From NCBI GenBank assembly GCA_015956445.1, contig WIUZ02000010.1:682001-746000 (forward strand): a stretch of DNA of 64,000 nucleotides. Direction: 5' to 3'. The notes beneath the pieces were generated by a model. That model searched no databases. It was not told the origin of the DNA and was given only the letters and a program-made list of their open reading frames with translations. The stretch comes from Thelephora terrestris (lineage: Eukaryota > Basidiomycota > Agaricomycetes > Thelephorales > Thelephoraceae). The translations under genes and the position numbers were made by a program. Positions 1-64,000 of the stretch are shown here, piece after piece; the first letter of the stretch is position 1, and each line of letters opens with the position of its first letter.

Positions 1-1552
1 ATTATATACCCTCATCTTTCGGAAGCCCCGGGACGAGGAGCGGAGGGTCGTTGGTGAGAAGAGACGAGCTTTCGGAATATGGCTTTTATAACCCATTAGA
101 TTACGGGGGCTACATGATGACTGTGAGTTCCCCCCCTTGTCCGTCACTGCTTCCCTTCCTCGCCTACCGACGGGTTCCCCCTGGTGTCCTTCCTCGCGTA
201 CGCAAACCGCGTCTTCCAGGATGATGTCGAGTTTGACTTTGATGGCCGAAGCGCTGACCACTTTTGCTTTCTTATTGGATAATACCTCTGTGGTTTCGCG
301 CGTTTTGCGTTACGTTTCACTCGTGGTGTGTGGACAGTATATCCCGACAGAGTATACGGTTGGACTTGGGGAACCCGTGAACGCGATTTTGTCCGCCAAG
401 TCGGACCCACAAATTCTGATAGACCAAGAGACAAACGGGGGGTTAAGGAACTATTTTTTGTGCGTGGCTCTATTTTCTGAACCTCCCTGTTTGTTTTGGC
501 TGATTAACCGGTCTTTGTGTACCTTAGGTCATTTCAGTTCGGGGCAGAGTGTTTGGGTCAACACGAGGGTTCGCATCAGATCATCGACCTTGGAGACGGG
601 AACGGTCCAAGTACGTCGTCGTATATCCTTCTACTCGACCCGCTCGGTATCTAACTTGAGCCTCCTCCACCCCTCGTTTGCAGAAAACGAAACGGCGGTG
701 ATTCGATACGACTACGGCGACCCGTCCCTGGGGACGTGTCAGGAAACGATCCAAGGCGGAAACCATTTCAGATATTGGGTGCAGAATGGGCCACAACGGA
801 ACAGCAGCGCTGTGTTCATGGCCGTCTCGTACGAGCATACGCTCCAGCGTACGTGTTCGCATTCTAATGTTGTGATCTGTCGATTCTCGCCCTCGTCTCT
901 ATTTCGATTGGGTGAGAAGCGTATGCTGATGACATGTTTCACCGAATTTATAGAGAATCACCTCGTCATTCTCAACGGGTATAACCTTGGTCGGTAAGTA
1001 CCATTCTTCACGCCCCCGCACGCGCATCTACGCGCATCATCTCACATTCTCGCTCACCCAAACACGAAAATTCTATACAAAAACAGGGATTGGGCCGTCG
1101 GAAACGCCACGAACCAGAGCCAGCCGATCAACACGAGCACGGTGACGAACGGATCAACTTTCCAAGGTCAGACGACGTTCAACGGGTACACCTATAGCAC
1201 GACCGTGAGATACATGTCGGGAATTCTGCAAAATACCAGCAACGGAGTGAATCACGCAGGTGACGTCGCTCCGCCGGGGGGAAACGCGATCGATGGGCTG
1301 GTGAGCGTGTTTGAGGCGCATATAGTGGGGAAGCCGACGTCTGGGAAATCTGCATCGTGAGTCTCCGTTCGATCTACCCCGTTTCTTCTCGCGATTTCCT
1401 CCGGTCATATCGAATGGCGGGAGCTTGCCTGCGGAGACTTTTTGCTGATAGCGATCTTACTTTGTTTCTCTTCCAGAGCGGGACATCCGGTGACGTGGTC
1501 GTGGGCCGTTTCAACACTGGCTGTGACGTTGCTCCTCACCCTGCTGTTATAA
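1..1552 (+). CDS. Secreted GPI-anchored protein, basidiomycete family (5' end missing)
   Basis: The reading frame is open to the left edge, so the gene begins outside the window. My exons are <1-122, 338-459, 528-610, 684-848, 954-993, 1087-1356 and 1477-1552. The spliced product contains GGLRNYF, ECLGQH, LGDGNG, GNHFRYWVQNGP and LNGYNLGRDW, blocks I recognise from a family of uncharacterised secreted basidiomycete proteins. Several N-glycosylation sequons are present (NET, NTS). The last exon encodes a short polar linker, then a C-terminal hydrophobic tail (VSTLAVTLLLTLLL) ending at the stop, which fits a GPI-attachment signal. The first intron (123-337) is long for this window and may hide a micro-exon. 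Function unknown; cell-surface location is inferred from the tail. Confidence 0.75.
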
Positions 1553-2382
1553 TATTCCACACCTTGCATGTCACGTTGTTTTCCTTACACATTTCGTTCT
1601 CCTCGGTTGCCGCTTCACCTCTAAACTCGTGCATCTCTCGTCTCCTACGGTGGTCGTCGGTGCAGCTATCCCCCCCCTCCTTCACCCAATCTCACTCTGG
1701 CGTCCACCTGTGTACTCCTCTATCCTTCCCCGGTTTTCGTCTCTGCCCCCTGCTTCTACATGCCATCATATCATCGTTAGACTACACTTGAGCTGAAATT
1801 ATCTGTTGATCTCTATCGTAACTTCCCTCTTACCCTTCCTTTATTTACTCCGTGCGGTTGGGACTGGCTCTAACGATCTCTCTCTCTATGGTATTCCCTT
1901 CCCTTCCCTCGTTTTGTGGATTCTTGTAGTTTTTTTTCTTTCTCGTGGCGCGTAGTACTTCTGGGGACCCTTTTGAGCAACTGCGTTCCCTTTTGTAATA
2001 ACGATTTTTTTCTTGGTGAATGCTCTTATCCCTATCGTAAGCTTTGTAAACTCTATGCTGATGCTCTGGGAGTGTCGCGAGGACTGGAGGAAAATTCCCC
2101 GCGACTCCCAGTCTATGGTGGAGGATCCTCGTGCGCCAGGTTTATATCAAGACCGCTGGCATTGGCGCTGTTTCGGGTCTCTAGGTATAACTAGAGGTTG
2201 TCACTCCGTAAACAAGGCTATAATCAGATTGACGTATCATGGACAGTCGAATGCCTGAGGTTAGTCACTGAAAGCGGGGTAGCACTCGTGCTTCCACCTT
2301 GCGTGGCACATAGCATAGAGTCAGATCCTCGCAGAAAGAAGCAGTGAGAATGGGGGTGCTAGAATGACCCATCCCCCTCCTC
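1553..2382. other. Gene-free, pyrimidine-rich 3' flank
   Basis: This is T- and C-rich sequence after the GPI-protein stop, probably its 3' UTR and intergenic DNA. Short open frames exist but show no family resemblance or splice structure. I see no gene here. Confidence 0.6.
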
Positions 2383-2995
2383 TCAACGCCATACCCTCCA
2401 AGCACACTTCATAACCTCCGCATCCAGAGGGCCGGAAGACTGTTCGATACGAACGACCGCTAAATGAAAGGTCCCAGTCTCGCTCCTATCCTGGACGAAC
2501 TTCATCAACCCGCTGTATTCCAGTCGCCACGGCGAGCTGAGCGCTTTGCAGACAGTAAATTGGTACCCAGCGTGCAGCAAACTCTTGGAAGCGAACGGCT
2601 GTTGCATTCATGAGGGACTGAAGACTGGTCAGTGGCTTCCAAAAATCGCTGACGAAGTCAATGTCGCGGGGAGGGACGTAGAGGTTCGAAATTGAGAGAT
2701 TTTGGAGGTATTCAATAGAGCATGTGGCGAATGAGTGGAGGAGAGTAGTGCAGGCAGCCGGCCGCCAATCTTGTGTGTAACTACTTAGTTCCACTCCTCC
2801 GTTTGGCCCAGAGAGGAGCAAGATTGGGTAGATGCCCCGTGGTGTAGAAGAAGACAGTGTTGATTTGACGAGAAATAGGGTGGTCATTGGATGCCTAAGA
2901 GAGAACCGGGCGTAGTCGTTCGCGGTGCCGTAGATTTGGTCAATGGGGGGTCTTCTATCGACTTGAAGTCGCTGATTACGGGCGGTGAAAGGCAT
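2383..2995 (-). pseudogene. Degenerate gene fragment, possibly F-box/LRR-type
   Basis: Two overlapping minus-strand frames look coding. One runs from 2995 to 2486 and contains LLHSFATCSIEYLQNLSISN and YVPPRDIDF. The other runs to 2383 and contains SSPWRLEYSGLMKFVQDR and a polished C-terminus. They join around 2520-2600 only through a change of frame, and no intron fits. The leucine-spaced middle resembles the C-terminal repeats of basidiomycete F-box proteins, but no F-box is present, so the family is a guess. A decayed fragment is more likely than a working gene. Confidence 0.35.
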
Positions 2996-3024
2996 TGGAG
3001 TATCCTGAGGCCATGATAATAGCT

Positions 3025-3605
3025 CCTACAATGGGCGTTTTATACCGGCTGGAGCAATCATCTCCGGGTCAACGTTTGGCTCGTGAATCGGCAGAGTGTG
3101 TAGACATCCATGGTTTATTATCACTCACTCACCAGAAACCACATAGGAACGTGTTTCGGGGTGGTTTAATCTACCCGGAATCAGAAACCTTCGACCTGGG
3201 ACGGTTCCTGAGAGGGGAAACTTGATCCTCTCATCAAGGATCCTGAAGGGAGGGTGTTCGGTGCGAAGTGAAGATACGGGTTTAGTGATCGCGGTCTTCT
3301 GATTCCCTTGTATTTCCTGCCATACTGAATTTTTTTGTCTGGTCTGCCCCGGAAGATATTTTGTCGCATGACCAAATTCCCTCAACGTCGCTTGTATCCA
3401 ATCAACGAGGGGCCGAGAGGCTCGAGCCCGATTTCAACGAGGAACGCCTCATCAGGTGTGTCCTATGTTTTGCGGTTTCCGTTGTAAATGTTATGTCTGA
3501 TGTTTAATTGAAGGAAACCTGCCCCAATCAAGTACTTGCACGATGAGACCTCGCACTGATGCCGGCTTGAAGTTGATGAGGTCCGTGTGCGCTGCTGCAG
3601 GTCAC
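3025..3605 (+). pseudogene. Cytochrome P450 3' fragment, duplicate of the gene at 12031-14275
   Basis: The DNA matches the last third of the intact P450 downstream in the same order: the YFIPAGA segment (about 3035), the PE-TFD-RF segment (3170-3220), the intron before the haem loop, a CPGR haem-loop remnant (about 3345) and the C-terminal block ending near 3605. The reading frame is broken by stops and small indels and the first two thirds of the gene are absent. Identity by eye is roughly 70-80 percent in the best blocks. It is a truncated, decayed copy about 10 kb from its presumed source. Transcription is not expected. Confidence 0.85.
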
Positions 3606-5876
3606 TAATCAGAATTGTCTAGGGCGGTATTATTTCGCCATGGAGCGTACAAACAGACGAACTGGAGTGAAATGTCCTAGCGAGTAGCTGTAGAGTAAGT
3701 AGGGAGAACCTTCGATCACAGGGCGTCAGGCTCATGTATTATAAAGGGGAAATTTCGACTTCGGCGTACCACCACTTATCCCACCTGATGCTCTTCATTG
3801 GAACCTACAGATCCCTCACTGATCGCAGACATCCGTCGTGAGGCTCTCGGCGTCTTGAAAACCTTTCTGTCGTACTATCTCCTCAGCTTCGCCCCATGTT
3901 TAACTCCCATTTTTGGATCCACCCCGTGATCATGATCTTCGAGAGGTGTCCTGGCTGTCCACCGTGTCCCCTCACCGAACCGCAATCGCATACATATTTC
4001 AAAAAGGGTTGACCTTCCAGACTACCCTGTGATCCCCTTCGGATGGGCGTCATTGCTCATAATGCCACTTTGACGTACGTGATCACGTCCCCATGCCTGT
4101 TGTCAATCTACCTCTAGCCTACATCCGCACTGGCCTGGTGTCCTCAACTCCCCCCTAAATGTCGCGACAACCGAAGAGAAATGTTTGATCTGCCCTCCTG
4201 AGCAACGTTGCCCTTGGTCCAATTCACCTCACATGTGAGCCCCACGTGTTCTTCCGTATTTCACCTTCGTCGACAGTCGAGTGTATCGCGAGCCCTTCCC
4301 ATCGGTGTGTGAGACTAACGAGCTCATGCAAAATCGTTTCGACTATTTATGTGCGCTCGGAAGGCAGTTCCTTCTCTTCTGTTCTCCTTGAATCGGGTCA
4401 GCGCCCGTAAGCGCCCATTGTTCCAACCGAGCCTCCCCTCGAAGTGCTTCTCACCTCAGTCTCCATGCTGACCGTCCTACACTCGGTTATTCAAGGGAAA
4501 TAATAATCTTACACGTCGGTCATCTGTAGCGCACGCAGTGGAGCTTCTTGCACCTCCCGTGAAATCTTTGCGCCTGGCGGACAATACATTTGGCGAACCT
4601 GGGTGGATTGGGCGACTTTGTCAAAAGCCCCGCTTTTGTCAACGACGATCCAAAGCCGCTGGTTAAACGACCCTATGATTGTGAAGGTGATGCTGACAGC
4701 GAAGCTCTGCTACTGACTTCCTTTCGAGTGCTGTATGGTCGCGAGAGACTGACTGGCGCCCTTTTCACAGGCCTGATATCGGCCAAGGCTTGTGACTATC
4801 TAGGAGGCGTGAAGCAGGTCATTTATTTCCAACGACGTGATGGTGGTGTCGGTCGTGCATCACAATTCGATGCCACTCAGATGAGTTTTCTGGTTGGATG
4901 GCAATAAAAAATGCCGTTGAACTCACCGTCATACAATCTAGGTGGCTGGGCCGATAATCGTTCAAATTTATCCCCGGGCGGTTGAAGGACGCTGAAGCTA
5001 ACGCTGACTCGAAAACTCTCGGTCCCATGAGGCTTCCCATAAAAAACATCGTTGTCCAACAAGCTCCCGTATGGTGATTGAACTCGCCTCGGAATCTGAT
5101 CCACCGATTCACTTCTTTCGGGTAAAAGAGGCGAAGAAGGACCTATAGAACTCACGGACCCATAAGCCCGTCCCAAGGACATCCCTGCCGCGGATGATCT
5201 GCCTGAACAGGCGACAAGTTGCATGGAAGAGAATCGAAGCCGCGTGGGCAAACATAACGGTAACAGGAGACGGTATAGTCACGCGTCACCCTTGTGGATT
5301 CACGGTCGTACTCGCCCGTCAAGTAGGTGTCGCTTCATAAGTATATGTGTGCCCATTCAGATGATCTTTTCCGTACGACAAAGCGTTTTATGGCTGTTTT
5401 ACTTTTGAACGAAATTTACTCTCGGGCAGAATTGTGTGACAGCCGCGTGACAGCCGCGTGACAGCCGCGGGAAGTTCAGAGGTCCATCATGACTTGAAGT
5501 CACCCATCAGCATCCCGGCGGTTCAATCGATCCAGTTTGACAACGAAAAGGGAGGGAACAGGGAAAAGTTACGTATTTGCAGAAAGGGGCTTCCAAATAT
5601 GGTAATGGCTGCTGGTTAAGCGATGAAGGGAAGGAAAAAGTCACGCATATCAAAAATAGGTTGCCTGCCTTTCCCTTCATCCAAGTAAATTCCTCAACTC
5701 CACGAATTTGCTTGGGTGAAGGGAACCGAGAGTGTGGATTCAGTGACTCTATTGATTACCCTTTGCAGCTGACTCACCGGGAGCCTTCATATAACTTGAG
5801 TTCTACTATTTACATAACATGCGGCCCAGTCGAACTTGCCCCCGCCCACCCACTCACTCTCCCGTCTCATCCTGCG
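3606..5876. other. No confident gene; upstream region of the ABC transporter
   Basis: I find no recognisable gene here. An open frame at 4590-4907 (+) encodes 105 residues with no family I know, and a competing frame over the same DNA is equally plausible, so I do not call it. The last 300 bases are CT-rich next to the transporter start, as in fungal promoters. An 11-bp tandem repeat lies at 5436. Confidence 0.5.
5436..5468. repeat. Three perfect copies of an 11-bp tandem unit
   Basis: The unit gtgacagccgc occurs three times head to tail with no mismatch, about 410 bp upstream of the ABC transporter start codon. It could be a chance minisatellite or a repeated protein-binding site. Nothing in the sequence decides between these. 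Confidence 0.9.
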
Positions 5877-8800
5877 ATGAGTTCGTCCGGGGCGAAACCC
5901 CGTCGCGGCTTTTTTACGAAGAAGTCCTCCACCTCCGTCAATGACTTGGATGCCTCCGGGGAGAAGGGGTCCGTTGTACAGGATGCCGTGGACGACACCG
6001 TTTTAACACCCAAAGTCGACCACGTTGCTCCAGTAGGATTCACTGAGCTCTTCCGGTAAGTTCTTGCTCATCCTGCTTCTCCGTAATCTCCGTGGTTGAC
6101 CCGTCTTCTCTAGATTCTCAACGTGGACTGAGATATTCTTCGATCTCATCGGTCTCTTATGTGGCGCTGGTGCGGGTGCCGCCCAGGTGAGATTTGCGCC
6201 TCTTTTCTAACCATTGCAATCCTCACCTTTCTCCCCAAACAGCCATTAATGAGTTTGATCTTTGGTAAACTTACTCAGGACTTCGTCAGCTTCGAAATTA
6301 TTCGTGCACAGGCAGAGCAGGGACTCGAGGAAGGGATTGCTGCCCTCCCAGCGGCCGCGGCAAATTTCAGGACGGAGGCTGCTTTGCAAGCCTCCTACCT
6401 TGTTTACATCGGTATTGCGCTTCCCTTGATTTTGATGATTGTTTCGCCTTAGTCCTTTTCTCAGGCGTCGGCATGTTCGTCACGAATATGGTCTACATGT
6501 CCATTTGGTCCCACACTTCTGAAGTTAGCGCCAAGCGTCTCCGCGAATCGTACTTCGCTTCTATTCTACGTCAGGATGTCGCCTTCTTTGACAACGTTGG
6601 TGCTGGTGAGATCGCTACCAGGCTTGAGACCGACACACGTGGGTGTTTCCGTGCATCTTGGCGTTCTTTGGTTTTAATTTTGTGTTTTTAGATCTCTTCC
6701 AGCAAGGTATTTCCGAGAAGGTCCCCTTGACCACAGGTTTCTTTGCGGCTTTCGTCACCGGTTTCGCTCTCGCCTTCATCCAGCAATGGAAACTTGCGCT
6801 TGCCATGTCCTCCATTATCCCCATGATCTCGATCACTCTTGGTCTCATGAACAAGTTTATCTCCAAGTACAAGCAGCAATCTCTCAGTTGCGTGGGCGAG
6901 GGAGGATCTATCGCTGAGGAGGTCATCTCTACCATCAGAACCGGTCACGCTTTTGGATCTCAGAATGTGTTGCACTCGCTTTACCACAACTACGTACTGG
7001 GGGCTAGGGTGGTCGACCTCAAGTCTGCCGTCTGGCAGGGTTGCTCCCACGGCGTCATGTTCTTCGCTATTTATGGCTCCTATGCACTCTCCTTCCAGTT
7101 CGGTACCACACTCATCAATGCGGGCGAAGGTGGGGATCTCGTGGATTTTCCTATGCTTTTGGTACTGACTTATCTCCACCAGCTACGCCTGGACAGGTTG
7201 TCAATGTCGTCATTGCTGTCCTCATTGGTGCTTTCTCGTTGGGCCTAGCGGCACCTGAGGTTCAAGCCATTGCACACGCGCGCGCGGCTGCTGCCAAGCT
7301 TTACGCCACCATCGATCGTGTCCCCACCATTGACTCTGCCGATCCAGGAGGGTTGAAGCCCGGGAGCTGCGACGGTAACATCACCCTAGAGAACGTTCAA
7401 TTCACCTACCCTTCTCGACCCAACGTCCCCATCGTCAAGGATCTTTCACTCACTATCCAGGCCGGAACCACGGTTGCCTTGGTCGGTGCATCCGGATCTG
7501 GCAAGTCAACGATCATCTCTCTGGTCGAGAGGTTCTATGACCCGCTATCTGGCGTCGTTCGCTTGGATGGCATCGATATCAAGGAGTTCAACGTCAAGTG
7601 GTTACGCAGCCAGATTGGTCTCGTCTCTCAAGAACCCGTCCTCTTTGCTACTAGCATCAAGAACAACGTCGCCCATGGTCTCGTTGGAACTCAATGGGAG
7701 AATGCGCCCGAGGAAGAGAAGTTCGCTTTGATCAAGGAAGCTTGCATCAAGGCCAACGCTGATGGATTTGTGTCGAAGCTGCCAAATGGATACGATACTC
7801 TGGTTGGAGAGCGTGGTTTCTTGTTGTCCGGTGGACAGAAGCAGCGGATCGCCATTGCTCGCGCCATCGTTTCTGATCCTCGTATACTTCTCCTCGATGA
7901 AGCCACCAGTGCTTTAGACACCCAGTCCGAGGGTATTGTGCAAAACGCTTTGGATAAGGCCTCAAAGGGTGATTCCACATTGCCTTTTCCCTCTCATAAT
8001 TGCAGCTGACTCACATTCTCAGGACGTACTACCATCACCATCGCTCACCGTCTTTCCACCATCAAGGATGCCAACCGGATTCACGTTATGGGCGACGGTC
8101 TCATCCTCGAGAGCGGAACCCACCAAGAACTTCTCGGTAATAATGGCCCCTATGCACGCCTCGTTGCCGCTCAGAGACTCAAGGAGGCTCATGTTGAGGA
8201 AGATGAGTCCGGAAGTTCCACAGCTGACGATGTAGAAGTCATGGAGAAGTCTGTCCACGAGGAAACACCATATGTGCGCGGTGGCAGTACTCGCTCACTG
8301 GCCTCAGAAATCCTTGAGAAGAATGGGCAACAAGGAGAAAAACGAGAGAAGGATTATAGCATGTTCTACCTCTTCAGGCGCATCGGATCGCTCAATCCCC
8401 CCGGCTACAGGGAGTATTTTATGGGTTTGTGCGCAGCGATCTGCGCTGGCCTGGTCTACCCCTCATTTGGGATTGTCTACGCCAAGGCTCTCCAAGGGTT
8501 CTCTCTGCAAGACCCCCACGCACGCCGCCAAGCTGGCGATCGCAATGCTCTTTGGTTGTTCGTCATTGCCGTCCTCGCCGGCCTCGCGATCTCTGTCGAG
8601 CATTGGATGTTCAACCACGCCGCCGCTCAATTGTCATCCGTCCTCCGTACCAAATCGTTCAGGGCCATCCTCTCTCAAGACATCGAGTTTTTCGACAAAG
8701 AGGAGAACAGCACCGGTGCACTTGCGACCGGTCTCGCCGACAATCCACAGAAGGTATACGGACTCGCTGGAATTACTCTGGGAGCGTAAGCTTTGAACTG

Positions 8801-10440
8801 CCACCTTGGCATGTTTCATCGAAGGCTGACACAATGATTATAGCATCGTTCAATCCATGGCCACCGTCGTCGGCGGTTCCGCCATCGGCCTCGTGTTCGC
8901 ATGGAAGCTTTCCCTTGTTGGCATCGGTACGCGAACACGTTTCAGAATGCTACCGATGACCCCTAACACGATTCCCTTTCGCAGCTTGTTATCCGCTGGT
9001 TATCTCCGCAGGATTAATTCGTTTACGCGTCGTTGTTCTAAAGGATCAGGCAAACAGGAAGGCCCACGCCTCCTCAGCACATCTCGCCTGCGAAGCGGCT
9101 GGAGCGATCAAGACCGTGGCTTCTCTTGGACGTGAAGAAGATTGCTGTCGGCAATATTCCGCCTCGTTGGAAGCACCCCTCCGCCAAACCAGTAAGGGTG
9201 GCCTGTTGAACATTCTGATCTATGCTTTCTCCCAGTCTGTGGGCTTCTGGGTCATCTCTTTAATCTTTTGGTATGGCTCGCGATTGGTCTCCACGCTTGA
9301 ATTGCCGATGTTCAACTTCTTTGTATCCTTGATGGTGAGTTGCCACTCAATCTCCATGAGTTTGAATCATGCACTAAATCACCCGTGACTAGAGCACTAC
9401 ATTCAGTGCCATCCAGGCTGGAAACATCCTTTCGTTCGTCCCGGATATCTCGGCTGCGCGCAGTGCCGCCATCAATGTCATCGAACTTTTGGATTCCAAG
9501 CCCGTTATCGACGCTGAATCGGATGAAGGTATCATCCCCGAGGTTGTTGTTGGACGCATTCGTTTCGACGGCATCCATTTCCGTTATCCCACTCGCCCTG
9601 GTGTCCGTGTCCTTCGTGATCTTTCTCTCACCGTGGAGCCCGGGTCCTTCGTCGCCATCGTTGGACCGTCCGGTTCAGGAAAATCTACCACCGTTCAACT
9701 CGTAGAGAGGTTCTACAACCCTTTAGCCGGCGATATTTACGTGAGTGTTTTTGTACGATGGAATGTCATGGGACGGTGGCTCATTCTGCAATCACAGTTG
9801 GATGACACGAAGATCACGGACCTGAACGTCAGAGAGTACCGAAAACATCTGGCCTTAGTGTCTCAGGAACCAACTTTGTACGACGGGACGATCAGGTTCA
9901 ATATTCTCCTAGGCGCTATAAAGCCCATGGAAGAAGTTTCACAAGAGGAGATCGAAAAGGCTTGTGCTGATGCGAACATCCTTGAGTTCATCAACGAGTT
10001 GCCAGACGGCTTCGAGACCAAGGTCGGTGGGAAAGGATCGCAGCTCTCTGGTGGTCAGAAACGTGAGTTTCGGTTTCGTTCGGACAACGTCGTCGGGTTG
10101 CGATATCCATGTGACGCTGATTTTCTTGGATCGTGCCTTTGTAGAACGAATTGCGATCGCTCGTGCTTTACTGCGGAACCCCAAGGTGTTGCTTTTGGAC
10201 GAGGCCACGTCTGCATTGGATTCTCAATCCGAGAAGGTTGTGCAAGCTGCGCTAGATATCGCTGCGAGGGGAAGGACGACGATCGCCATCGCCCATAGAT
10301 TATCGACGATCCAGAATGCCGATTGCATATATTTTATCACCGAAGGCGCCGTCTCCGAACAGGGCACGCATGAAGAGCTGTTGGCTTTGAAGGGCGGGTA
10401 TTACGAGTATGTTCAGTTACAGGACTTGAGCGGACAGTAA
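5877..10440 (+). CDS. Full-length ABCB-type ABC transporter (multidrug/P-glycoprotein-like)
   Basis: This is an ATP-driven membrane exporter with the arrangement TMD-NBD-TMD-NBD, about 1,300 residues in roughly a dozen exons. The first nucleotide-binding domain has Walker [11 protein letters not shown]-loop VSQEP, signature LSGGQKQR, Walker [13 protein letters not shown] and switch IAHRLSTI. The second has [21 protein letters not shown] (an intron splits it), [12 protein letters not shown] and IAHRLSTI. Both catalytic sites therefore look intact. The start at 5877 ([13 protein letters not shown]) opens a polar, lysine-rich N-terminus before the first membrane segment, as in fungal Mdr1/PmpA-type pumps. 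All introns are short and keep phase. The likely location is the plasma membrane. The substrate cannot be read from sequence; xenobiotic or metabolite efflux is the usual role. The intact P450 1.6 kb downstream on the same strand is a possible partner (inference). Confidence 0.96.
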
Positions 10441-10769
10441 ATATTATTATCATCGTCTATGCTTTGTTTGTGTTGTCTTGTGCATCATGAAAACAGAGAT
10501 GTCTAATGAGGTCTTTTGGGTGATCGAAACTCATTCAGTGCCAAAAGTTTCATACTGTGTTGATAGTACATGAAAAGTGCGGGAAATCATGCACTTCAAG
10601 GAAAGATTAAGTGAGCGAAGCGGCAGCTCGAATTTTGGCCGTTTCATTCACTTGTCCTTTGGGGTAAAGTCGAGGTCCTGATAGTCGGTCATATGGCAGA
10701 GCGTGGCGGTCAAAATGACCAAGGTTCCCTCTACAGACAAACAGCTGTGAGGTCTCGGCCTCGGCCTTT

Positions 10770-10915
10770 CGCATCGGACGAGGTCTAGTGGTGTAGCTTG
10801 GAGAATCCATTGTGTCAACGGGTTTTGACTTCGAAGCGAGACAAAACTCAGCGGTCGCTAGGCCGGAGACATGGTGTTCATCCGAGATCACGATGGGTTG
10901 GATGAAACGACCTGG
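10770..10915 (+). repeat. Direct repeat copy 1 (partner at 16070-16215)
   Basis: About 115-145 bp aligns by eye with 16070-16215 in the same orientation, sharing blocks such as aagcgagacaaa, tcattgt/ccattgt and atgatgggg/cgatgggttgg. Both copies are open in one plus and one minus frame, and the encoded peptides keep about half their residues. It may therefore be a coding remnant, though I do not recognise it. The pair brackets the P450 and the F-box gene. Confidence 0.7.
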
Positions 10916-11966
10916 TGGCATAGACGATGTCTCGAGGACCGTATCTGGCCTCTCGGGAATACCCTTTGATGTGATACTTGACAGCGCGATGTCAAATGCG
11001 AATTGATATTCCTGGAGAGATAATCAACACGTTACACGTGTCCGCGTCAGAGCCCTCGCTGTAGGATGTGGAGACAACTACCAGAACACTCAACGATGCT
11101 ACCGAACGTCCGTTCTTTGCACGCGAGCTGGCCTCAGCATCGAAAAATTGACCCCCGAGTTAAATTGCCGCGACTCAAAGTAGGATCGTGAACTGTTGCT
11201 ATATGTGGTCTTGTCAAGATATGAGAGATTCTACTGTCGAACTGCCGCTTGAAATTGACGTCCGGCTGCTGAGGGGCACGAGGAAGATTGCATATGAGCC
11301 TGACCGTAAGTACCCCAGATCTCCATAGATGAACCGGATCTACCACGATCGACCTACTTAGCTCCACGCGGCAAACCCCGCCTGGCTAGATCGGGTCTCA
11401 GTGGGTTTGACTCTGTTTGATTGGCAGTGTAGACTCAAACCCCTAAATCCGCCGAACAGGATTCGACACCTTGGCCTTGTGCTGGCATTGCAGTTGCCGG
11501 TTCTGCCTGGCAGTGGCAGGTGGCAGGTTCTGACAGAGCATCCCCCAAGCTATCCTTCCCCGCTCTGATTTGAGGCTAGATTCCAGCCCAGACCTGACCG
11601 CAGATTTTAGTTGTGTCCCCAGCGCTACTCTGATTCGAGACAGCAGAGGGACGCGATGATGGTACCTGACAATATGCAAGTTGTTTATCTATCTAGGCCC
11701 GCTGCCAATCTGCTTATTGTGTGGTTGGTGCGACGTTTACGTGTGATGTAGCAAAAACGTGTTGAAATGTCAGTCCAGCAGAGTTTCATTCAGCCCAGAC
11801 GTCACTGGCTCGCCAATCACAATGCACTGACTTTCTCAAGCGCTCATCTCTCGCTCGTTGGCGACAACGGACAATAACATTCAGATATGCCCCTTTCAAG
11901 GTTCCGAGTTCGATAACACCAGCGAGTAGGTTCATAACCCACGTGAGCTTCCCCTCGCTCCCTCTG

Positions 11967-11975
11967 ATATATAAA
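11967..11975 (+). promoter_or_regulatory. TATA box of the P450 gene
   Basis: The sequence atatataaa lies 56 bp before the ATG at 12031, with a CT-rich stretch and an a/c-rich leader between. Spacing and sequence are typical of a regulated basidiomycete promoter. Confidence 0.6.
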
Positions 11976-12030
11976 CCCACCTCCCGGCGCAAAACAGCAC
12001 CCCGACCCTGCCACCGGATTCTTTCCAGAC

Positions 12031-14275
12031 ATGAGCGACGGCACTCTCTACATTGCATCGTTTTGTGGCGCCATCTCAGTGGCACTGATCTGGAAATGGC
12101 GATGCAGAGGGCCTAAATTATTGTTTCCTCCAGGGCCAAAGGGGTTGCCGTTGTTGGGAAACGTGCTTGACCTCCCCAAAGGCGTTCCGATGTGGCGGAC
12201 ATTTACGTCGATGTCACAGAAATACGGTGTGTACCCATTTTATCCCGCCCTTCCCTCACACCTGCTGAAGTATCCGCTCTGAAGACACGGAAATACTTCA
12301 TGTGAGGGTATTGACGACAGATATGATCATCCTAAGCAACTACGAGGTGGTTTCCGATTTAGTGGAGAAGCGCTCCAGCATATATTCTGACAGGGTGAGC
12401 TCTCGACCGGAATCTGCGCAATTTTCCTAACACTCAACTCACAGCCGCGAGCGCCGATGCTCGACCTGTAAGGAGTTCTGATCCTTTATGGTTCTGCACC
12501 CTTTGATAGCCGCGTCTAAGCATGGGTCATTATTCATGGAATATCGGCGTCATTGGATACGGGAACCTATGGAAAAATAGCCGCCGGCTTCTCCACGAGT
12601 TCCTGAACGTCAGGGCTGCGACAAACTTCGATGATTATCAGCGTAAACATGCCCAAAGACTGCTCCCGCTCCTCGTCGAGTCTCCCGAAAACTTTTCCGA
12701 TCATATTGAATTGTGAGTTTTCGTAGATCTCACCTCACTGTAATCCTCACCCCCTTCCCCTGTCACAAGTACACTTGCGGCGCTGACCATGGAGATGACT
12801 TACGGTTTGAATGTCACGAGCAACGAAGATCGGTTCCTACGAGCTGCAGTCGAAGCGGTACGGTCCACACTAAGGGTTATGGTTCCAGGCGCATTCCTCG
12901 TGGATGTGATCCCAATCCGTACGTTCCCCGCGGACTACGAAAGACTACCGAAAAATTTGACTCACGATTGACACCAGTCAAGTACGTTCCCGGGTGGTTT
13001 CCCGGGGCGGGGTTCAAAACCTTCGCGAGGGTAGCTCGCGGGAAATCCGATTTGGCTGTTGACGGGCCGCTCAAACACGTGAAGGAACTAATAAAGGTGA
13101 GCCTGCGAAATATTGTCTATCATTGCTAAGGTTAACTCTGATGACGATATCGGTGAGTCTGATAGCGGTGGTAACGCCTCTATCGCTTGGAAGTGCCTCG
13201 ACCGCACGCTAGAATCTGCAAACCAGGGATTCGATGAGAATGTAATCCGAGCTGTGACGGCGACTATGTATATGGGTGAGTAATACTGTGCCTCCAGAAT
13301 GATGCAAAGGCTAACTCGATTTTCCGCTACTAGCTGCGGTAGAGACCGTGAGACGACCAGTTACACTGACTTCTTCATACGCTGACCCTTGGTTGGCGGC
13401 AGACGGTATCCGTGCTGCACACGTTCTTCCTGACGATGGCCCTCAACCCCCACGTGGTAAGGAAGGCTCAGGAAGAACTGGACAGTGTCTTGGGTGGCGA
13501 GCGCTTGCCAGATTTCTCAGACCAGGAAAATCTGCCCTACATCTCCGCGGTCATCAAGGAACTATTTCGATGGGGATGCCCGTTTCCGATCGGGGTACCG
13601 AAACGGGTGATGGAGGACGACGCCTACAATGGCTATTTCATACCGGCTGGAGCGATCATTGTCGAAAACGTTTGGTTAGTGAATCTTCGGAATGTGCGGA
13701 TATCCACGGAACAAAGATCGCTCATCAAAAGCCAATGATGATACTTAGGAAAATGTTCCGCGACGAGTCCGTCTACCCCGAGCCTGAAACCTTCGACCCG
13801 GAACGGTTTCTCAAAGATGGAAAACTTGACCCTTCCATCAAGGATCCCGAACAGAAAATCTTCGGGACGGGAAGAAGGTGCGGATTTTGCGCCTGCGGTT
13901 TTCTGGTTCCCTCGTGGCCCAGTCCCACCCCTTGCTCGTACTGAAATATTTCGTCCGGAAGGATTTGCCCTGGAAGATTTTTTGCTATGCGAGCCATTTT
14001 CCTCAATGTCACTTCTGTTCTCACTCTCTTTGATATCGGGGCTCCGAAAAGCGAGAAGCTCGAAGCCATTTTCAACGAGGAACGTCTCATGAGGTATGTC
14101 ACGATTTCCCTGTGTCTGTTTTGCGATCCCGGTTGCAAGGTACCTTCGGTGTTCGTGAATGTTCTGACTGACGTGCCTTCGAAGGATACCTTCCCCATTC
14201 AAGTGCACGATACGACCTCGCTCTGAAGCCAGCTTGAAGTTGATGAGATCCGTGTGCACCGCGGCAGATCGCTGA
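12031..14275 (+). CDS. Cytochrome P450 monooxygenase, fungal O-methylsterigmatocystin-oxidoreductase-like
   Basis: This is a membrane-bound haem monooxygenase of about 500 residues in about ten exons. Seen in order: an N-terminal anchor (LYIASFCGAISVALIW), the proline hinge PPGPKGLPLLGN, the I-helix AAVETT split by an intron at 13348-13402, ExxR as ELFR, the PERF region PETFDPERF, and the haem loop FGTGRRICPGR with the cysteine ligand. The haem loop crosses an intron (gtgcgg...ggaag), so its two halves are easily missed. The C-terminus ends LMRSVCTAADR. The first glycine of the usual A-G-x-D/E-T-T motif is alanine here, which is tolerated in the family. The substrate is unknown. The gene converges on an F-box gene, and a truncated copy lies at 3025-3605. 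Confidence 0.92.
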
Positions 14276-14473
14276 TAAACGGAAGTTTCCCGCATATGGC
14301 TGCCAATATCTGTGTTTACAATGCCCTGTAGTCAGCAGTGGTAATCAATGGATACAATAACCGCCATAGCGTGATTTACATCGATTGCCTCATCACGAAA
14401 CACACAAACAGACAAATCAGAGCAGAACCTCCCGATGGAAACACAGTGGGTAGGAACAACATTCCAACGCTGA

Positions 14474-15922
14474 TCAAAAACTCGACTCGAGAACTTGCAC
14501 CGATTCGACACAGCTATTTAGATCTTCCATCTGTTCTCTGGACCTCCTCAATAACCTCTTTGCGTCTCTGAGGGACAGGGTGACCGCCTTGAGAGGGGTC
14601 CCATGCTCCTGCCTCGACACCGCAACCTCTCGAACCTGCTCCAAAATATCCTGCCCCGTCGGTTCGCTCTTAAGTCTCGGCGATGGCAGGTGGATCTCCA
14701 GCGTTTCAACGCTAGGACACCACACTCCGGGCGGGGATGGGCTCCCGAGGAAAAGGGCTGGACTGCACTGCAAGAACACAAACCTCTTGAGCTTGCGAAA
14801 CTTCTGCAATTGTTCAGTCAAGTCTGACGCCCTTGATCCCTCTGATGTACGTCTTGGGTAACGTTCGAATTGTAGAGTCTCGACTGAGTGGATCACTCCG
14901 CTACTCTCAAGGAAGTCTAGGAGCTTTTTGACAGCCAAAGGGGAGCAAAACCCAGAGAAGCGCGACCTGACATTGAACGAGATCCTCCTGTTTTTGGAAC
15001 TGATGAACTCTGTCTTGAGTGTGATGGGGCCTGCCTGAATATTGGCAGTTGTCTTGACGATCTTGATATCGGAGAGGTAGGACCTTTCAGGTGACGTGGG
15101 GAAGCGGCGATCCCATGGTCCTTGGAGGAATGGTCTGCCGGAAGTTTCGATTGTGAACGTTACATCGCAGGTGGGAGGGAGGGAGAGTTTAGTGAGTAAA
15201 ATGCTGAATAGACTGGTGGGCGCTACGTCGGCAGGGGATTCATGGGTGAATGAGCGGAGGCAAGGAAGATGGACGGCTTCTGTAGATACGATATTCATAC
15301 CGGAGCTGTCATAACTGATGAAAAAGACCTCCAATAGTGGGCAGCTCCGAAGAAAGTCGATAAGATTATCTCCCAACCTCTCCGGGAGACGTGAGTTGCG
15401 GGTCAGTTCCAGGCGGAAAACCGTGAGATGAGGGACACGGAATAGGTAACAGCCAAGATCGGTGATTGCCAAGGACCTGAGAGAAGGGAGGGACCGCATC
15501 GGGGGATTCCACGACTGGCCTGGAGACTGGAAGGTGTTCAAGGTTCTCAGAAATGGGGGAGGTTTTGCCAGAATTTGATCCATCAATGGGCTATGCGCTC
15601 CTCGTAGGGTGATCAACCTGTCGGTGATCCTCTTCAATAACCCCGGGGTCATATTTGACCTGCGATTCCACGCCGTGAGGTCGATAGAAAGCGGGGTTGT
15701 TCCCGATCTTTCTAGGAACACCAATGTGCGTTGGTCATTCTCGAGTGTTAGATGCGACCAGAGACGAGGAGAAGAGAGGAAGGTTGATCGCCAGAGGTGA
15801 CACACGCGTGTGGCGAAGATGAGGGATTTATTGTCCGGGAGATGAGAAGCAATGGCAGCGAGGATTTCGGGGGGGAGGCGGTAGACGGCGGAGTCGCAGT
15901 AGTTGATCATACGGCGGAGCAT
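14474..15922 (-). CDS. F-box protein, intronless, 482 residues
   Basis: This single open frame starts at the ATG at 15922. Residues about 14-60 form an F-box (YRLPPEILAAIASHLP ... VCHLWRSTFLSSPRLW), the Skp1-binding motif of SCF ubiquitin ligases. The rest is leucine-spaced repeat sequence typical of the large basidiomycete F-box expansion, where the C-terminus presumably selects targets. No stop or frame break is seen, so it appears functional. It converges on the P450, with about 200 bp between the stops. The target is unknown. Confidence 0.9.
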   Translation of the reverse strand: MLRRMINYCDSAVYRLPPEILAAIASHLPDNKSLIFATRVCHLWRSTFLSSPRLWSHLTLENDQRTLVFLERSGTTPLSIDLTAWNRRSNMTPGLLKRITDRLITLRGAHSPLMDQILAKPPPFLRTLNTFQSPGQSWNPPMRSLPSLRSLAITDLGCYLFRVPHLTVFRLELTRNSRLPERLGDNLIDFLRSCPLLEVFFISYDSSGMNIVSTEAVHLPCLRSFTHESPADVAPTSLFSILLTKLSLPPTCDVTFTIETSGRPFLQGPWDRRFPTSPERSYLSDIKIVKTTANIQAGPITLKTEFISSKNRRISFNVRSRFSGFCSPLAVKKLLDFLESSGVIHSVETLQFERYPRRTSEGSRASDLTEQLQKFRKLKRFVFLQCSPALFLGSPSPPGVWCPSVETLEIHLPSPRLKSEPTGQDILEQVREVAVSRQEHGTPLKAVTLSLRDAKRLLRRSREQMEDLNSCVESVQVLESSF

Positions 15923-16069
15923 GATGATTGAGATGACCAGGCTTTCCTCCGCAGACTTGAGGACCTACGAGCGACTGTGAGACCTCTATCTCCTCTGTGG
16001 ATTGGCACTAACCGATGAGGTTCGTAACGAGTTTCTACGTAGATGGGCTTCGTATCGGTTCATCATCAT

Positions 16070-16215
16070 CGGACGGGAAATGGTGAGCCGGAGCGCACCT
16101 GGGAGAATTCATTGTATGGATGAGTTTTGTCTTCAAAGCGAGACAAAGCTCAGTGATTGTTAGGTCTGAGCCGGGGTGTTCTCCCAAAACCATGATGGGG
16201 TGGATCGAGGTGGAC
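16070..16215 (+). repeat. Direct repeat copy 2 (partner at 10770-10915)
   Basis: Same orientation as copy 1. It lies just upstream of the minus-strand F-box gene and 100 bp before the small gene at 16322. See copy 1 for the shared blocks. Confidence 0.7.
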
Positions 16216-16321
16216 GGACGGATCTGCGGGAATTGCCGGAGAACCCGGAAGCAAATTGGGCAGTAGCTTGGCAAGTTCTCGCTGGTTCTCGCACGACCAC
16301 CACCGCCCGCTACAGATTACC

Positions 16322-16768
16322 ATGTCGATTACGCCTTCTCCCTCTGCTCATTCTACTGGATACACCACATCGGGTTACCCACCCACAACAGTTTCGTCTT
16401 CTTCTCTTCCTATGAGCACTCCCAAACCTAAGACTCCAAAAGTGAACGTGTTCTCGAACGACGGATCTTTCCTGGGACGGTTCCACAAGCTCAAGAGGGT
16501 GAGCACCTGGGTTTCTCTTTCTCCATCGTATCTCTAGAACCACATTTCTGATACCGCCGATGTTGGTAGGACGAACTTGAGAAGGAGAAACAGGCAGAAG
16601 TCTTGCAACTGTGCGTGTCCACATATGGTATTCTCGAACTTTCCCCGGAATTCTGTGCTCACTTCGGCCCGGCTTTCCTTTCTCGTTAGGAAACGTGACT
16701 TCGCCAATAGGTTTAGAAATCGAGGCAAGCGTCCTCATCCTGCCGATACCACTCCTTCCTCGTCCTAG
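16322..16768 (+). CDS. Small conserved coiled-coil protein (about 98 residues)
   Basis: There are three exons. The first encodes a Ser/Thr/Pro-rich leader and then KVNVFSNDGSFLGRFHKLKR, the second a charged helix (DELEKEKQAEVLQL), and the third KRDFANRFRNRGKRP and a stop at 16766-16768. The FSNDGSFL...F..RFRNRGKR pattern is one I recognise as a short conserved basidiomycete protein of unknown function. The basic tail could be a nuclear localisation signal. Just after the stop, another frame encodes a Ser/Asp-rich tail with KRSRSESSERS. A 38-nt segment with weak splice signals could join it in phase, so an alternative C-terminus is possible. Confidence 0.7.
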
Positions 16769-17232
16769 CTAGCGTCACATCTTCGGATGAGGACGATTCA
16801 CGACCTTCGAAGAGGTCACGTTCCGAGTCCTCCGAGAGGTCAATGTGATCCGACTTCAAGCCTTCCGTCGCGGTGAGTAGGATTCTCTGGCAATCTCAAT
16901 CTGGCTCGCTTGAACCCTCGTTTCTTATTTTCCAAAGGGCGTATATAGCTGCGAATCTTGCACACGATGAATCGTCTGGTAACTCCAAGTACAGACGACA
17001 CACGGTTCCCGTCTAGAACCCCGTCAAGATACTCGGATGATGCACTTGATACGCCGGCACCTCAAATTGAGTTTTCACTCCAAGTTCTCCCCCAACGGTA
17101 CAAGACTTCCGTCCATTATCCACACTATGGCATTCAGATGTTACACAAGATAAGTAGATACCTAAGAAAAAATGACGAAAAATGACAACATATTTCCAAT
17201 CCCTTCTGGAGCTTCTCAAATCTCCGGACTGC
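16769..17232. other. Intergenic, possible alternative tail of the upstream gene
   Basis: A coding-like acidic/serine/arginine stretch at about 16771-16850 may be an alternative exon of the gene at 16322. Beyond that I see no gene. The region ends at the convergent stop of the next gene. Confidence 0.45.
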
Positions 17233-18932
17233 CTATGAATCCCTATGCGCGCCATGGAAAGAGATGATCAACTTCCAAGGCTGATCTCGTTTATGAGTAG
17301 ATTTCTCTCCATGATATCTCATAGCCCGTGCCTCTCGTTTGCGCTGCCGCCTCTCATGCCTCATCGCCCGCTTGGCCTGCCTATGCGCGTGCTTCGCCGC
17401 CCGTCTCTCAACTTTCCAAGCTCGTTTCTCAGCCCTCCACGCCACTTTTTGCCCGTGATGGGTGTGGTGGGATTGCGCATGTCCTCCATGCCCAAATGGT
17501 CCGCCACCCACACCTGGGGCAGGCGGAACCACATGGGAACCTTGAGAGTGCCAACCGCGACCGCCGCGACCACCATGACCACCTGGGCTACCGTGCCATC
17601 CGTGATGGGATGCGCCTCCGAATCCCCTGCCCCTCGATCCGCAACCTCTACCCATCCCGCGACCCAAACCTCCGGCACCTTTCTCGAACCCATGGTCGGT
17701 CTGGGTGTGGGGTACGGGCATCTCGTGGGGCTCTGAGGTAGTTGATTGGATGGAAGAGTCCGAGGAGGAGGACGAAGATGACGACGACGAGGAATCGGTC
17801 GAATGAGATCTGTGTCGGTGGCCCTTCTTGTGTGCCGGGTCAGTGCCCCTTCCTCGCTCGTAACCAGCGCTGTGTCGTCTGCGGAGGCTATTTCCGCTGG
17901 CCCCGTTGAAAACCTTTCGCCCGCGGGCTAGAACCACGGTCATACGACGGGGTTGGAAGAAGTACTAATCCGCGCGTCAGGAAACTTCTTCCTTCAAATT
18001 ATGTGGGAGAAACTTACGTGGTTCCACGAGTCGACGAAATGGATGGCGCGTTTTCTTAGTTCTCGCTCGTTCATCTCGCTGAGGAACACTGACGAGAGAG
18101 ATTTATTACCGAAATCCACACAATGTAATATAGAAAGAGAGACTTACTCCTCGCCAGGAATGATTTCTGAGTTTGGCTGGGGCTCGAAGCGACGGTCTTG
18201 AGGTCGATTAAGAATCTATACGGAGAAAAGGATACGATCAGGGTCGTTCGACAGACGATAAGGCGGATCGCAAACTCACTTTGGCCAATCCTCCTCTGTG
18301 ACATCATGAGAAACAAAAGGGTGTTGTGCGTTGGCCTTGCCGACCTGCTTTTCGTCCTCAGGATTGATCGGAGGAGGGATGATTGGAAAGCCGTCGGCGA
18401 GATTGGAGCTGATACCGAGCATCGTCATCGGTTTGAAGGGTAAGTAAGCGTAGTTTTTAGGTGTCGGACGGGTGAATGCGGATGGCGCTGGGTTCAACGG
18501 ATCTTGGCTCGTAGAAATGTTGCTGGATGAGCCGGGGGATCGTGAAGTCGACGCGGCGGAGGGTGCGCCCCAGACCATCGAAGAGAATACGCCGAGGGCG
18601 CGTTGGGCAGGGCCATCTTGGAACCCTTCCTTCTCTCTGTCTTTAGGTGGGAGAGGGGGTGGTTCCGGGTAGGCCCCTCCAGTCCGGATGGTGGGTTCAG
18701 GGAACCTAGGGCTCTTTCCTTCCAGAGAATTCAGACGAGCTGGGGGATCCACCTCCCTCTCATAGGAAGGGCCAAACCTGGAGGACACGGGCGGAGCATA
18801 CAGCGATTCGTTGAGACGTTCTCTGGGGAGGAGTTGGGAAGATGGGATATATTCTTGATAAGGCGGAGGCGGGAGGGTTTGATCTTCACCATGAAGCGAT
18901 TCGGACGGAGGGGGGTTACTGGGCAGGATCAT
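17233..18932 (-). CDS. Proline-rich protein with conserved DUF4646-like core and Gly/His-rich, basic C-terminus
   Basis: I read four exons. The first (start ATG 18932, MILPSNPPPSE) is proline-rich and ends in the conserved PFVSHDVTEEDWPK. The next two encode FLIDLKTVASSP and MFLSEMNERELRKR...SWNH. The last continues with YFFQPRRMTVVLA. The HDVTEEDW...FL.DL...W NHYFF.PRR core recurs in fungal proteins, and I think it is the DUF4646 family, from memory. The tail has an 11-serine run, a Gly/His/Trp-rich segment and a long Lys/Arg/Ala helix. Function unknown. An in-frame GTG lies upstream, but the ATG at 18932 is the first one after the TATA box. Confidence 0.75.
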
Positions 18933-20374
18933 ATCAGTAGTTCGATGACTAGGTGAGTACACGGGCACTTGAGAGTTGAGGAGGACGAGTATCTCAGAGG
19001 CGATTTTTATACTAGGATGCTTTATGAGGTTGCGTGGATTGCGCGGTTGGACAGCCGCTCGGCATCGTATGCATTAGACCCCGCAGCCCTCTTCTAGAGC
19101 ACTGGCAGCCGATGCAAGGAACTTCGACTTGGAAATGGACCGCTTTTCGTGGCTATGCCCTGTCCTCGGATGGTGAATCCTTGATCCTTCGGATGCCTCC
19201 TAATACGAAACCGGTGCATGCGCAGCGCATACTACCACTGACGTCAATCAGGGCCCGCGCTTTTACTCATAGTCGGAGGGCTGGATTTCAGCCTTGTTTC
19301 CTAATCACGGACCTAATCACGGACCTCATACACGCAGATAATCCCTGGGATTCCCGACCTGCCTTCTTTACCGCGTCGACGCGCCGATTGGTGGAACTCT
19401 GTGTCCCCTGGATCTCCTCTGCGGATCGGTAAATTTCCAGGCACCCTAGAAGGAAGGTGACGGTTGCTCACGCGAAATATACCCCTACTGGATGCTTAAA
19501 GGGGCAGGAACAACGCCTCCGTTTGTCAGCTTTTGGGTTCGAACCTCTACCATCAAGCGACCGGTAAAATGCAATAACTTCCCTCCTACAGAGCCGACAT
19601 TCCGGTCAAACCAGCTACATACACCACTGAACCGAACAGACTGTGGTCTCTGCACGCTGTGTCTGATACGTCTCTCGAAGTCCTGAAAACTCCTGGCTGA
19701 TGGAAGACACTGAACAGCTAGAATCTACCAAGACCTTAGTCTGTCGGAGTTGTGGGTCACCGCGGCCCCAACGACCCTTTTTCAATCTCATGGCCATACT
19801 CGCACTCACGCAATCGATCTCTTGGATATAGTACATCGTCGATTTCGTCATGCACTCTGGATCGTCACAAGCGAAGACTAAAAATCCCTGTGCGGATGAA
19901 TCGTGAATATATGAAGGGCGGGCGGTCAAAAATAATCGTCCGTTCTGTACCAACACGGAGATCAGATCAGTTTGGATAGCGGATGCTTGTCTTCCAGAGC
20001 GTCGGTCGAACCGAAAGCCCTCCTTACGCACCGGAAGCCCATATCTCCCACTCTTCAAGCCAAAAACTTGTGTTTGTTCCATTGAAAACAGAAGATCAGG
20101 GTTTTCACACAAGCTTTGTAAGCGTTGGGCCTGGTGCAAGGCCAAGCGCCGATGTTTTCCATTGTGGCCGACGGGGACGGACACGTTGGCGTAAACCCAT
20201 CGGTAGGATGAAAGTTCTCTCCCACAAAGAGCGCCAATGAAACAAAATGAAATTCAGGACGGGACGCATGCCCCGGTACCGACGGAAAGAATTGTTACAA
20301 CACCCTACGCACGTACGGCACAGGTAAAGACAGTTCCGTATCCCCGCGAATCAGGCTCGTTGGATCAATTGGGT
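18933..20374. other. No confident gene; one unassigned minus-strand frame
   Basis: A 189-residue minus-strand frame at 19615-20184 contains a coding-like stretch (RLFLTARPSYIHDSS, FACDDPECM) followed by a plausible splice donor, but no family is recognised and no clear start is seen. A short direct repeat (cctaatcacggac twice) lies near 19301. Otherwise the region is unremarkable. Confidence 0.4.
19004..19012 (-). promoter_or_regulatory. TATA box of the proline-rich gene
   Basis: On the minus strand the sequence reads gtataaaaa, about 75 bp before the ATG at 18932. It is followed by a CT-rich leader. Confidence 0.5.
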
Positions 20375-21070
20375 TCATTGTTCACTGGGTTCGATGGCAA
20401 AAAAATCGAAGCAGAACAACTCCTCGCTGCTGGGAGTGTATCCTTTCGTCTGAAGCGAAACCCCGTGCTCTACAAAATCGCACGTCAAGTTTGTGCCGGT
20501 GGATACTTGGTGACCCGGGACTCACTAGGGTCGTATTCCATTGGAAACACAACAGTGTACGAGAAAGAGTATTGACCTTTTTGCACGGGACAACTGGTCC
20601 TGAACGTCGGTTCGAGCCATAGTCAGTGAACGGATCAGACACCCAGAAGCGAGGGTCTTTGACATACAAGTCGCACAAGTTGAAGGTAGTTTGATCAGTT
20701 GACCCGTCGTAGCGAGCATTGATAGTTGAACCATCCTGGACCCTGCGGTCAGCCAGCACCACTGCCCACAGACGCATGAGCTACTTACCTCAATGATCTG
20801 GGGGGTAGAAGCGACGACGGTAATACTCCATTGCTCACCCGGCCCGGGATTGTTGGGATAATCGGTGACAGAAATGATGCCACCGGTGCCTCCTGCGAGA
20901 GGGTGCCATCGGGTTAGACGGGTTGAACCTCGGGAAGCAAGAACACACGTACCACACCCAGTGAACGCCCGGTCGGACTCCGCGTGGACGCCACCAGATT
21001 GAGGAGCAGCCGAAGCAGCACCGGAGAAAAAGGCAAGGGCGAGAAAAGCAACAAAAGACAGACGAGCCAT
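20375..21070 (-). CDS. Secreted ML-domain (MD-2/NPC2-like) lipid-binding protein, with a one-base frame problem
   Basis: ML proteins bind single lipids or sterols in a beta-sandwich pocket, and fungal members include secreted PG/PI-transfer proteins. The start at 21070 gives a clean signal peptide (MARLSFVAFLALAFFSGAASA). After introns at about 20900-20947 and 20748-20787 come ISVTDYPNNPGPGEQW, the strand NARYDGSTDQTTFNLCDL, then GPVVPC. The expected continuation (GQYSFSYTVVFPMEYDP), a last intron (gtgagt...tgtag) and an end ELFCFDFFAIEPSEQ are all present. They sit one base out of frame, at a run of five A (minus strand) at 20578-20582. It may be a sequencing error or a recent lesion. Every other part of the gene looks sound. 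Confidence 0.72.
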
Positions 21071-21115
21071 GGGTGACAGGCAAGACCTGCCATTTCTCGC
21101 TGGTCTGCCATCGCG

Positions 21116-21123
21116 TTTATAAA
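21116..21123 (-). promoter_or_regulatory. TATA box of the ML-domain gene
   Basis: The palindrome tttataaa lies 46 bp before the ATG at 21070. Its spacing is typical for a strongly expressed secreted protein. Confidence 0.55.
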
Positions 21124-22100
21124 CCCGGCGCAAATTGACCTGTTGCCAAAGGATGCTTCTTGCCGAGAATCATGGTCGTTCTCTGCTTTCTGTTTGTAAA
21201 AGTTGGTAATGTGGCAAGTAGAAGGGAAGTCGACGCTTAGACTTCGCTTGGACTGAAATATGTACATAAACTCCTTCTTGCCGAACTACCGAGCTGGCCA
21301 TTCTGCTGATGCTTGGCCCTGATTCTAAAGGTCAAGGTTCCAAATCTCGAGGCACCGTTTCAAGGCCATCTTATCCTCCAGGTATAGGCACCTGAACGTG
21401 AGCTTCATGCTTGCTCAGAAATCGGGGAAAGAGGTGCATCCTTCGCTCATGGAAGTTGATCGGAAGGTTCAAGCGTATGGCAGTCTCTCGGAAGGCGGGG
21501 TCTATGCTTCCATTCCCGATATATGCTAATCTAGCTTTATGCTGAAAGTGGGTGACAAAATATGGAAACGGGTCTTATGGACAATCACCCAGCGTTAAGT
21601 ATATAGTAAAAACGGTGCAAACGTGTCCTTGGCGTTCTTGGCAGAGCCCTTCTGTGCTGTATTCCCAGCATGCCAATTTGCCACTTCCATTCTTTACGCC
21701 GCCCAACGTGTTAATTTTAGCAGAATCGGCGTGAAGCACAAGTAAGCGAAACGTCCGTGAGCCTGTGTCTTGCGGCCCATATCGCTGCTGGTCTGGCAGC
21801 AACCACGGGGCCAGTGGGCTTGGGCTCAGAAAGTTAAACTTGAACTCCCGATTGGTCACGAGTCCTCTCGATTTTCGCCGATTCTTTCGCGTCCATGTAG
21901 CTAATATAACAGTCTGTCACCTCGTCGTACATATACAGTCGGATCTTGCACGGTGATCATACAATGTGTGTACGAAATCTGTCTCTGGGATGAAATAAAT
22001 TGTCGCTGTCGTCATGCGCACTGACCACGAACGAAAAAAAAGTCTGAATCGTGAATATGGAAATCCGTGTGTATATCTACAGTTGGATAGATGTACCCGA
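21124..22100. other. Intergenic region without a gene
   Basis: Short frames only. None carries a motif, start context or splice signals that I can support. Confidence 0.6.
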
Positions 22101-23806
22101 TCAACCGCTCTCTGTCGAAGTGAATACGGTGGATGGGTCCTTGTCCTTCAAAACGCTGCTCGAGGAGGAGGTATCTTGATCCCGATCTAGATCCCTACCG
22201 TACAACCTAATGATATCCGTCGCAGACGGTGAGATCCCCCGTCCGCTGCCGCTAGGCCCCTCGGGTTCGGTATCAGTCTCAAGGTATATGTCCGGATCAG
22301 GGTTCGTCAACATCATCGGCCTTGTTGCCGTTACGACCGGAGAGTTGGTCGAAGAGAACGTAGAACGAGCGATAGACGGCCGGCGAGTTGGCGTGACCAT
22401 GGTGGATTCTGCCATGGCAACTGGGTAACCTCGTGGGCTCGAAATAGTAGAGAACGAGGAATGTGACATAGGGGGCGAGACAATGACAGTGTAACGACGG
22501 GTCACTCGCGAAGGGGTCGGAGGAGAGGCGTGTAGGGTAGAAACGGGAGGGAAGTAAGAATCACGTTCGAGGTCGTGACCCTGATATCTGGGAGGGCTGT
22601 GATAACTCTGGTGGCTGTGGTAGCGACGATGAGTAGCAGAGGGAGGTCGAAAGTGGCGTGTATGTTGGGGAGGAGGAGGAAGGGCGAAGCGAAGGGAAGT
22701 AGGGGAGTTGGAACTAGAGGTCGACCGAGATGGTGGCATCGTGTACCGATCTACCAGGGGCTGAGCAGGAGAACTGGGGTAAGGAGCCCTGTGACGAGCT
22801 AATAATGGAGAGACATCTCCCATCATTCCGATCGTAGGAGAGGCTCCAGCCCAGTTTCCGTGGACAACCGGAGAAGAGATGAGATTCTGATACGACGAAT
22901 TATGTCTCGAGAGTGAACCGGGAGAAAAAATTGAGGGGTGACACGGAAGTGGTGAAGTTGGAGGCGGAAGGAGTTGGACGACTACAGGACCTGGCTCAGT
23001 CTCGTTGAACTCGCTGTGCCGGTTGTTCGTAATCGTTTGGTTATACCTGTCGGGATAGAACTTTCTATCCTTGATCAAAGTAATCCCGGCACGTCTCTTC
23101 GCCCTTCTCACCCAAATGTACCAAGTCACTCCAACTACGAGGAGAAGGAGTCCTACCCCTCCTCCGACCCCAGCGACTATGGCAGCGGGGTTGATCACCG
23201 ATCGAGTGATTTGACCGACAGCCGGGGACGAATTGATGGCGGAGGGGAGGCCTCGGGTTGAGTATATGGTTGTCGTGTAGACGGAACCGCTGCTATCTGA
23301 TGAGCTGGGGTGAAGCGATCAGCGTTTTCCACAAAGGGGGAAAACACCCGTTGCTCACACAAGAACCTGCCGGTCTAGATCATTGCCGGAAGGCGAGGTC
23401 ACGGGCGTTGGGGGCGACGCGGCAAGGCTTGGCAGAGAGTTGATATCGATAGCGGCGGGTGGAGGTGTGGCCAGAGGCCTGGGCGCGTACAGGGGGGGAG
23501 AGGTCGACGGGGATGGAAGATATATGTCCACGAATGATCTCGACGCCATCCTGCTTGCCAGTGGGTCCGCGGAGGAGACTACGGTGGTCGTGGGCACTAA
23601 GTAGTCGGCCCTGGGGACCAGAAAAGGCTTCCTGGTGGTAGGATTCTGGGAAGGAGGAAGGACTTAGAGAAAGAAAGATTAGGGGAGATTGGGACCGTCA
23701 TCCATGACGTATGGAGCTTTTCCACAAATACCTTCGAGTTCACCCGTCGCAACCCCTGAGCACGGTTCAGGAAAGTTTTGAGGAATGCAGGGTCGTAGAT
23801 GACCAT
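22101..23806 (-). CDS. Single-pass membrane protein, Ser/Thr/Pro-rich
   Basis: I read three exons from the ATG at 23806 (MVIYDPAFLKTFLNRAQ). The exterior part is rich in Ser, Thr and Pro (TTTVVSSADPL, PLATPPPAAIDI), as in O-glycosylated surface proteins. One transmembrane helix follows (AIVAGVGGGVGLLLLVVGVTW), then a basic stop-transfer (VRRAKRR) and a long low-complexity cytoplasmic tail rich in Ser, Pro and Arg ending at 22101. No signal peptide is evident, so either the first exon is mis-assigned or the helix acts as signal-anchor. Basidiomycetes have many such proteins, some proposed as wall sensors. It shares a 175-bp divergent promoter with uS12m. Confidence 0.7.
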
Positions 23807-23981
23807 GGCAACCCAGAAAATCCTACCAGATGTTTAAGCTCAACTTGCGGGCGCGTCATCGTGGAAGTGTTTGGCTGTGTCTGCTGATCGACAAAGGAGA
23901 GGCGCCGTACGGCGGAGGGACACCGGAGAATTGATCCGGCTATCCCTCTTCCGTCTGCAAGCAACGCATCCGTCGTCCAGC
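23807..23981. promoter_or_regulatory. Divergent promoter between membrane protein and uS12m
   Basis: Only 175 bp separate the two start codons, so both genes must share this DNA for transcription start. I see no clear TATA box, as is common for ribosomal-protein genes. Confidence 0.55.
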
Positions 23982-24589
23982 ATGCTGCCCGGTCTTCGAG
24001 CCTACGCCGGGTTCTCTTCATGGCACCACGCCCTCTCTAATACGTTCCTTACCCTTCGGAATCCAACGTCTCTCTTCCACACGTCCTCCCCAGTGTTTGT
24101 AACCCTCAACCAAGCAATCCGCCGTAAGCTTCCTCAAGTAAAGAAACGTCCCACCGCTCCCCTCCTTCAACGTAACCCTTTCAAAAAGGGTGTTGTCAAC
24201 CAGATTTTTATCGCCAAGCCGAAGAAACCCAATTCAGCCAAGCGGAAAGTCGCAAAAGTGACCCTGTCGAACGGGGAGACTGTGCAGGCGTATATTCAGG
24301 GAGAGGGACACAATTTGCAGGAACATAGTGTCGTGTTAGTGAGAGGCGGAAGGGCCCAGGATTTACCTGGTGTTAGGTGCGTGTTTCGTTTTGCGGTTGT
24401 GGGTTTGGGGTCTGGTGCTAACTGCCATCCACAGGTACAAACTCGTTCGTGGAGCGTTAGACTTTGGAGGAGTTGTCAACAGGGCGACTGCTCGCAGTCG
24501 TTACGGAGGTTCGTTCCCTTGTTTCGTGGCTCCAGGTCTTGTCATTGACCCGTCAAACGCGTCAAACAGCGAAGAAACCAAAATCATAG
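23982..24589 (+). CDS. MRPS12: Mitochondrial small-subunit ribosomal protein uS12m
   Basis: This is the decoding-centre protein of the mitoribosome. There are three exons: 23982-24376, 24435-about 24510, and a final 20-nt exon (24570-24589) coding the last residues AKKPKS and the stop. Conserved blocks are [24 protein letters not shown], the decoding loop with [20 protein letters not shown] and [16 protein letters not shown]. The first ~40 residues ([14 protein letters not shown] ... FHTSSP) are Arg/Ser-rich, consistent with a mitochondrial targeting peptide. The start is the first ATG that gives this presequence. The tiny last exon is easily missed but is required for the universal C-terminus. 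Confidence 0.95.
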
Positions 24590-25007
24590 ACCATTCCATA
24601 ACTCCAATATTCGAGCGGCTGTTTTGCATGCAATCATCAACAATGGATCTTCCTCAGTTCCTGTGAACATCCCAATCTTCTTTGGCGATAAACGTTTGAA
24701 TTGTGGGACCCGCATATATCCTCCAAGTATTAGAAAACACCAGGGAGGGGGTGGGGTAGGATATGAGGCCTTGAGGCTGCATTGTGTCAATCGAGGCCGC
24801 CGTTATGGAGCTACGAGTCCCCCGACACTTGGGGTTGGCTTGGAGTTCCGTACGCATGTTAGTATACATGAGGCAAACTGGGTCCTTTGATCCAGGTGAA
24901 TGAATGGGCGGGGTTTGCGCACCAAACCCGCTCGCCCAGGTAGATCAGGAACATAAATCTATGACATCTACGACCGCGCCCACCCCCTATTTTCTACAAA
25001 CACCACC
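24590..25007. other. Intergenic, promoter of the next F-box gene
   Basis: No gene seen. The 5' leader before 25008 is C/A-rich and ends in caccaccatg, a good fungal start context. Confidence 0.6.
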
Positions 25008-26344
25008 ATGTTCCGACACCAGGAAATTGTCGACAACATCATTGACTACGTCCGAGAAGTGTCCAACGGCCGCTTCCGCGCTCCTCTCAAATCCTGCGCT
25101 CTCGTTTCAAAAGCATGGGTCCCGCGGAGCCAAAGCCATTTGTTCCATCACGTTAGACTCCAGTACGAGACGGAGCTGAAGCGGTGGTGCAAGAACATCA
25201 CAAAAGAAAGAGCCAAGGTCTTGTCGACGTATGTCAAGTGGTTAAGCTATTCTCCACCTTACAAAACCAAGGACCAAAATGCTCTCGAACGGTTCACATA
25301 CTTCACTCGCGTCGAGACCCTTTGCATCTTCAAGGTCGACTTTGGGGAATTCAGCAAGGACCAAGCCAACCTCCAGTCCGCTTTCGGCCATTTCGGAAGC
25401 TCGGTGTTGTATCTCGTCTTGGACCGTTGCATAGGCCACTTCCCTACCATCATAAACCTGTTCCGCCTCTTCCCAAGCTTCACACATTTGGATCTACTTT
25501 ACTGCACATTGCATTATGCGACCTGGGCTACAATTGAAGACCAGATAGGGAAGCTTGAATCCGTCAAGATGCTTCGCGTCGCCGGGTCGGAGAGGTATTT
25601 TCTCAACATGCTCATGCCGGAAAGGTTTACCGGCTTGAAGCACATCTCCTACTTTGACAAGGGGCCCGAGTCTCCTGGAGACCTAAGGCTTTTGCTGAGC
25701 AACTGCGGGAAAACTTTGGAGACTTTAACCGTCCTCTCGAGCCATAGCCTCACCATAAGTGAGCATTTTCCTTCCGTCTCTGGGTTCCACCTTTATCATG
25801 CGGGTCGTGGCCACTGAACGACGTTCTTCTGTTTTTTGAAGCTTTCGATCGGAAAGGTTTTCCAGAAGAGTACTCCCTCGATTATTGCAAGGAACTGCGC
25901 GAAATCGAATTTGACAACATGCACGCCAACAAACCGAACACAGAAATCGTCGCCGTCCTGCCCACCATCGAATCTCCACACTTCGAATCCGTCGTTTTCC
26001 TCGCCCAGAGCGCCAACGCCGGTTTCGATTTCCCCTCGGACAAGTATTGGAGGAGGATCGACGAAGTGTTGACGGCTCTCGGGAATGACTTGGTAGAGAA
26101 GTACGAGCGGGAGTTGAGGGTTGTGTTCGATGGGTGGAAAGCACCAGTCGAGGACGAGGACGCGAGGCAGAGGTGGATGGACCTCTTGCCTGGTTTCGCT
26201 AAAGTGGGAAAGATCAGTTTTAAGCACATGGACCCACCTCCCCACACCTATGATCCACCGACCCGGCACTCACTCACCCGGGATGTCATAAAAGGTTGGA
26301 CTTCCTTCATTCTTCGACCTGCCCACTCTGATCCCAGATTCTAG
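25008..26344 (+). CDS. F-box-like protein, two exons (about 420 residues)
   Basis: The N-terminus FRHQEIVDNIIDYV...SCALVSKAWVPRSQSHLF is a basidiomycete F-box variant. The rest is Leu-rich repeat-like (FPSFTHLDLLYCTLHY, LKHISYFDKG). An intron starting with gtgagc at about 25758 joins in phase to TFDRKGFPEEYSLDYCKELREIEF and runs to the stop at 26342-26344. The N-terminus resembles those of the genes at 28636-30044 and 32608-33917, so the three form a local paralogue group. The likely role is target choice in an SCF ubiquitin ligase; the target is unknown. No break is seen. Confidence 0.85.
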
Positions 26345-26670
26345 AGGACTAGGGGGACCTCCATTCGTTGTGATTTACGAACAGCTCGCTCAAGATGGAT
26401 GGTATATTATCCTCGCACATTCTCACGTCACCCCACAGTGGCAGTGGCATATTATGTATATTACAATTTACATAGTCGCAAACGCGAGGTAGGAAGCCGG
26501 AGAACAAGAGAACCTCACGAGGTATGGTGACTATGGGGTAGGCTGACCAAAGAATTGGTGATATGGTAACAAGTGCTCCCGTTTGAACGTTAACACAAGA
26601 AGCGGACTGGCAAACCCTGGCCGGCTTTGGTTCGGAAAGAGCCAAGCAGTGACAGAAACTCACAGAAAAA
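26345..26670. other. Short convergent intergenic region
   Basis: It lies between the F-box stop and the MFS transporter stop. It contains nothing I can identify. Confidence 0.6.
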
Positions 26671-28389
26671 CTACGTCTGGAACCTCCAACGCGGATCATC
26701 GTCACCTAAGAATGCATCCTTATCCATACCCCTCAGCCTATCGTCGCGCTCCCCGCGATCCCTACGTGCGTTTTCGTTCTTGAGGATATACCACAACATG
26801 GTCACAACGACGATATTTCCAACTAGATAACCCATGGCCTGAGGCAATCGTTTAGTGTGTGACAATCGAGCAACATATGTTATGAGGCTGTTCGTACCAC
26901 GCTATGCCCAACAAAAAACCTCGGGCTCCATTTCGGCCGATATAACTGGGTGCCTATGATCGCCGCAACGTTTCCGATGGAGAGTTGCATCGCGCTCGCG
27001 GTCGCCCTCTTCGTCTGACCAGAAACATTGTTCACGGGCCAGCTCAAAGCGATAGCGGTGGCAGAGTAAATACCCGAGGCTGCCAAGATCGTCGCTGTAT
27101 ATGCTACCCCCGGTCGATGGCTGGTGAGGAGCATTATGTACCCAACGATGGCTAAAGCGGAACCGGCGATAGCGAATGGGGCCCTTAGCCTCGTCCTCTC
27201 CGCGACTACCGCAGCGGCCATAGTCACGAAGAATGCAGCAACGTAGGGAGGCGTCGAGAGTAGTTGAGCCTGCGCGGCGGTATAACCTAACTCGGTGATG
27301 ATGGTAGGGAGGAATAGACTGAGCGTGTAAACGGGCAAGCTCATAGTGTGGAAGCAAAGGCCGTAGAGCCAGACCTTGGGGTCTTTGAGTGCTTGATAAA
27401 CACCATCCCAAGAAAACTTTTCGTCTCGAACGGCATCGCTATCCTCTTTGAGCCGTGCGATGACGTATTCCTTCTCCTGGGGAGTGAGGAACTTGGCGGT
27501 CGCGGGATAGTTGTGGACGAAAAAGTACGCGATAAGGGAGGCGACGACAGTCATAAGACCCTCCTTTGATAATACATCAGCCACAATTCAAACGGTTGGG
27601 ATGGAAACACTCACGATGATGAAGATCCATCTCCACCCACCCAAACCGGCCATGCCTTTCATCTTGGCGATTCCATATGCCTAATTCACTGTAAACCTCA
27701 CGTCGAAGACAGCAGGAAAGCACAGAAGTCCGCTTACGAATATCCCACCGAATGCTCCAGCAAGGGTGGGAGCGGCGAAGGACAGAGCGACGCGGTAGTG
27801 TAGTTCGTTACGCTTGTACCACATGCTCAGATAGTACGCAACTCCAGGGAAAAACCCGCTTTCGGTGACACCGAGGAAGAAGCGGACGGCGAGCAGTCCG
27901 GGGAAATTTTGAGTGAGACCCATTAGGGTGCACACGATGCCCCAAATGAGGGTGAGAGTGGGCAACCAGAGTTGCGGGGTCGTGAGTTTGAGGATGATGT
28001 TGGAAGGGACCTCGAACAAGACGTAGCCGATGAAGTAGACGGACAACGTGGTGAGGTACTGGTCTCCGGCTTGTTTTATAATGGACCCATAAGGGACGTG
28101 GCAGACCTGTAGCGGGGGCAAAACTCACTCATGTGTAGGTCTGCAACCAGCCCCTCGATACGAGCGTTTCCAACTGAAGAAAGGTGAGCGAAAGGTAAAT
28201 CGGGAAAGAAAATGGGTTACTGTTAGTTCTATCCATGAAGGACAGAAGGAAAAGAATAGTCAAGCAAGGGACAACATGCCAGTCGAGTTTCCTCAACAGT
28301 TTCTTCTCATCGATGACATCCCCGTTTTCGTCCTTGGTGGAGTTGCCAGAGGCGGTCTCGCCAAACCTTGCCTGGACTTTTTCGGCCAT
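26671..28389 (-). CDS. MFS anion:cation symporter-type permease (allantoate permease family)
   Basis: This is a plasma-membrane uptake carrier of the Dal5/Tna1-like group, about 490 residues in five or more exons. The N-terminal cytoplasmic stretch (start ATG 28389, MAEKVQARF) runs into KLDWHVVPCL and the family signature FLLSFMDRTN, then an intron and VGNARIEGL. Further blocks are YVLFEVPSNIILK (TM2-3), GVTESGFFPGVAYYLSMWY (TM4-5), GWRWIFIIEGL across an intron, LTPQEKEYVIARL in the central loop, and the C-terminal helices ending RWRFQT. No lesion is seen. Substrates in the family are small organic anions such as nicotinate, allantoate or biotin-related compounds, and the specific one cannot be told here. 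Confidence 0.92.
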
Positions 28390-28635
28390 GGCGGGAGGAG
28401 GAAAGAGAGCACAATGCGGGACTTGCACGGTGAAGAGACATTCTATAGGACCAAGAAATGAATGCGGGCGGAGAAGCAGGTTCTAGAGAATTAGAGGGCG
28501 GAGTGCCATCGAAGCGTTTCACCTTTACATTCTCAATCCAATACACTCGACGATCGTTTCAGGCTCAGTTGTTTTTCATTGCATACAAACAAACTATCAA
28601 TGCCGACACGCATTTCAGTACATGCCAAAGGTAAA

Positions 28636-30044
28636 TCACAACGCACTTGCAGGAACGTTTGGGCTCGCCGAGCCCAAAACAAAATCTGTGACACGAGTGC
28701 GAAGCACCCGTCTTTCGCAGATGATAGATGGCTCGTAGGAGAGGTAATGAAATTCTCCCATGTCTCTATCGAGAACTCTCCTCAATAGTTGCAAAGCATG
28801 CTGCGTCATACAATCGACGACATCCACGCAAAACACCAAGCGGAATTCCCGCACACTATGCATCTCGCGAAATGCCCTGAGTCGCCATTGTTGGCTATAC
28901 AGGAAATGATCAAGCATTTCGTTGGTGAGTGACCCAATTGGAGGACCGTAGTGACTGAAACAGATAGGGTCCGGGATGCAGCGCGAACAGGGTTTCGAAC
29001 CGCCGAAGTCGCGCTCCCGATAGATGATAACGACATCTAGAGGTGCAGGAGATGTGATGGAAGAGAGAACAGTTTTAAGAAAATCTGGCGCCGTGTCACC
29101 CGCGATGGATATTGAATCTGCGGTGGTCTCGAACGTCCGAAGGGACAGGTTCCGTGACAGGTCGAAACCTTGTGGATCCCAGTCGATCTCTACGTATACA
29201 AATGCCTCCCTTGAGTTCACCCTCCTCTTCTTTGGAAAAATTTCTCACCATATGGATCAGTTGGGTACAATCTCAAGGTCTCCAGGGTATTTGCGCATTC
29301 GTCCAGAAGGAGTTGTGCGCAACTCACCCCAAAGAGGTCCATGTGGCGGAAACGAAGTCCCCCGAAAAAGGAGATCATGTCCTTCGCAAGGTCCTCCCTC
29401 GTGAAACATATGAGGATTAACCACCCTCGCAGTGGTGGTGTGGAGAGGGGGATGAGCGTTGCGTCAGTTGTCTTCTCCGGTTCGTCCATAGGCCGGCGGT
29501 AGTGAAGCTTGAGGTCTTGGAGGTTCGGGAAAAGTCCGATAAAATACAAAATTTGTCGACGGGAACCGTTGGGCTCCTTGAGGGCAAGGAATCGAAGATT
29601 TGGCGATAAGTGCCCGAAGCACTGTTGAATGATCGGCATAAACTTGGAAACTTGAAGATAATCTATTCCAAGTTCCTGGAGGTTTGTAAGCGCGGAAAAG
29701 TAACGTAGGGTGAACCACCCGAGCCGTTTTGGAGTGAACTTCGTGCCATGGGAGAGGCGGATCCGGAATCGTTTGACGAGTGGAAGTAGACCAAGTTCGT
29801 ATGACTTTCGGAGTGGCTTGGGCCACATGCACTTTTGGTCCCAATCCTTGTCGTCGGTCGTGAGGGAGTGATGAAGATGGGGGGCGGTAGCAATGTACCA
29901 CGAGTAACAAGTCAACGAACACGCTAGGAGGGTGGGCGTGTCGTAAATGAAGTAGGAGATGATGTTTTCCACGATGTCTTGGGGTAGCAGAGTAATCAGG
30001 GGCGGATGTGTGGTAGACACGTTCGGAGCACCTCCGTTGAGCAA
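28636..30044 (-). CDS. F-box-like protein, two or more exons
   Basis: The main exon has an F-box (LLPQDIVENIISYF...ACSLTCYSWYIATAPHLHHS) and leucine-spaced repeats. A 56-nt intron (gtgaga...acgtag) joins in phase to EIDWDPQGFDLSRNLSLRTF and the C-terminal exon ending at 28636. The 5' end is uncertain. The open frame begins at 30044 without an ATG in frame, so a short upstream exon (candidates lie between 30080 and 30240) or a non-ATG start is needed. It is related to the F-box genes at 25008 and 32608. Target unknown. Confidence 0.8.
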
Positions 30045-30393
30045 CCACTTGATTTTGATTCTCGTTCGATACCAAAGTTTGCTAGCGAGTAGTTCACTCG
30101 CTGCAACCGTGTCAGATACTCAGTGATCGGGCGAAATGGTGAGAAACGACTTGGAAAAGCACCTGACAAAGAGGATGTGGGTGTTTTCACCAGGGACATT
30201 GTGGTTGCAGTGAGGGCACCGCCCAGGGCGCCCATCACGCGTGGCGGTTGGTTGGAACTTCATATGTCATCGCGGGCGGGCGGGCTATCGCAATGCATGT
30301 ATTTTGACACTACGCTTCTTTCCAGATCTCTTACATCGTCAGAGTGATGCCAAACAGAAGAAATGGCGACGGCGACTAAGTACCTAGCTATTC
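30045..30393. other. Intergenic or 5' exon region of the adjacent F-box gene
   Basis: A minus-strand open frame (29996-30238) may contain the missing first exon and start codon of the F-box gene to its left. I could not fix a splice pair. Confidence 0.4.
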
Positions 30394-31909
30394 TACGAGA
30401 GGGAGGCGCCGACAAACGTAGGCGCGGCGCATACACCGTCTTTAGTCCGGATCCTATGCACAGACTTGGTCAAAGGGTTCACCCATGCGGCCTCACGTGT
30501 ATCCAAAGTGGTGAAACTAGGCTGAATGGTCTCAAAAATCTTTTTCTTCGGGTTCAACTGAGATAAGGGTGTTGCATCTGGGGCAAGAGACGCGCGTCAA
30601 GGTGGCGAATGTGCGGCTTTGAGGAGGGATTCTCGCTTACTTTCATAGTCAGGACCCTCGAAGTAGACTTTGTCACCGATCTTGGAGTTTTCTGGTGGCT
30701 TGACTAGTTCAATGCCTCCCTCTTTACCGTCCTTGGAAGTGGCCTGGGACAAACGCCAGTGAATACAGTTGTCCAGTATGACGCGAGAGAGATACATACG
30801 CAAAGAACCATTGCAAAACTCTTTACACCGCGCATACTGGCGGGCTTGAGATTGCACTGCGCCTTGTAAGAACCTTGAATCAACCGGGCACACGGGGAAC
30901 TTACCACGCCAACGAGATACCGATCCCTCATCTCCTCTATCGGAATGTATTTTACGAGACCGGAGACGACAGTCCGTGGACCTGTTTCCTCGCCAAAGTC
31001 GATTTTCTATAATTTCGTGATTTCCGTTGCCGTTGCTGCGTACAGAAGAGTGGTACTTACTTCGACGTAGAGACTATCAGCGTCAGGGTGTTTTGATATT
31101 TCGACGATCTTTCCAACCCGAAGGTCAATCATCGACGGTTGAGGCTCGCCAGCGTCTTCAGCAGCAGCTTGTTTTGGTGGTGACTCGCCCTTTTTCTTCC
31201 CCCCTTCTTCATTTACCGCAGCAGCAGGTTTCTTGTCGGCCTTCTCCTTCTTTTCTTTCTTTGAAGTAGCTTTCTCGGAAACGGCAGCGACCTTCTGTTT
31301 GACAGCATCCTTGACCTCGGACACCTTTTCCTTCACGGCCTCGGTTACAGGTTTCTTCTCCTTCTTCTTCGGAGGTTCTGCTTTCCGTTCCTGCGCGGGA
31401 GCACTGTCCAGATCAAAGGATACGAGGGAATAGGCGGGTGAAAGCTTTTCGGCGGATGTACGAACGGCGGGTCTGTTCTGTATGTGATCGAAGTAACGCG
31501 TGAGGGCGGGGTGCGAGTAGTATTGGGCTGGTTGCCACTGAGACTACGTCGAGGGATTGACATTAGCTTAGGCCGCGGCTGTGTCTTGCCAGGACGCACG
31601 ATGGTTGGATGAAGGGCACCATAGACAGCAACGTCTGCCGAGGTCATGACGTTGTCAACAACATACGTTCGCGGTGTCAGTTGAGCGTTAAGGTCCTAGG
31701 GTCCGGTCGAGAGCCGTTAGAGATGGTCACGACCAACTATATAGACTTGCCTTTAAAGATTCAGCCTTTCCGAACTGACCGCTTGCGACCTTTTCAATCC
31801 ACTCATCAACCCCTGGCTTCGCCTCGGAGTCGACCGAAGCCTCTGAAACCGAAGCGGCGACAAGGTCTTTGAGAGGGGAGGGTAATTTCGCGATTGCTTC
31901 AGAGGACAT
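30394..31909 (-). CDS. ARC1: Arc1p/AIMP1-like tRNA-binding cofactor of aminoacyl-tRNA synthetases
   Basis: Arc1p-type proteins hold MetRS and GluRS in a cytosolic complex and deliver tRNA to them. Seven exons encode an N-terminal GST-like helical domain ([48 protein letters not shown]), a Lys/Ala/Glu-rich linker ([15 protein letters not shown] and the following KK-rich stretch), and the EMAPII/OB-fold tRNA-binding domain ([63 protein letters not shown]). The stop is at 30394-30396. The first intron (31696-31750) appears to use a GC-AG donor, AAAG|GCAAGT. All other introns are GT-AG. The start ATG at 31909 gives [13 protein letters not shown]. Confidence 0.93.
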
Positions 31910-32607
31910 TGGTCGTAGATGGGGAAGGAGAGATAGACACGGGTATCTTGACTTGCCACACTTCTGCAATCGATAAACTGATCTGCTGACTCGGATCGTG
32001 ATCATCGTGGGCAACTTCCGAAACTCTTTGGATTTTCGTCGACTTTTTACGGTTTTGCGCGACCACATCTCGTTTTCACCCTTGACTTACACTTACTGCG
32101 GCTCTACGACATCCCGGCTAATATCTTCGTGTACCCCCTTCTATTTCGTCCAGGATGATCCCTAAAGAATCTGCTTGACGTCTCTTTGTCTGGTCTGTCC
32201 GCGCTCAGGTGCTGAGTGATCCCCCTACGCCAATCAGGCTCGCACTGTCTCTGTGTACGGCCCTCTTGGTAACGAGAAACACTGGTCATCCGAGGCTACT
32301 GGATGCGAACTCATCCCGTTCCAGAGCGCTGCTGATCCGCTCAAGGACCTCAAACCTTGCAAGAATTCGCTGCGGCTGTTTCCCACCAACACTCTTCGCG
32401 ATGGAGGTGGGAGTCTTTGAGCACGAGGATTAGCAATCGTCTTCGAAAGCTTGCACACATTTTCTTCTTCGGTTGGAACGGTCGTGTGGGCGCCAGCCAC
32501 CCTGGTGCAAGTACGTGTAAATGTGCTTCTCATCAAGAGAGTCTCGTGATCATGGCCGCCGGTCGTTACCTAACCGTGTTACAGGGTGGCGGTCAAATTG
32601 CACCACC
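31910..32607. other. Divergent intergenic region
   Basis: It separates the ARC1-like gene (left, minus) from an F-box gene (right, plus). Short frames only, and no gene is supported. Confidence 0.6.
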
Positions 32608-33917
32608 ATGTTGCCTCGATTCCCCCAGGAGATTTTCGACCACATCATAGACTATGCGCCGCGCAAGGACGCTCTCATTACCTTCTCGCTCGTCTGTAAA
32701 CGGTGGTCTATTCGCAGCCGTTCCCATCTCTTCAGCGGCCTCATGCTCTACAAACGCGATAGCCTCGACGAATGGTGCAAAACAATATCCCCTACCATCG
32801 ATGGCCCATCTAGACACGTAAGGAACCTCAACATCCAGACAGGAATCGTTCCCCTGGTCTTCGAACCCCGGCCATTGGATCCGTACCTCAATCATTTCTC
32901 TGCTCTGACACAAGTAGTCAACCTCATGCTGGTCGACCACCGCGGCAAGCCACACTTGGATATGGTGTTCCAATGTTTTTCGGCGTTCAAGAACTCCCTC
33001 ACGTACATGAAAATAATCACCAGCTCGTTCGAATTTGAGGAGATATCCCTGATCGCCGAGTTCTTCCCAAACCTCAAAACATTGTCTGTGTGGGGACCTA
33101 GCTTGCTCCGGTGCACCGAGAAGCGCCCGCTTCTGCCACCCCGAAAGGCGTCGTTTCCACGTCTCAAGGTTTTACACCTCCATCTACTCGCACTCTATCC
33201 AGAACTCGATAACAACATCCTGGTTGGGCTTAGCCAAGCATCGATGGACCTACAAGTCCTCACTGTCACTGGATCAGTTGCCGACGTGACTTTGGTGCAA
33301 AAGCTGCTGGATTGTTCAGCGCATTCATTGACACAACTCATGACAGTCCCGCTGGGTAAGTTTTGTGGTGGTATATTGACGCAGCGCTGACAACGCACCC
33401 CTCTTCGTCGCGTATAGAACTTGATCTTTCAAGATGCGAAAAAATTGAGGTTATCGAGGTTCGCGAGTTATTATTCACATATTGGGCCTGCTTGCTCCGC
33501 GATTCGTACGGCAAACATCGGTTCGAAGACATGTTGCGCACCATCACATCGCCCTCCCTCGACACAATATGTGTGCCCGTTCGGACGACGTGCCTTCAAC
33601 TGGACGAGGATGAAGATGATATGCTACCGAGGAACGATTGGGCCGTTGTTGACGCATTGCTTTGCGACATACTCACTCGTGTCAGGGAACAGAACCAGAA
33701 CCCGTTCTGGACATTCGAGGTGGGGATTACGCAATGCTATCTCAATATCGATGGGAACCCGGTTGGCATTGAGCTTGAGAGTTTCTTGCCCGACTTTCAA
33801 GCTTTAGGAGGGATTGTGGTCTACGAGTCTGATCACGTAGGAGGGTCGGTGTTATCGTGTGGGTTTTTCGGGCTTCTGTGCCTTAACCGAGCGGGTACTG
33901 ACGTTGTTGTAGTCTGA
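32608..33917 (+). CDS. F-box-like protein, two exons (about 415 residues)
   Basis: The start at 32608 gives MLPRFPQEIFDHIIDYAPRK, an F-box whose second half is FSLVCKRWSIRSRSHLF. Leucine-rich repeats follow (FPNLKTLSVWG, FPRLKVLHLHLL). A short intron (gtaagt...gtatag, about 33355-33417) joins in phase to ELDLSRCEKIEVIE and the C-terminal half, stop at 33915-33917. The N-terminus is closest to that of the F-box gene at 25008. The frame is intact. Likely an SCF substrate receptor; target unknown. Confidence 0.87.
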
Positions 33918-34248
33918 TGAACCCTGTGGTGGCACGCAGTCCGTTGGCTAGTTGGGAATGTCGGATATCTTTGATGTATTGGTGTGGATGGGGACCTTTT
34001 CGGATGGTTTTCGCGGGCATACGCCTGATTGATTCGTTAGAAGCGTCCAAAACTTCTTGAAGTGTTTACTCGATCAAGATTGTGTGTGCTTGGGAGGGAA
34101 TGAAGTGTTAGGCTGAACCGTATGCTGTTGCTTTGCCTAATTCGCGCACTGGAGGTTTTGACTATCGCTCACTAGCACGTTCTCCGAAGCGAACAAGGCC
34201 CCATTTTCTGCCCTTCTTCCTCGTATATGGGTAACCCACCCTACCTCA

Positions 34249-34655
34249 GTGACACCGATCACATTGTTCGGGATCCCCTTGATGGCCTTTGATACTTTCC
34301 TTTGCCCACGTATGCTACGAAGCCCTCGGGTCTCTCTTGACCCCGACCTTTTCATCAAACCAGAGCACCGACTGGTCACTTCAGGACCGCATAGTTTCGC
34401 TCGACACCCCGCATATCTCGGCTCGCAGAGTCTCACCGCGGTGCTGACGTTCGTGGGTCTAACGCGTGGAGTTGGGTCACCAAATGCACAGTTGGGTCTC
34501 ACACAATGTGCGTGGATATGATGGTGGGTTTATACCGGGGGAGTCAGATACACAAGGGCGGTACCGGAGGACGAGCAGATGAGGGCAAGTTCGGTGATGA
34601 GTGGGAGAGGTACGCGATGGAAGTCAGGTGTTTGTTCGTTCCAGGTCTTGTGTAA
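34249..34655 (+). pseudogene. Isoprenylcysteine carboxyl methyltransferase (ICMT) remnant
   Basis: ICMT methylates the C-terminal prenyl-cysteine of CaaX proteins. The frame contains IKPEHRLVTSGPHSFARHPAYLGS, the family's cofactor-binding signature (compare LVTSGPYSIVRHPSYTG). A second frame ends with DEGKFGDEWERYAMEVR and FVPGLV, the family C-terminus (compare EFGEEWERYA...RLVPGLV), stop at 34653-34655. The transmembrane N-terminus and about 40 residues between the two blocks are missing, and the blocks lie in different frames. It is best read as a truncated, decayed copy. Basidiomycetes often carry extra ICMT-like genes. Confidence 0.75.
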
Positions 34656-36097
34656 AACCACTACTGGTATGGGGTGGTTGTTTCCCTGTTTTTTGTTCTC
34701 GTGCATATATTCGCTATCCTTCTTAGAGTCGATGGACTTGTCCGCAGATTTGCTTCTATGCGACAAATCGTGCACTCCTTTGATTTGCCTGCAACAACTC
34801 CCGGATCTGTATGAGAGTTAGCGTTGGGTCCCATTGCAAGATGGATGTATCCCATTGTCATCAACCATAAGCCTTGCGGACGACTGCTCATATCTCTTCA
34901 ACTACCTTCACGCTTCCCGGGACAAATTGATGTCTAAAAGGCTTCGCGTAGGGTATCCTATGGTCCCTGACTGGTTCAGAGGTCACTTCTGTTTAGAAGG
35001 TTCTAGCCATTCCACCCCACAGATGTGGTCATGTACCACAGTTTATCCCACCGGACTTCTCCCCTCCTTGTATGTGATCTCGCTCACCTGCTGGCCTTGT
35101 AGTGTGACAAGAGAGGGTTATGGGAATGCCCTCCCTTCAGTGACCTCATCAGGAAAATCACGAGTCAGCTCCACGAAATTGGAAGTACCTGGAATGACAG
35201 ATGCTACCGTCGAAGCGCTTGGAAGTGCCTCCAGTATTGATAGTCAGTTCCAAGTGCACCGAAGCTTGTAGAATCGCTGTTCAGTAGATTTTTTTCCCCA
35301 CTAACTTATTCTGCAAGCACTGGATCTGGAAGGGGTGGGAAATGCTTGTGCTTGGAATAAGCCCCAATGGCTTCAATGATGCATTGTACTAAGCTTTGTC
35401 AGAGTGCATCTATGAAAAGTGACCCAGTAAGCGCTCTGAATCGCTTGGAAGCGCATGGAGCTGACTTTAATCTACCGAAGCGCGTGGGTTATACAGTATC
35501 CTGATCTTGTCTTGTGCTTGTGGAGGAGTTCAGCTCTCTCAGTTGCCCAGATGTGATTTTCACTGTGAACCCTCCAAGCCGTGATCAACTCCCCAGCTAC
35601 CAGTTGGACATCTCTGGTGTGGGATCCAGCTGGGTGTGATGATTTCGCCGTTTACCCCCTTTTACTTCCTTTTATTTAACGCCTCATCACCACTAAGTCA
35701 GTTGGTGCCCTGCCCTAAACATGGCGGTAAACTGTTTATTATGCCATATGCCCTATGCTTAACGATTCAAAGTCCAATACGTGGAACATGCTACTAGTCA
35801 AGATACCCCAGAAGACCCGAGGTATAATACGTGAACATGTACCGGCGGACCTTCATACGAAGATCCCCCCTACCTGGCCCTGTGTTGCCCCTGGACGACT
35901 AGTAGATATTCAGGCTACCGACAACAAGGGATGTATTAATAAGTGTCGCGCGTTGACCTCTCACAGAAGTCAACTGGCTTATTAATCTGACCCTTGGATT
36001 GGACTTATGAAAACCATTATGCTTTACGACTCATGGATCACACGCAATAGACAAGATAGAAGATTGATTCCAAGGAGACATAGTACAAAAGAGTTAT
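34656..36097. other. Accessory region without a recognised gene
   Basis: A plus-strand frame at 34834-35271 (145 codons) has no recognisable family. Two loosely repeated segments with gcgcttggaagtgc / tcgcttggaagcgc occur near 35217 and 35443. No gene is called. Confidence 0.45.
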
Positions 36098-37241
36098 CTA
36101 ATCAATATCTCTGCGGATCCTTGGTACTACCTCCAAGGCCGACCTCACCAGCTCCTCGTTCACCCAGTTCTGCTCCCTAATCTTGTTTGGGTCCACGTCC
36201 GACAGGTTATCGTAATCTGGAAGTTCCGTATCAGAGTTCGGTTCACTATCAGGAACGAACTCAGCATACGGGTCATACTCCAAGGCAGGCCATTGACAAC
36301 GACTACCCCAAGGAGTAGACATGAACTCAGGACGAGGGGTGTCCCTACAGACGACTCCCAAGTTCTGGTAGAACTCGTCGCTCCCAATCTCAATGACCTC
36401 ATCATCAACAGGAACCAACCTGTTTTCGTGACAGACCAACAAACGAGCGGGTGGTGACTCAGCCCGATTGGGAACAATCGGTGACCCGTCCCGATGTGGA
36501 ACCTCCAACTCCTCTTCTTCAACTTGAACCTCCGGCTCATTGCACCTCCTCTGGAGATCCTGGACTTCTCCGGTCAACTCGGAAATACGACGAGTAAGGC
36601 GAACCTAAAAGGAACAGGATTAGAAGAAAGCAACTATCTTCAATCCCAGCCCCCTTACCTTGTCGTCCTCCAATTCTCTGGTCTTAGTAACCAGAGCCCG
36701 GACCAAGTCCTTGAGAGTGGTCAACTCTCCCTTCAACAGATCAATATCGGCGCCCTGCCGAACAAGGCTATCTTCTTGTCCATGAATAACACCTTGCATG
36801 TCTTCCTTCCAATTCTCCAAAGCTTCTATCTCCTCACGACGACCATCAATACGCTCGTTGACATGAGCCACTTCATCCATTAACATGGACCCAATGTTCC
36901 CCGTATGGAGAACGCTGGCCTCCAACACAGAGTTGAAGGTCTCGTTGGCCTCAGTCACAAACTCGACACCCCTATTGAGGAGTTCGTTCGTCCCTGAAAC
37001 CTAAAAGGAGTTAGTTTGCTTTCCTAAATCGGAATGCGCAACCAGACCCCCCACCTAAATCAGAGAACCCTTCCTTAGGGTCGGCGGTGGCGGTATGGTC
37101 CATAACTGCTCCCAAAGTGGGATAGGGACGAGATGGATCACAACGAGCATGGGAGAAACGATCAATGTTGAAGTTACTCTCCTGGACAGGAGAGTAGGAA
37201 GTAGAGCGGCAGGTGGGAACACGAGTTTGAGCACGAGGCAT
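36098..37241 (-). CDS. Coiled-coil protein of unknown function, three exons
   Basis: The start ATG at 37241 gives MPRAQTRVPTCRSTSYSPVQ. Exon 1 is about 63 residues. Exon 2 (from about 37001) encodes a long coiled coil with heptad leucines (DGRREEIEALENWKEDM, DIDLLKGELTTLKDLVRAL). Exon 3 begins RLTRRISELTGEVQDLQRRC, then turns acidic and proline-rich (VQVEEEELEVPH, NRLVPVDDEVIEIGSDE) and ends RIRRDID. Both introns are short GT-AG and keep phase. A TATA box and two CCAAT boxes lie upstream. No enzyme or binding domain is recognised. Its exon layout, coiled coil and a short LV.(V/I)(D/E)DEV(I/M)E(I/V) motif resemble the gene at 41954, which runs the other way. Confidence 0.7.
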
Positions 37242-37301
37242 GTTGGCTATGTGTAACAAAGGGTGGTTTGTTGAGAGACCCAGTCATCCAACCCCCTTTG
37301 G

Positions 37302-37525
37302 TTATATACCAAATGCCACGCCCCTTCCACGACTCAGGAGTTGAGTCACCCTTTCTATTGTTTACTGCGCATGACCCACATGACATTATATGCCCCTATC
37401 TTTAGTCATATGCTCCCCTTTTTGCTATTGGCTGTTAGTCAGCCATACCCACATTCCTTCCGAACATTCTCAGGATACGTCATGCTTTGTAACTGTTTTG
37501 TAATGCTCTCAAATTGCTATTGGCC
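37302..37525 (-). promoter_or_regulatory. TATA box and two CCAAT boxes of the coiled-coil gene
   Basis: On the minus strand ggtatataacc lies about 60 bp before the ATG at 37241. Two copies of gccaatagcaa lie at about 37423-37433 and 37514-37524. CCAAT boxes are sites for the Hap complex. This well-formed promoter argues that the gene is, or was recently, expressed. Confidence 0.6.
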
Positions 37526-40140
37526 GCCACACTTTCATTTATCAGCTGATAATTTGTAGCATTAGTCACCACGTAAAGCACAGACCATGCAGTGCTGTGT
37601 TTGTATCATTAGTATAGTTACGTGTCACTGTCACGTCACAAATCTAAGTAGTATATATACTCAGAGTAGTTTAGCCTGTACTCCTTAGATTTGTTATCAT
37701 CAGACTCTCCGTGACCTCTACTGCTGTGTGCTTAGAGCAAGAGTGCCTGAAGACCCTTGTCTCCTTCTTTTTCCTCCTCTCCAATCTAGTCTGTGAAGAG
37801 ACTTCTGATATCCCTGGGTTTGCAACAGGGTTATAACTGTGTGTTTGACCCCTGCGTGTGATAGGTTTGGATAGCAAGAGTGCTATTGAACTGTAGAGGT
37901 CGCGTTGGCCTGACACTGGGGTCTGGAAGGATGCTTTGCAAAGGCCAGTGAAAATATCCCAGGTCTGTCAGGGCCACTCTACCCCAACAACTACCAGTGC
38001 ACTGAGCCGACTCCACAGAGTACTCACTAGTCCAACTAGCTGTGAGAGAATGATCACGTCTCTATTCTTCCGGTAGGTTGTCCGAGGTCACTACAAGTCA
38101 GGTCGAAATCCTAAAGGGAAACCCAACCTAAACCATGCTTCGCTTGGTTTATCCAACAAGGGTTTATCCCTACAGCAGGATTGATGACTCCACCAGGGGA
38201 TCGACTGGACGCTCAAGGTGTTCTATAAGCTGAACGCTGGGGTTCTATAGTTACGAGGCACAGTTGAGGTGCAGAGCAGGAGGGAGAGCAGATGGGGGAT
38301 GTCTTGGGTTCAAACAGAAAACTCTGACTTGTCCTTAACTGCAACTGGGCTGAGAAGGGCAGAGGATTTCCTGAGGTAACAAAACTAAGGTACTACGATA
38401 CAGCCACAGTTGCTACTTATACTAAAGGAGTGGCCATGACGTCAGTAACCCTAATATACCCTTATCAAGACAGAACAAAGGGAGATAAGGAGTGTGAGAA
38501 CGCTAAGTAAGGGAAGCGAACAAATATGACGCGTGGGAGAATAAAGGACAAAGGGCCTTACTAGCGTGTGAAGGAGTGCATAAGAGACAACAATAGTCCG
38601 CATGAAACATAGGAGTAAAGATAACACTAGTCCTAAAAGAAATAGGGGCATGGGGTCATAAAAGTTCGTACCTGGGGATCACACCCAAGGGTCAGGTGAG
38701 AATCTTCTTGGATGCTTCCTTTGGAGAGGCCAAAGATAGAGACCATTCATCATCCCTTGTTGTCTGTAGGCGGTAACAGCATCACGAACTAGTGGCAACC
38801 TCAACGTACGTTGACATGCCTCCATTCTCTGGAGTACTCGTCGGCGACATTCCCTACGTCCCTTTCCCTCGGGATGCTTCGCGACGTTTCGCGACGTTTC
38901 TATACTCTCTATACCTCCCTACCCCCCCCCTATGCATCCCTATACTTCCCTACATACCCGTATATCTCCCTTTACCTCACTACTCCCTTCCCTATACTAA
39001 CCTACTCGTCCCGATGCTTCGCGACCTTCCCGATGTTTTAGTATTCTCCCTATCTCTCGCTACCCCCCCCCCCCCGACCTCCCTATATCCCTCCCAACAC
39101 TACACCATTTGCGACCCCTCCCTATATCTTCTCCCGACTTCCCTATACCTTCGCGATATCTCCCTACACCATTCCCCTCGATCTCTTGATCCCTATGCTT
39201 GATCATTCCCTTTTGGTTCATTTCTCAACCACATCTCTTTCCTTGGTCGTTCCCTTCGATCCCTCGCCCTCCCTATGTCATAGACTCGTCATTAGGTCTT
39301 TTGACATCATTTGGTTCGTTCTCTCTTGCTTCCTACGTTCTCAGAGCCTCCTAGATTAGTATATATGCCTCTGTATTCAATAGACTCAGCAGAGACCAAT
39401 CCAGGGGACTGATTCCCATGTTTTCCTCTCCCTATCGTTCTCCTCTCATCGTCATCGTCTCCCTATAGTCTCCTGCATCTTCCCTATCGTTCTCGTCGTC
39501 ATACCTGCATCCCTGCGTTCCCCTCGTCGTCTCTAGCGTCCTGTCGTCATCCCGAAGATCCCGACCTCCCGAAGTTCTTGTCGTCGTCCCGAAGTTTTCC
39601 CTCGTCGTTCCTTTGTCTGTTTTATTGATTCCCTTCTGTTATCTTTAGTTATCTTTAGTTCCCTCTTGATATCTACTTCTCCCTACACATCCCAACGTTC
39701 CCGACATTTCCCGACATTTCCCTACAGTTCCCTACGTGTCCCTACGGAGCTAGGAGGCATCGTACGACCAAGGACCATCTTCATCGACGTTGACAGGGCA
39801 CCCCATCTTCTCCCCATCGGACCTTAGCCCACATAGCCCCTGTTCAACGTCCAAACATGAGGAGGTCGGGCCTAGACTCATGGGAATGAGGGATTACAGA
39901 TTCGCCGGTGTTTCACGCTAACGGCTACTTCCACATTCGCTGAGCTAAACAAAAGGAGTCTAAGGCACTCCTTCTGAATAACGGCAATTCCTTCCTCCGG
40001 TTAGGAGACTGTGATGTGACTGTCCACGTGTGTGATCAGGGTCCAGGGTTGATCGTAATCGTAAAGTCATGAGGGGTCGTAAAAGGGGTTCGTGATGTCA
40101 TAAAGGGGTCATCAGGGTCTTAAGACCTATTTTAGTGCGC
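37526..40140. other. 2.6 kb without genes: promoter-like, low-complexity and purine/pyrimidine-biased DNA
   Basis: No coding sequence is visible on either strand. A second TATA-like motif (agtatatatact) lies near 37652, in sequence that resembles a retroelement leader but has no ends I can define. 38870-39760 is polypyrimidine (separate entry). 39760-40140 is mixed sequence leading into the candidate LTR. Confidence 0.6.
38870..39760 (+). repeat. Polypyrimidine, CCCTA-rich degenerate satellite-like tract
   Basis: For almost 900 bp the plus strand is dominated by C and T. Variants of ccctat/ccctac recur every 5-20 bases, with sub-blocks rich in cgtcgt and cccgaag/cccgac. There is no constant period, so it is not a simple tandem array. 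It ends abruptly near 39760. The open frames inside it are low-complexity artefacts. Confidence 0.75.
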
Positions 40141-40340
40141 TGTCGGACCCCAGGATTATCATTATTTATTTTACGATTTAACGCACAATTTATACTCAAC
40201 AGACTGGTCAATGGATTATTTAAATGATTTAAATATTGTTTAATCCAGATAAGATTAGATAACAGAAATCTAATTATAATCCATTATAGATAAGATAAGA
40301 TAAGGACCCTGAAGATTAGATCAAGAGATCAGATAGCCAT

Positions 40341-40532
40341 GGAAAACCATGGAATATCATAGAATCTCCCGGAACATGCTGGAACATGCTGGAACATGCT
40401 GGAACATTCTAGAAGGTGACGGAACGTCACAAATGTGATGATTTGTCACACAAAGAACAAGACGGAAACTAATGGAACATGGCGGAATCTTACGGAATAC
40501 TGTGGAAGGTGCTGGAATGTTCTAGAACATTC
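40341..40532 (+). promoter_or_regulatory. Phased RGAA array ending in a perfect heat shock element
   Basis: RGAA (mostly GGAA) starts at 40341, 40351, 40361, 40371, 40381, 40391, 40401, 40411 and 40421, and again at 40454, 40464, 40474, 40484, 40494, 40504, 40514 and 40524. That is exactly one per 10 bp in each block. 40402-40414 reads GAACATTCTAGAA, and 40515-40532 reads GAATGTTCTAGAACATTC, a perfect 18-bp palindrome of four alternating GAA/TTC units. Both match the heat shock element (nGAAnnTTCnnGAAn); the 10-bp-spaced GAA units match the step-type form. The palindrome ends 14 bp before the TATA box. Confidence 0.75.
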
Positions 40533-40545
40533 TTGTGTAAAATAG

Positions 40546-40553
40546 TATATATA
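40546..40553 (+). promoter_or_regulatory. TATA box of the candidate LTR
   Basis: The sequence tatatata lies 14 bp after the heat-shock-type palindrome and is followed by a C/A-rich probable transcription start region (cctcaaccccac). This is the only strong TATA box in the segment. Confidence 0.6.
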
Positions 40554-41157
40554 GACCTCAACCCCACTTCTAAGAGAAAAGACAGGTACCTACTGCTCAG
40601 GAGAAAAGCACAGTTTGCTCTATCCACACATCAGCTGAGCATCCTTTTGCTCAGTGTCTCTTTTCCCCCCCACTTTACATCTACCCCCTCTCTCTCTACA
40701 TCTACCCTCTAAAGTATCTACCTCAATTCCCTTAGGACTGATTGGTTGAGTGATTTGAGCAATCACATACCATATTTTAGCCCTACCCTCTGTGAGAAGA
40801 AGTTCTAAGTCAGAAGAACTGAATAAGCTTAGTACACTTGAGACGTTGGAATCTTGGTATCTGTAGTACTAAAGTCTGAAACTTTAGGCAGATAACCCCA
40901 CCTCAGAGAAGTGACTGACTGAGTGACAGCCAGATTTAGCAGTACCACAAGGACTTACGACATATTTTACGACATAGGTTTATTATCTGAAGATTATTGA
41001 AGACATATCAGTTAGACGTACTAGACGTCATCTGCAGCAAAGTTTAGGGTATCAGTTATACCCTCCCAGTTTTACGACATATCTTGTCACCTTTACAACA
41101 TATCTAGCACAGCCCCAGGTGTAAGTGTACACCTTCCCTTTTAGGTCTAGTCACACG

Positions 41158-41282
41158 ACACAGCCTCAACACAGCCTTAGGCATAGCCCTAAGCCCAGCA
41201 TCAATACACAGCCTCAATACACAGCCTTAGGCACAGCCCTAAGCACAGCATCAAAGCACAGCATCAAAGCACAGCCTTTGGA
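41158..41282 (+). repeat. Imperfect ~48-bp tandem repeat inside the candidate LTR
   Basis: A unit containing cacagcct(c/t)a...cagcc(c)taag..cagcatcaa occurs a little over twice in tandem, with a shorter sub-repeat (agcacagcatcaa) at its end. The repeated words are cacagcc, ttaggca and agcatcaa. Confidence 0.7.
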
Positions 41283-41953
41283 ATTCAGCCTCAAACACAC
41301 CCTTTGAGCACCCCCCTCTTTCCCCCTCCCCTTTGGTCTACCTCAGTAGATCATCCCCTCCACTCTTGATCTCCCCTTAGATCAGGAACTCCATTCCCAT
41401 CAAATCACCACCAAACCCCCACACACCAGATAAGTGTCTAATCAAGGAACAGGAACAACTGAGTGATATAGTACGTCTGATTCCCTTGGAACAATACTGA
41501 AGGACACACTCACAGAGTAGATCCCTCAGCGAACTCATCAGGTCCGAGAGCCGGAAAGAGGAACCCCGCTCACCCTGTGGAGTTGTTAGTCGCGTTCATA
41601 GACTACTCAACCAGCCTGCTTAGCTTCTATACACTTAGTCTCTAAGCGAACCAACTGGGTCTAGTTATCTTCTGTATAGAACATAACACTACACCACCCA
41701 CGAGCACGACAGCGCGCGCGTTCTAGGCGTTCCGGAACGAAGTTCTTCCAAGGCCGTCCCGCGGGCCGAGGTGTCAGCTTGATGTAGTAAGCCAACGATG
41801 ATAGTACAGTGGCGGAAGTTGATGTGACCCGGACCAATGAGGTTTGTCGAGGTAGGTCACGTGAAGGATCACCGATCTAGGCTATAAGAAGGACGTCTTC
41901 TTGGAGCCATCCTTGATCAGCAACACCAGCAACTTCCCCATCCTCTTACCAAC

Positions 41954-43691
41954 ATGTCTTTCCCCAACAACCATACCTACAAGGTCGCCAATGGTATCTC
42001 CACCATCTCTCACATCGACCGTCGTGCTGCTGCTCGCAAGACCTATGCCACTACGGCGGGGACTCCCTATACCACAGATGACCAGGTATGGGGGAGGTCT
42101 AGAGCTTCGTGTGTTTGCACTAACGCCTTCCTCTAGGTAGAGGTTCGTTCTTTAGGGCGTTGATGTCCAGCTAACGGCTTCTAGGTCTTGGAGATCGTCA
42201 AGGAGGTGGACGCCGAACGTCTCAGGGAGACGATCCCTCATTTGATGGGGTTGACCTGGGACGATGAGCTCTGGGTCTGGTCCATGATTGCCGAGAAGGT
42301 GATTTTCCAGATGAGGGGTAGGTTCGGGGAGTTGGAGCATCCGATTAAGAAGGAGCTCTGGTACACCCTGCAAAGGGGGATCTACAATCAGGACCTGTTG
42401 GAACACGGGGCAACCGTTCCTCGGGCCGTCCGCCATGCCACCGCTTCTACTACACTGTTGTGGTCACTCGTTCGGGAGGGGGAGAGCCGGGTAGGTTCTC
42501 CGTTTGAATATTTGAGTATGACTCTCGACTAATCAAACTGCCTAGGTTGAATGTTTGGAGCGCGAGGTGAAGGAGGCAAAGGCAGACGTCCTTCGTCTGT
42601 CGGCAGAGGGTCTGCTGATGAAGGAGACTCTGGCTGCCTTCCAGCAGGGGACGAATGAGGCGTTGGAGGCGATGGTTGCTAACCATCAAGAGTTGGTCGC
42701 CGGGCTGAAGGTCAGGGATAACAACATCAAGGGGGCGTTGGCCAGGAGGGATGAAAAGGTTCTTTCAGCCTTTGCAGGTTTATGCAATGACTGAGAGACT
42801 TCTTCTAGACGGAACAGCTCGAGGACGTGGTGGCCGCATTGACGGCGCAGGTTGAGTCCTTACAGGAAAAGACCTGCAACTGCCAGAAGGGTCCTGTGTT
42901 GGTTGGTCAGGGGACCGCCGATGTTCCGTTCGAACTGGAGTACGCCGACGAGGTGGTACTCCCATCGCCTAACCCGTCGTCTTATGCGACACCTCCGATC
43001 GAGAACTCGGTTCCCATCCCGACTCCGGCTCCTGCTTCCATGTTGGCCGAGTCTGACAAGGAAAACTGCCGGCGCTGTCTGTTGCAGCCGATCAGTCAGC
43101 TGGTCAAGATTGAGGATGAGGTCATGGAGGTTGACCGGGCCGAAGATGTTCCAAGGGCCATGGAGGTACGTCCGGTGACAACAGGGCAGCGTTGTAAACG
43201 CTCTTGACGCCGCGTTGCTCATCGCATGGCGCCTTCCGCTAACCCGTACCCTCGACCAGTTGAGTCGGATGGTGACCAGTCTGGTCGAGATGAGGGACAT
43301 GGGTACCGATACCGGGTCAACCGTCCCTACCGACAGGTCGAGTCGGAGATCCAGCTTCGCCACCAGCTTAGACTCGCAAGACAGGATCCCACCCAGGGTT
43401 CCGACAAGGGAGACGGAGGGTCACTCGCTGACTACGTCGATAGTGCTGCCGGGCAGTCACCCGGTGATGGAGATGTGGGACCAGGTGTTCCGCAGTTCGG
43501 TGACATCTGGGAGGCTGATCGGTCCGCTCGAAGGTATCTCTTCTTATCGGCTTGAACTAGTTGTTCAGCTGAGCGCTGAAGATGGTGACGCCATGTTTGG
43601 AGAGGTCCTTGCGAGGAGGGGCCAGCACTACGATCTCCGGGATGGACGTTTGATGACCATGAGGCCTGCCGTAGATAGAGTCGACTTTTGA
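41954..43691 (+). CDS. Coiled-coil protein of unknown function, five exons
   Basis: A TATA box (ggctataagaag, about 41880) precedes the ATG at 41954 (MSFPNNHTYKVANGISTI). Exon 2 encodes a compact helical domain (LTWDDELWVWSMIAEKVIF, YNQDLLEHGA). Exon 3 encodes a coiled coil (VECLEREVKEAKADVLRL). Exon 4 encodes AALTAQVESLQEKTCNC followed by an acidic/proline-rich segment with LVKIEDEVMEVDRAED. An intron (about 43168-43260, gtacgt...gaccag) keeps phase into LSRMVTSLVEMRDMGTD and the last exon, stop 43689-43691. If that intron is not used the protein ends at 43205-43207. The intron before exon 4 has a weak donor (gttctt). No family is recognised. It parallels the gene at 36098 in layout. Confidence 0.65.
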
Positions 43692-43879
43692 TGGACTTGG
43701 ATAGCACCGTATATAGCCATGTTGTTACGATTCGCTGGGAATGGTACACGCGTTTGTGTGTTTTGAATGATTGGGGTGAAAGATAAGGAGTGCGAGGCAT
43801 TCAAAACATAAGAAGTGGTAAGAAGAGTTCGAAGAAAGAGCATGTTATAAAAAGTTTAAAAATACCATGTTCCTGACAC

Positions 43880-45233
43880 ATGTCTAACTCTTCGGAGGCA
43901 CCTTGGTCCGATAATCCCAACGCGCCGAAGATCCCATACTGGGTGCACTTTGTGGAGAAAATATATTTTTCCGGATCTCTCATCGGCGCAATATTATATG
44001 GTACACCGACCTGTACTCTCGCTTATCTGCCTAGCCTCATGTTCTGCATATCATTCTAGGGATCATTGTCGTTTTGTTTTTCCAATGTATGAACGCATTG
44101 CTCAACCCCGTCAATCGCGCAAGGGGGGGTGTCAAGTGGGGACTCGTGGCCCACACTGCCGCCATGTTCTCATTTTTGATGATATACACCGCGATGAACC
44201 TAAATATTCAATCCATTTCCTTCATTGATAACCGAGAGATTTCTGGCACCAGTGCCGACATTGTGATCCCTCATGGGCCCATTGGATACCAGTGGTTTAT
44301 CCGCTCCCAGTCAATTGGTATTGCTCCCACCCCTATGCTCATTTTGATCAGCTGGTTGGCAGATGGCCTTTTGGTGAGTGTGTCCAAGCTGACCGCCCAG
44401 GTATCCAGTGCTGGCAACTCCTCCAGCTCTATCGCTGCTTTGTTATCTATGCGATGAACTATAAGGTCGTTGCCTTTCCGTTCATGATGTTCCTTGCCTG
44501 TTTGGGTATGTGACCGAGCCCGCTACAAACCGACGACGTGACTGACATTGTCGGTACAGCGACAGGGATCCTCTTCATCTACAAGGCCACGTGAGTGGAC
44601 AGTGCCATCGTAGCCCTCAATGCAATAATCCACTTCGGCGCTCCATTCTTTTCGGTTTCTTTTGTATTCAATGCCATCGTCACACTCATGATCATTGCAT
44701 GACTCGTCATGCATAGAAAGAACATTTGGAATGTCATGGGCGCTACTGCTGGTGTTGGTGGACTGTACAAGACCGTCATCACCATCTTCATTGAGTCCTA
44801 TGCCATATCCACCATCAGTTCTCTGTTATTTATCGGGCCGTGGCTTGCCAAGAGCCCTGTTCAGTACATTTTCTTGCAAATCAATGCGCAAACTCAGGTT
44901 GGTGCCATCTTTATGTTTTTCTGACCTACTGCAATCTCAGGGCAAGATGCATGATAATCTAACCTTTCCATCGATTAGGTTATTGCGCCGTTTCTACTTA
45001 CCCTATGAGTCGCCAATCGGAGGCCATCGACGAATGACGTTACCACCTCCGGGAATGTCGGCTCAATACGGTTTAGCAGCCGAGGGAAACCGGCGGACAG
45101 TGGCAAAATTCCTCCACGTAGGTCTCCCACGAGTTCGATGGACACCGGTGAGTTTGGCGTCGGGGTCGAGACGACGATCGACCTGCATCAAAATAGGACG
45201 GCATCAGGTTCTGAAGGATCCTTCAAAGTCTGA
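43880..45233 (+). pseudogene. DUF6533/DUF6534-like multi-pass membrane protein, decayed by two TGA stops
   Basis: The family has about seven transmembrane helices and is widespread and uncharacterised in Agaricomycetes. Spliced exons give PYWVHFVEKIYFSGSLIGAI, VVLFFQCMNALL, LISWLADGLL, LYRCFVIYAMNYKVVAFPFM and GATAGVGGLYKTVITIFIES, then the C-terminal signature VIAPFLLTL.VANRR and SGNVGSI. Two in-frame TGA codons, at 44700-44702 (in MIIA.LVMHRKN) and 45006-45008 (in VIAPFLLTL.VANRR), each stand where the family has arginine. That fits CGA-to-TGA transitions. Reading frame and splice sites are otherwise intact, so loss is recent. The second stop alone would only trim the tail; the first removes several helices. 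Confidence 0.8.
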
Positions 45234-47193
45234 CATTCCATTACGATCAAGGCGCATCTTCAGCCTCAATACCCCAAACAGCTCCAGAAAACTCTCGACA
45301 AGGTCAAACAGACTGGGGTTACAGGAACCAGGGGGGACAGCATTTTTAGGATGTGGAGCTCTCAGATGGAATCTGTGGGGTGGTGTCGTGTAAATGGGCG
45401 AAGGAGAATGACAGGGATGGTTTAGTCGTGCTGGGCGTCGAATATAAGTATGAATGTATTGTTTGGCCCCTCGGGGCGACATTTCTTTCTTGAGGAACTT
45501 GTGAGGGAGATGGATTGGACTTGACGAGACATGGGGAAACCATTCATTGCCTCAGAGTGAGGCCCGATGCATATGCATTCGTCGATGTCACTAAGTCATT
45601 ATGTGGAATACATTCTCGTTTATTCAACAATTAGAATAGTAAGCACAAGGGATGAATCCATGTGTATCGCTTAGGTTCAGCTGCGTTGTCAGTAGAAAGG
45701 GCCCATCCACAAAAATTGATTTCGTCCGCCAGGGATGACTGATTCAGGTCGCGAAGAACCACTCACGAGCGGGGGCTGTGAATAGGAATAGATCGTCGCT
45801 CCATTCCCCATCATTTGATAGTCACCAACCGGGCTGCGATGACGAGCGATGTACAGAAACAACCTCGAAATAACGGGCGCACATTTGTTATTTCGGGTTT
45901 GGATTAGTACAATACCAGTTTATTAGCTGTGCTTACAGTCGGTACGCGGCTTGCCTCATTCTTTTCCGACCCAGTGTTCGCTTTTATTCCATATTGGCTG
46001 AGACTTCACCTGTTCGCGCTTGTCGAACGGATGGTGACGGAGCCTGATGAGAATCCTGCGAGTTTGAAGGAAAATCTCCTGGTAAGAACCAAGATTGCCA
46101 TCGGCCTCCGACGCAAAATTGTGCGTCACGAAGATGTATACTTCCAACGGTTTCGAAGGCCCAGGGCTCGATTGCGGTGAAAATCCCCAGGACCACCCGA
46201 AGATACTCATGTGGCATCTCCAGTAGTTATGTTATTCGCATAATCCGAAGGATTTTCTTCGATATCTACCAGTGGCTCGTATTTCTAACCTCCAAAGTTC
46301 TGGGCCGTGGAAAGGCTGAGGGCGATTGGGTTGCGGGGTGACCGGGGTCTGTATCACGCGCGCCGGAGAATGGCGGCGCCCGATCACCCGTCCGATTTTG
46401 TGTCCGTGTTAACAGCGGCCAAGGAGAGGAGGCTGCTGTGAAAAGTTCTGGGCGTGGGAAACGGGCTACGCATCTAGGCCTATCCTTACAGTCGTCCCAC
46501 TGCATAAACACCCACCTTAATCCCACAGAGTGACGCCTGTGTGATAGCCCTCACATCCAAATGATATACCAGTACTGCAACAAGGCGAGTCATTGTCGCA
46601 CACCTCCCTACAACGCTTTCATCTATTTTATTGATCCAGGGGGCACACGATCTAGTCCTGCCGAGAAGGGGAGCAACGTTTTACTTCCGCTTATCTCTGC
46701 CGGCGGCCCACGCAACTACCATCATTCGATCATGATTATGTGGCCTTCACTAGTACATGCGAGAGGACAGATGATTGTAGGGCTTGGCAAGCTGAAGCAT
46801 CAAGACCCGAATTTCTCGTCACCCGACTGGAGTGATTGTCATGAATCCTGTCACTTGGCAGCGTTCCAGGTGTTCGCCGCGTAGGTGGTCACAACTCTTT
46901 GTGCACGAAGTTCTTGCGGTATTTAAATGGTGACAAAACGCCCAGCCATTTTTACTGCCGAAGCCCGCCATGAATCAACCTCCTGGGCTCCTTCCAGCAC
47001 ATTCGAGGGGGAACCTTATCGACCTCGGGGGCGTCGATTGCCCTTGGGCGGTGGCGGTACTAACTATTCCTGGTCTGGGTCTCTCAACTTTCGGGAGATG
47101 CCTGCATCTAATATAAATGCCCCAAGGGTTCCAGGCATCCCCCCCACCATCTCTTATCATCATCCCCAGATCTGAGGATTCAGGTCCCCATCT
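45234..47193. other. Nearly 2 kb without a supported gene
   Basis: Frames at 45929-46180 and 46561-46884 (+) show no motif, splice pair or family. A TATA-like element (taatataaat, about 47108) probably serves the gene starting at 47194. Confidence 0.55.
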
Positions 47194-48392
47194 ATGCTAG
47201 AAATGGCACAACTTGGTAGACGGGACACTTCCTGGACTTCCGTCGATGACCAGAGTCCAACGTTGCACAACAGTTATGGAGGCACTTGGACTAAATATTA
47301 TGATGGGAACTATACGTTGTGGTACCTTGGTACCTATACGGCCACCCCATACACTGGAGCCACCCTCTCCTTCTCCTTCACAGGTGCATAGTCGTTCCAA
47401 CTTGGCTACGTTTGTAGGATGAAGATGCTGATGCTATGACGGGAATAGGGACTCAGTTGTGGCTCTACGGGGGCCTCAGTAACACCAAGATCTCTCAAGA
47501 TGGAAATTTCATCCAGTATCCAACCGCAGAGTACCTGCTCGACGGCGTTTCTGGTGAATTCCTCGATGGGTGCCCCTTAGCAAACGACTTACTTAGCACC
47601 GTATCGTAGTCGGAACGCAAGTGCCTTACTTCGATTCCAGCTATGACATCGTTTACTACAAGTCCCAGACTCTCCAAGACGGTCCTCACACGTTCAAGCT
47701 TACAGTGACAGGTGCCGATGCGAGCAATCTGTTCATATTCGACTTTTACTCCTTCTCCTTTATTGCCGGATCAAACTCCTCCTCAAGCCCTACACCTACC
47801 CCACCCACGCACCCGGATCATATTGGCGCGATCGTCGGCGGTGTGGTTGGCGGTCTCGTTGTGATCGCCAGCCTAAGCGTCCTTCTGTATTGCTTCCTGA
47901 GGAAGAGGTCCCGTGGCAAGCAAGCCTATTACTTCGAGAAGCCCAACCAAGTTGACATGGCCATTGACGAATGTACCATAAATCTCACCAATCATCTCAC
48001 GAGGAATGCCGGGGTCTTACCAAACTTTATTAGATCGCGCGGAACCATTTGATCCTACCCGGGTTGCAGTCGCAGACTTACAGAGTCCATCTTCTGCACA
48101 CTTTGTTGGACCAGGACCTCAGTCTTCGAGCTCTGGCGGAAGCTCCGGCTGGCCATCGAGCCCACCCTTCGGGCAGAGCGGTAGCAGCTCACTCCCATCG
48201 CAGCACCTCCAGTCTGGTCACACGACGCGACCAAGGTCCGGAAAGGCCGCTCTGTTGGCCCAGCAGCACGAAGATGTGGAGCAACCTATTCAGTATGAGG
48301 ACTCTGGAGTCAGGTTTGGGGTGCATGAGGAGGCAGAACCTGCTCCATCACGATTGCCAAAAGAAGTCCCTCCCACGTACACGCAAGGTTGA
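47194..48392 (+). CDS. Single-pass membrane protein with Ig-like/carbohydrate-module-like exterior
   Basis: Four exons start at ATG 47194. The exterior half has two beta-rich modules with the family's words SVDDQSPTLHNSYGGTW, YTGATLSFSFTGTQLWLYGG, YLLDGVSVGTQVPYFDSS and LQDGPHTFKLTVTGADASNL, then a Ser/Thr/Pro stalk. One transmembrane helix follows (IGAIVGGVVGGLVVIASLSVLLYCF) with a basic stop-transfer (LRKRSRGK). The cytoplasmic tail is Ser/Gly/Pro-rich and ends VPPTYTQG. Introns are 56-64 nt and in phase. Many basidiomycete paralogues share this plan; their role, perhaps surface sensing, is unknown. No classical signal peptide is seen, as is usual for the family. Confidence 0.85.
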
Positions 48393-49060
48393 AATTTGAG
48401 TCGCGCCCACCTACTCTTGTCCCTATTTCACCGGGTTTTTTACATTTTCTTGATGGATTTCACGATCGTACGACTCTTAGGCTGACCCTGTATATATACC
48501 TGCACATATCCTGATCCCCCTCACTGCATTTTTCTCGTGACGCCTTCCACGGTCCCGCAGTTCGTTGGCATCTCATTCAGATCCGCGGGCCTGTGAAGTG
48601 AATTTCACGAGGCTATTGGAAGCCGGAGCACTGCCACCAGACTCGTGGATGAATCCTCTAATTCCGCGGGCAGATTCTGGGCTAGCCTTGCAGTGGTACG
48701 AGGGTACTGGGGTCCAAACCTAGCAATAGTAAGATTCGAGTACAGCGTGACTCCGCCTTTATACCCCAAAAGTGCATGGAAGCTGGAAACAGCTGTCTGT
48801 AAGGACAATTGCCATGTGTGCGGCCATACGCAGTCACTACAATTGTGTCGAAATCGACATGTAGCTGTACGCCTTCTATCACAGCTTCTGACTGCGTTTG
48901 CCGCACGTTGCAGTACGGTGGTGGTTTAGAGTGGGGATAGGATCTGGATGGAAGATTCCTTTCAATCCCGCCCGCGTGATGGGTATCAAACGTAGCCAAG
49001 CACAAGTAGATTAAGTAAGGGACCTACAAGCATATGAACCCGAAGTAACGTACATCCGTT
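48393..49060. other. Convergent intergenic region
   Basis: Likely 3' UTRs of the two flanking convergent genes. No further gene is supported. Confidence 0.6.
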
Positions 49061-50689
49061 TTAAGCTGTGTTTCTATTTAATGCCATCCCGATGTCGTTC
49101 TGCCGGGCAGACGCACTGCTGCCGGGTCTCGAGGTACCCTCCAGCTCGTCAAGCAATCGTTTCAATAGTTCCCCCTGCGCGGCGACTGTGCGTTGGAGCT
49201 CTGATAGCTGTTTCGTGAGCTCCCTAGACGCATCGTGTCTCGCAGGGTTAGGGCGCAGATATATACTGTCGTGGGACACCCGGGTCGTCTCATAGTCGAC
49301 GCCATCCGGAGCCTCGAACACGCTTTCAACCCTTTCTGACTGCAAGAATTTCAGGCGTGACTCCAAAACCTATTTGTTTGAGATGGTACCTGGGCACGCG
49401 ACATGATATCCCAAACGGCGCTGAATTCTCTCCCCAGCACGAATGTAGGTAACGCAATGAGGAGAAGTCCAAACACCAGGAGAGGAATTGTGATGATTTG
49501 CCCCAAGAATGACCGCGGTGTGATGTCGCCGTATCCTACCGTTGTGATCGCTGTCGAGAGATGCGATGATCTACACAAAGTAAAAAAATCCAAGTACACC
49601 ACTTACTGACGAGAACAAACCAGGCGGCCATGGGGATAGACTGCCTTCACGTAAGCGTACAACGCTCAAGGTTTTCCACATGTAGACGTACGGTGAATTG
49701 ACTCGGCTCGCCATTCGAATCCAAAAACACTTCGATAGAGGGGTCCCAAGTTCCTCTCTCGATGAAGTACCTGACCGAATTCAAGTCAGCGTGCGTAAGG
49801 CGTCGGTTTGGAACTCTGTTCACAGGAGAGTGCTGAACACAACAAGTACCATCACGACGAAGAAACTGAGTGCAAGTAGCGCGTGTTGCGATCTTCTGAA
49901 TGAGAGGAACATGACTTCGATCGTTCTAAAATTATCCCAATAAGTCGCTCATTTTGAAAATCGGGAGGTTTCACTTACAGGAGAATAGAGTTATTGTATC
50001 TGAAGGGTCTGAAAACTCTAAGCAAACGGAACGTCCTTAAGATCGAGAACCTGAAGAACGACGCCTGAGGCGCCCGTCAGCACCTACAAGGCGAAAGGAA
50101 TGAGAAACATACTGTGTCTTGAGCGAGTGCTATTTCTATGTAGTAGGGCAGAATGGCGAGTAGGTCTATGATTCCATGGAACGCTTCCAGACATAAAAAT
50201 CGAATCAGTTGGGGGTTGATACCGAACGGAGCCGCGCATAGAGTTGCCCTCGTGCACAGAGGCGCGGGGAGGGGAACGAGACGTACATAGAGCCCATCGA
50301 AGATAAAGCCTCCAGGACCCGCTCCACGCAAGACTACGCGCAATGTATTCCATTGTGAACAGCGCCACGAGCGTCGTCTCAAACCCGAACCAGACCGCGT
50401 TCGATATCTTGCGAAAAGTTGGCACCGTCTCCAAAACGGTCACGAGAGCTGATATAATGATTGATGATGTTATGAATATATGCATGACGAAGGCGGAGGA
50501 TGAAGAGGTCGGCTGTTCGAGGAGAGCGTGAAGATCTTGTTTCCATCGCGGTCCGGGTATTGTTTCTGGAAGGTCGAAGGCGACGCTAGCGTTGAGGTTG
50601 TGAAAGAGTTCGTCGACTTCTTGGATATCATCGTGGATCGGAGTTATGCCTCGAAGGCGAGTGAGAGGTATCGTAGACGATAGGGACAT
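49061..50689 (-). CDS. Voltage-gated potassium channel (Kv, Shaker-like six-helix type)
   Basis: This is a tetrameric plasma-membrane K+ channel. The start ATG at 50689 gives MSLSSTIPLTRLRG. Transmembrane segments follow in order: S1 (IFITSSIIISALVTVLETV), S2 (WFGFETTLVALFTMEYIAR), S3 (FHGIIDLLAILPYYIEIAL), the voltage sensor S4 (ILRTFRLLRVFRPFRYNN, four arginines at every third position), S5 and the pore with selectivity filter TTVGYGD, then S6 (IITIPLLVFGLLLIALPTF). A coiled coil near the C-terminus (LTKQLSELQRTVAAQGELL) could aid assembly. There are about seven exons, all joined by short introns; the filter exon begins after acceptor ctcgacag. No T1 domain is seen. An upstream in-frame stretch lacks an ATG. 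Confidence 0.93.
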
Positions 50690-51881
50690 GCCTTTCGGCT
50701 GCTGCGTCGTTTGCCAGGCGAAAAGGTGGATCAAGTCAGGAATGATCGCTCCCGGCCCGATCACCCGTCACACTTTGCCTTTGACCTTCATCACCCCAGC
50801 ATCACCCCTTGTATCAGGTTCCCCAAGCTTGCGTTCACTGCGAGTTCCGATTAAGTAATAAACATGAACTATTCGGATCAGGTCCGTGAACGATAGTGCA
50901 ACAATATCCAGAGACTTGGTGGGGTACTCTACCAAGAAATTTCGTGAATCCTCAGAGCTGGATGTTGTTCGAAACTTCACTGTTGCTCGTCGCGCGTTCA
51001 AAAGACGACTAAGGAATCTTCCGTGCTTGTAGTTCGGTCCAAGGTGGGATATCGACCACGCGAGGGAAGTTCCTGGCGACATTCTCGGTTTCATCTGGTT
51101 CAGACCTGTTCGAATCTTGGTGATTTGGTACCCTACGTGTCTCGAATATATGACGTGCTTCGAAATCACGAACTCCTCTATATCTTCCCATGGCATTTAC
51201 TTCAATCAATTCAACGAGTGCCATCTCCCACAAAGTGGGGAACGATTTGCAAGCCGCCACACACCGCGCGAGTGTTGTCGGTCAGCTTCCTGATCTGTGC
51301 TGCTTAACTCCCCGGGACTCGTTGGGTAACTTTTAAAAAGCTCGGTAGCACCGTAGAAAACCGACCTATACAAAAATTTAATTTGTTAGAAATTCGGGAT
51401 CTGCGCGGCTTTTGGATCAGCTGTTGTAAGATGGAGAGGGAAGGGTCTCCAGAGAGTCCCCGACCGAGCTTTTACCAACTTTTCCTGCAAATACACTTGA
51501 ATGGTGCAGAAAAAGAAGCACTAACATCAGAGCAGATGGCTGTTAGGTAGAGCGAAGCGCGGCAGCAGGTGTACCTCCTTACCGCCATCTTCCAAATGCA
51601 AGATTGGTCAAATATTTGTTGGGTTGTGCCCCGCCTTCAGGTGCGCATAGTAGGATATGCCCCCTGTCTATAGGACTACAAAACCCTGGAGAGCCGATGG
51701 CCGCTACTGCAGTCACTCGTTCGATATCTCCCATGTTGCGCTGTGTTTGATTGTGGCTGGCCAAATACACCATCGCGACGGCCAATCGTGTAAATTTCCA
51801 CACTTTGCGATCTTCGGATTTTTCATTACATTAGAAACTACAAATCAAGAAGGCGACCGCAGCCGCCGGCCTTCGTTTGGT
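50690..51881. other. Intergenic region, 1.2 kb, no gene recognised
   Basis: Short frames on both strands (for example 51023-51307) carry no motif. The left part is the K+ channel promoter; the right part is the 3' flank of the phosphatase. Confidence 0.55.
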
Positions 51882-53719
51882 TTATACCTTTTCAGCACGA
51901 CCCTGCCAAATGAGCCAGTCAGTCGCAAAATTTAGGCTGCGGGGCTTTGAGACACATACCACGAGTTCCAACTCTCCGCTCGACGCCTTTGAACCTCTCC
52001 GAACCGGCCTCGCCTTCCCCACCCTCAAAACACCCAAAGCAATACCAACCATCACCGAAATCCCAACCACGAAAACCGTCAAACCCGCCCCCAAAAACCC
52101 AGCCCCGACCGGACTCACACTCCCACCCCACCTCAACCCTTTCGTGTCCGCATTCACGTTTCCCTCTTGGAGGTATTGGCAACCGCGGGAAAAGTTGTTT
52201 CCACACAAGTTGCACCATTGCGGCAAGTTTTCTATTGCGATCGGAGATAGGGTGTCGATGAAGGTTTGAATGGGCACATCTCCGGAGGCTGAGCCCATGA
52301 TGCCGTAGGTGTTGTAGGATAAATCGTTTGTTCCGTTCTTGAAGTTGAATCGTATGAACGGCCCGGTCGACGGAGACGTACGAACTTCGAGTGCAACAGA
52401 GGCAGCGAAGTCGACTAGAGCAAGGAAATCAAGTTGTTACCCCCAGTGCCATGCTTGATGCTAGAAAAGGTGTGGGCGCTCACCAACTCCAGCGAACGTA
52501 GTGTTCATCTCAGCCACACCTGTGACATTAAACAGCGAAATGAAAGGCTTGTATGAGGCCGCAGTGTATGCGAACTTCAAGGGATCGGATGAGTTAGCAA
52601 TACGGTTGATATATTCCGTGAGAGAGGGGACGAATGTCCGAACAGCGACTAAGATCGGGGGTCAGCGCATGACCCGACGAAGCGATGTTGGGTGTGCCCA
52701 GTACGCACCGGTGTTGATGGAATTGGGATCCGGGGAGCTGAATACGTAGTATTCGTGCCAGTTTGCCAAATCTCTTGCTTGTTGTACGAACGCGGGAGGA
52801 ATTTCCCCCGCGAAAGTAGCATTGTGAACCGATTGCACTTCAACGTAGTCGTAAATCTGCCAACCGATCATCGATCGTCTTGTAAATCGCACCACCTGGA
52901 GGTGGCCGAGGGAAGATGGCTTACGTTCCACTGTCATAGGATAACGGTAAATACGGAGTAACGGATACACAGGTGTAACATACCATATTTTCGAATTGCG
53001 CAGGCCTGCCCCCAAGGTACGGAGCGAGCGCCTGGAGGAATTGGCTGGACTGTTGCTCTTTTGCTTTGAAGAACGGCGAGGCATAAAACTGCTCCGTCGA
53101 GTTGGTGAATGTCTGAAAACAAAAAGACGTGAGGGATCTCAATGCGGAAAGCCACGAACGTACTCACTTTACAGTCAGTCCAACCCTCCAAAGAAATATC
53201 GTCGTCGGGTTCAACAGATTCAACTGTATCCACCATTCAAACCTAATTCAGTGGACTTTTCTATGTATAAACTCACTCAAAATGTACTGCGATGCAGGGA
53301 TGAAGATGAGTTATTTGAGGGGTGTAGTAAGGTACTCGAACCTGATAGCCGTTCAGCGGTCCCACCACAGTGGTCCCGTTAGCGAGGGTTTCATTATAAG
53401 CAGTAGTCGCGGGCCACAAGCCCTGCACGGTCGATATCGCGGAGTCATAGATCACTTCTCCCTCTCCTCCTGCATCCGCCCTGATGATGACCTGATCTGG
53501 GTCCACCAAGCCTTGGGAGATGTTTTGGATGAAGTAGGGGGATGAACTGTTCATGTATCTTGAACGGATATATTCCCCAAGCTGGAACGACTGCTGGTTC
53601 CCCAGGGGCGTGATCTCCGTGTTCGAAGCGGTGTACGAGTCGGGATCTTGATAGAAGCCAAGGCGATCACCATGACGCGACAGCACGATCACACCGAGGA
53701 CCTGTGAGTCAGTACTCAT
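51882..53719 (-). CDS. Histidine acid phosphatase family protein with C-terminal membrane anchor
   Basis: Histidine phosphatases (branch 2) hydrolyse phosphomonoesters through a phosphohistidine. The start ATG at 53719 gives MSTDSQVLGVIVLSRHGDR with the catalytic RHGxR at residues about 15-19. Family words follow: GFYQDPDSYTASNTEITPLG, RADAGGEGEVIYDSA, VEPDDDISLEGWTDC, SSQFLQALAPYLGGRPAQ and ANWHEYYVFSS. Near the end come a Cys-rich ecto-segment (WCNLCGNNFSRGCQYL) and one transmembrane helix (AGLTVFVVGISVMVGIALGVL), then a short basic tail. There is no N-terminal signal peptide. About eight exons; the last intron is 57 nt and in frame, so its use cannot be settled by frame. The conserved proton-donor HD/HE was not assigned with certainty. 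Confidence 0.88.
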
Positions 53720-54015
53720 CGTGAAGGCAATAGGAGGGGGAGGGGGCTCAGCAAGGCGGTGGGGGGAGGAAAAGGGTCCACTGAACTCCGGGTGATCACT
53801 GATCAATCGATCAAGAAAGGTCACTTTTATGCCCATAGCGTATGTGGTAAGGCCCTGGTGGGCACCAAACATCGTTACATCAGAAAAATTTGGCGGTGGT
53901 GGGACAGGTGCCATGATGAACGGGGTAGCTTTGAATTGTATGTACCATGTGGACTGATAGACCAGGTCGACAGATGACAAGAGAGGCAACGCAGGAAGTA
54001 GGATATTTGTAGGGT

Positions 54016-54719
54016 CTACTTCTTTTTGACAGCCTTGATTCGTATCTGCTCGGTTCCAACAAAAATCCCCTACAAGAAAACTGACTTGAGCTGACACGTC
54101 CAAGATGAGGAAAGCAGAAGTAAACCACCTTGCCCTTGTATGGCTCCGGTGGCCTCCACTTCTTGACCTTAGCCGCAAACAATCCCAACTGGTGCTTGTC
54201 CGTACAGCTCAGAACTATCTTCGTCGCTGTTGGGACTTCCGCCTTGATGTGGGGCGGAATGGGTACGAAAACTGAGTGAGAGAAGCCCAACTTCATGTTC
54301 AACCTCTTCCCGCTGTCGCCGTTCGTTGTCCCCCGCGGGTCTTCCTCCAATGCGGCACGGTACCCAACTCCCACCAGGTACAGTGGGACACTGAACCCTT
54401 CAGTCATCCCAACGATCGCGTTGTTAATGAGCGTCCTCGTGAGACCCCACATGCTTCGTTGTTTCTTCTGGGTCGCGTCATCCACGGAGAGCGCGACGAC
54501 ACCATCTCCGGCCGGGGCGAGGTGCATATACGGTTCGAGCGGAACGGAGGTCGAACCTAGCGGGCCGGTAACCTCCAGTCTTGTGGGTATCGTGTTAAGG
54601 GTGACAGACGGAGGGATTGGAATGGGTGTTCTACCGATGTGGGAGGTGTAGCCATGGGTTGGTCGCGTCGAGGAGAAGCAACGAACTGCTTTCTGGATCA
54701 CAACAGGCCGAGGGAGCAT
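54016..54719 (-). CDS. MRPL6: Mitochondrial large-subunit ribosomal protein uL6m
   Basis: This is a structural protein of the mitoribosome large subunit. The start at 54719 gives MLPRPVVIQKAVRCFSSTRP, a typical mitochondrial presequence. It continues with IGRTPIPIPPSVTLN, SMWGLTRTLINNAIVGMTEG, LVGVGYRAAL and the conserved C-terminus PPEPYKGK|GIFVGTEQIR. The last intron (gtggtt...cttgtag) separates PYKGK from the final short exon, which ends KAVKKK at 54016. Two coding exons in total. The C-terminal RPPEPYKGKGI motif is diagnostic of L6. It is in tandem with the acid phosphatase, about 300 bp upstream of it. Confidence 0.95.
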
Positions 54720-56532
54720 ACGGTCAAGCTTTTACCTTCCTTTTTGGGAAAAACCCCCGAAGCTCCTCTGCTCCGGGCCGTTTTCCGCCCGGGGCCACTG
54801 TCCGAAGACAGAAATCACATGGCCCGCAACCACGCAGCGTTGAGTAAATATATACACTGGCTCTACACATACCGATATCTACCAAATGTGAACTTACTGT
54901 ATGCATCGCAGCCATCACATGCCTTAGGATTCCATTCGACTCTTCCTCGTTGGCAGCAAGTCAGCTGGCTAAAAATTTCACAGACTAACCTCCAAGGTTT
55001 ACGTACCATATACTAGTAGGTGGACTGTCAGTCGCCGCCTTTAACGTTCCACCACACTCGCAATGGTCACAAACCCAACACCAGGAACCAGTCCGGAACA
55101 TACCTGACTTCGGGTCCAATTTCACGCGCGTGGCCTGCGGGATTTATGATGTCACCTCCACGACAAGCTAAGTATGACAAGAACCGCAATCATCCTGCAA
55201 ACAAAGGAGATGAGCCAGTGAGCGTGTCTGCGTTGACAACAAACGAATTCCACGACGGCCCTCGGGTTCATGAACTCATAGAAAAGGCTGCAAACATTCT
55301 CTCATTCCCCCCCACACCCCATCAGAGGTATGGTCGACAGGGTTTGGCCCGTTGTCCATGTGGTCGATTATTGGGTACAAAGTCGCGCGTTTGAGTTATT
55401 CACAACTCGAGCATCGTCATCCTAGGCTGAAGGGGGCATGAGTGTTACTCCGCCATTAAATGCGAAAAGAACACACAAACCCCATCGGTGTGGATGTTGG
55501 GGCGTTTTTCGAATGGCCCAAAGATAGCTTCATCACTCACGGCGAAGTCTGTGGTAGCTGCTTTCAGGTACAACACATCTTTGCCACTAAACGCCGGCGC
55601 ATTCAACCGGGGAGCATCAGCGGACGGTCGAAGGGAACAGAAGAAAAAACCCTCTGCAGTGGAAGCAAACGTTTTCTGGACGCAACGTTGTCAACGAACG
55701 CGTAACCTTGCTCAGGTATGGCATTGAACGTCGGTTGCACCGCCGCTTCTAGACCAGAACTAGAACGCATGGTGAAAGGCATTTGGATCCACATCGCGAG
55801 TGAGAAGTCAAACGAATTGAGACGCGATATGACCGTCCCGACTTCCCTGCGTGGAGGCTTGCAGAGAGGGAGTTGGGGATATGAAACTCGTACATCATGT
55901 GCGCGCGTCGCCGAGCGTTGTTAAACCCAATGGAAAAATGGCTAGGAGCACGGACGGAAACACATTGGATCTGGACCTTGGACTCTCATAGCTGCCAGGG
56001 GCAGTAGTAAGCTTACGATTACGATAGTTCTCCTGAGAGATTGGACAGGCGGCACGCATGTCAAGGACGGAAGAGCGGAAGACCAGACTTCTAACCGCGA
56101 GCGTAGTCGTCGGCCTAGCTATGTATATCACTATGGCGCAACAAATACACTTGGAGACTACCTATAAGTTCCAGCTGGAGCGAACTTTTCCCCGAGGTTT
56201 GCCGGGTGGCTAACCGTGGAACAGCCTTGAGACAGAGCGTCTACCAATCTAGGCCTCGATTGTTGAAGCTAGGCGAAATTTGTGGTTTTGGCCAAAGGAA
56301 GAAGGCTCGTTGCCTCAGGACTTCGGATGCTGGGCTGGAACCTTCTGCGTCAGGTTCTCCGCGTGTTTGCATGGGACTTCTTGCTTGTCGCGTGACGAAA
56401 GGGCGGTCCTGACGCGCTGAGGAAACGGCGTCAGCGAAAGACGGTAGAGGAATAAAGCCAGTGAAACTGCTAACCCTAGATGGGGTAGAAATCGCCCCCC
56501 TTGTGTCGCATTGTCCCCGAAGAGGGGTATAA
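54720..56532. other. 1.8 kb without a recognised gene
   Basis: Frames at 55020-55394 (+) and 55603-55794 (-) look partly coding in composition, but I recognise no family and no consistent splice pattern. They may be decayed genes. Confidence 0.45.
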
Positions 56533-57633
56533 TCATCGTCGTGTCGGAATATTGAGATGAGCCAGTTCCGTCAACAGTCTGGCCTTCTCGTTTAAGAGTG
56601 CGAGGCGGTGTTGTGAAGGAGAGGTATGTCGTGTGATCAGCTGAGAGGGGCCTTCGGAAGGGTAACCCACTCCAGGATAGGATGCCACTTTGGGTGTATA
56701 AACCATCCGGTGAGCGGTATTCGCACTGTGGTTTTCAAGGAAAGTCCTAACTTCCTCTTCATGGTCAACAGTCCGGATCCAGCCAGTGTGTTGAATTGGA
56801 ATATCTTGTTTGATGGAGCAATCGCAATATGATACATCGTCGCCGCTGGCGCGGGTCTCTTGTGATTCAGCAGGATGTATAGCCAGGTGGGAAAGATGGG
56901 TAGGATTGGGGCTAGGCTGTTGGGTAGAAAAGCGGGGTGTTGCGGGAGGAGTAACGGTTCGGTAGTCGTCGAATGACATGGTCATCACGGAGGTATCGGT
57001 TTCGGGGTGGCCGGCGTTGACCATGGAAAGAGTACTGTGCACGCTATCCGCCAGGGAAGAGCGGGTGGAGGGTGTTGCTACTCTGACTGGACGATGAGAG
57101 CCGGTGGATGAGATAGTGTTGTCGCGGGCTTTGCCAAAGACATCCTCGTCTTCGTCTTCGTCCTCCGTTCGCGGGACCGCCTCCACCTCTGTGTTCAGTC
57201 GGACGGCGGCGCCCTCCTTGAATCCTAAAGGGAGGACCCCAGACTTCTCCCCCAGCCAACACAACAGCTCTCCCACGAAAACCGTCTCGTGTTCCTCGCC
57301 ACGCGCAAGTGCACGAGGATCGACGTCGCTCAAACCCACGTCCATCTTGATGATGTCAGCTTCCAATACGCCCAGGAAGATCTTCATAGCATCAACCTTG
57401 TCCAAATCGCTCGAAGATTCCCGAATTTCTTTGGTTAAAGGAAGCCTGGATTCGCAAATACATTCGAGGATCGCCAACAACATCGACGGCGTCAAGTCCA
57501 GTGGCGACTCCAGGACAAAAGGAAGCCTGAGACCTTCCAGAAGAACGTTTAGTGTCGCAGTTAGAGTATCGAGGGACTGTCGATGAGGGTCATTGAGGTC
57601 TTGGATGCTGAGGGTCGAGACGGTTGTGGTCAT
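56533..57633 (-). CDS. DUF5745-domain protein, intronless, 366 residues
   Basis: Residues about 22-140 (TLNVLLEGLRLPFVLESPLD, LTPSMLLAILECICESRLP, DAMKIFLGVLEADI, GLSDVDPRALARGEE, FVGELLCWLGE) match the fungal DUF5745 domain, a calponin-homology-like helical fold, from memory of the family. The rest is disordered: an EDEDEDEDV acidic run, Ser/Thr/Pro-rich stretches and a C-terminal helix (QHRLALLNEKARLLTEL). The single ATG at 57633 gives MTTTVSTLSIQDL. The role is unknown; the CH-like fold suggests a cytoskeletal or spindle association (inference). It shares a 219-bp divergent promoter with the next gene. Confidence 0.85.
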   Translation of the reverse strand: MTTTVSTLSIQDLNDPHRQSLDTLTATLNVLLEGLRLPFVLESPLDLTPSMLLAILECICESRLPLTKEIRESSSDLDKVDAMKIFLGVLEADIIKMDVGLSDVDPRALARGEEHETVFVGELLCWLGEKSGVLPLGFKEGAAVRLNTEVEAVPRTEDEDEDEDVFGKARDNTISSTGSHRPVRVATPSTRSSLADSVHSTLSMVNAGHPETDTSVMTMSFDDYRTVTPPATPRFSTQQPSPNPTHLSHLAIHPAESQETRASGDDVSYCDCSIKQDIPIQHTGWIRTVDHEEEVRTFLENHSANTAHRMVYTPKVASYPGVGYPSEGPSQLITRHTSPSQHRLALLNEKARLLTELAHLNIPTRR

Positions 57634-57852
57634 TGAGAGGAGGCGGGAGATCGGCCCGAACTCCCGCGTCCCTTCGTTGGTTGGATTTGGGTTGGATTGA
57701 AGTTCCGATCACTTGCTTGCCTCAATTTTGAATTCGAAGCGATTCAGAAGTACTTTATGTCATAAGTCCGATTGGTCCGAACGCCAGTGTGACTCAAGCT
57801 ATGAGGTCACTTTCAGAGAGATAACCTCCAAATCACCTCACCCACAACCACC
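57634..57852. promoter_or_regulatory. Divergent promoter between DUF5745 gene and PNPOx-like gene
   Basis: The two start codons are 219 bp apart and point outward. No strong TATA box is seen in either direction. The right-hand leader ends in the good start context ccaccatg. Confidence 0.5.
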
Positions 57853-58827
57853 ATGGCCAATTTCTGGGAACAGCTGCAACCAGAGCATATATCTTGGATC
57901 CTCGCTCAGAAGCTTTTCTGGGTCGCCACTTCTCCTTTGAGCCTAGACGGTCACATAAACGTCTCTCCGAAGGGCGTTGCAGGCACTTTTTACGTCATAA
58001 ACGAGCGAAAGGTGTGGTACGAGGATCTCACAGGAAGCGGTATGCATTGATATCTGTTGGGGTCCACGCACCGAACGCTCACAGTGCACTGCCAGGGATC
58101 GAAACAATCTTCCATTTACGTGAGAATGGGAGGATAACTGTCATGTTCTCCGCATTCGAAGGTCCTCCAAGGATAGTACGACTCTTCGGGAAAGGTCGGT
58201 GTTACTTGAATCGATGTCCGCGAGCACTCACCACCGCTAAGGAACTGTCCACGAGTTCGGGACAAAGCAGTATACTGATCTTATCCCTCCGGAGAAGAGG
58301 ACCCCAGGTTCTCGTGCGGTGATCATGGTAGATGTCTACCAAGTCAGTTCGGTACGTCAATCGCTTGACGGATGGCCAATAATTGAGGTAGCTCACCGAG
58401 GCAATAGTCGTGTGGATATGCCGTTCCTTTCTATTCCTATCAAGGGGAGTGACATGCACTCAGTCAATCCTTCAACAACAGGGAGGAAAAGGATAACAAA
58501 ACGGAAGCCGATGCAAAAGACCCGTCAAACTGTAAGGCAGACAACGGAATCAGGGCATATTGGGAGCAGAAGAACGCCAAGAGCCTTGACGGACTTCCCG
58601 GCCTTTCCTCAGCCCCGACTGTTGGGCTTCGTACGAATGGCTACAACGTAAATCGTTGGACAATTTCTCCTCCTGTCAGCGCACAACCGACAAACAAAGT
58701 GAAAAAAGGGCCACAATATATAGACGCAAAGTTCCTGGTCGGGGCAGCGACGGGAGGGTTGTTCGCGACGGTCTGCTACACCATATTCCAACATGTGCAC
58801 TCTCACCTCCCCTCGGTGCAACTGTGA
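57853..58827 (+). CDS. Pyridoxamine-5'-phosphate-oxidase-like FMN-binding protein with C-terminal membrane helix
   Basis: Family members bind FMN or a related flavin in a split-barrel; the fungal group's reaction is unknown. The start ATG at 57853 gives MANFWEQLQPEHISWILAQK. Family words are FWVATSPLSLDGHINVSPKG, YEDLTGSG|IETIFHLREN, ITVMFSAFEGPPRIVRLFG, GTVHEFGTKQY, TPGSRAVIMVDVYQVSSCGY and RAYWEQKNAKSLDGLPGL. A C-terminal helix (FLVGAATGGLFATVCYTIF) suggests membrane attachment. Five or six exons. The last junction needs an intron of only 33 nt (gtgaca...aacag) to keep frame, and about a dozen residues usual in the family are absent there. This may be a small deletion or an unusually short intron. 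Confidence 0.85.
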
Positions 58828-60286
58828 TGTACCTATTTACCTTTATCAGTAGATACACCAGGTCAATTTAATGCTGACGATGTAATTGTCGAGCCTGAGA
58901 CCGCGAAGAAGTAAAGGGCGCTTCTTTTTGTTGCGGCCTACGGGGAGTTAAGTGTCCGGGCAACTTATAAATAAGTTCTCATCGTAGGATAGAATTATCC
59001 CCACACAAAAAGGCCAGAGAAGTAGGAAGGATTGAGTACAGCACTTAATGCAAGCCCGATATGTTGTTGCGATACGTTGCATGCGAACACACCTGACGTT
59101 AGGAAGAGAGAACAATTGAACAGCAGCGTCGTGGAGGGTCCTGGCGCTTGGGTACTACGTCCACTATGGAGTGAAGTCGAGGCAGAACAGATTCCCGCGG
59201 CGGAGGAGGTATTCCTCGACGAGAACGTTGGCCTCGTCTACGAAATCGTAAGCAAGGTCATGCCGGTGGACATTCTGTGGACTCGCGAGGACCCACGTAC
59301 TGGTACAAGTGGACCCGAAGAGTAGGGGAATCCGAGAATCGTGGGTGTAGCAGGTCATTATAGGCTGGATTTCGGTCTCAATGCGGTCTTATCAAACCGA
59401 ATCCTCGGTTGTATTCACCCCAGCACTGGTGTCGTATCGACAACCGGAGAAGCTGAACGTCAGGCCAGTGATTATACCAAACTGTGACCCGCCCCCCCCT
59501 TCATGGAAGATCCAAAACTCCAATCAGCTGCTAGGCGAGAGGCGGGGACTGTATCTTAGGAGTAGCATCCACATTCAACAGGCGAATGGTCTCCAATCCT
59601 TCCACGTTGAGCTCACTTTGCCTGATACGGCCGATAGCGTGGATATCCACCCGTCTCAACCGAGGGGAGAGTGGTTTGGCTCTCTTTACACGCCTGTTAA
59701 GATATCGCGCAAGTGAACCAGGTGGTATACCAGAATAATCCATAGTCCAAATGCATACAGCGTCCGCGATGGTTTCGTCGTCGTCGCTCAAGAATACAGT
59801 CTCGAACGTTTGATCACTTTGAGATACGTGATCCAAAGGAAGGGCCAGCCCACGGTGGTCAGGGCCAACCCAAGTTGGCGAAACACGATCGCGAGGATCA
59901 TGCAGAGACCATCTATGCCGTCGTAGCGAAACGGAATAGAGCAACAGGAGGTGTCACCTGACTGACCAGGATGGGATTCTAAGGCTGAGCGAGATTTTAG
60001 TCGACCAAAACGAACGGTAGGCCAGGTAAACTCACCATCCAGAGCTCTATTGTATAGTTGTGGGAGAAAGTTCAGTGCAGCTCCATGTCCGCGAACAGTG
60101 CGCTATCTTCTTCTGGGACTTGCGACAAACCCTTTGTTGTCGTGTGGAAGCGAACGTTCGCAAAGTCTTGAAGTCGACTTCACCGAGCTGTGATCCTCAT
60201 TCGTTACTTACTTACAGACCGCGACACATTTTTGTAAGGCTCAGCAGGGGCTGATCGTCTTACGTAAGCCCCTCAGTCGGTCCCCC
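58828..60286. other. 1.5 kb without a confident gene; possible F-box-type remnant
   Basis: A minus-strand frame at 59531-59944 ends in sequence (SPRLRRVDIHAIGRIRQSEL, LNVEGLETIRLLN) that vaguely resembles F-box protein C-termini. It has no start or F-box. A plus-strand frame at 59032-59325 is unassigned. Neither is called a gene. Confidence 0.4.
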
Positions 60287-62027
60287 ATGAGTCTACGCGA
60301 CACCCAAGTCGTCATCCTCGAAACTTCCCGCGACAACATCCGCATACGAATAGGCCTTCATGAATTTCTAAGGGCACCTTCGTTTGTGCGTAGAACGTCC
60401 ACCCGAAAAGACTTTCGCTAATTTGACGCGTCGAAAGTAGGAATTCCGTGCTCGCGTCGGATTGCCGCGAACCCTCGCTGAGCAGGACGGTTCTGGTCCT
60501 TCCACGATAAAAGTCTCGGATTATCTCGTCGGTTCACAATTGAATGAAGCCCTCGCAGCTGGTCAAGATCTGATCGTATCCTGGCCGTTCATTGAAGCTC
60601 AGATTTTAGATTGGACGCAGGCGGAGGCAATATGGTGAGCTCCTTCTCTCTCCACGTCCGGCCGGGCCTTTACGCGTTTTCTGAACAGGAAATATGCCCT
60701 ATTTACTACCCTTGGTCTTCGCCGCACTCAAATGGAATCCCCCGTCCAACTTTCAATCTTTCCTGGTTTACCCCGCTCATCCTGCGAAAGCATATGTCAA
60801 ATGTTCTTTGAACGATTCAATGTCGCCGGATTCTCCATTCTTGAACGACCCATGGCCCAAATATACGCTGCCAATGCCCTGAATGGGCTCGTTATAGATT
60901 TAGGGTACCACTGGACGGACATTTCCGCCATCTACGATGGCTTCTTGTTGAAGCACGCCGGGACGTGCACACCTGTTGGCATCAAGGCGTGTTTGGCTTA
61001 TTTGGCTCACTTGCTGAAAGCGAATTCCTCGATTGTGTCGACCCTCTCACCTCCGGACAACCCTCTCTCACCCGAAGCGCTCCACCAGGCTTTTCAAGAC
61101 CTCGCGTCGACCCTGTACCACCGAGGCCTAATCAAACCTCCTACCCTTGGCCAGTCCCAGCTGGCTTCTGGCGAACCGGAGGAGGAAGGTATCACCGACA
61201 TCGCGTCTATCCTTGTTGCCGGCAAGGAACGCGCGGTGATCGAGGCAAACATAAAAAAACGCGCAAGTCAGAAAGCCTCCGCGGCGGAACAAGCCAAGCT
61301 CAGGGAAATCGAGGCTCTTGATCTAATCACGGTCGAGTTCAACGGAAAAGAGGTGACGGTGGGGAAGGAGCGACACCGCTTTTGTGACCCGTTGTTCGAC
61401 TCCAGGATGCTCAAACACGTTCCAGGGCTGGAGGCAAAATTGTTTGAGCACAGTCTGAAGGGGAAGGAGCGAATTCCGGTGTTGAGTGTCTCCGAGGCAG
61501 CTTCGCAGGTCCTTAGCAGGACCGAAGTTGATCAACGGCAATACATTCTGGGCAGCCCGAATGCAGCCGGAGGGTTGCTCGCTACCGGAGATATGACGAG
61601 TTGTATGAAAGGTGCGTTGTTTTTTGGTTGCGGGTGATTTTCATTTGTCGATAGGTTTTTTTGTGAACATAGGAATGGGACCATTCTTCGCGGTGTTGCT
61701 CGGAAAATACATCGTTCAGAACCCGGAACAGCACCTCATGAATGAAATACAGCCAAAGTCCATCCGTGCCCTCAAGCTCCCAGATTTCTATTCGGAGTAC
61801 AGGGAGAGGGGAGAGGCGTATGCCGCGTTTCTGGGAAGCAGTATCGTTGCCAAGGTGAGTGCATTCGCGAACAACTCCAGCAGGTTTTTGTCTGATGTAT
61901 GGTTGTGTCTCTTCCCTCTCTGAAGGTGACGTTCCACGAATCGCACACGAGGAGCTTTGTGTCAAAAGCGGAGTACGGAGAGAGTGGACCTTCGGCGATT
62001 ATCGGGATGTCCTCGGCGTTGTTGTAG
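60287..62027 (+). CDS. ARP9: Actin-related protein Arp9 (SWI/SNF and RSC chromatin remodeller subunit)
   Basis: Arp9 pairs with Arp7/Arp42-type partners on the remodeller ATPase in the nucleus. Five exons: MSLRDTQVVILETSRDNIRI...RAPSF | EFRARVGLPRTLAEQ...AEAIW | KYALFTTLGLRR to DMTSCMK | GMGPFFAVLLGK | VTFHESHTRSFVSKAEYG...SALL. The actin-fold blocks are degenerate, as expected for Arp9. FFERFNVAGFSILERPMAQI replaces the actin hinge, and the phosphate-binding loops are weak. Characteristic words are AANALNGLVIDLGY, DIASILVAGKERAVIEANIK, LDLITVEFNGKEVTVGKERH and PDFYSEYRERGEAYAAFLGS. The start ATG 60287 lies in a C-rich leader. All four introns are short and in phase. Confidence 0.9.
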
Positions 62028-63556
62028 CGTAATCTGGTCACGCTTATTCGTGCCTCTCCTGATCCCATCCTAGCGACCGTTGCACCGCTTTGTGGTGTTT
62101 TCGTCGAGATGATTTACGGTCCCGCCATTTGTTTGGAAACGGAATGAAAGCCTTATTCCACATGGGCCCCGTGTTTCACTTTCATTTCGATTAACCCTGA
62201 GACGGTGGTTCTGTAAGTCCCCGTGCTAGGCCGCGGCGCATGAGATGACGAGTGCCATGGTTATGTTCGGCATCTTTAGCTCGTCCGTTTCTCAGCAACT
62301 CTCGAGGTTTCCATGTGCCAGTACACGAGAAGCACTTGGATATCTATCCCAGCAGATTAAGCTCTCAACTGGTATCTGCGGAAACGCGTCTATAACCGCT
62401 TCGCAGTCTCGGAGTCCGATGCTCAACCTTTGAACCCCACCACCAGCCAACTGCGGTCTCTGCAACAATCCCGCTTCCAATGTTGTGGCGTAGCAATGGC
62501 GGAAGTCTGTATCTACGACCTCCGTTGGAGGCTCGCAAGAACATATTGGCACCGCGGATTTTTCCAACGCTCCTTTTTCTTTTTCCTCATCCAATTCGCT
62601 CACCTCGAGGCATTGAGGTGGATTGGACCTGTTTCCACGCCACCGGCTTTACCTGCGCCCGTGCTTTCGAACGGCATACGGTTCTCTCAAAGGTATCAAC
62701 TTCGGGCCTCCATGAGTCGACACGGTGGGTACCCAGCACTCCAACGTTCACATTGCCTTGCTCGCGACTTTCTAACGCGGTTTCTTGTCAATCTAGGCTG
62801 TGGGAATCATGTTACAAACGTCCGGAAAAATTTCCTGGCAGCGCCGCTGGAAGCCTGATCCTTCACAGGTTTTCAGCAGACCTTCAGGCGAGTGAACGTC
62901 TCCGTCGAAGCGTTCCGCCTCTCTCCCAACCTGCATATCATACGTCCCACAAACGCAGTCGCCGGTTGCTTGAACCTTGATGCATCCCGCGGGAATATAC
63001 ATTGAACTGGTGTATCTTTCGGGGTTCGATGAGTCCATGATCGTATCACAACAAAGCTCGAATTGAGTGCACGTGGGTAAGGTGCACTCTGCTGACTTCC
63101 CGTCTTGTGAAAAGCCACCACGGACGTTCTACGTCATAGCTGGAGTATCCTGGGATCAGACGATCACGAGGACTTCGTTTTGCTCACCCAGCGGCTCTTA
63201 CACATCATTATCGAGTTGGGTTCCTCTCCAGTTAGGCTGGTGGAACGTCTCAGTTTCTCTTCATCTCTCATCCCCAGGCCTTCCTTGTCGTTTCTCTTTG
63301 ACCAGGACACTTGTCGTTCAGATCTGGTCCGTAAGAATGAATATCATAGATGCGACGCCGTTGAGAATACTGGTACAAATATTGCAAGAAGCTAGGTGGA
63401 TGCAGTGGGTACTAATGCTCAGCAAAACGGAAATATATAGGAAGATTGCGAAATGGTGGCTCAAGCAGACAGGCGAACTTTAGTCCAGTGAACAACGGTT
63501 CCCGCAAATGAAACGGCATTTCACTACGAAAACCAGCTTTCTGCCTGGAGGGATCT
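62028..63556. other. 1.5 kb without a recognised gene
   Basis: Several overlapping frames at 62430-62980 (+) and 62793-63121 (-) are open but contradict each other. A C..H-like spacing in one of them does not meet the C2H2 pattern. No gene is called. Confidence 0.45.
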
Positions 63557-64000
63557 CTAAACCTCGACGAAGGCGTCTTCCAACCTTGGATCTCCGATGT
63601 CCTTCTTGCAGTACTTCTGAAAATGCCTCTTCAAAGAGTCACCCCTTACTTTGAGGTTCGCCCCGCACGCAAGACACTCGGCTCGCCTGTCAGCGGATTC
63701 AATATGACGCCCGCATTCCCACTTTCCTCGGAAGTCTTTGCCGCATACGCTGCAACACCACTTCCTCCGAATGGGATTGAACACGGGAGTGCCATTGCGG
63801 CAACTTGGTTCGGGAGTATTTTCTGGTTCGGGAGATGTTTGGTGGTGCTCCGGGCTGCCGGACGGGTCTTGAGAGGGCGACGGCGAGGGAGACAAGGGGA
63901 AGAGAGGGCTGTTTCTGAAACGGGATATCAAACCATTTCTGAGATTGTGTCAAAGCAGAAACGTACGTGGTGCTGGGGAAGGTGATGTACCCAGCAGAAC
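63557..64000 (-). CDS. C2H2-type zinc-finger protein, C-terminal part (5' end outside the window)
   Basis: The minus-strand frame ends at 63557. Its last 70 residues hold a zinc finger CSVCGKDFRGKWECGRH and a second Cys/His cluster (CLACGANLKVRGDSLKRHFQ, then KYC), followed by an acidic tail (DIGDPRLEDAFVEV). Upstream is a Ser/Pro-rich stretch (PLFPLSPSPSPSQDPSGSPE) typical of transcription factors. The frame opens near 63945 with no ATG, right after a possible splice acceptor (ctcag), so earlier exons lie beyond the right edge. Probable DNA-binding regulator; target unknown. Confidence 0.75.

What the first reader, a model, noticed from the sequence alone, without database searches (positions are those of the whole stretch)
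40341..40553. Helically phased RGAA array plus perfect heat shock element driving a candidate LTR
Seventeen RGAA units fall in two blocks (nine and eight units) with exactly 10 bp between starts. The second block ends in an 18-bp GAA/TTC palindrome 14 bp from a TATA box. Heat shock factor binds GAA/TTC units in inverted or 10-bp stepped arrangements, and heat-responsive LTRs are known from the plant Copia element ONSEN. An LTR-like segment with this many in-phase units would be a strong candidate for heat- or stress-induced transcription in a mushroom genome. The exact 10-bp period with varied intervening bases suggests selection on spacing rather than simple slippage.
Basis: partly seen in the sequence, partly recalled or inferred. 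Interest (0 to 1): 0.85.

Follow-up and report, generated by a model that had tools for sequence, protein, structure and literature searches.

The report
Heat-shock-factor array in fungal retrotransposon LTR
A family of recently active, very large jumping genes in this fungus carries a conserved ladder of evenly spaced binding sites for the heat-shock switch protein right in front of its start signal, which suggests that the elements are switched on by heat or similar stress.

Summary
40342-40532 holds 9 + 8 RGAA units at exactly 10-bp steps; the second block ends in a perfect 18-bp, four-unit heat shock element (HSE) 13 bp before TATATA. 40141-41711 is a solo LTR with a 4-bp target duplication. 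The genome has 40 scored copies of the array plus relatives D and E. Full elements have Ty3/Gypsy gene order; LTR pairs differ by 0-2 substitutions. Between subfamilies GAA triplets stay while spacers diverge: 0 of 48 against 25 of 111 positions for A versus B; in six cleanly alignable units only GGAA is invariant. A and B differ in block 1 by exactly one 10-bp unit. The HSE-TATA gap is 13 bp in 41 of 42 measurable copies. Exact 10-bp GAA ladders are enriched genome-wide; 9-bp ones are not. The host has an Hsf1-like gene, and one HSP70 promoter has similar grammar. Best reading: an extended step-type HSE that makes the LTR an Hsf1-driven promoter. Binding and heat induction were not testable. 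New variant of a known kind (ONSEN-like logic in fungal Ty3/Gypsy). Against: within subfamily C the constraint is not visible.

The parts
40141..41711 (+). Solo LTR, 1571 bp, begins TGTCGG, ends CGACA, flanked by 4-bp duplication GCGC (40137-40140 / 41712-41715)
40248..40303 (+). Cluster of five GATAA motifs in distal U3 (possible GATA-factor sites; motif meaning recalled)
40341..40424 (+). Block 1: nine RGAA units at exact 10-bp steps
40402..40414 (+). Three-unit perfect HSE GAAcaTTCtaGAA within block 1 (units 7 and 8)
40425..40453 (+). Inter-block spacer with GTCAC/GTGAT-type motifs; length differs between subfamilies
40454..40532 (+). Block 2: eight RGAA units at exact 10-bp steps running into the palindromic HSE
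40515..40532 (+). Four-unit perfect HSE, 18-bp palindrome GAATGTTCTAGAACATTC
40546..40551 (+). TATA box TATATA, 13 bp after the HSE

Best explanation
The feature is the enhancer-promoter of an LTR of a young, multi-copy Ty3/Gypsy retrotransposon lineage in this fungal genome. It is an extended step-type heat shock element: in intact copies 8-11 plus 4-8 GAA units, each one helical turn apart, joined to perfect or near-perfect (alternating GAA/TTC) HSEs next to the TATA box. Inferred mechanism: on heat or proteotoxic stress, host Hsf1 trimers bind cooperatively along one face of the ladder and at the perfect HSEs and drive transcription from the TATA box 13 bp downstream, so genomic RNA is made when the heat-shock response is on. 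Shown here: LTR identity, recent insertion, retention of GAA and of the 10-bp phase against diverging spacers, near-fixed HSE-TATA distance, an Hsf1-like gene in the host, similar grammar at one host HSP70 gene. Inferred: Hsf1 as the binder, heat induction, cooperativity.
For: GAA against spacer divergence: A-B 0/48 v 25/111 (Fisher p=7e-5), A-C 3/48 v 29/111, B-C 3/48 v 35/112. Block 2 alone, eight units in all three subfamilies: 0/24 v 15/56 for A-B (p=0.0037); in its first six units the sites (of 6) differing among A, B and C by phase are 0,0,0,4,3,4,2,2,3,0, so exactly GGAA is invariant there. Over all rows the G of GAA is the least variable base, then A, then A (minority 0.003, 0.011, 0.024; other phases 0.06-0.18). 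Relatives D and E keep the grammar (11+4 and 10+4 units, one copy of each read). HSE-TATA gap 13 bp in 41 of 42 measurable copies, some with a degenerate HSE and both LTRs of pairs counted; one is 16; a 43rd had no measurable HSE. Genome-wide, four GAA at 10-bp steps: 1189 matches v 305 for the reversed pattern (a long chain counts several times); at 9-bp steps 132 v 113. Perfect four-unit HSE: 54 places v 6 for the reversed pattern; 39 of the 50 listed lie in these LTR families. LTR pairs of six elements differ by 0-2 substitutions and, in one pair, one indel. HSF-domain genes in the genome, one with SFVRQLNMYGFHKV. One host HSP70 promoter has 5- and 6-unit HSE clusters, one with three step-spaced GAA.
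Against: No expression or binding data. Within subfamily C, GAA positions vary as much as spacers (9/384 v 22/896), and 7 of 9 C rows have GAA changed so that chains are broken. In block 1 alone the A-C contrast is not significant (2/24 v 16/56, p=0.077). Step-type HSEs are described as weaker on average than perfect ones (PMC5059998, passage read). Copies are related by descent, so site counts overstate independent events. Another LTR-like repeat in this genome (window 38809-39850) also has decamer steps, and the reversed-pattern control is itself not empty (305), so decamer expansion is not unique to this family. The genome has five HSF-domain loci, so another HSF-family protein, even a repressor, could be the binder. 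A mitochondrial-type HSP70 promoter shows no cluster and an HSP90 promoter only a 3-unit HSE.
Confidence: 0.74

Rival explanations
1. The ladder binds an HSF-domain protein other than Hsf1 (Skn7-like or Sfl1-like), so the LTR responds to oxidative or developmental signals, or is repressed through it.
For: Five loci with HSF domains; two have the SFVRQLNKYDFHKVK helix that I recall as Skn7-like.
Against: 10-bp-step and alternating GAA/TTC arrangements are those reported for Hsf1 (PMC4894976, PMC12772356, passages), and one host HSP70 promoter shares them. Binding by the other HSF proteins was not examined.
Confidence: 0.12
2. The ladder is a decamer tandem repeat spread by slippage and unequal exchange, without function; the phase is kept because indels come in 10-bp units.
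For: Three identical GGAACATGCT units; block 1 differs by exactly 10 bp between A and B; adjacent spacers slightly more alike than non-adjacent in 8 of 10 arrays, clearly so in the window's block 1 (3.88 v 2.5 of 6); other decamer repeats lie in the same genome.
Against: GAA kept while spacers diverge, also in block 2 where no unit was gained or lost between A, B and C; HSE-TATA gap nearly fixed.
Confidence: 0.07
3. The 10-bp phase serves DNA bending or nucleosome placement rather than a sequence-specific factor.
For: Exact 10-bp AA phasing; A+T-rich U3 (G+C 0.352).
Against: The G of GAA is at least as constrained as the AA, and the arrays run into palindromic HSEs.
Confidence: 0.04
4. The array is a former HSE now decaying, with current transcription driven by other U3 motifs such as the GATAA cluster.
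For: Constraint not visible within C; GATAA cluster present.
Against: A and B rows show no GAA polymorphism (0/255 and 0/864 letters), and B includes very young full elements.
Confidence: 0.03

Closest known systems
ONSEN/COPIA78 and other heat-responsive COPIA elements of Brassicaceae (PMC3907296, PMC5059998; passages read)
   Same: LTR with nGAAn clusters; element uses the host heat stress factor
   Different: Those are Copia with four (TERESTRA six) nGAAn units of perfect or gap type; here Ty3/Gypsy order and 17 GAA units in long step ladders; heat response untested
Cryptococcus TCN12 and TCN3 LTR retrotransposons (PMC12810828; passages read)
   Same: Basidiomycete LTR elements with putative HSEs; TCN12 mobilises almost only at 37 C, TCN3 transposition in vitro only at 37 C
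   Different: One and two putative HSEs; no step ladder in the passages read; [quoted passage not shown]
MAGGY of Magnaporthe (Ikeda 2001, seen only as cited in PMC3978060)
   Same: Fungal LTR retrotransposon activated by heat shock and other stress
   Different: The term 'heat shock element' does not occur in PMC3978060; the 2001 paper was not seen
HSE-bearing Helitrons of Caenorhabditis (PMC6927752; passages read)
   Same: Mobile elements hold a large share of the genome's HSEs in dense clusters (up to 46.2% in C. elegans)
   Different: Helitron DNA transposons, not LTR promoters
Step-type HSE nTTCn7TTCn7TTC (PMC4894976, PMC12772356; passages read)
   Same: GAA/TTC units in one orientation at exactly 10-bp steps
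   Different: In the passages read it has two or three units; here up to 11 in a row

Membership tests
LTR retrotransposon | LTR with TG..CA ends and short target duplication | tested here: met
   TGTCGG..CGACA; matching 4-bp flanks in 15 of 40 rows (solo LTRs) and in 4 of 5 tested LTR pairs
LTR retrotransposon | Paired LTRs around PBS and pol genes | tested here: met
   7 of 40 rows followed by ACTGGAGCC (TGG of a PBS), 9 of 40 preceded by a common 3' junction; six pairs 13.7-24.6 kb apart. The priming tRNA was not identified
Ty3/Gypsy | Order protease, RT, RNase H, integrase | tested here: met
   RT, RNase H, H2C2, rve in that order in single frames of three copies, RT below cut-off in one; protease matches lie upstream but below Pfam cut-off
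Ty3/Gypsy chromovirus | Chromodomain after integrase | tested here: not met
   No chromodomain among 18 frames scanned with Pfam at E 0.01; only weak SH3_Tf2-1 below cut-off
Step-type heat shock element | At least three GAA/TTC in one orientation at 10-bp steps | tested here: met
   9 and 8 units
Step-type heat shock element | Binding by Hsf1 | not testable with these tools
   needs ChIP or gel shift
Perfect (4P) heat shock element | Four alternating GAA/TTC units at 5-bp steps | tested here: met
   40515-40532
ONSEN/COPIA78 | Copia gene order (integrase before RT; recalled) | tested here: not met
   integrase follows RT
Heat-induced retrotransposon | RNA rises on heat stress | not testable with these tools
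   no expression data held

The most novel reading that the evidence does not exclude
The LTR lineage has evolved a unit-counted Hsf1 ladder whose strength is tuned by gain and loss of whole 10-bp units and by exchange of U3 modules between subfamilies (A and B differ at 25/111 spacer sites but only 5/1162 sites after the TATA). The lineage now owns most of the genome's strongest heat shock elements (39 of 50 listed), so that heat both mobilises the elements and redistributes Hsf1 and heat-responsiveness to genes beside solo LTRs.
Probability: 0.3. Interest if true: 0.82.

Novelty: new variant of a known kind. Interest (0 to 1): 0.66.

Why it matters
One recent paper on Cryptococcus states that heat-shock-induced transposon activation via host machinery is undescribed in fungi (PMC12810828, passage read). 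This family offers a strong candidate cis-element, young copies, many solo LTRs and related subfamilies with different unit numbers, so a dose-response between the number of step units and heat induction could be measured directly. It would also extend step-type HSEs from two or three units to ladders of up to eleven.

Tried and rejected
Simple slippage: rejected as the main account because in block 2, without unit gain or loss among A, B and C, only GGAA is invariant; a part in the origin of the arrays remains likely. DNA bending or nucleosome phasing: set aside because the G of GAA is at least as constrained as the AA; the preceding purine is invariant in the six units but less so over all rows (minority 0.065). 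Strict helical phasing across both blocks: rejected; last to first unit start is 33 bp in A and B, 34 in C, 86 in D and 75 in E. TEA-type sites (CATTCY) and other GGAA-binding families: considered from memory only, set aside because the base after GAA varies. Membership of ONSEN: rejected on gene order. Pfam scan of six frames beside the LTR in the window gave nothing above cut-off. A 1010-residue stretch of ORF1 has no PDB match at E 0.1 and no Pfam match above cut-off. A literature search for very large mushroom Ty3 elements (8 of 16 papers listed) showed none by title or abstract start. Not in print: the listings (5 of 5; 25 of 43; 15 of 60; 10 of 10), seen as titles and abstract starts, show no fungal LTR with a step-type HSE ladder; the library holds only open-licence papers.

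Full report
Observation. In the window, GAA occurs at 40342-40422 in nine exact 10-bp steps and at 40455-40525 in eight, each preceded by A or G. The last two units of block 2 belong to the perfect 18-bp palindrome GAATGTTCTAGAACATTC, and TATATA follows after 13 bp. Block 1 contains a perfect three-unit element, GAAcaTTCtaGAA. In all there are 20 GAA/TTC half-sites in the 5-bp HSE register, 10 per block. Outside the LTR the window has seven clusters of three or four such half-sites and none larger. Markov sequences of the same composition never gave more than five steps in 40,000 trials.

The carrier. 40141-41711 is a solo LTR: TG..CA ends, 4-bp flanking duplication GCGC. The genome (40.6 Mb, 60 contigs, unnamed) gave 40 scored matches to the array, from 137 first-look candidates. 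I fetched all 40 places. They fall into subfamilies A (5 rows), B (23) and C (9), with 3 truncated or degenerate rows. Seven rows are 5' LTRs followed by ACTGGAGCC, nine are 3' LTRs, fifteen are solo LTRs with matching 4-bp flanks and nine are unresolved. Of the fifteen duplications, fourteen have CG in the middle. Of five LTR pairs tested for flanks, four agree and one does not.

The element. Internal frames give RT, RNase H, integrase zinc-binding and integrase core in that order, so the order is Ty3/Gypsy. Aspartyl protease and DUF4100 matches are below Pfam cut-off. No chromodomain was found in 18 frames. Six LTR pairs lie 13.7 to 24.6 kb apart, so these are very large elements; nested insertions were not excluded for the longest. 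Part of the first long frame has no PDB match at E 0.1 and no Pfam match above cut-off. LTRs within the six pairs differ by 0-2 substitutions per 1014-1590 aligned bases, with one indel in one pair, which means recent insertion.

Is the phase kept? In all 5 A rows (9+8 units) and all 23 B rows (8+8), yes. Of 9 C rows, two have 10+8 and seven have broken chains through A-to-G changes in GAA. A and B differ in block 1 by exactly one 10-bp unit. More distant LTRs in the same genome, D (L075) and E (L076), have 11+4 and 10+4 units; D had 40 scored matches from 139 candidates, of which I read one.

Selection on GAA. Between subfamily majorities, GAA positions differ at 0/48 (A-B), 3/48 (A-C) and 3/48 (B-C); spacers differ at 25/111, 29/111 and 35/112. 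Unit gain or loss could inflate spacer differences in block 1, so I repeated the count in block 2, which has eight units in all three: 0/24 v 15/56, 1/24 v 14/56 and 1/24 v 17/56 (p=0.0037, 0.031, 0.0091). Block 1 alone gives 0/24 v 10/56, 2/24 v 16/56 and 2/24 v 19/56 (p=0.028, 0.077, 0.025). In the first six units of block 2 the number of sites (of 6) that differ among A, B and C, by phase from the G of GAA, is 0,0,0,4,3,4,2,2,3,0: the invariant part is GGAA and nothing else. Strictly fixed differences are 0 of 51 GAA sites in all three comparisons, against 19, 25 and 30 of 119 spacer sites. Within A and B no GAA letter varies (0/255, 0/864), but within C GAA varies like the spacers (9/384 v 22/896), so C may be losing the constraint. 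All these tests count sites, not independent events.

A mosaic. A and B are almost identical after the TATA box (5/1162), yet differ at 16/193 sites upstream of the array and 25/111 in the spacers. Exchange of U3 between lineages during reverse transcription would explain this; it is inference.

Genome-wide. Four GAA at exact 10-bp steps: 639+550 matches against 145+160 for the reversed pattern; long chains count several times, and the control is not empty. Of the first 100 places listed, counted by hand, 85 belong to these LTR families, 9 to the repeat that lies next to the LTR in the window, and 6 to neither; eight of the 85 and two of the 9 were assigned by identical letters only. At 9-bp steps: 58+74 against 45+68. 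The perfect four-unit HSE has 54 places against 6; 39 of the 50 listed fall in these LTR families.

Host machinery. Six HSF-domain matches at five loci. One (L050) carries SFVRQLNMYGFHKV and matches solved HSF1 and HSF2 domains. Promoter or candidate regions examined: an HSP70 gene has 5- and 6-unit clusters, one with three step-spaced GAA; an HSP90 gene has one perfect three-unit HSE; a mitochondrial-type HSP70 (my reading of its N-terminus) has none; an intergenic site chosen because it matched the pattern has eight half-sites. A second HSP90 locus has one three-unit cluster whose place relative to the gene start I did not resolve.

Mechanism. Hsf1 reading the ladder in step mode and the perfect HSEs by the TATA box is the most economical account. 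Passages read: step-type nTTCn7TTCn7TTC in S. cerevisiae and a shorter form in C. albicans (PMC4894976); the four HSE types (PMC12772356); step and gap types weaker on average than perfect ones (PMC5059998); ONSEN LTR bound by HSFA2 (PMC3907296); putative HSEs in TCN12 and TCN3 and the statement that such activation is undescribed in fungi (PMC12810828). MAGGY is reported to be heat-activated (citation in PMC3978060), so heat response as such is not new in fungi; a proven HSF route would be, if the PMC12810828 statement holds.

Verdict. Real, widespread and under sequence constraint in most of the rows examined; very likely an HSF-binding promoter array; heat induction likely but unproven. The kind (LTR with HSEs) is known; the long step ladder in a fungal Ty3/Gypsy lineage is a new variant.

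Noticed in passing
window 38809-39850: Another very abundant repeat (45 matches, 503 first-look candidates, long matches 91-97% identical), several copies 3.7 kb apart in the same orientation, LTR-like, about 1.04 kb, also with 10-bp TTC steps (four units from 39698).
   Followed up: partly
L055-L067; pairs: The Ty3/Gypsy elements are unusually large: LTR pairs 13.7-24.6 kb apart in B and C; D copies in the same orientation often lie about 17 kb apart (others 10.7 and 13.6 kb). One first frame has some 2650 codons by frame arithmetic, part of it without PDB match or Pfam match above cut-off.
   Followed up: partly
TSDs of the solo LTRs: Target preference NCGN: CG in the centre of 14 of 15 four-base duplications.
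   Followed up: partly
window 41712-41954: The solo LTR ends 243 bp upstream of, and points in the same direction as, an ATG at 41954 with a TATA-like CTATAAG at 41882; a candidate gene for LTR-borne heat control, identity unknown.
   Followed up: no
window 40248-40303 and 40416-40450: The U3 also has five GATAA motifs and GTCAC/GTGAT-type motifs between the blocks; by eye, similar motifs stand in D and E.
   Followed up: partly
window 40561-41711: CpG is depleted in the LTR after the TATA box (observed/expected 0.30) against 0.94 for the window and 0.70 for U3, as methylation of the element might leave.
   Followed up: no
G000 C21:106975/110408 and C56:2161825/2165052: Perfect four-unit HSE pattern in inverted pairs 3.2-3.4 kb apart, perhaps terminal inverted repeats of a DNA transposon.
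   Followed up: no
5' LTR junctions: Just after the 5' LTR, ACTGGA..TCCAGT forms a short inverted repeat around the primer binding site.
   Followed up: no
L074 722-764: Eight-half-site HSE in the host genome outside these LTRs, upstream of a TATA box and a small unidentified frame.
   Followed up: no
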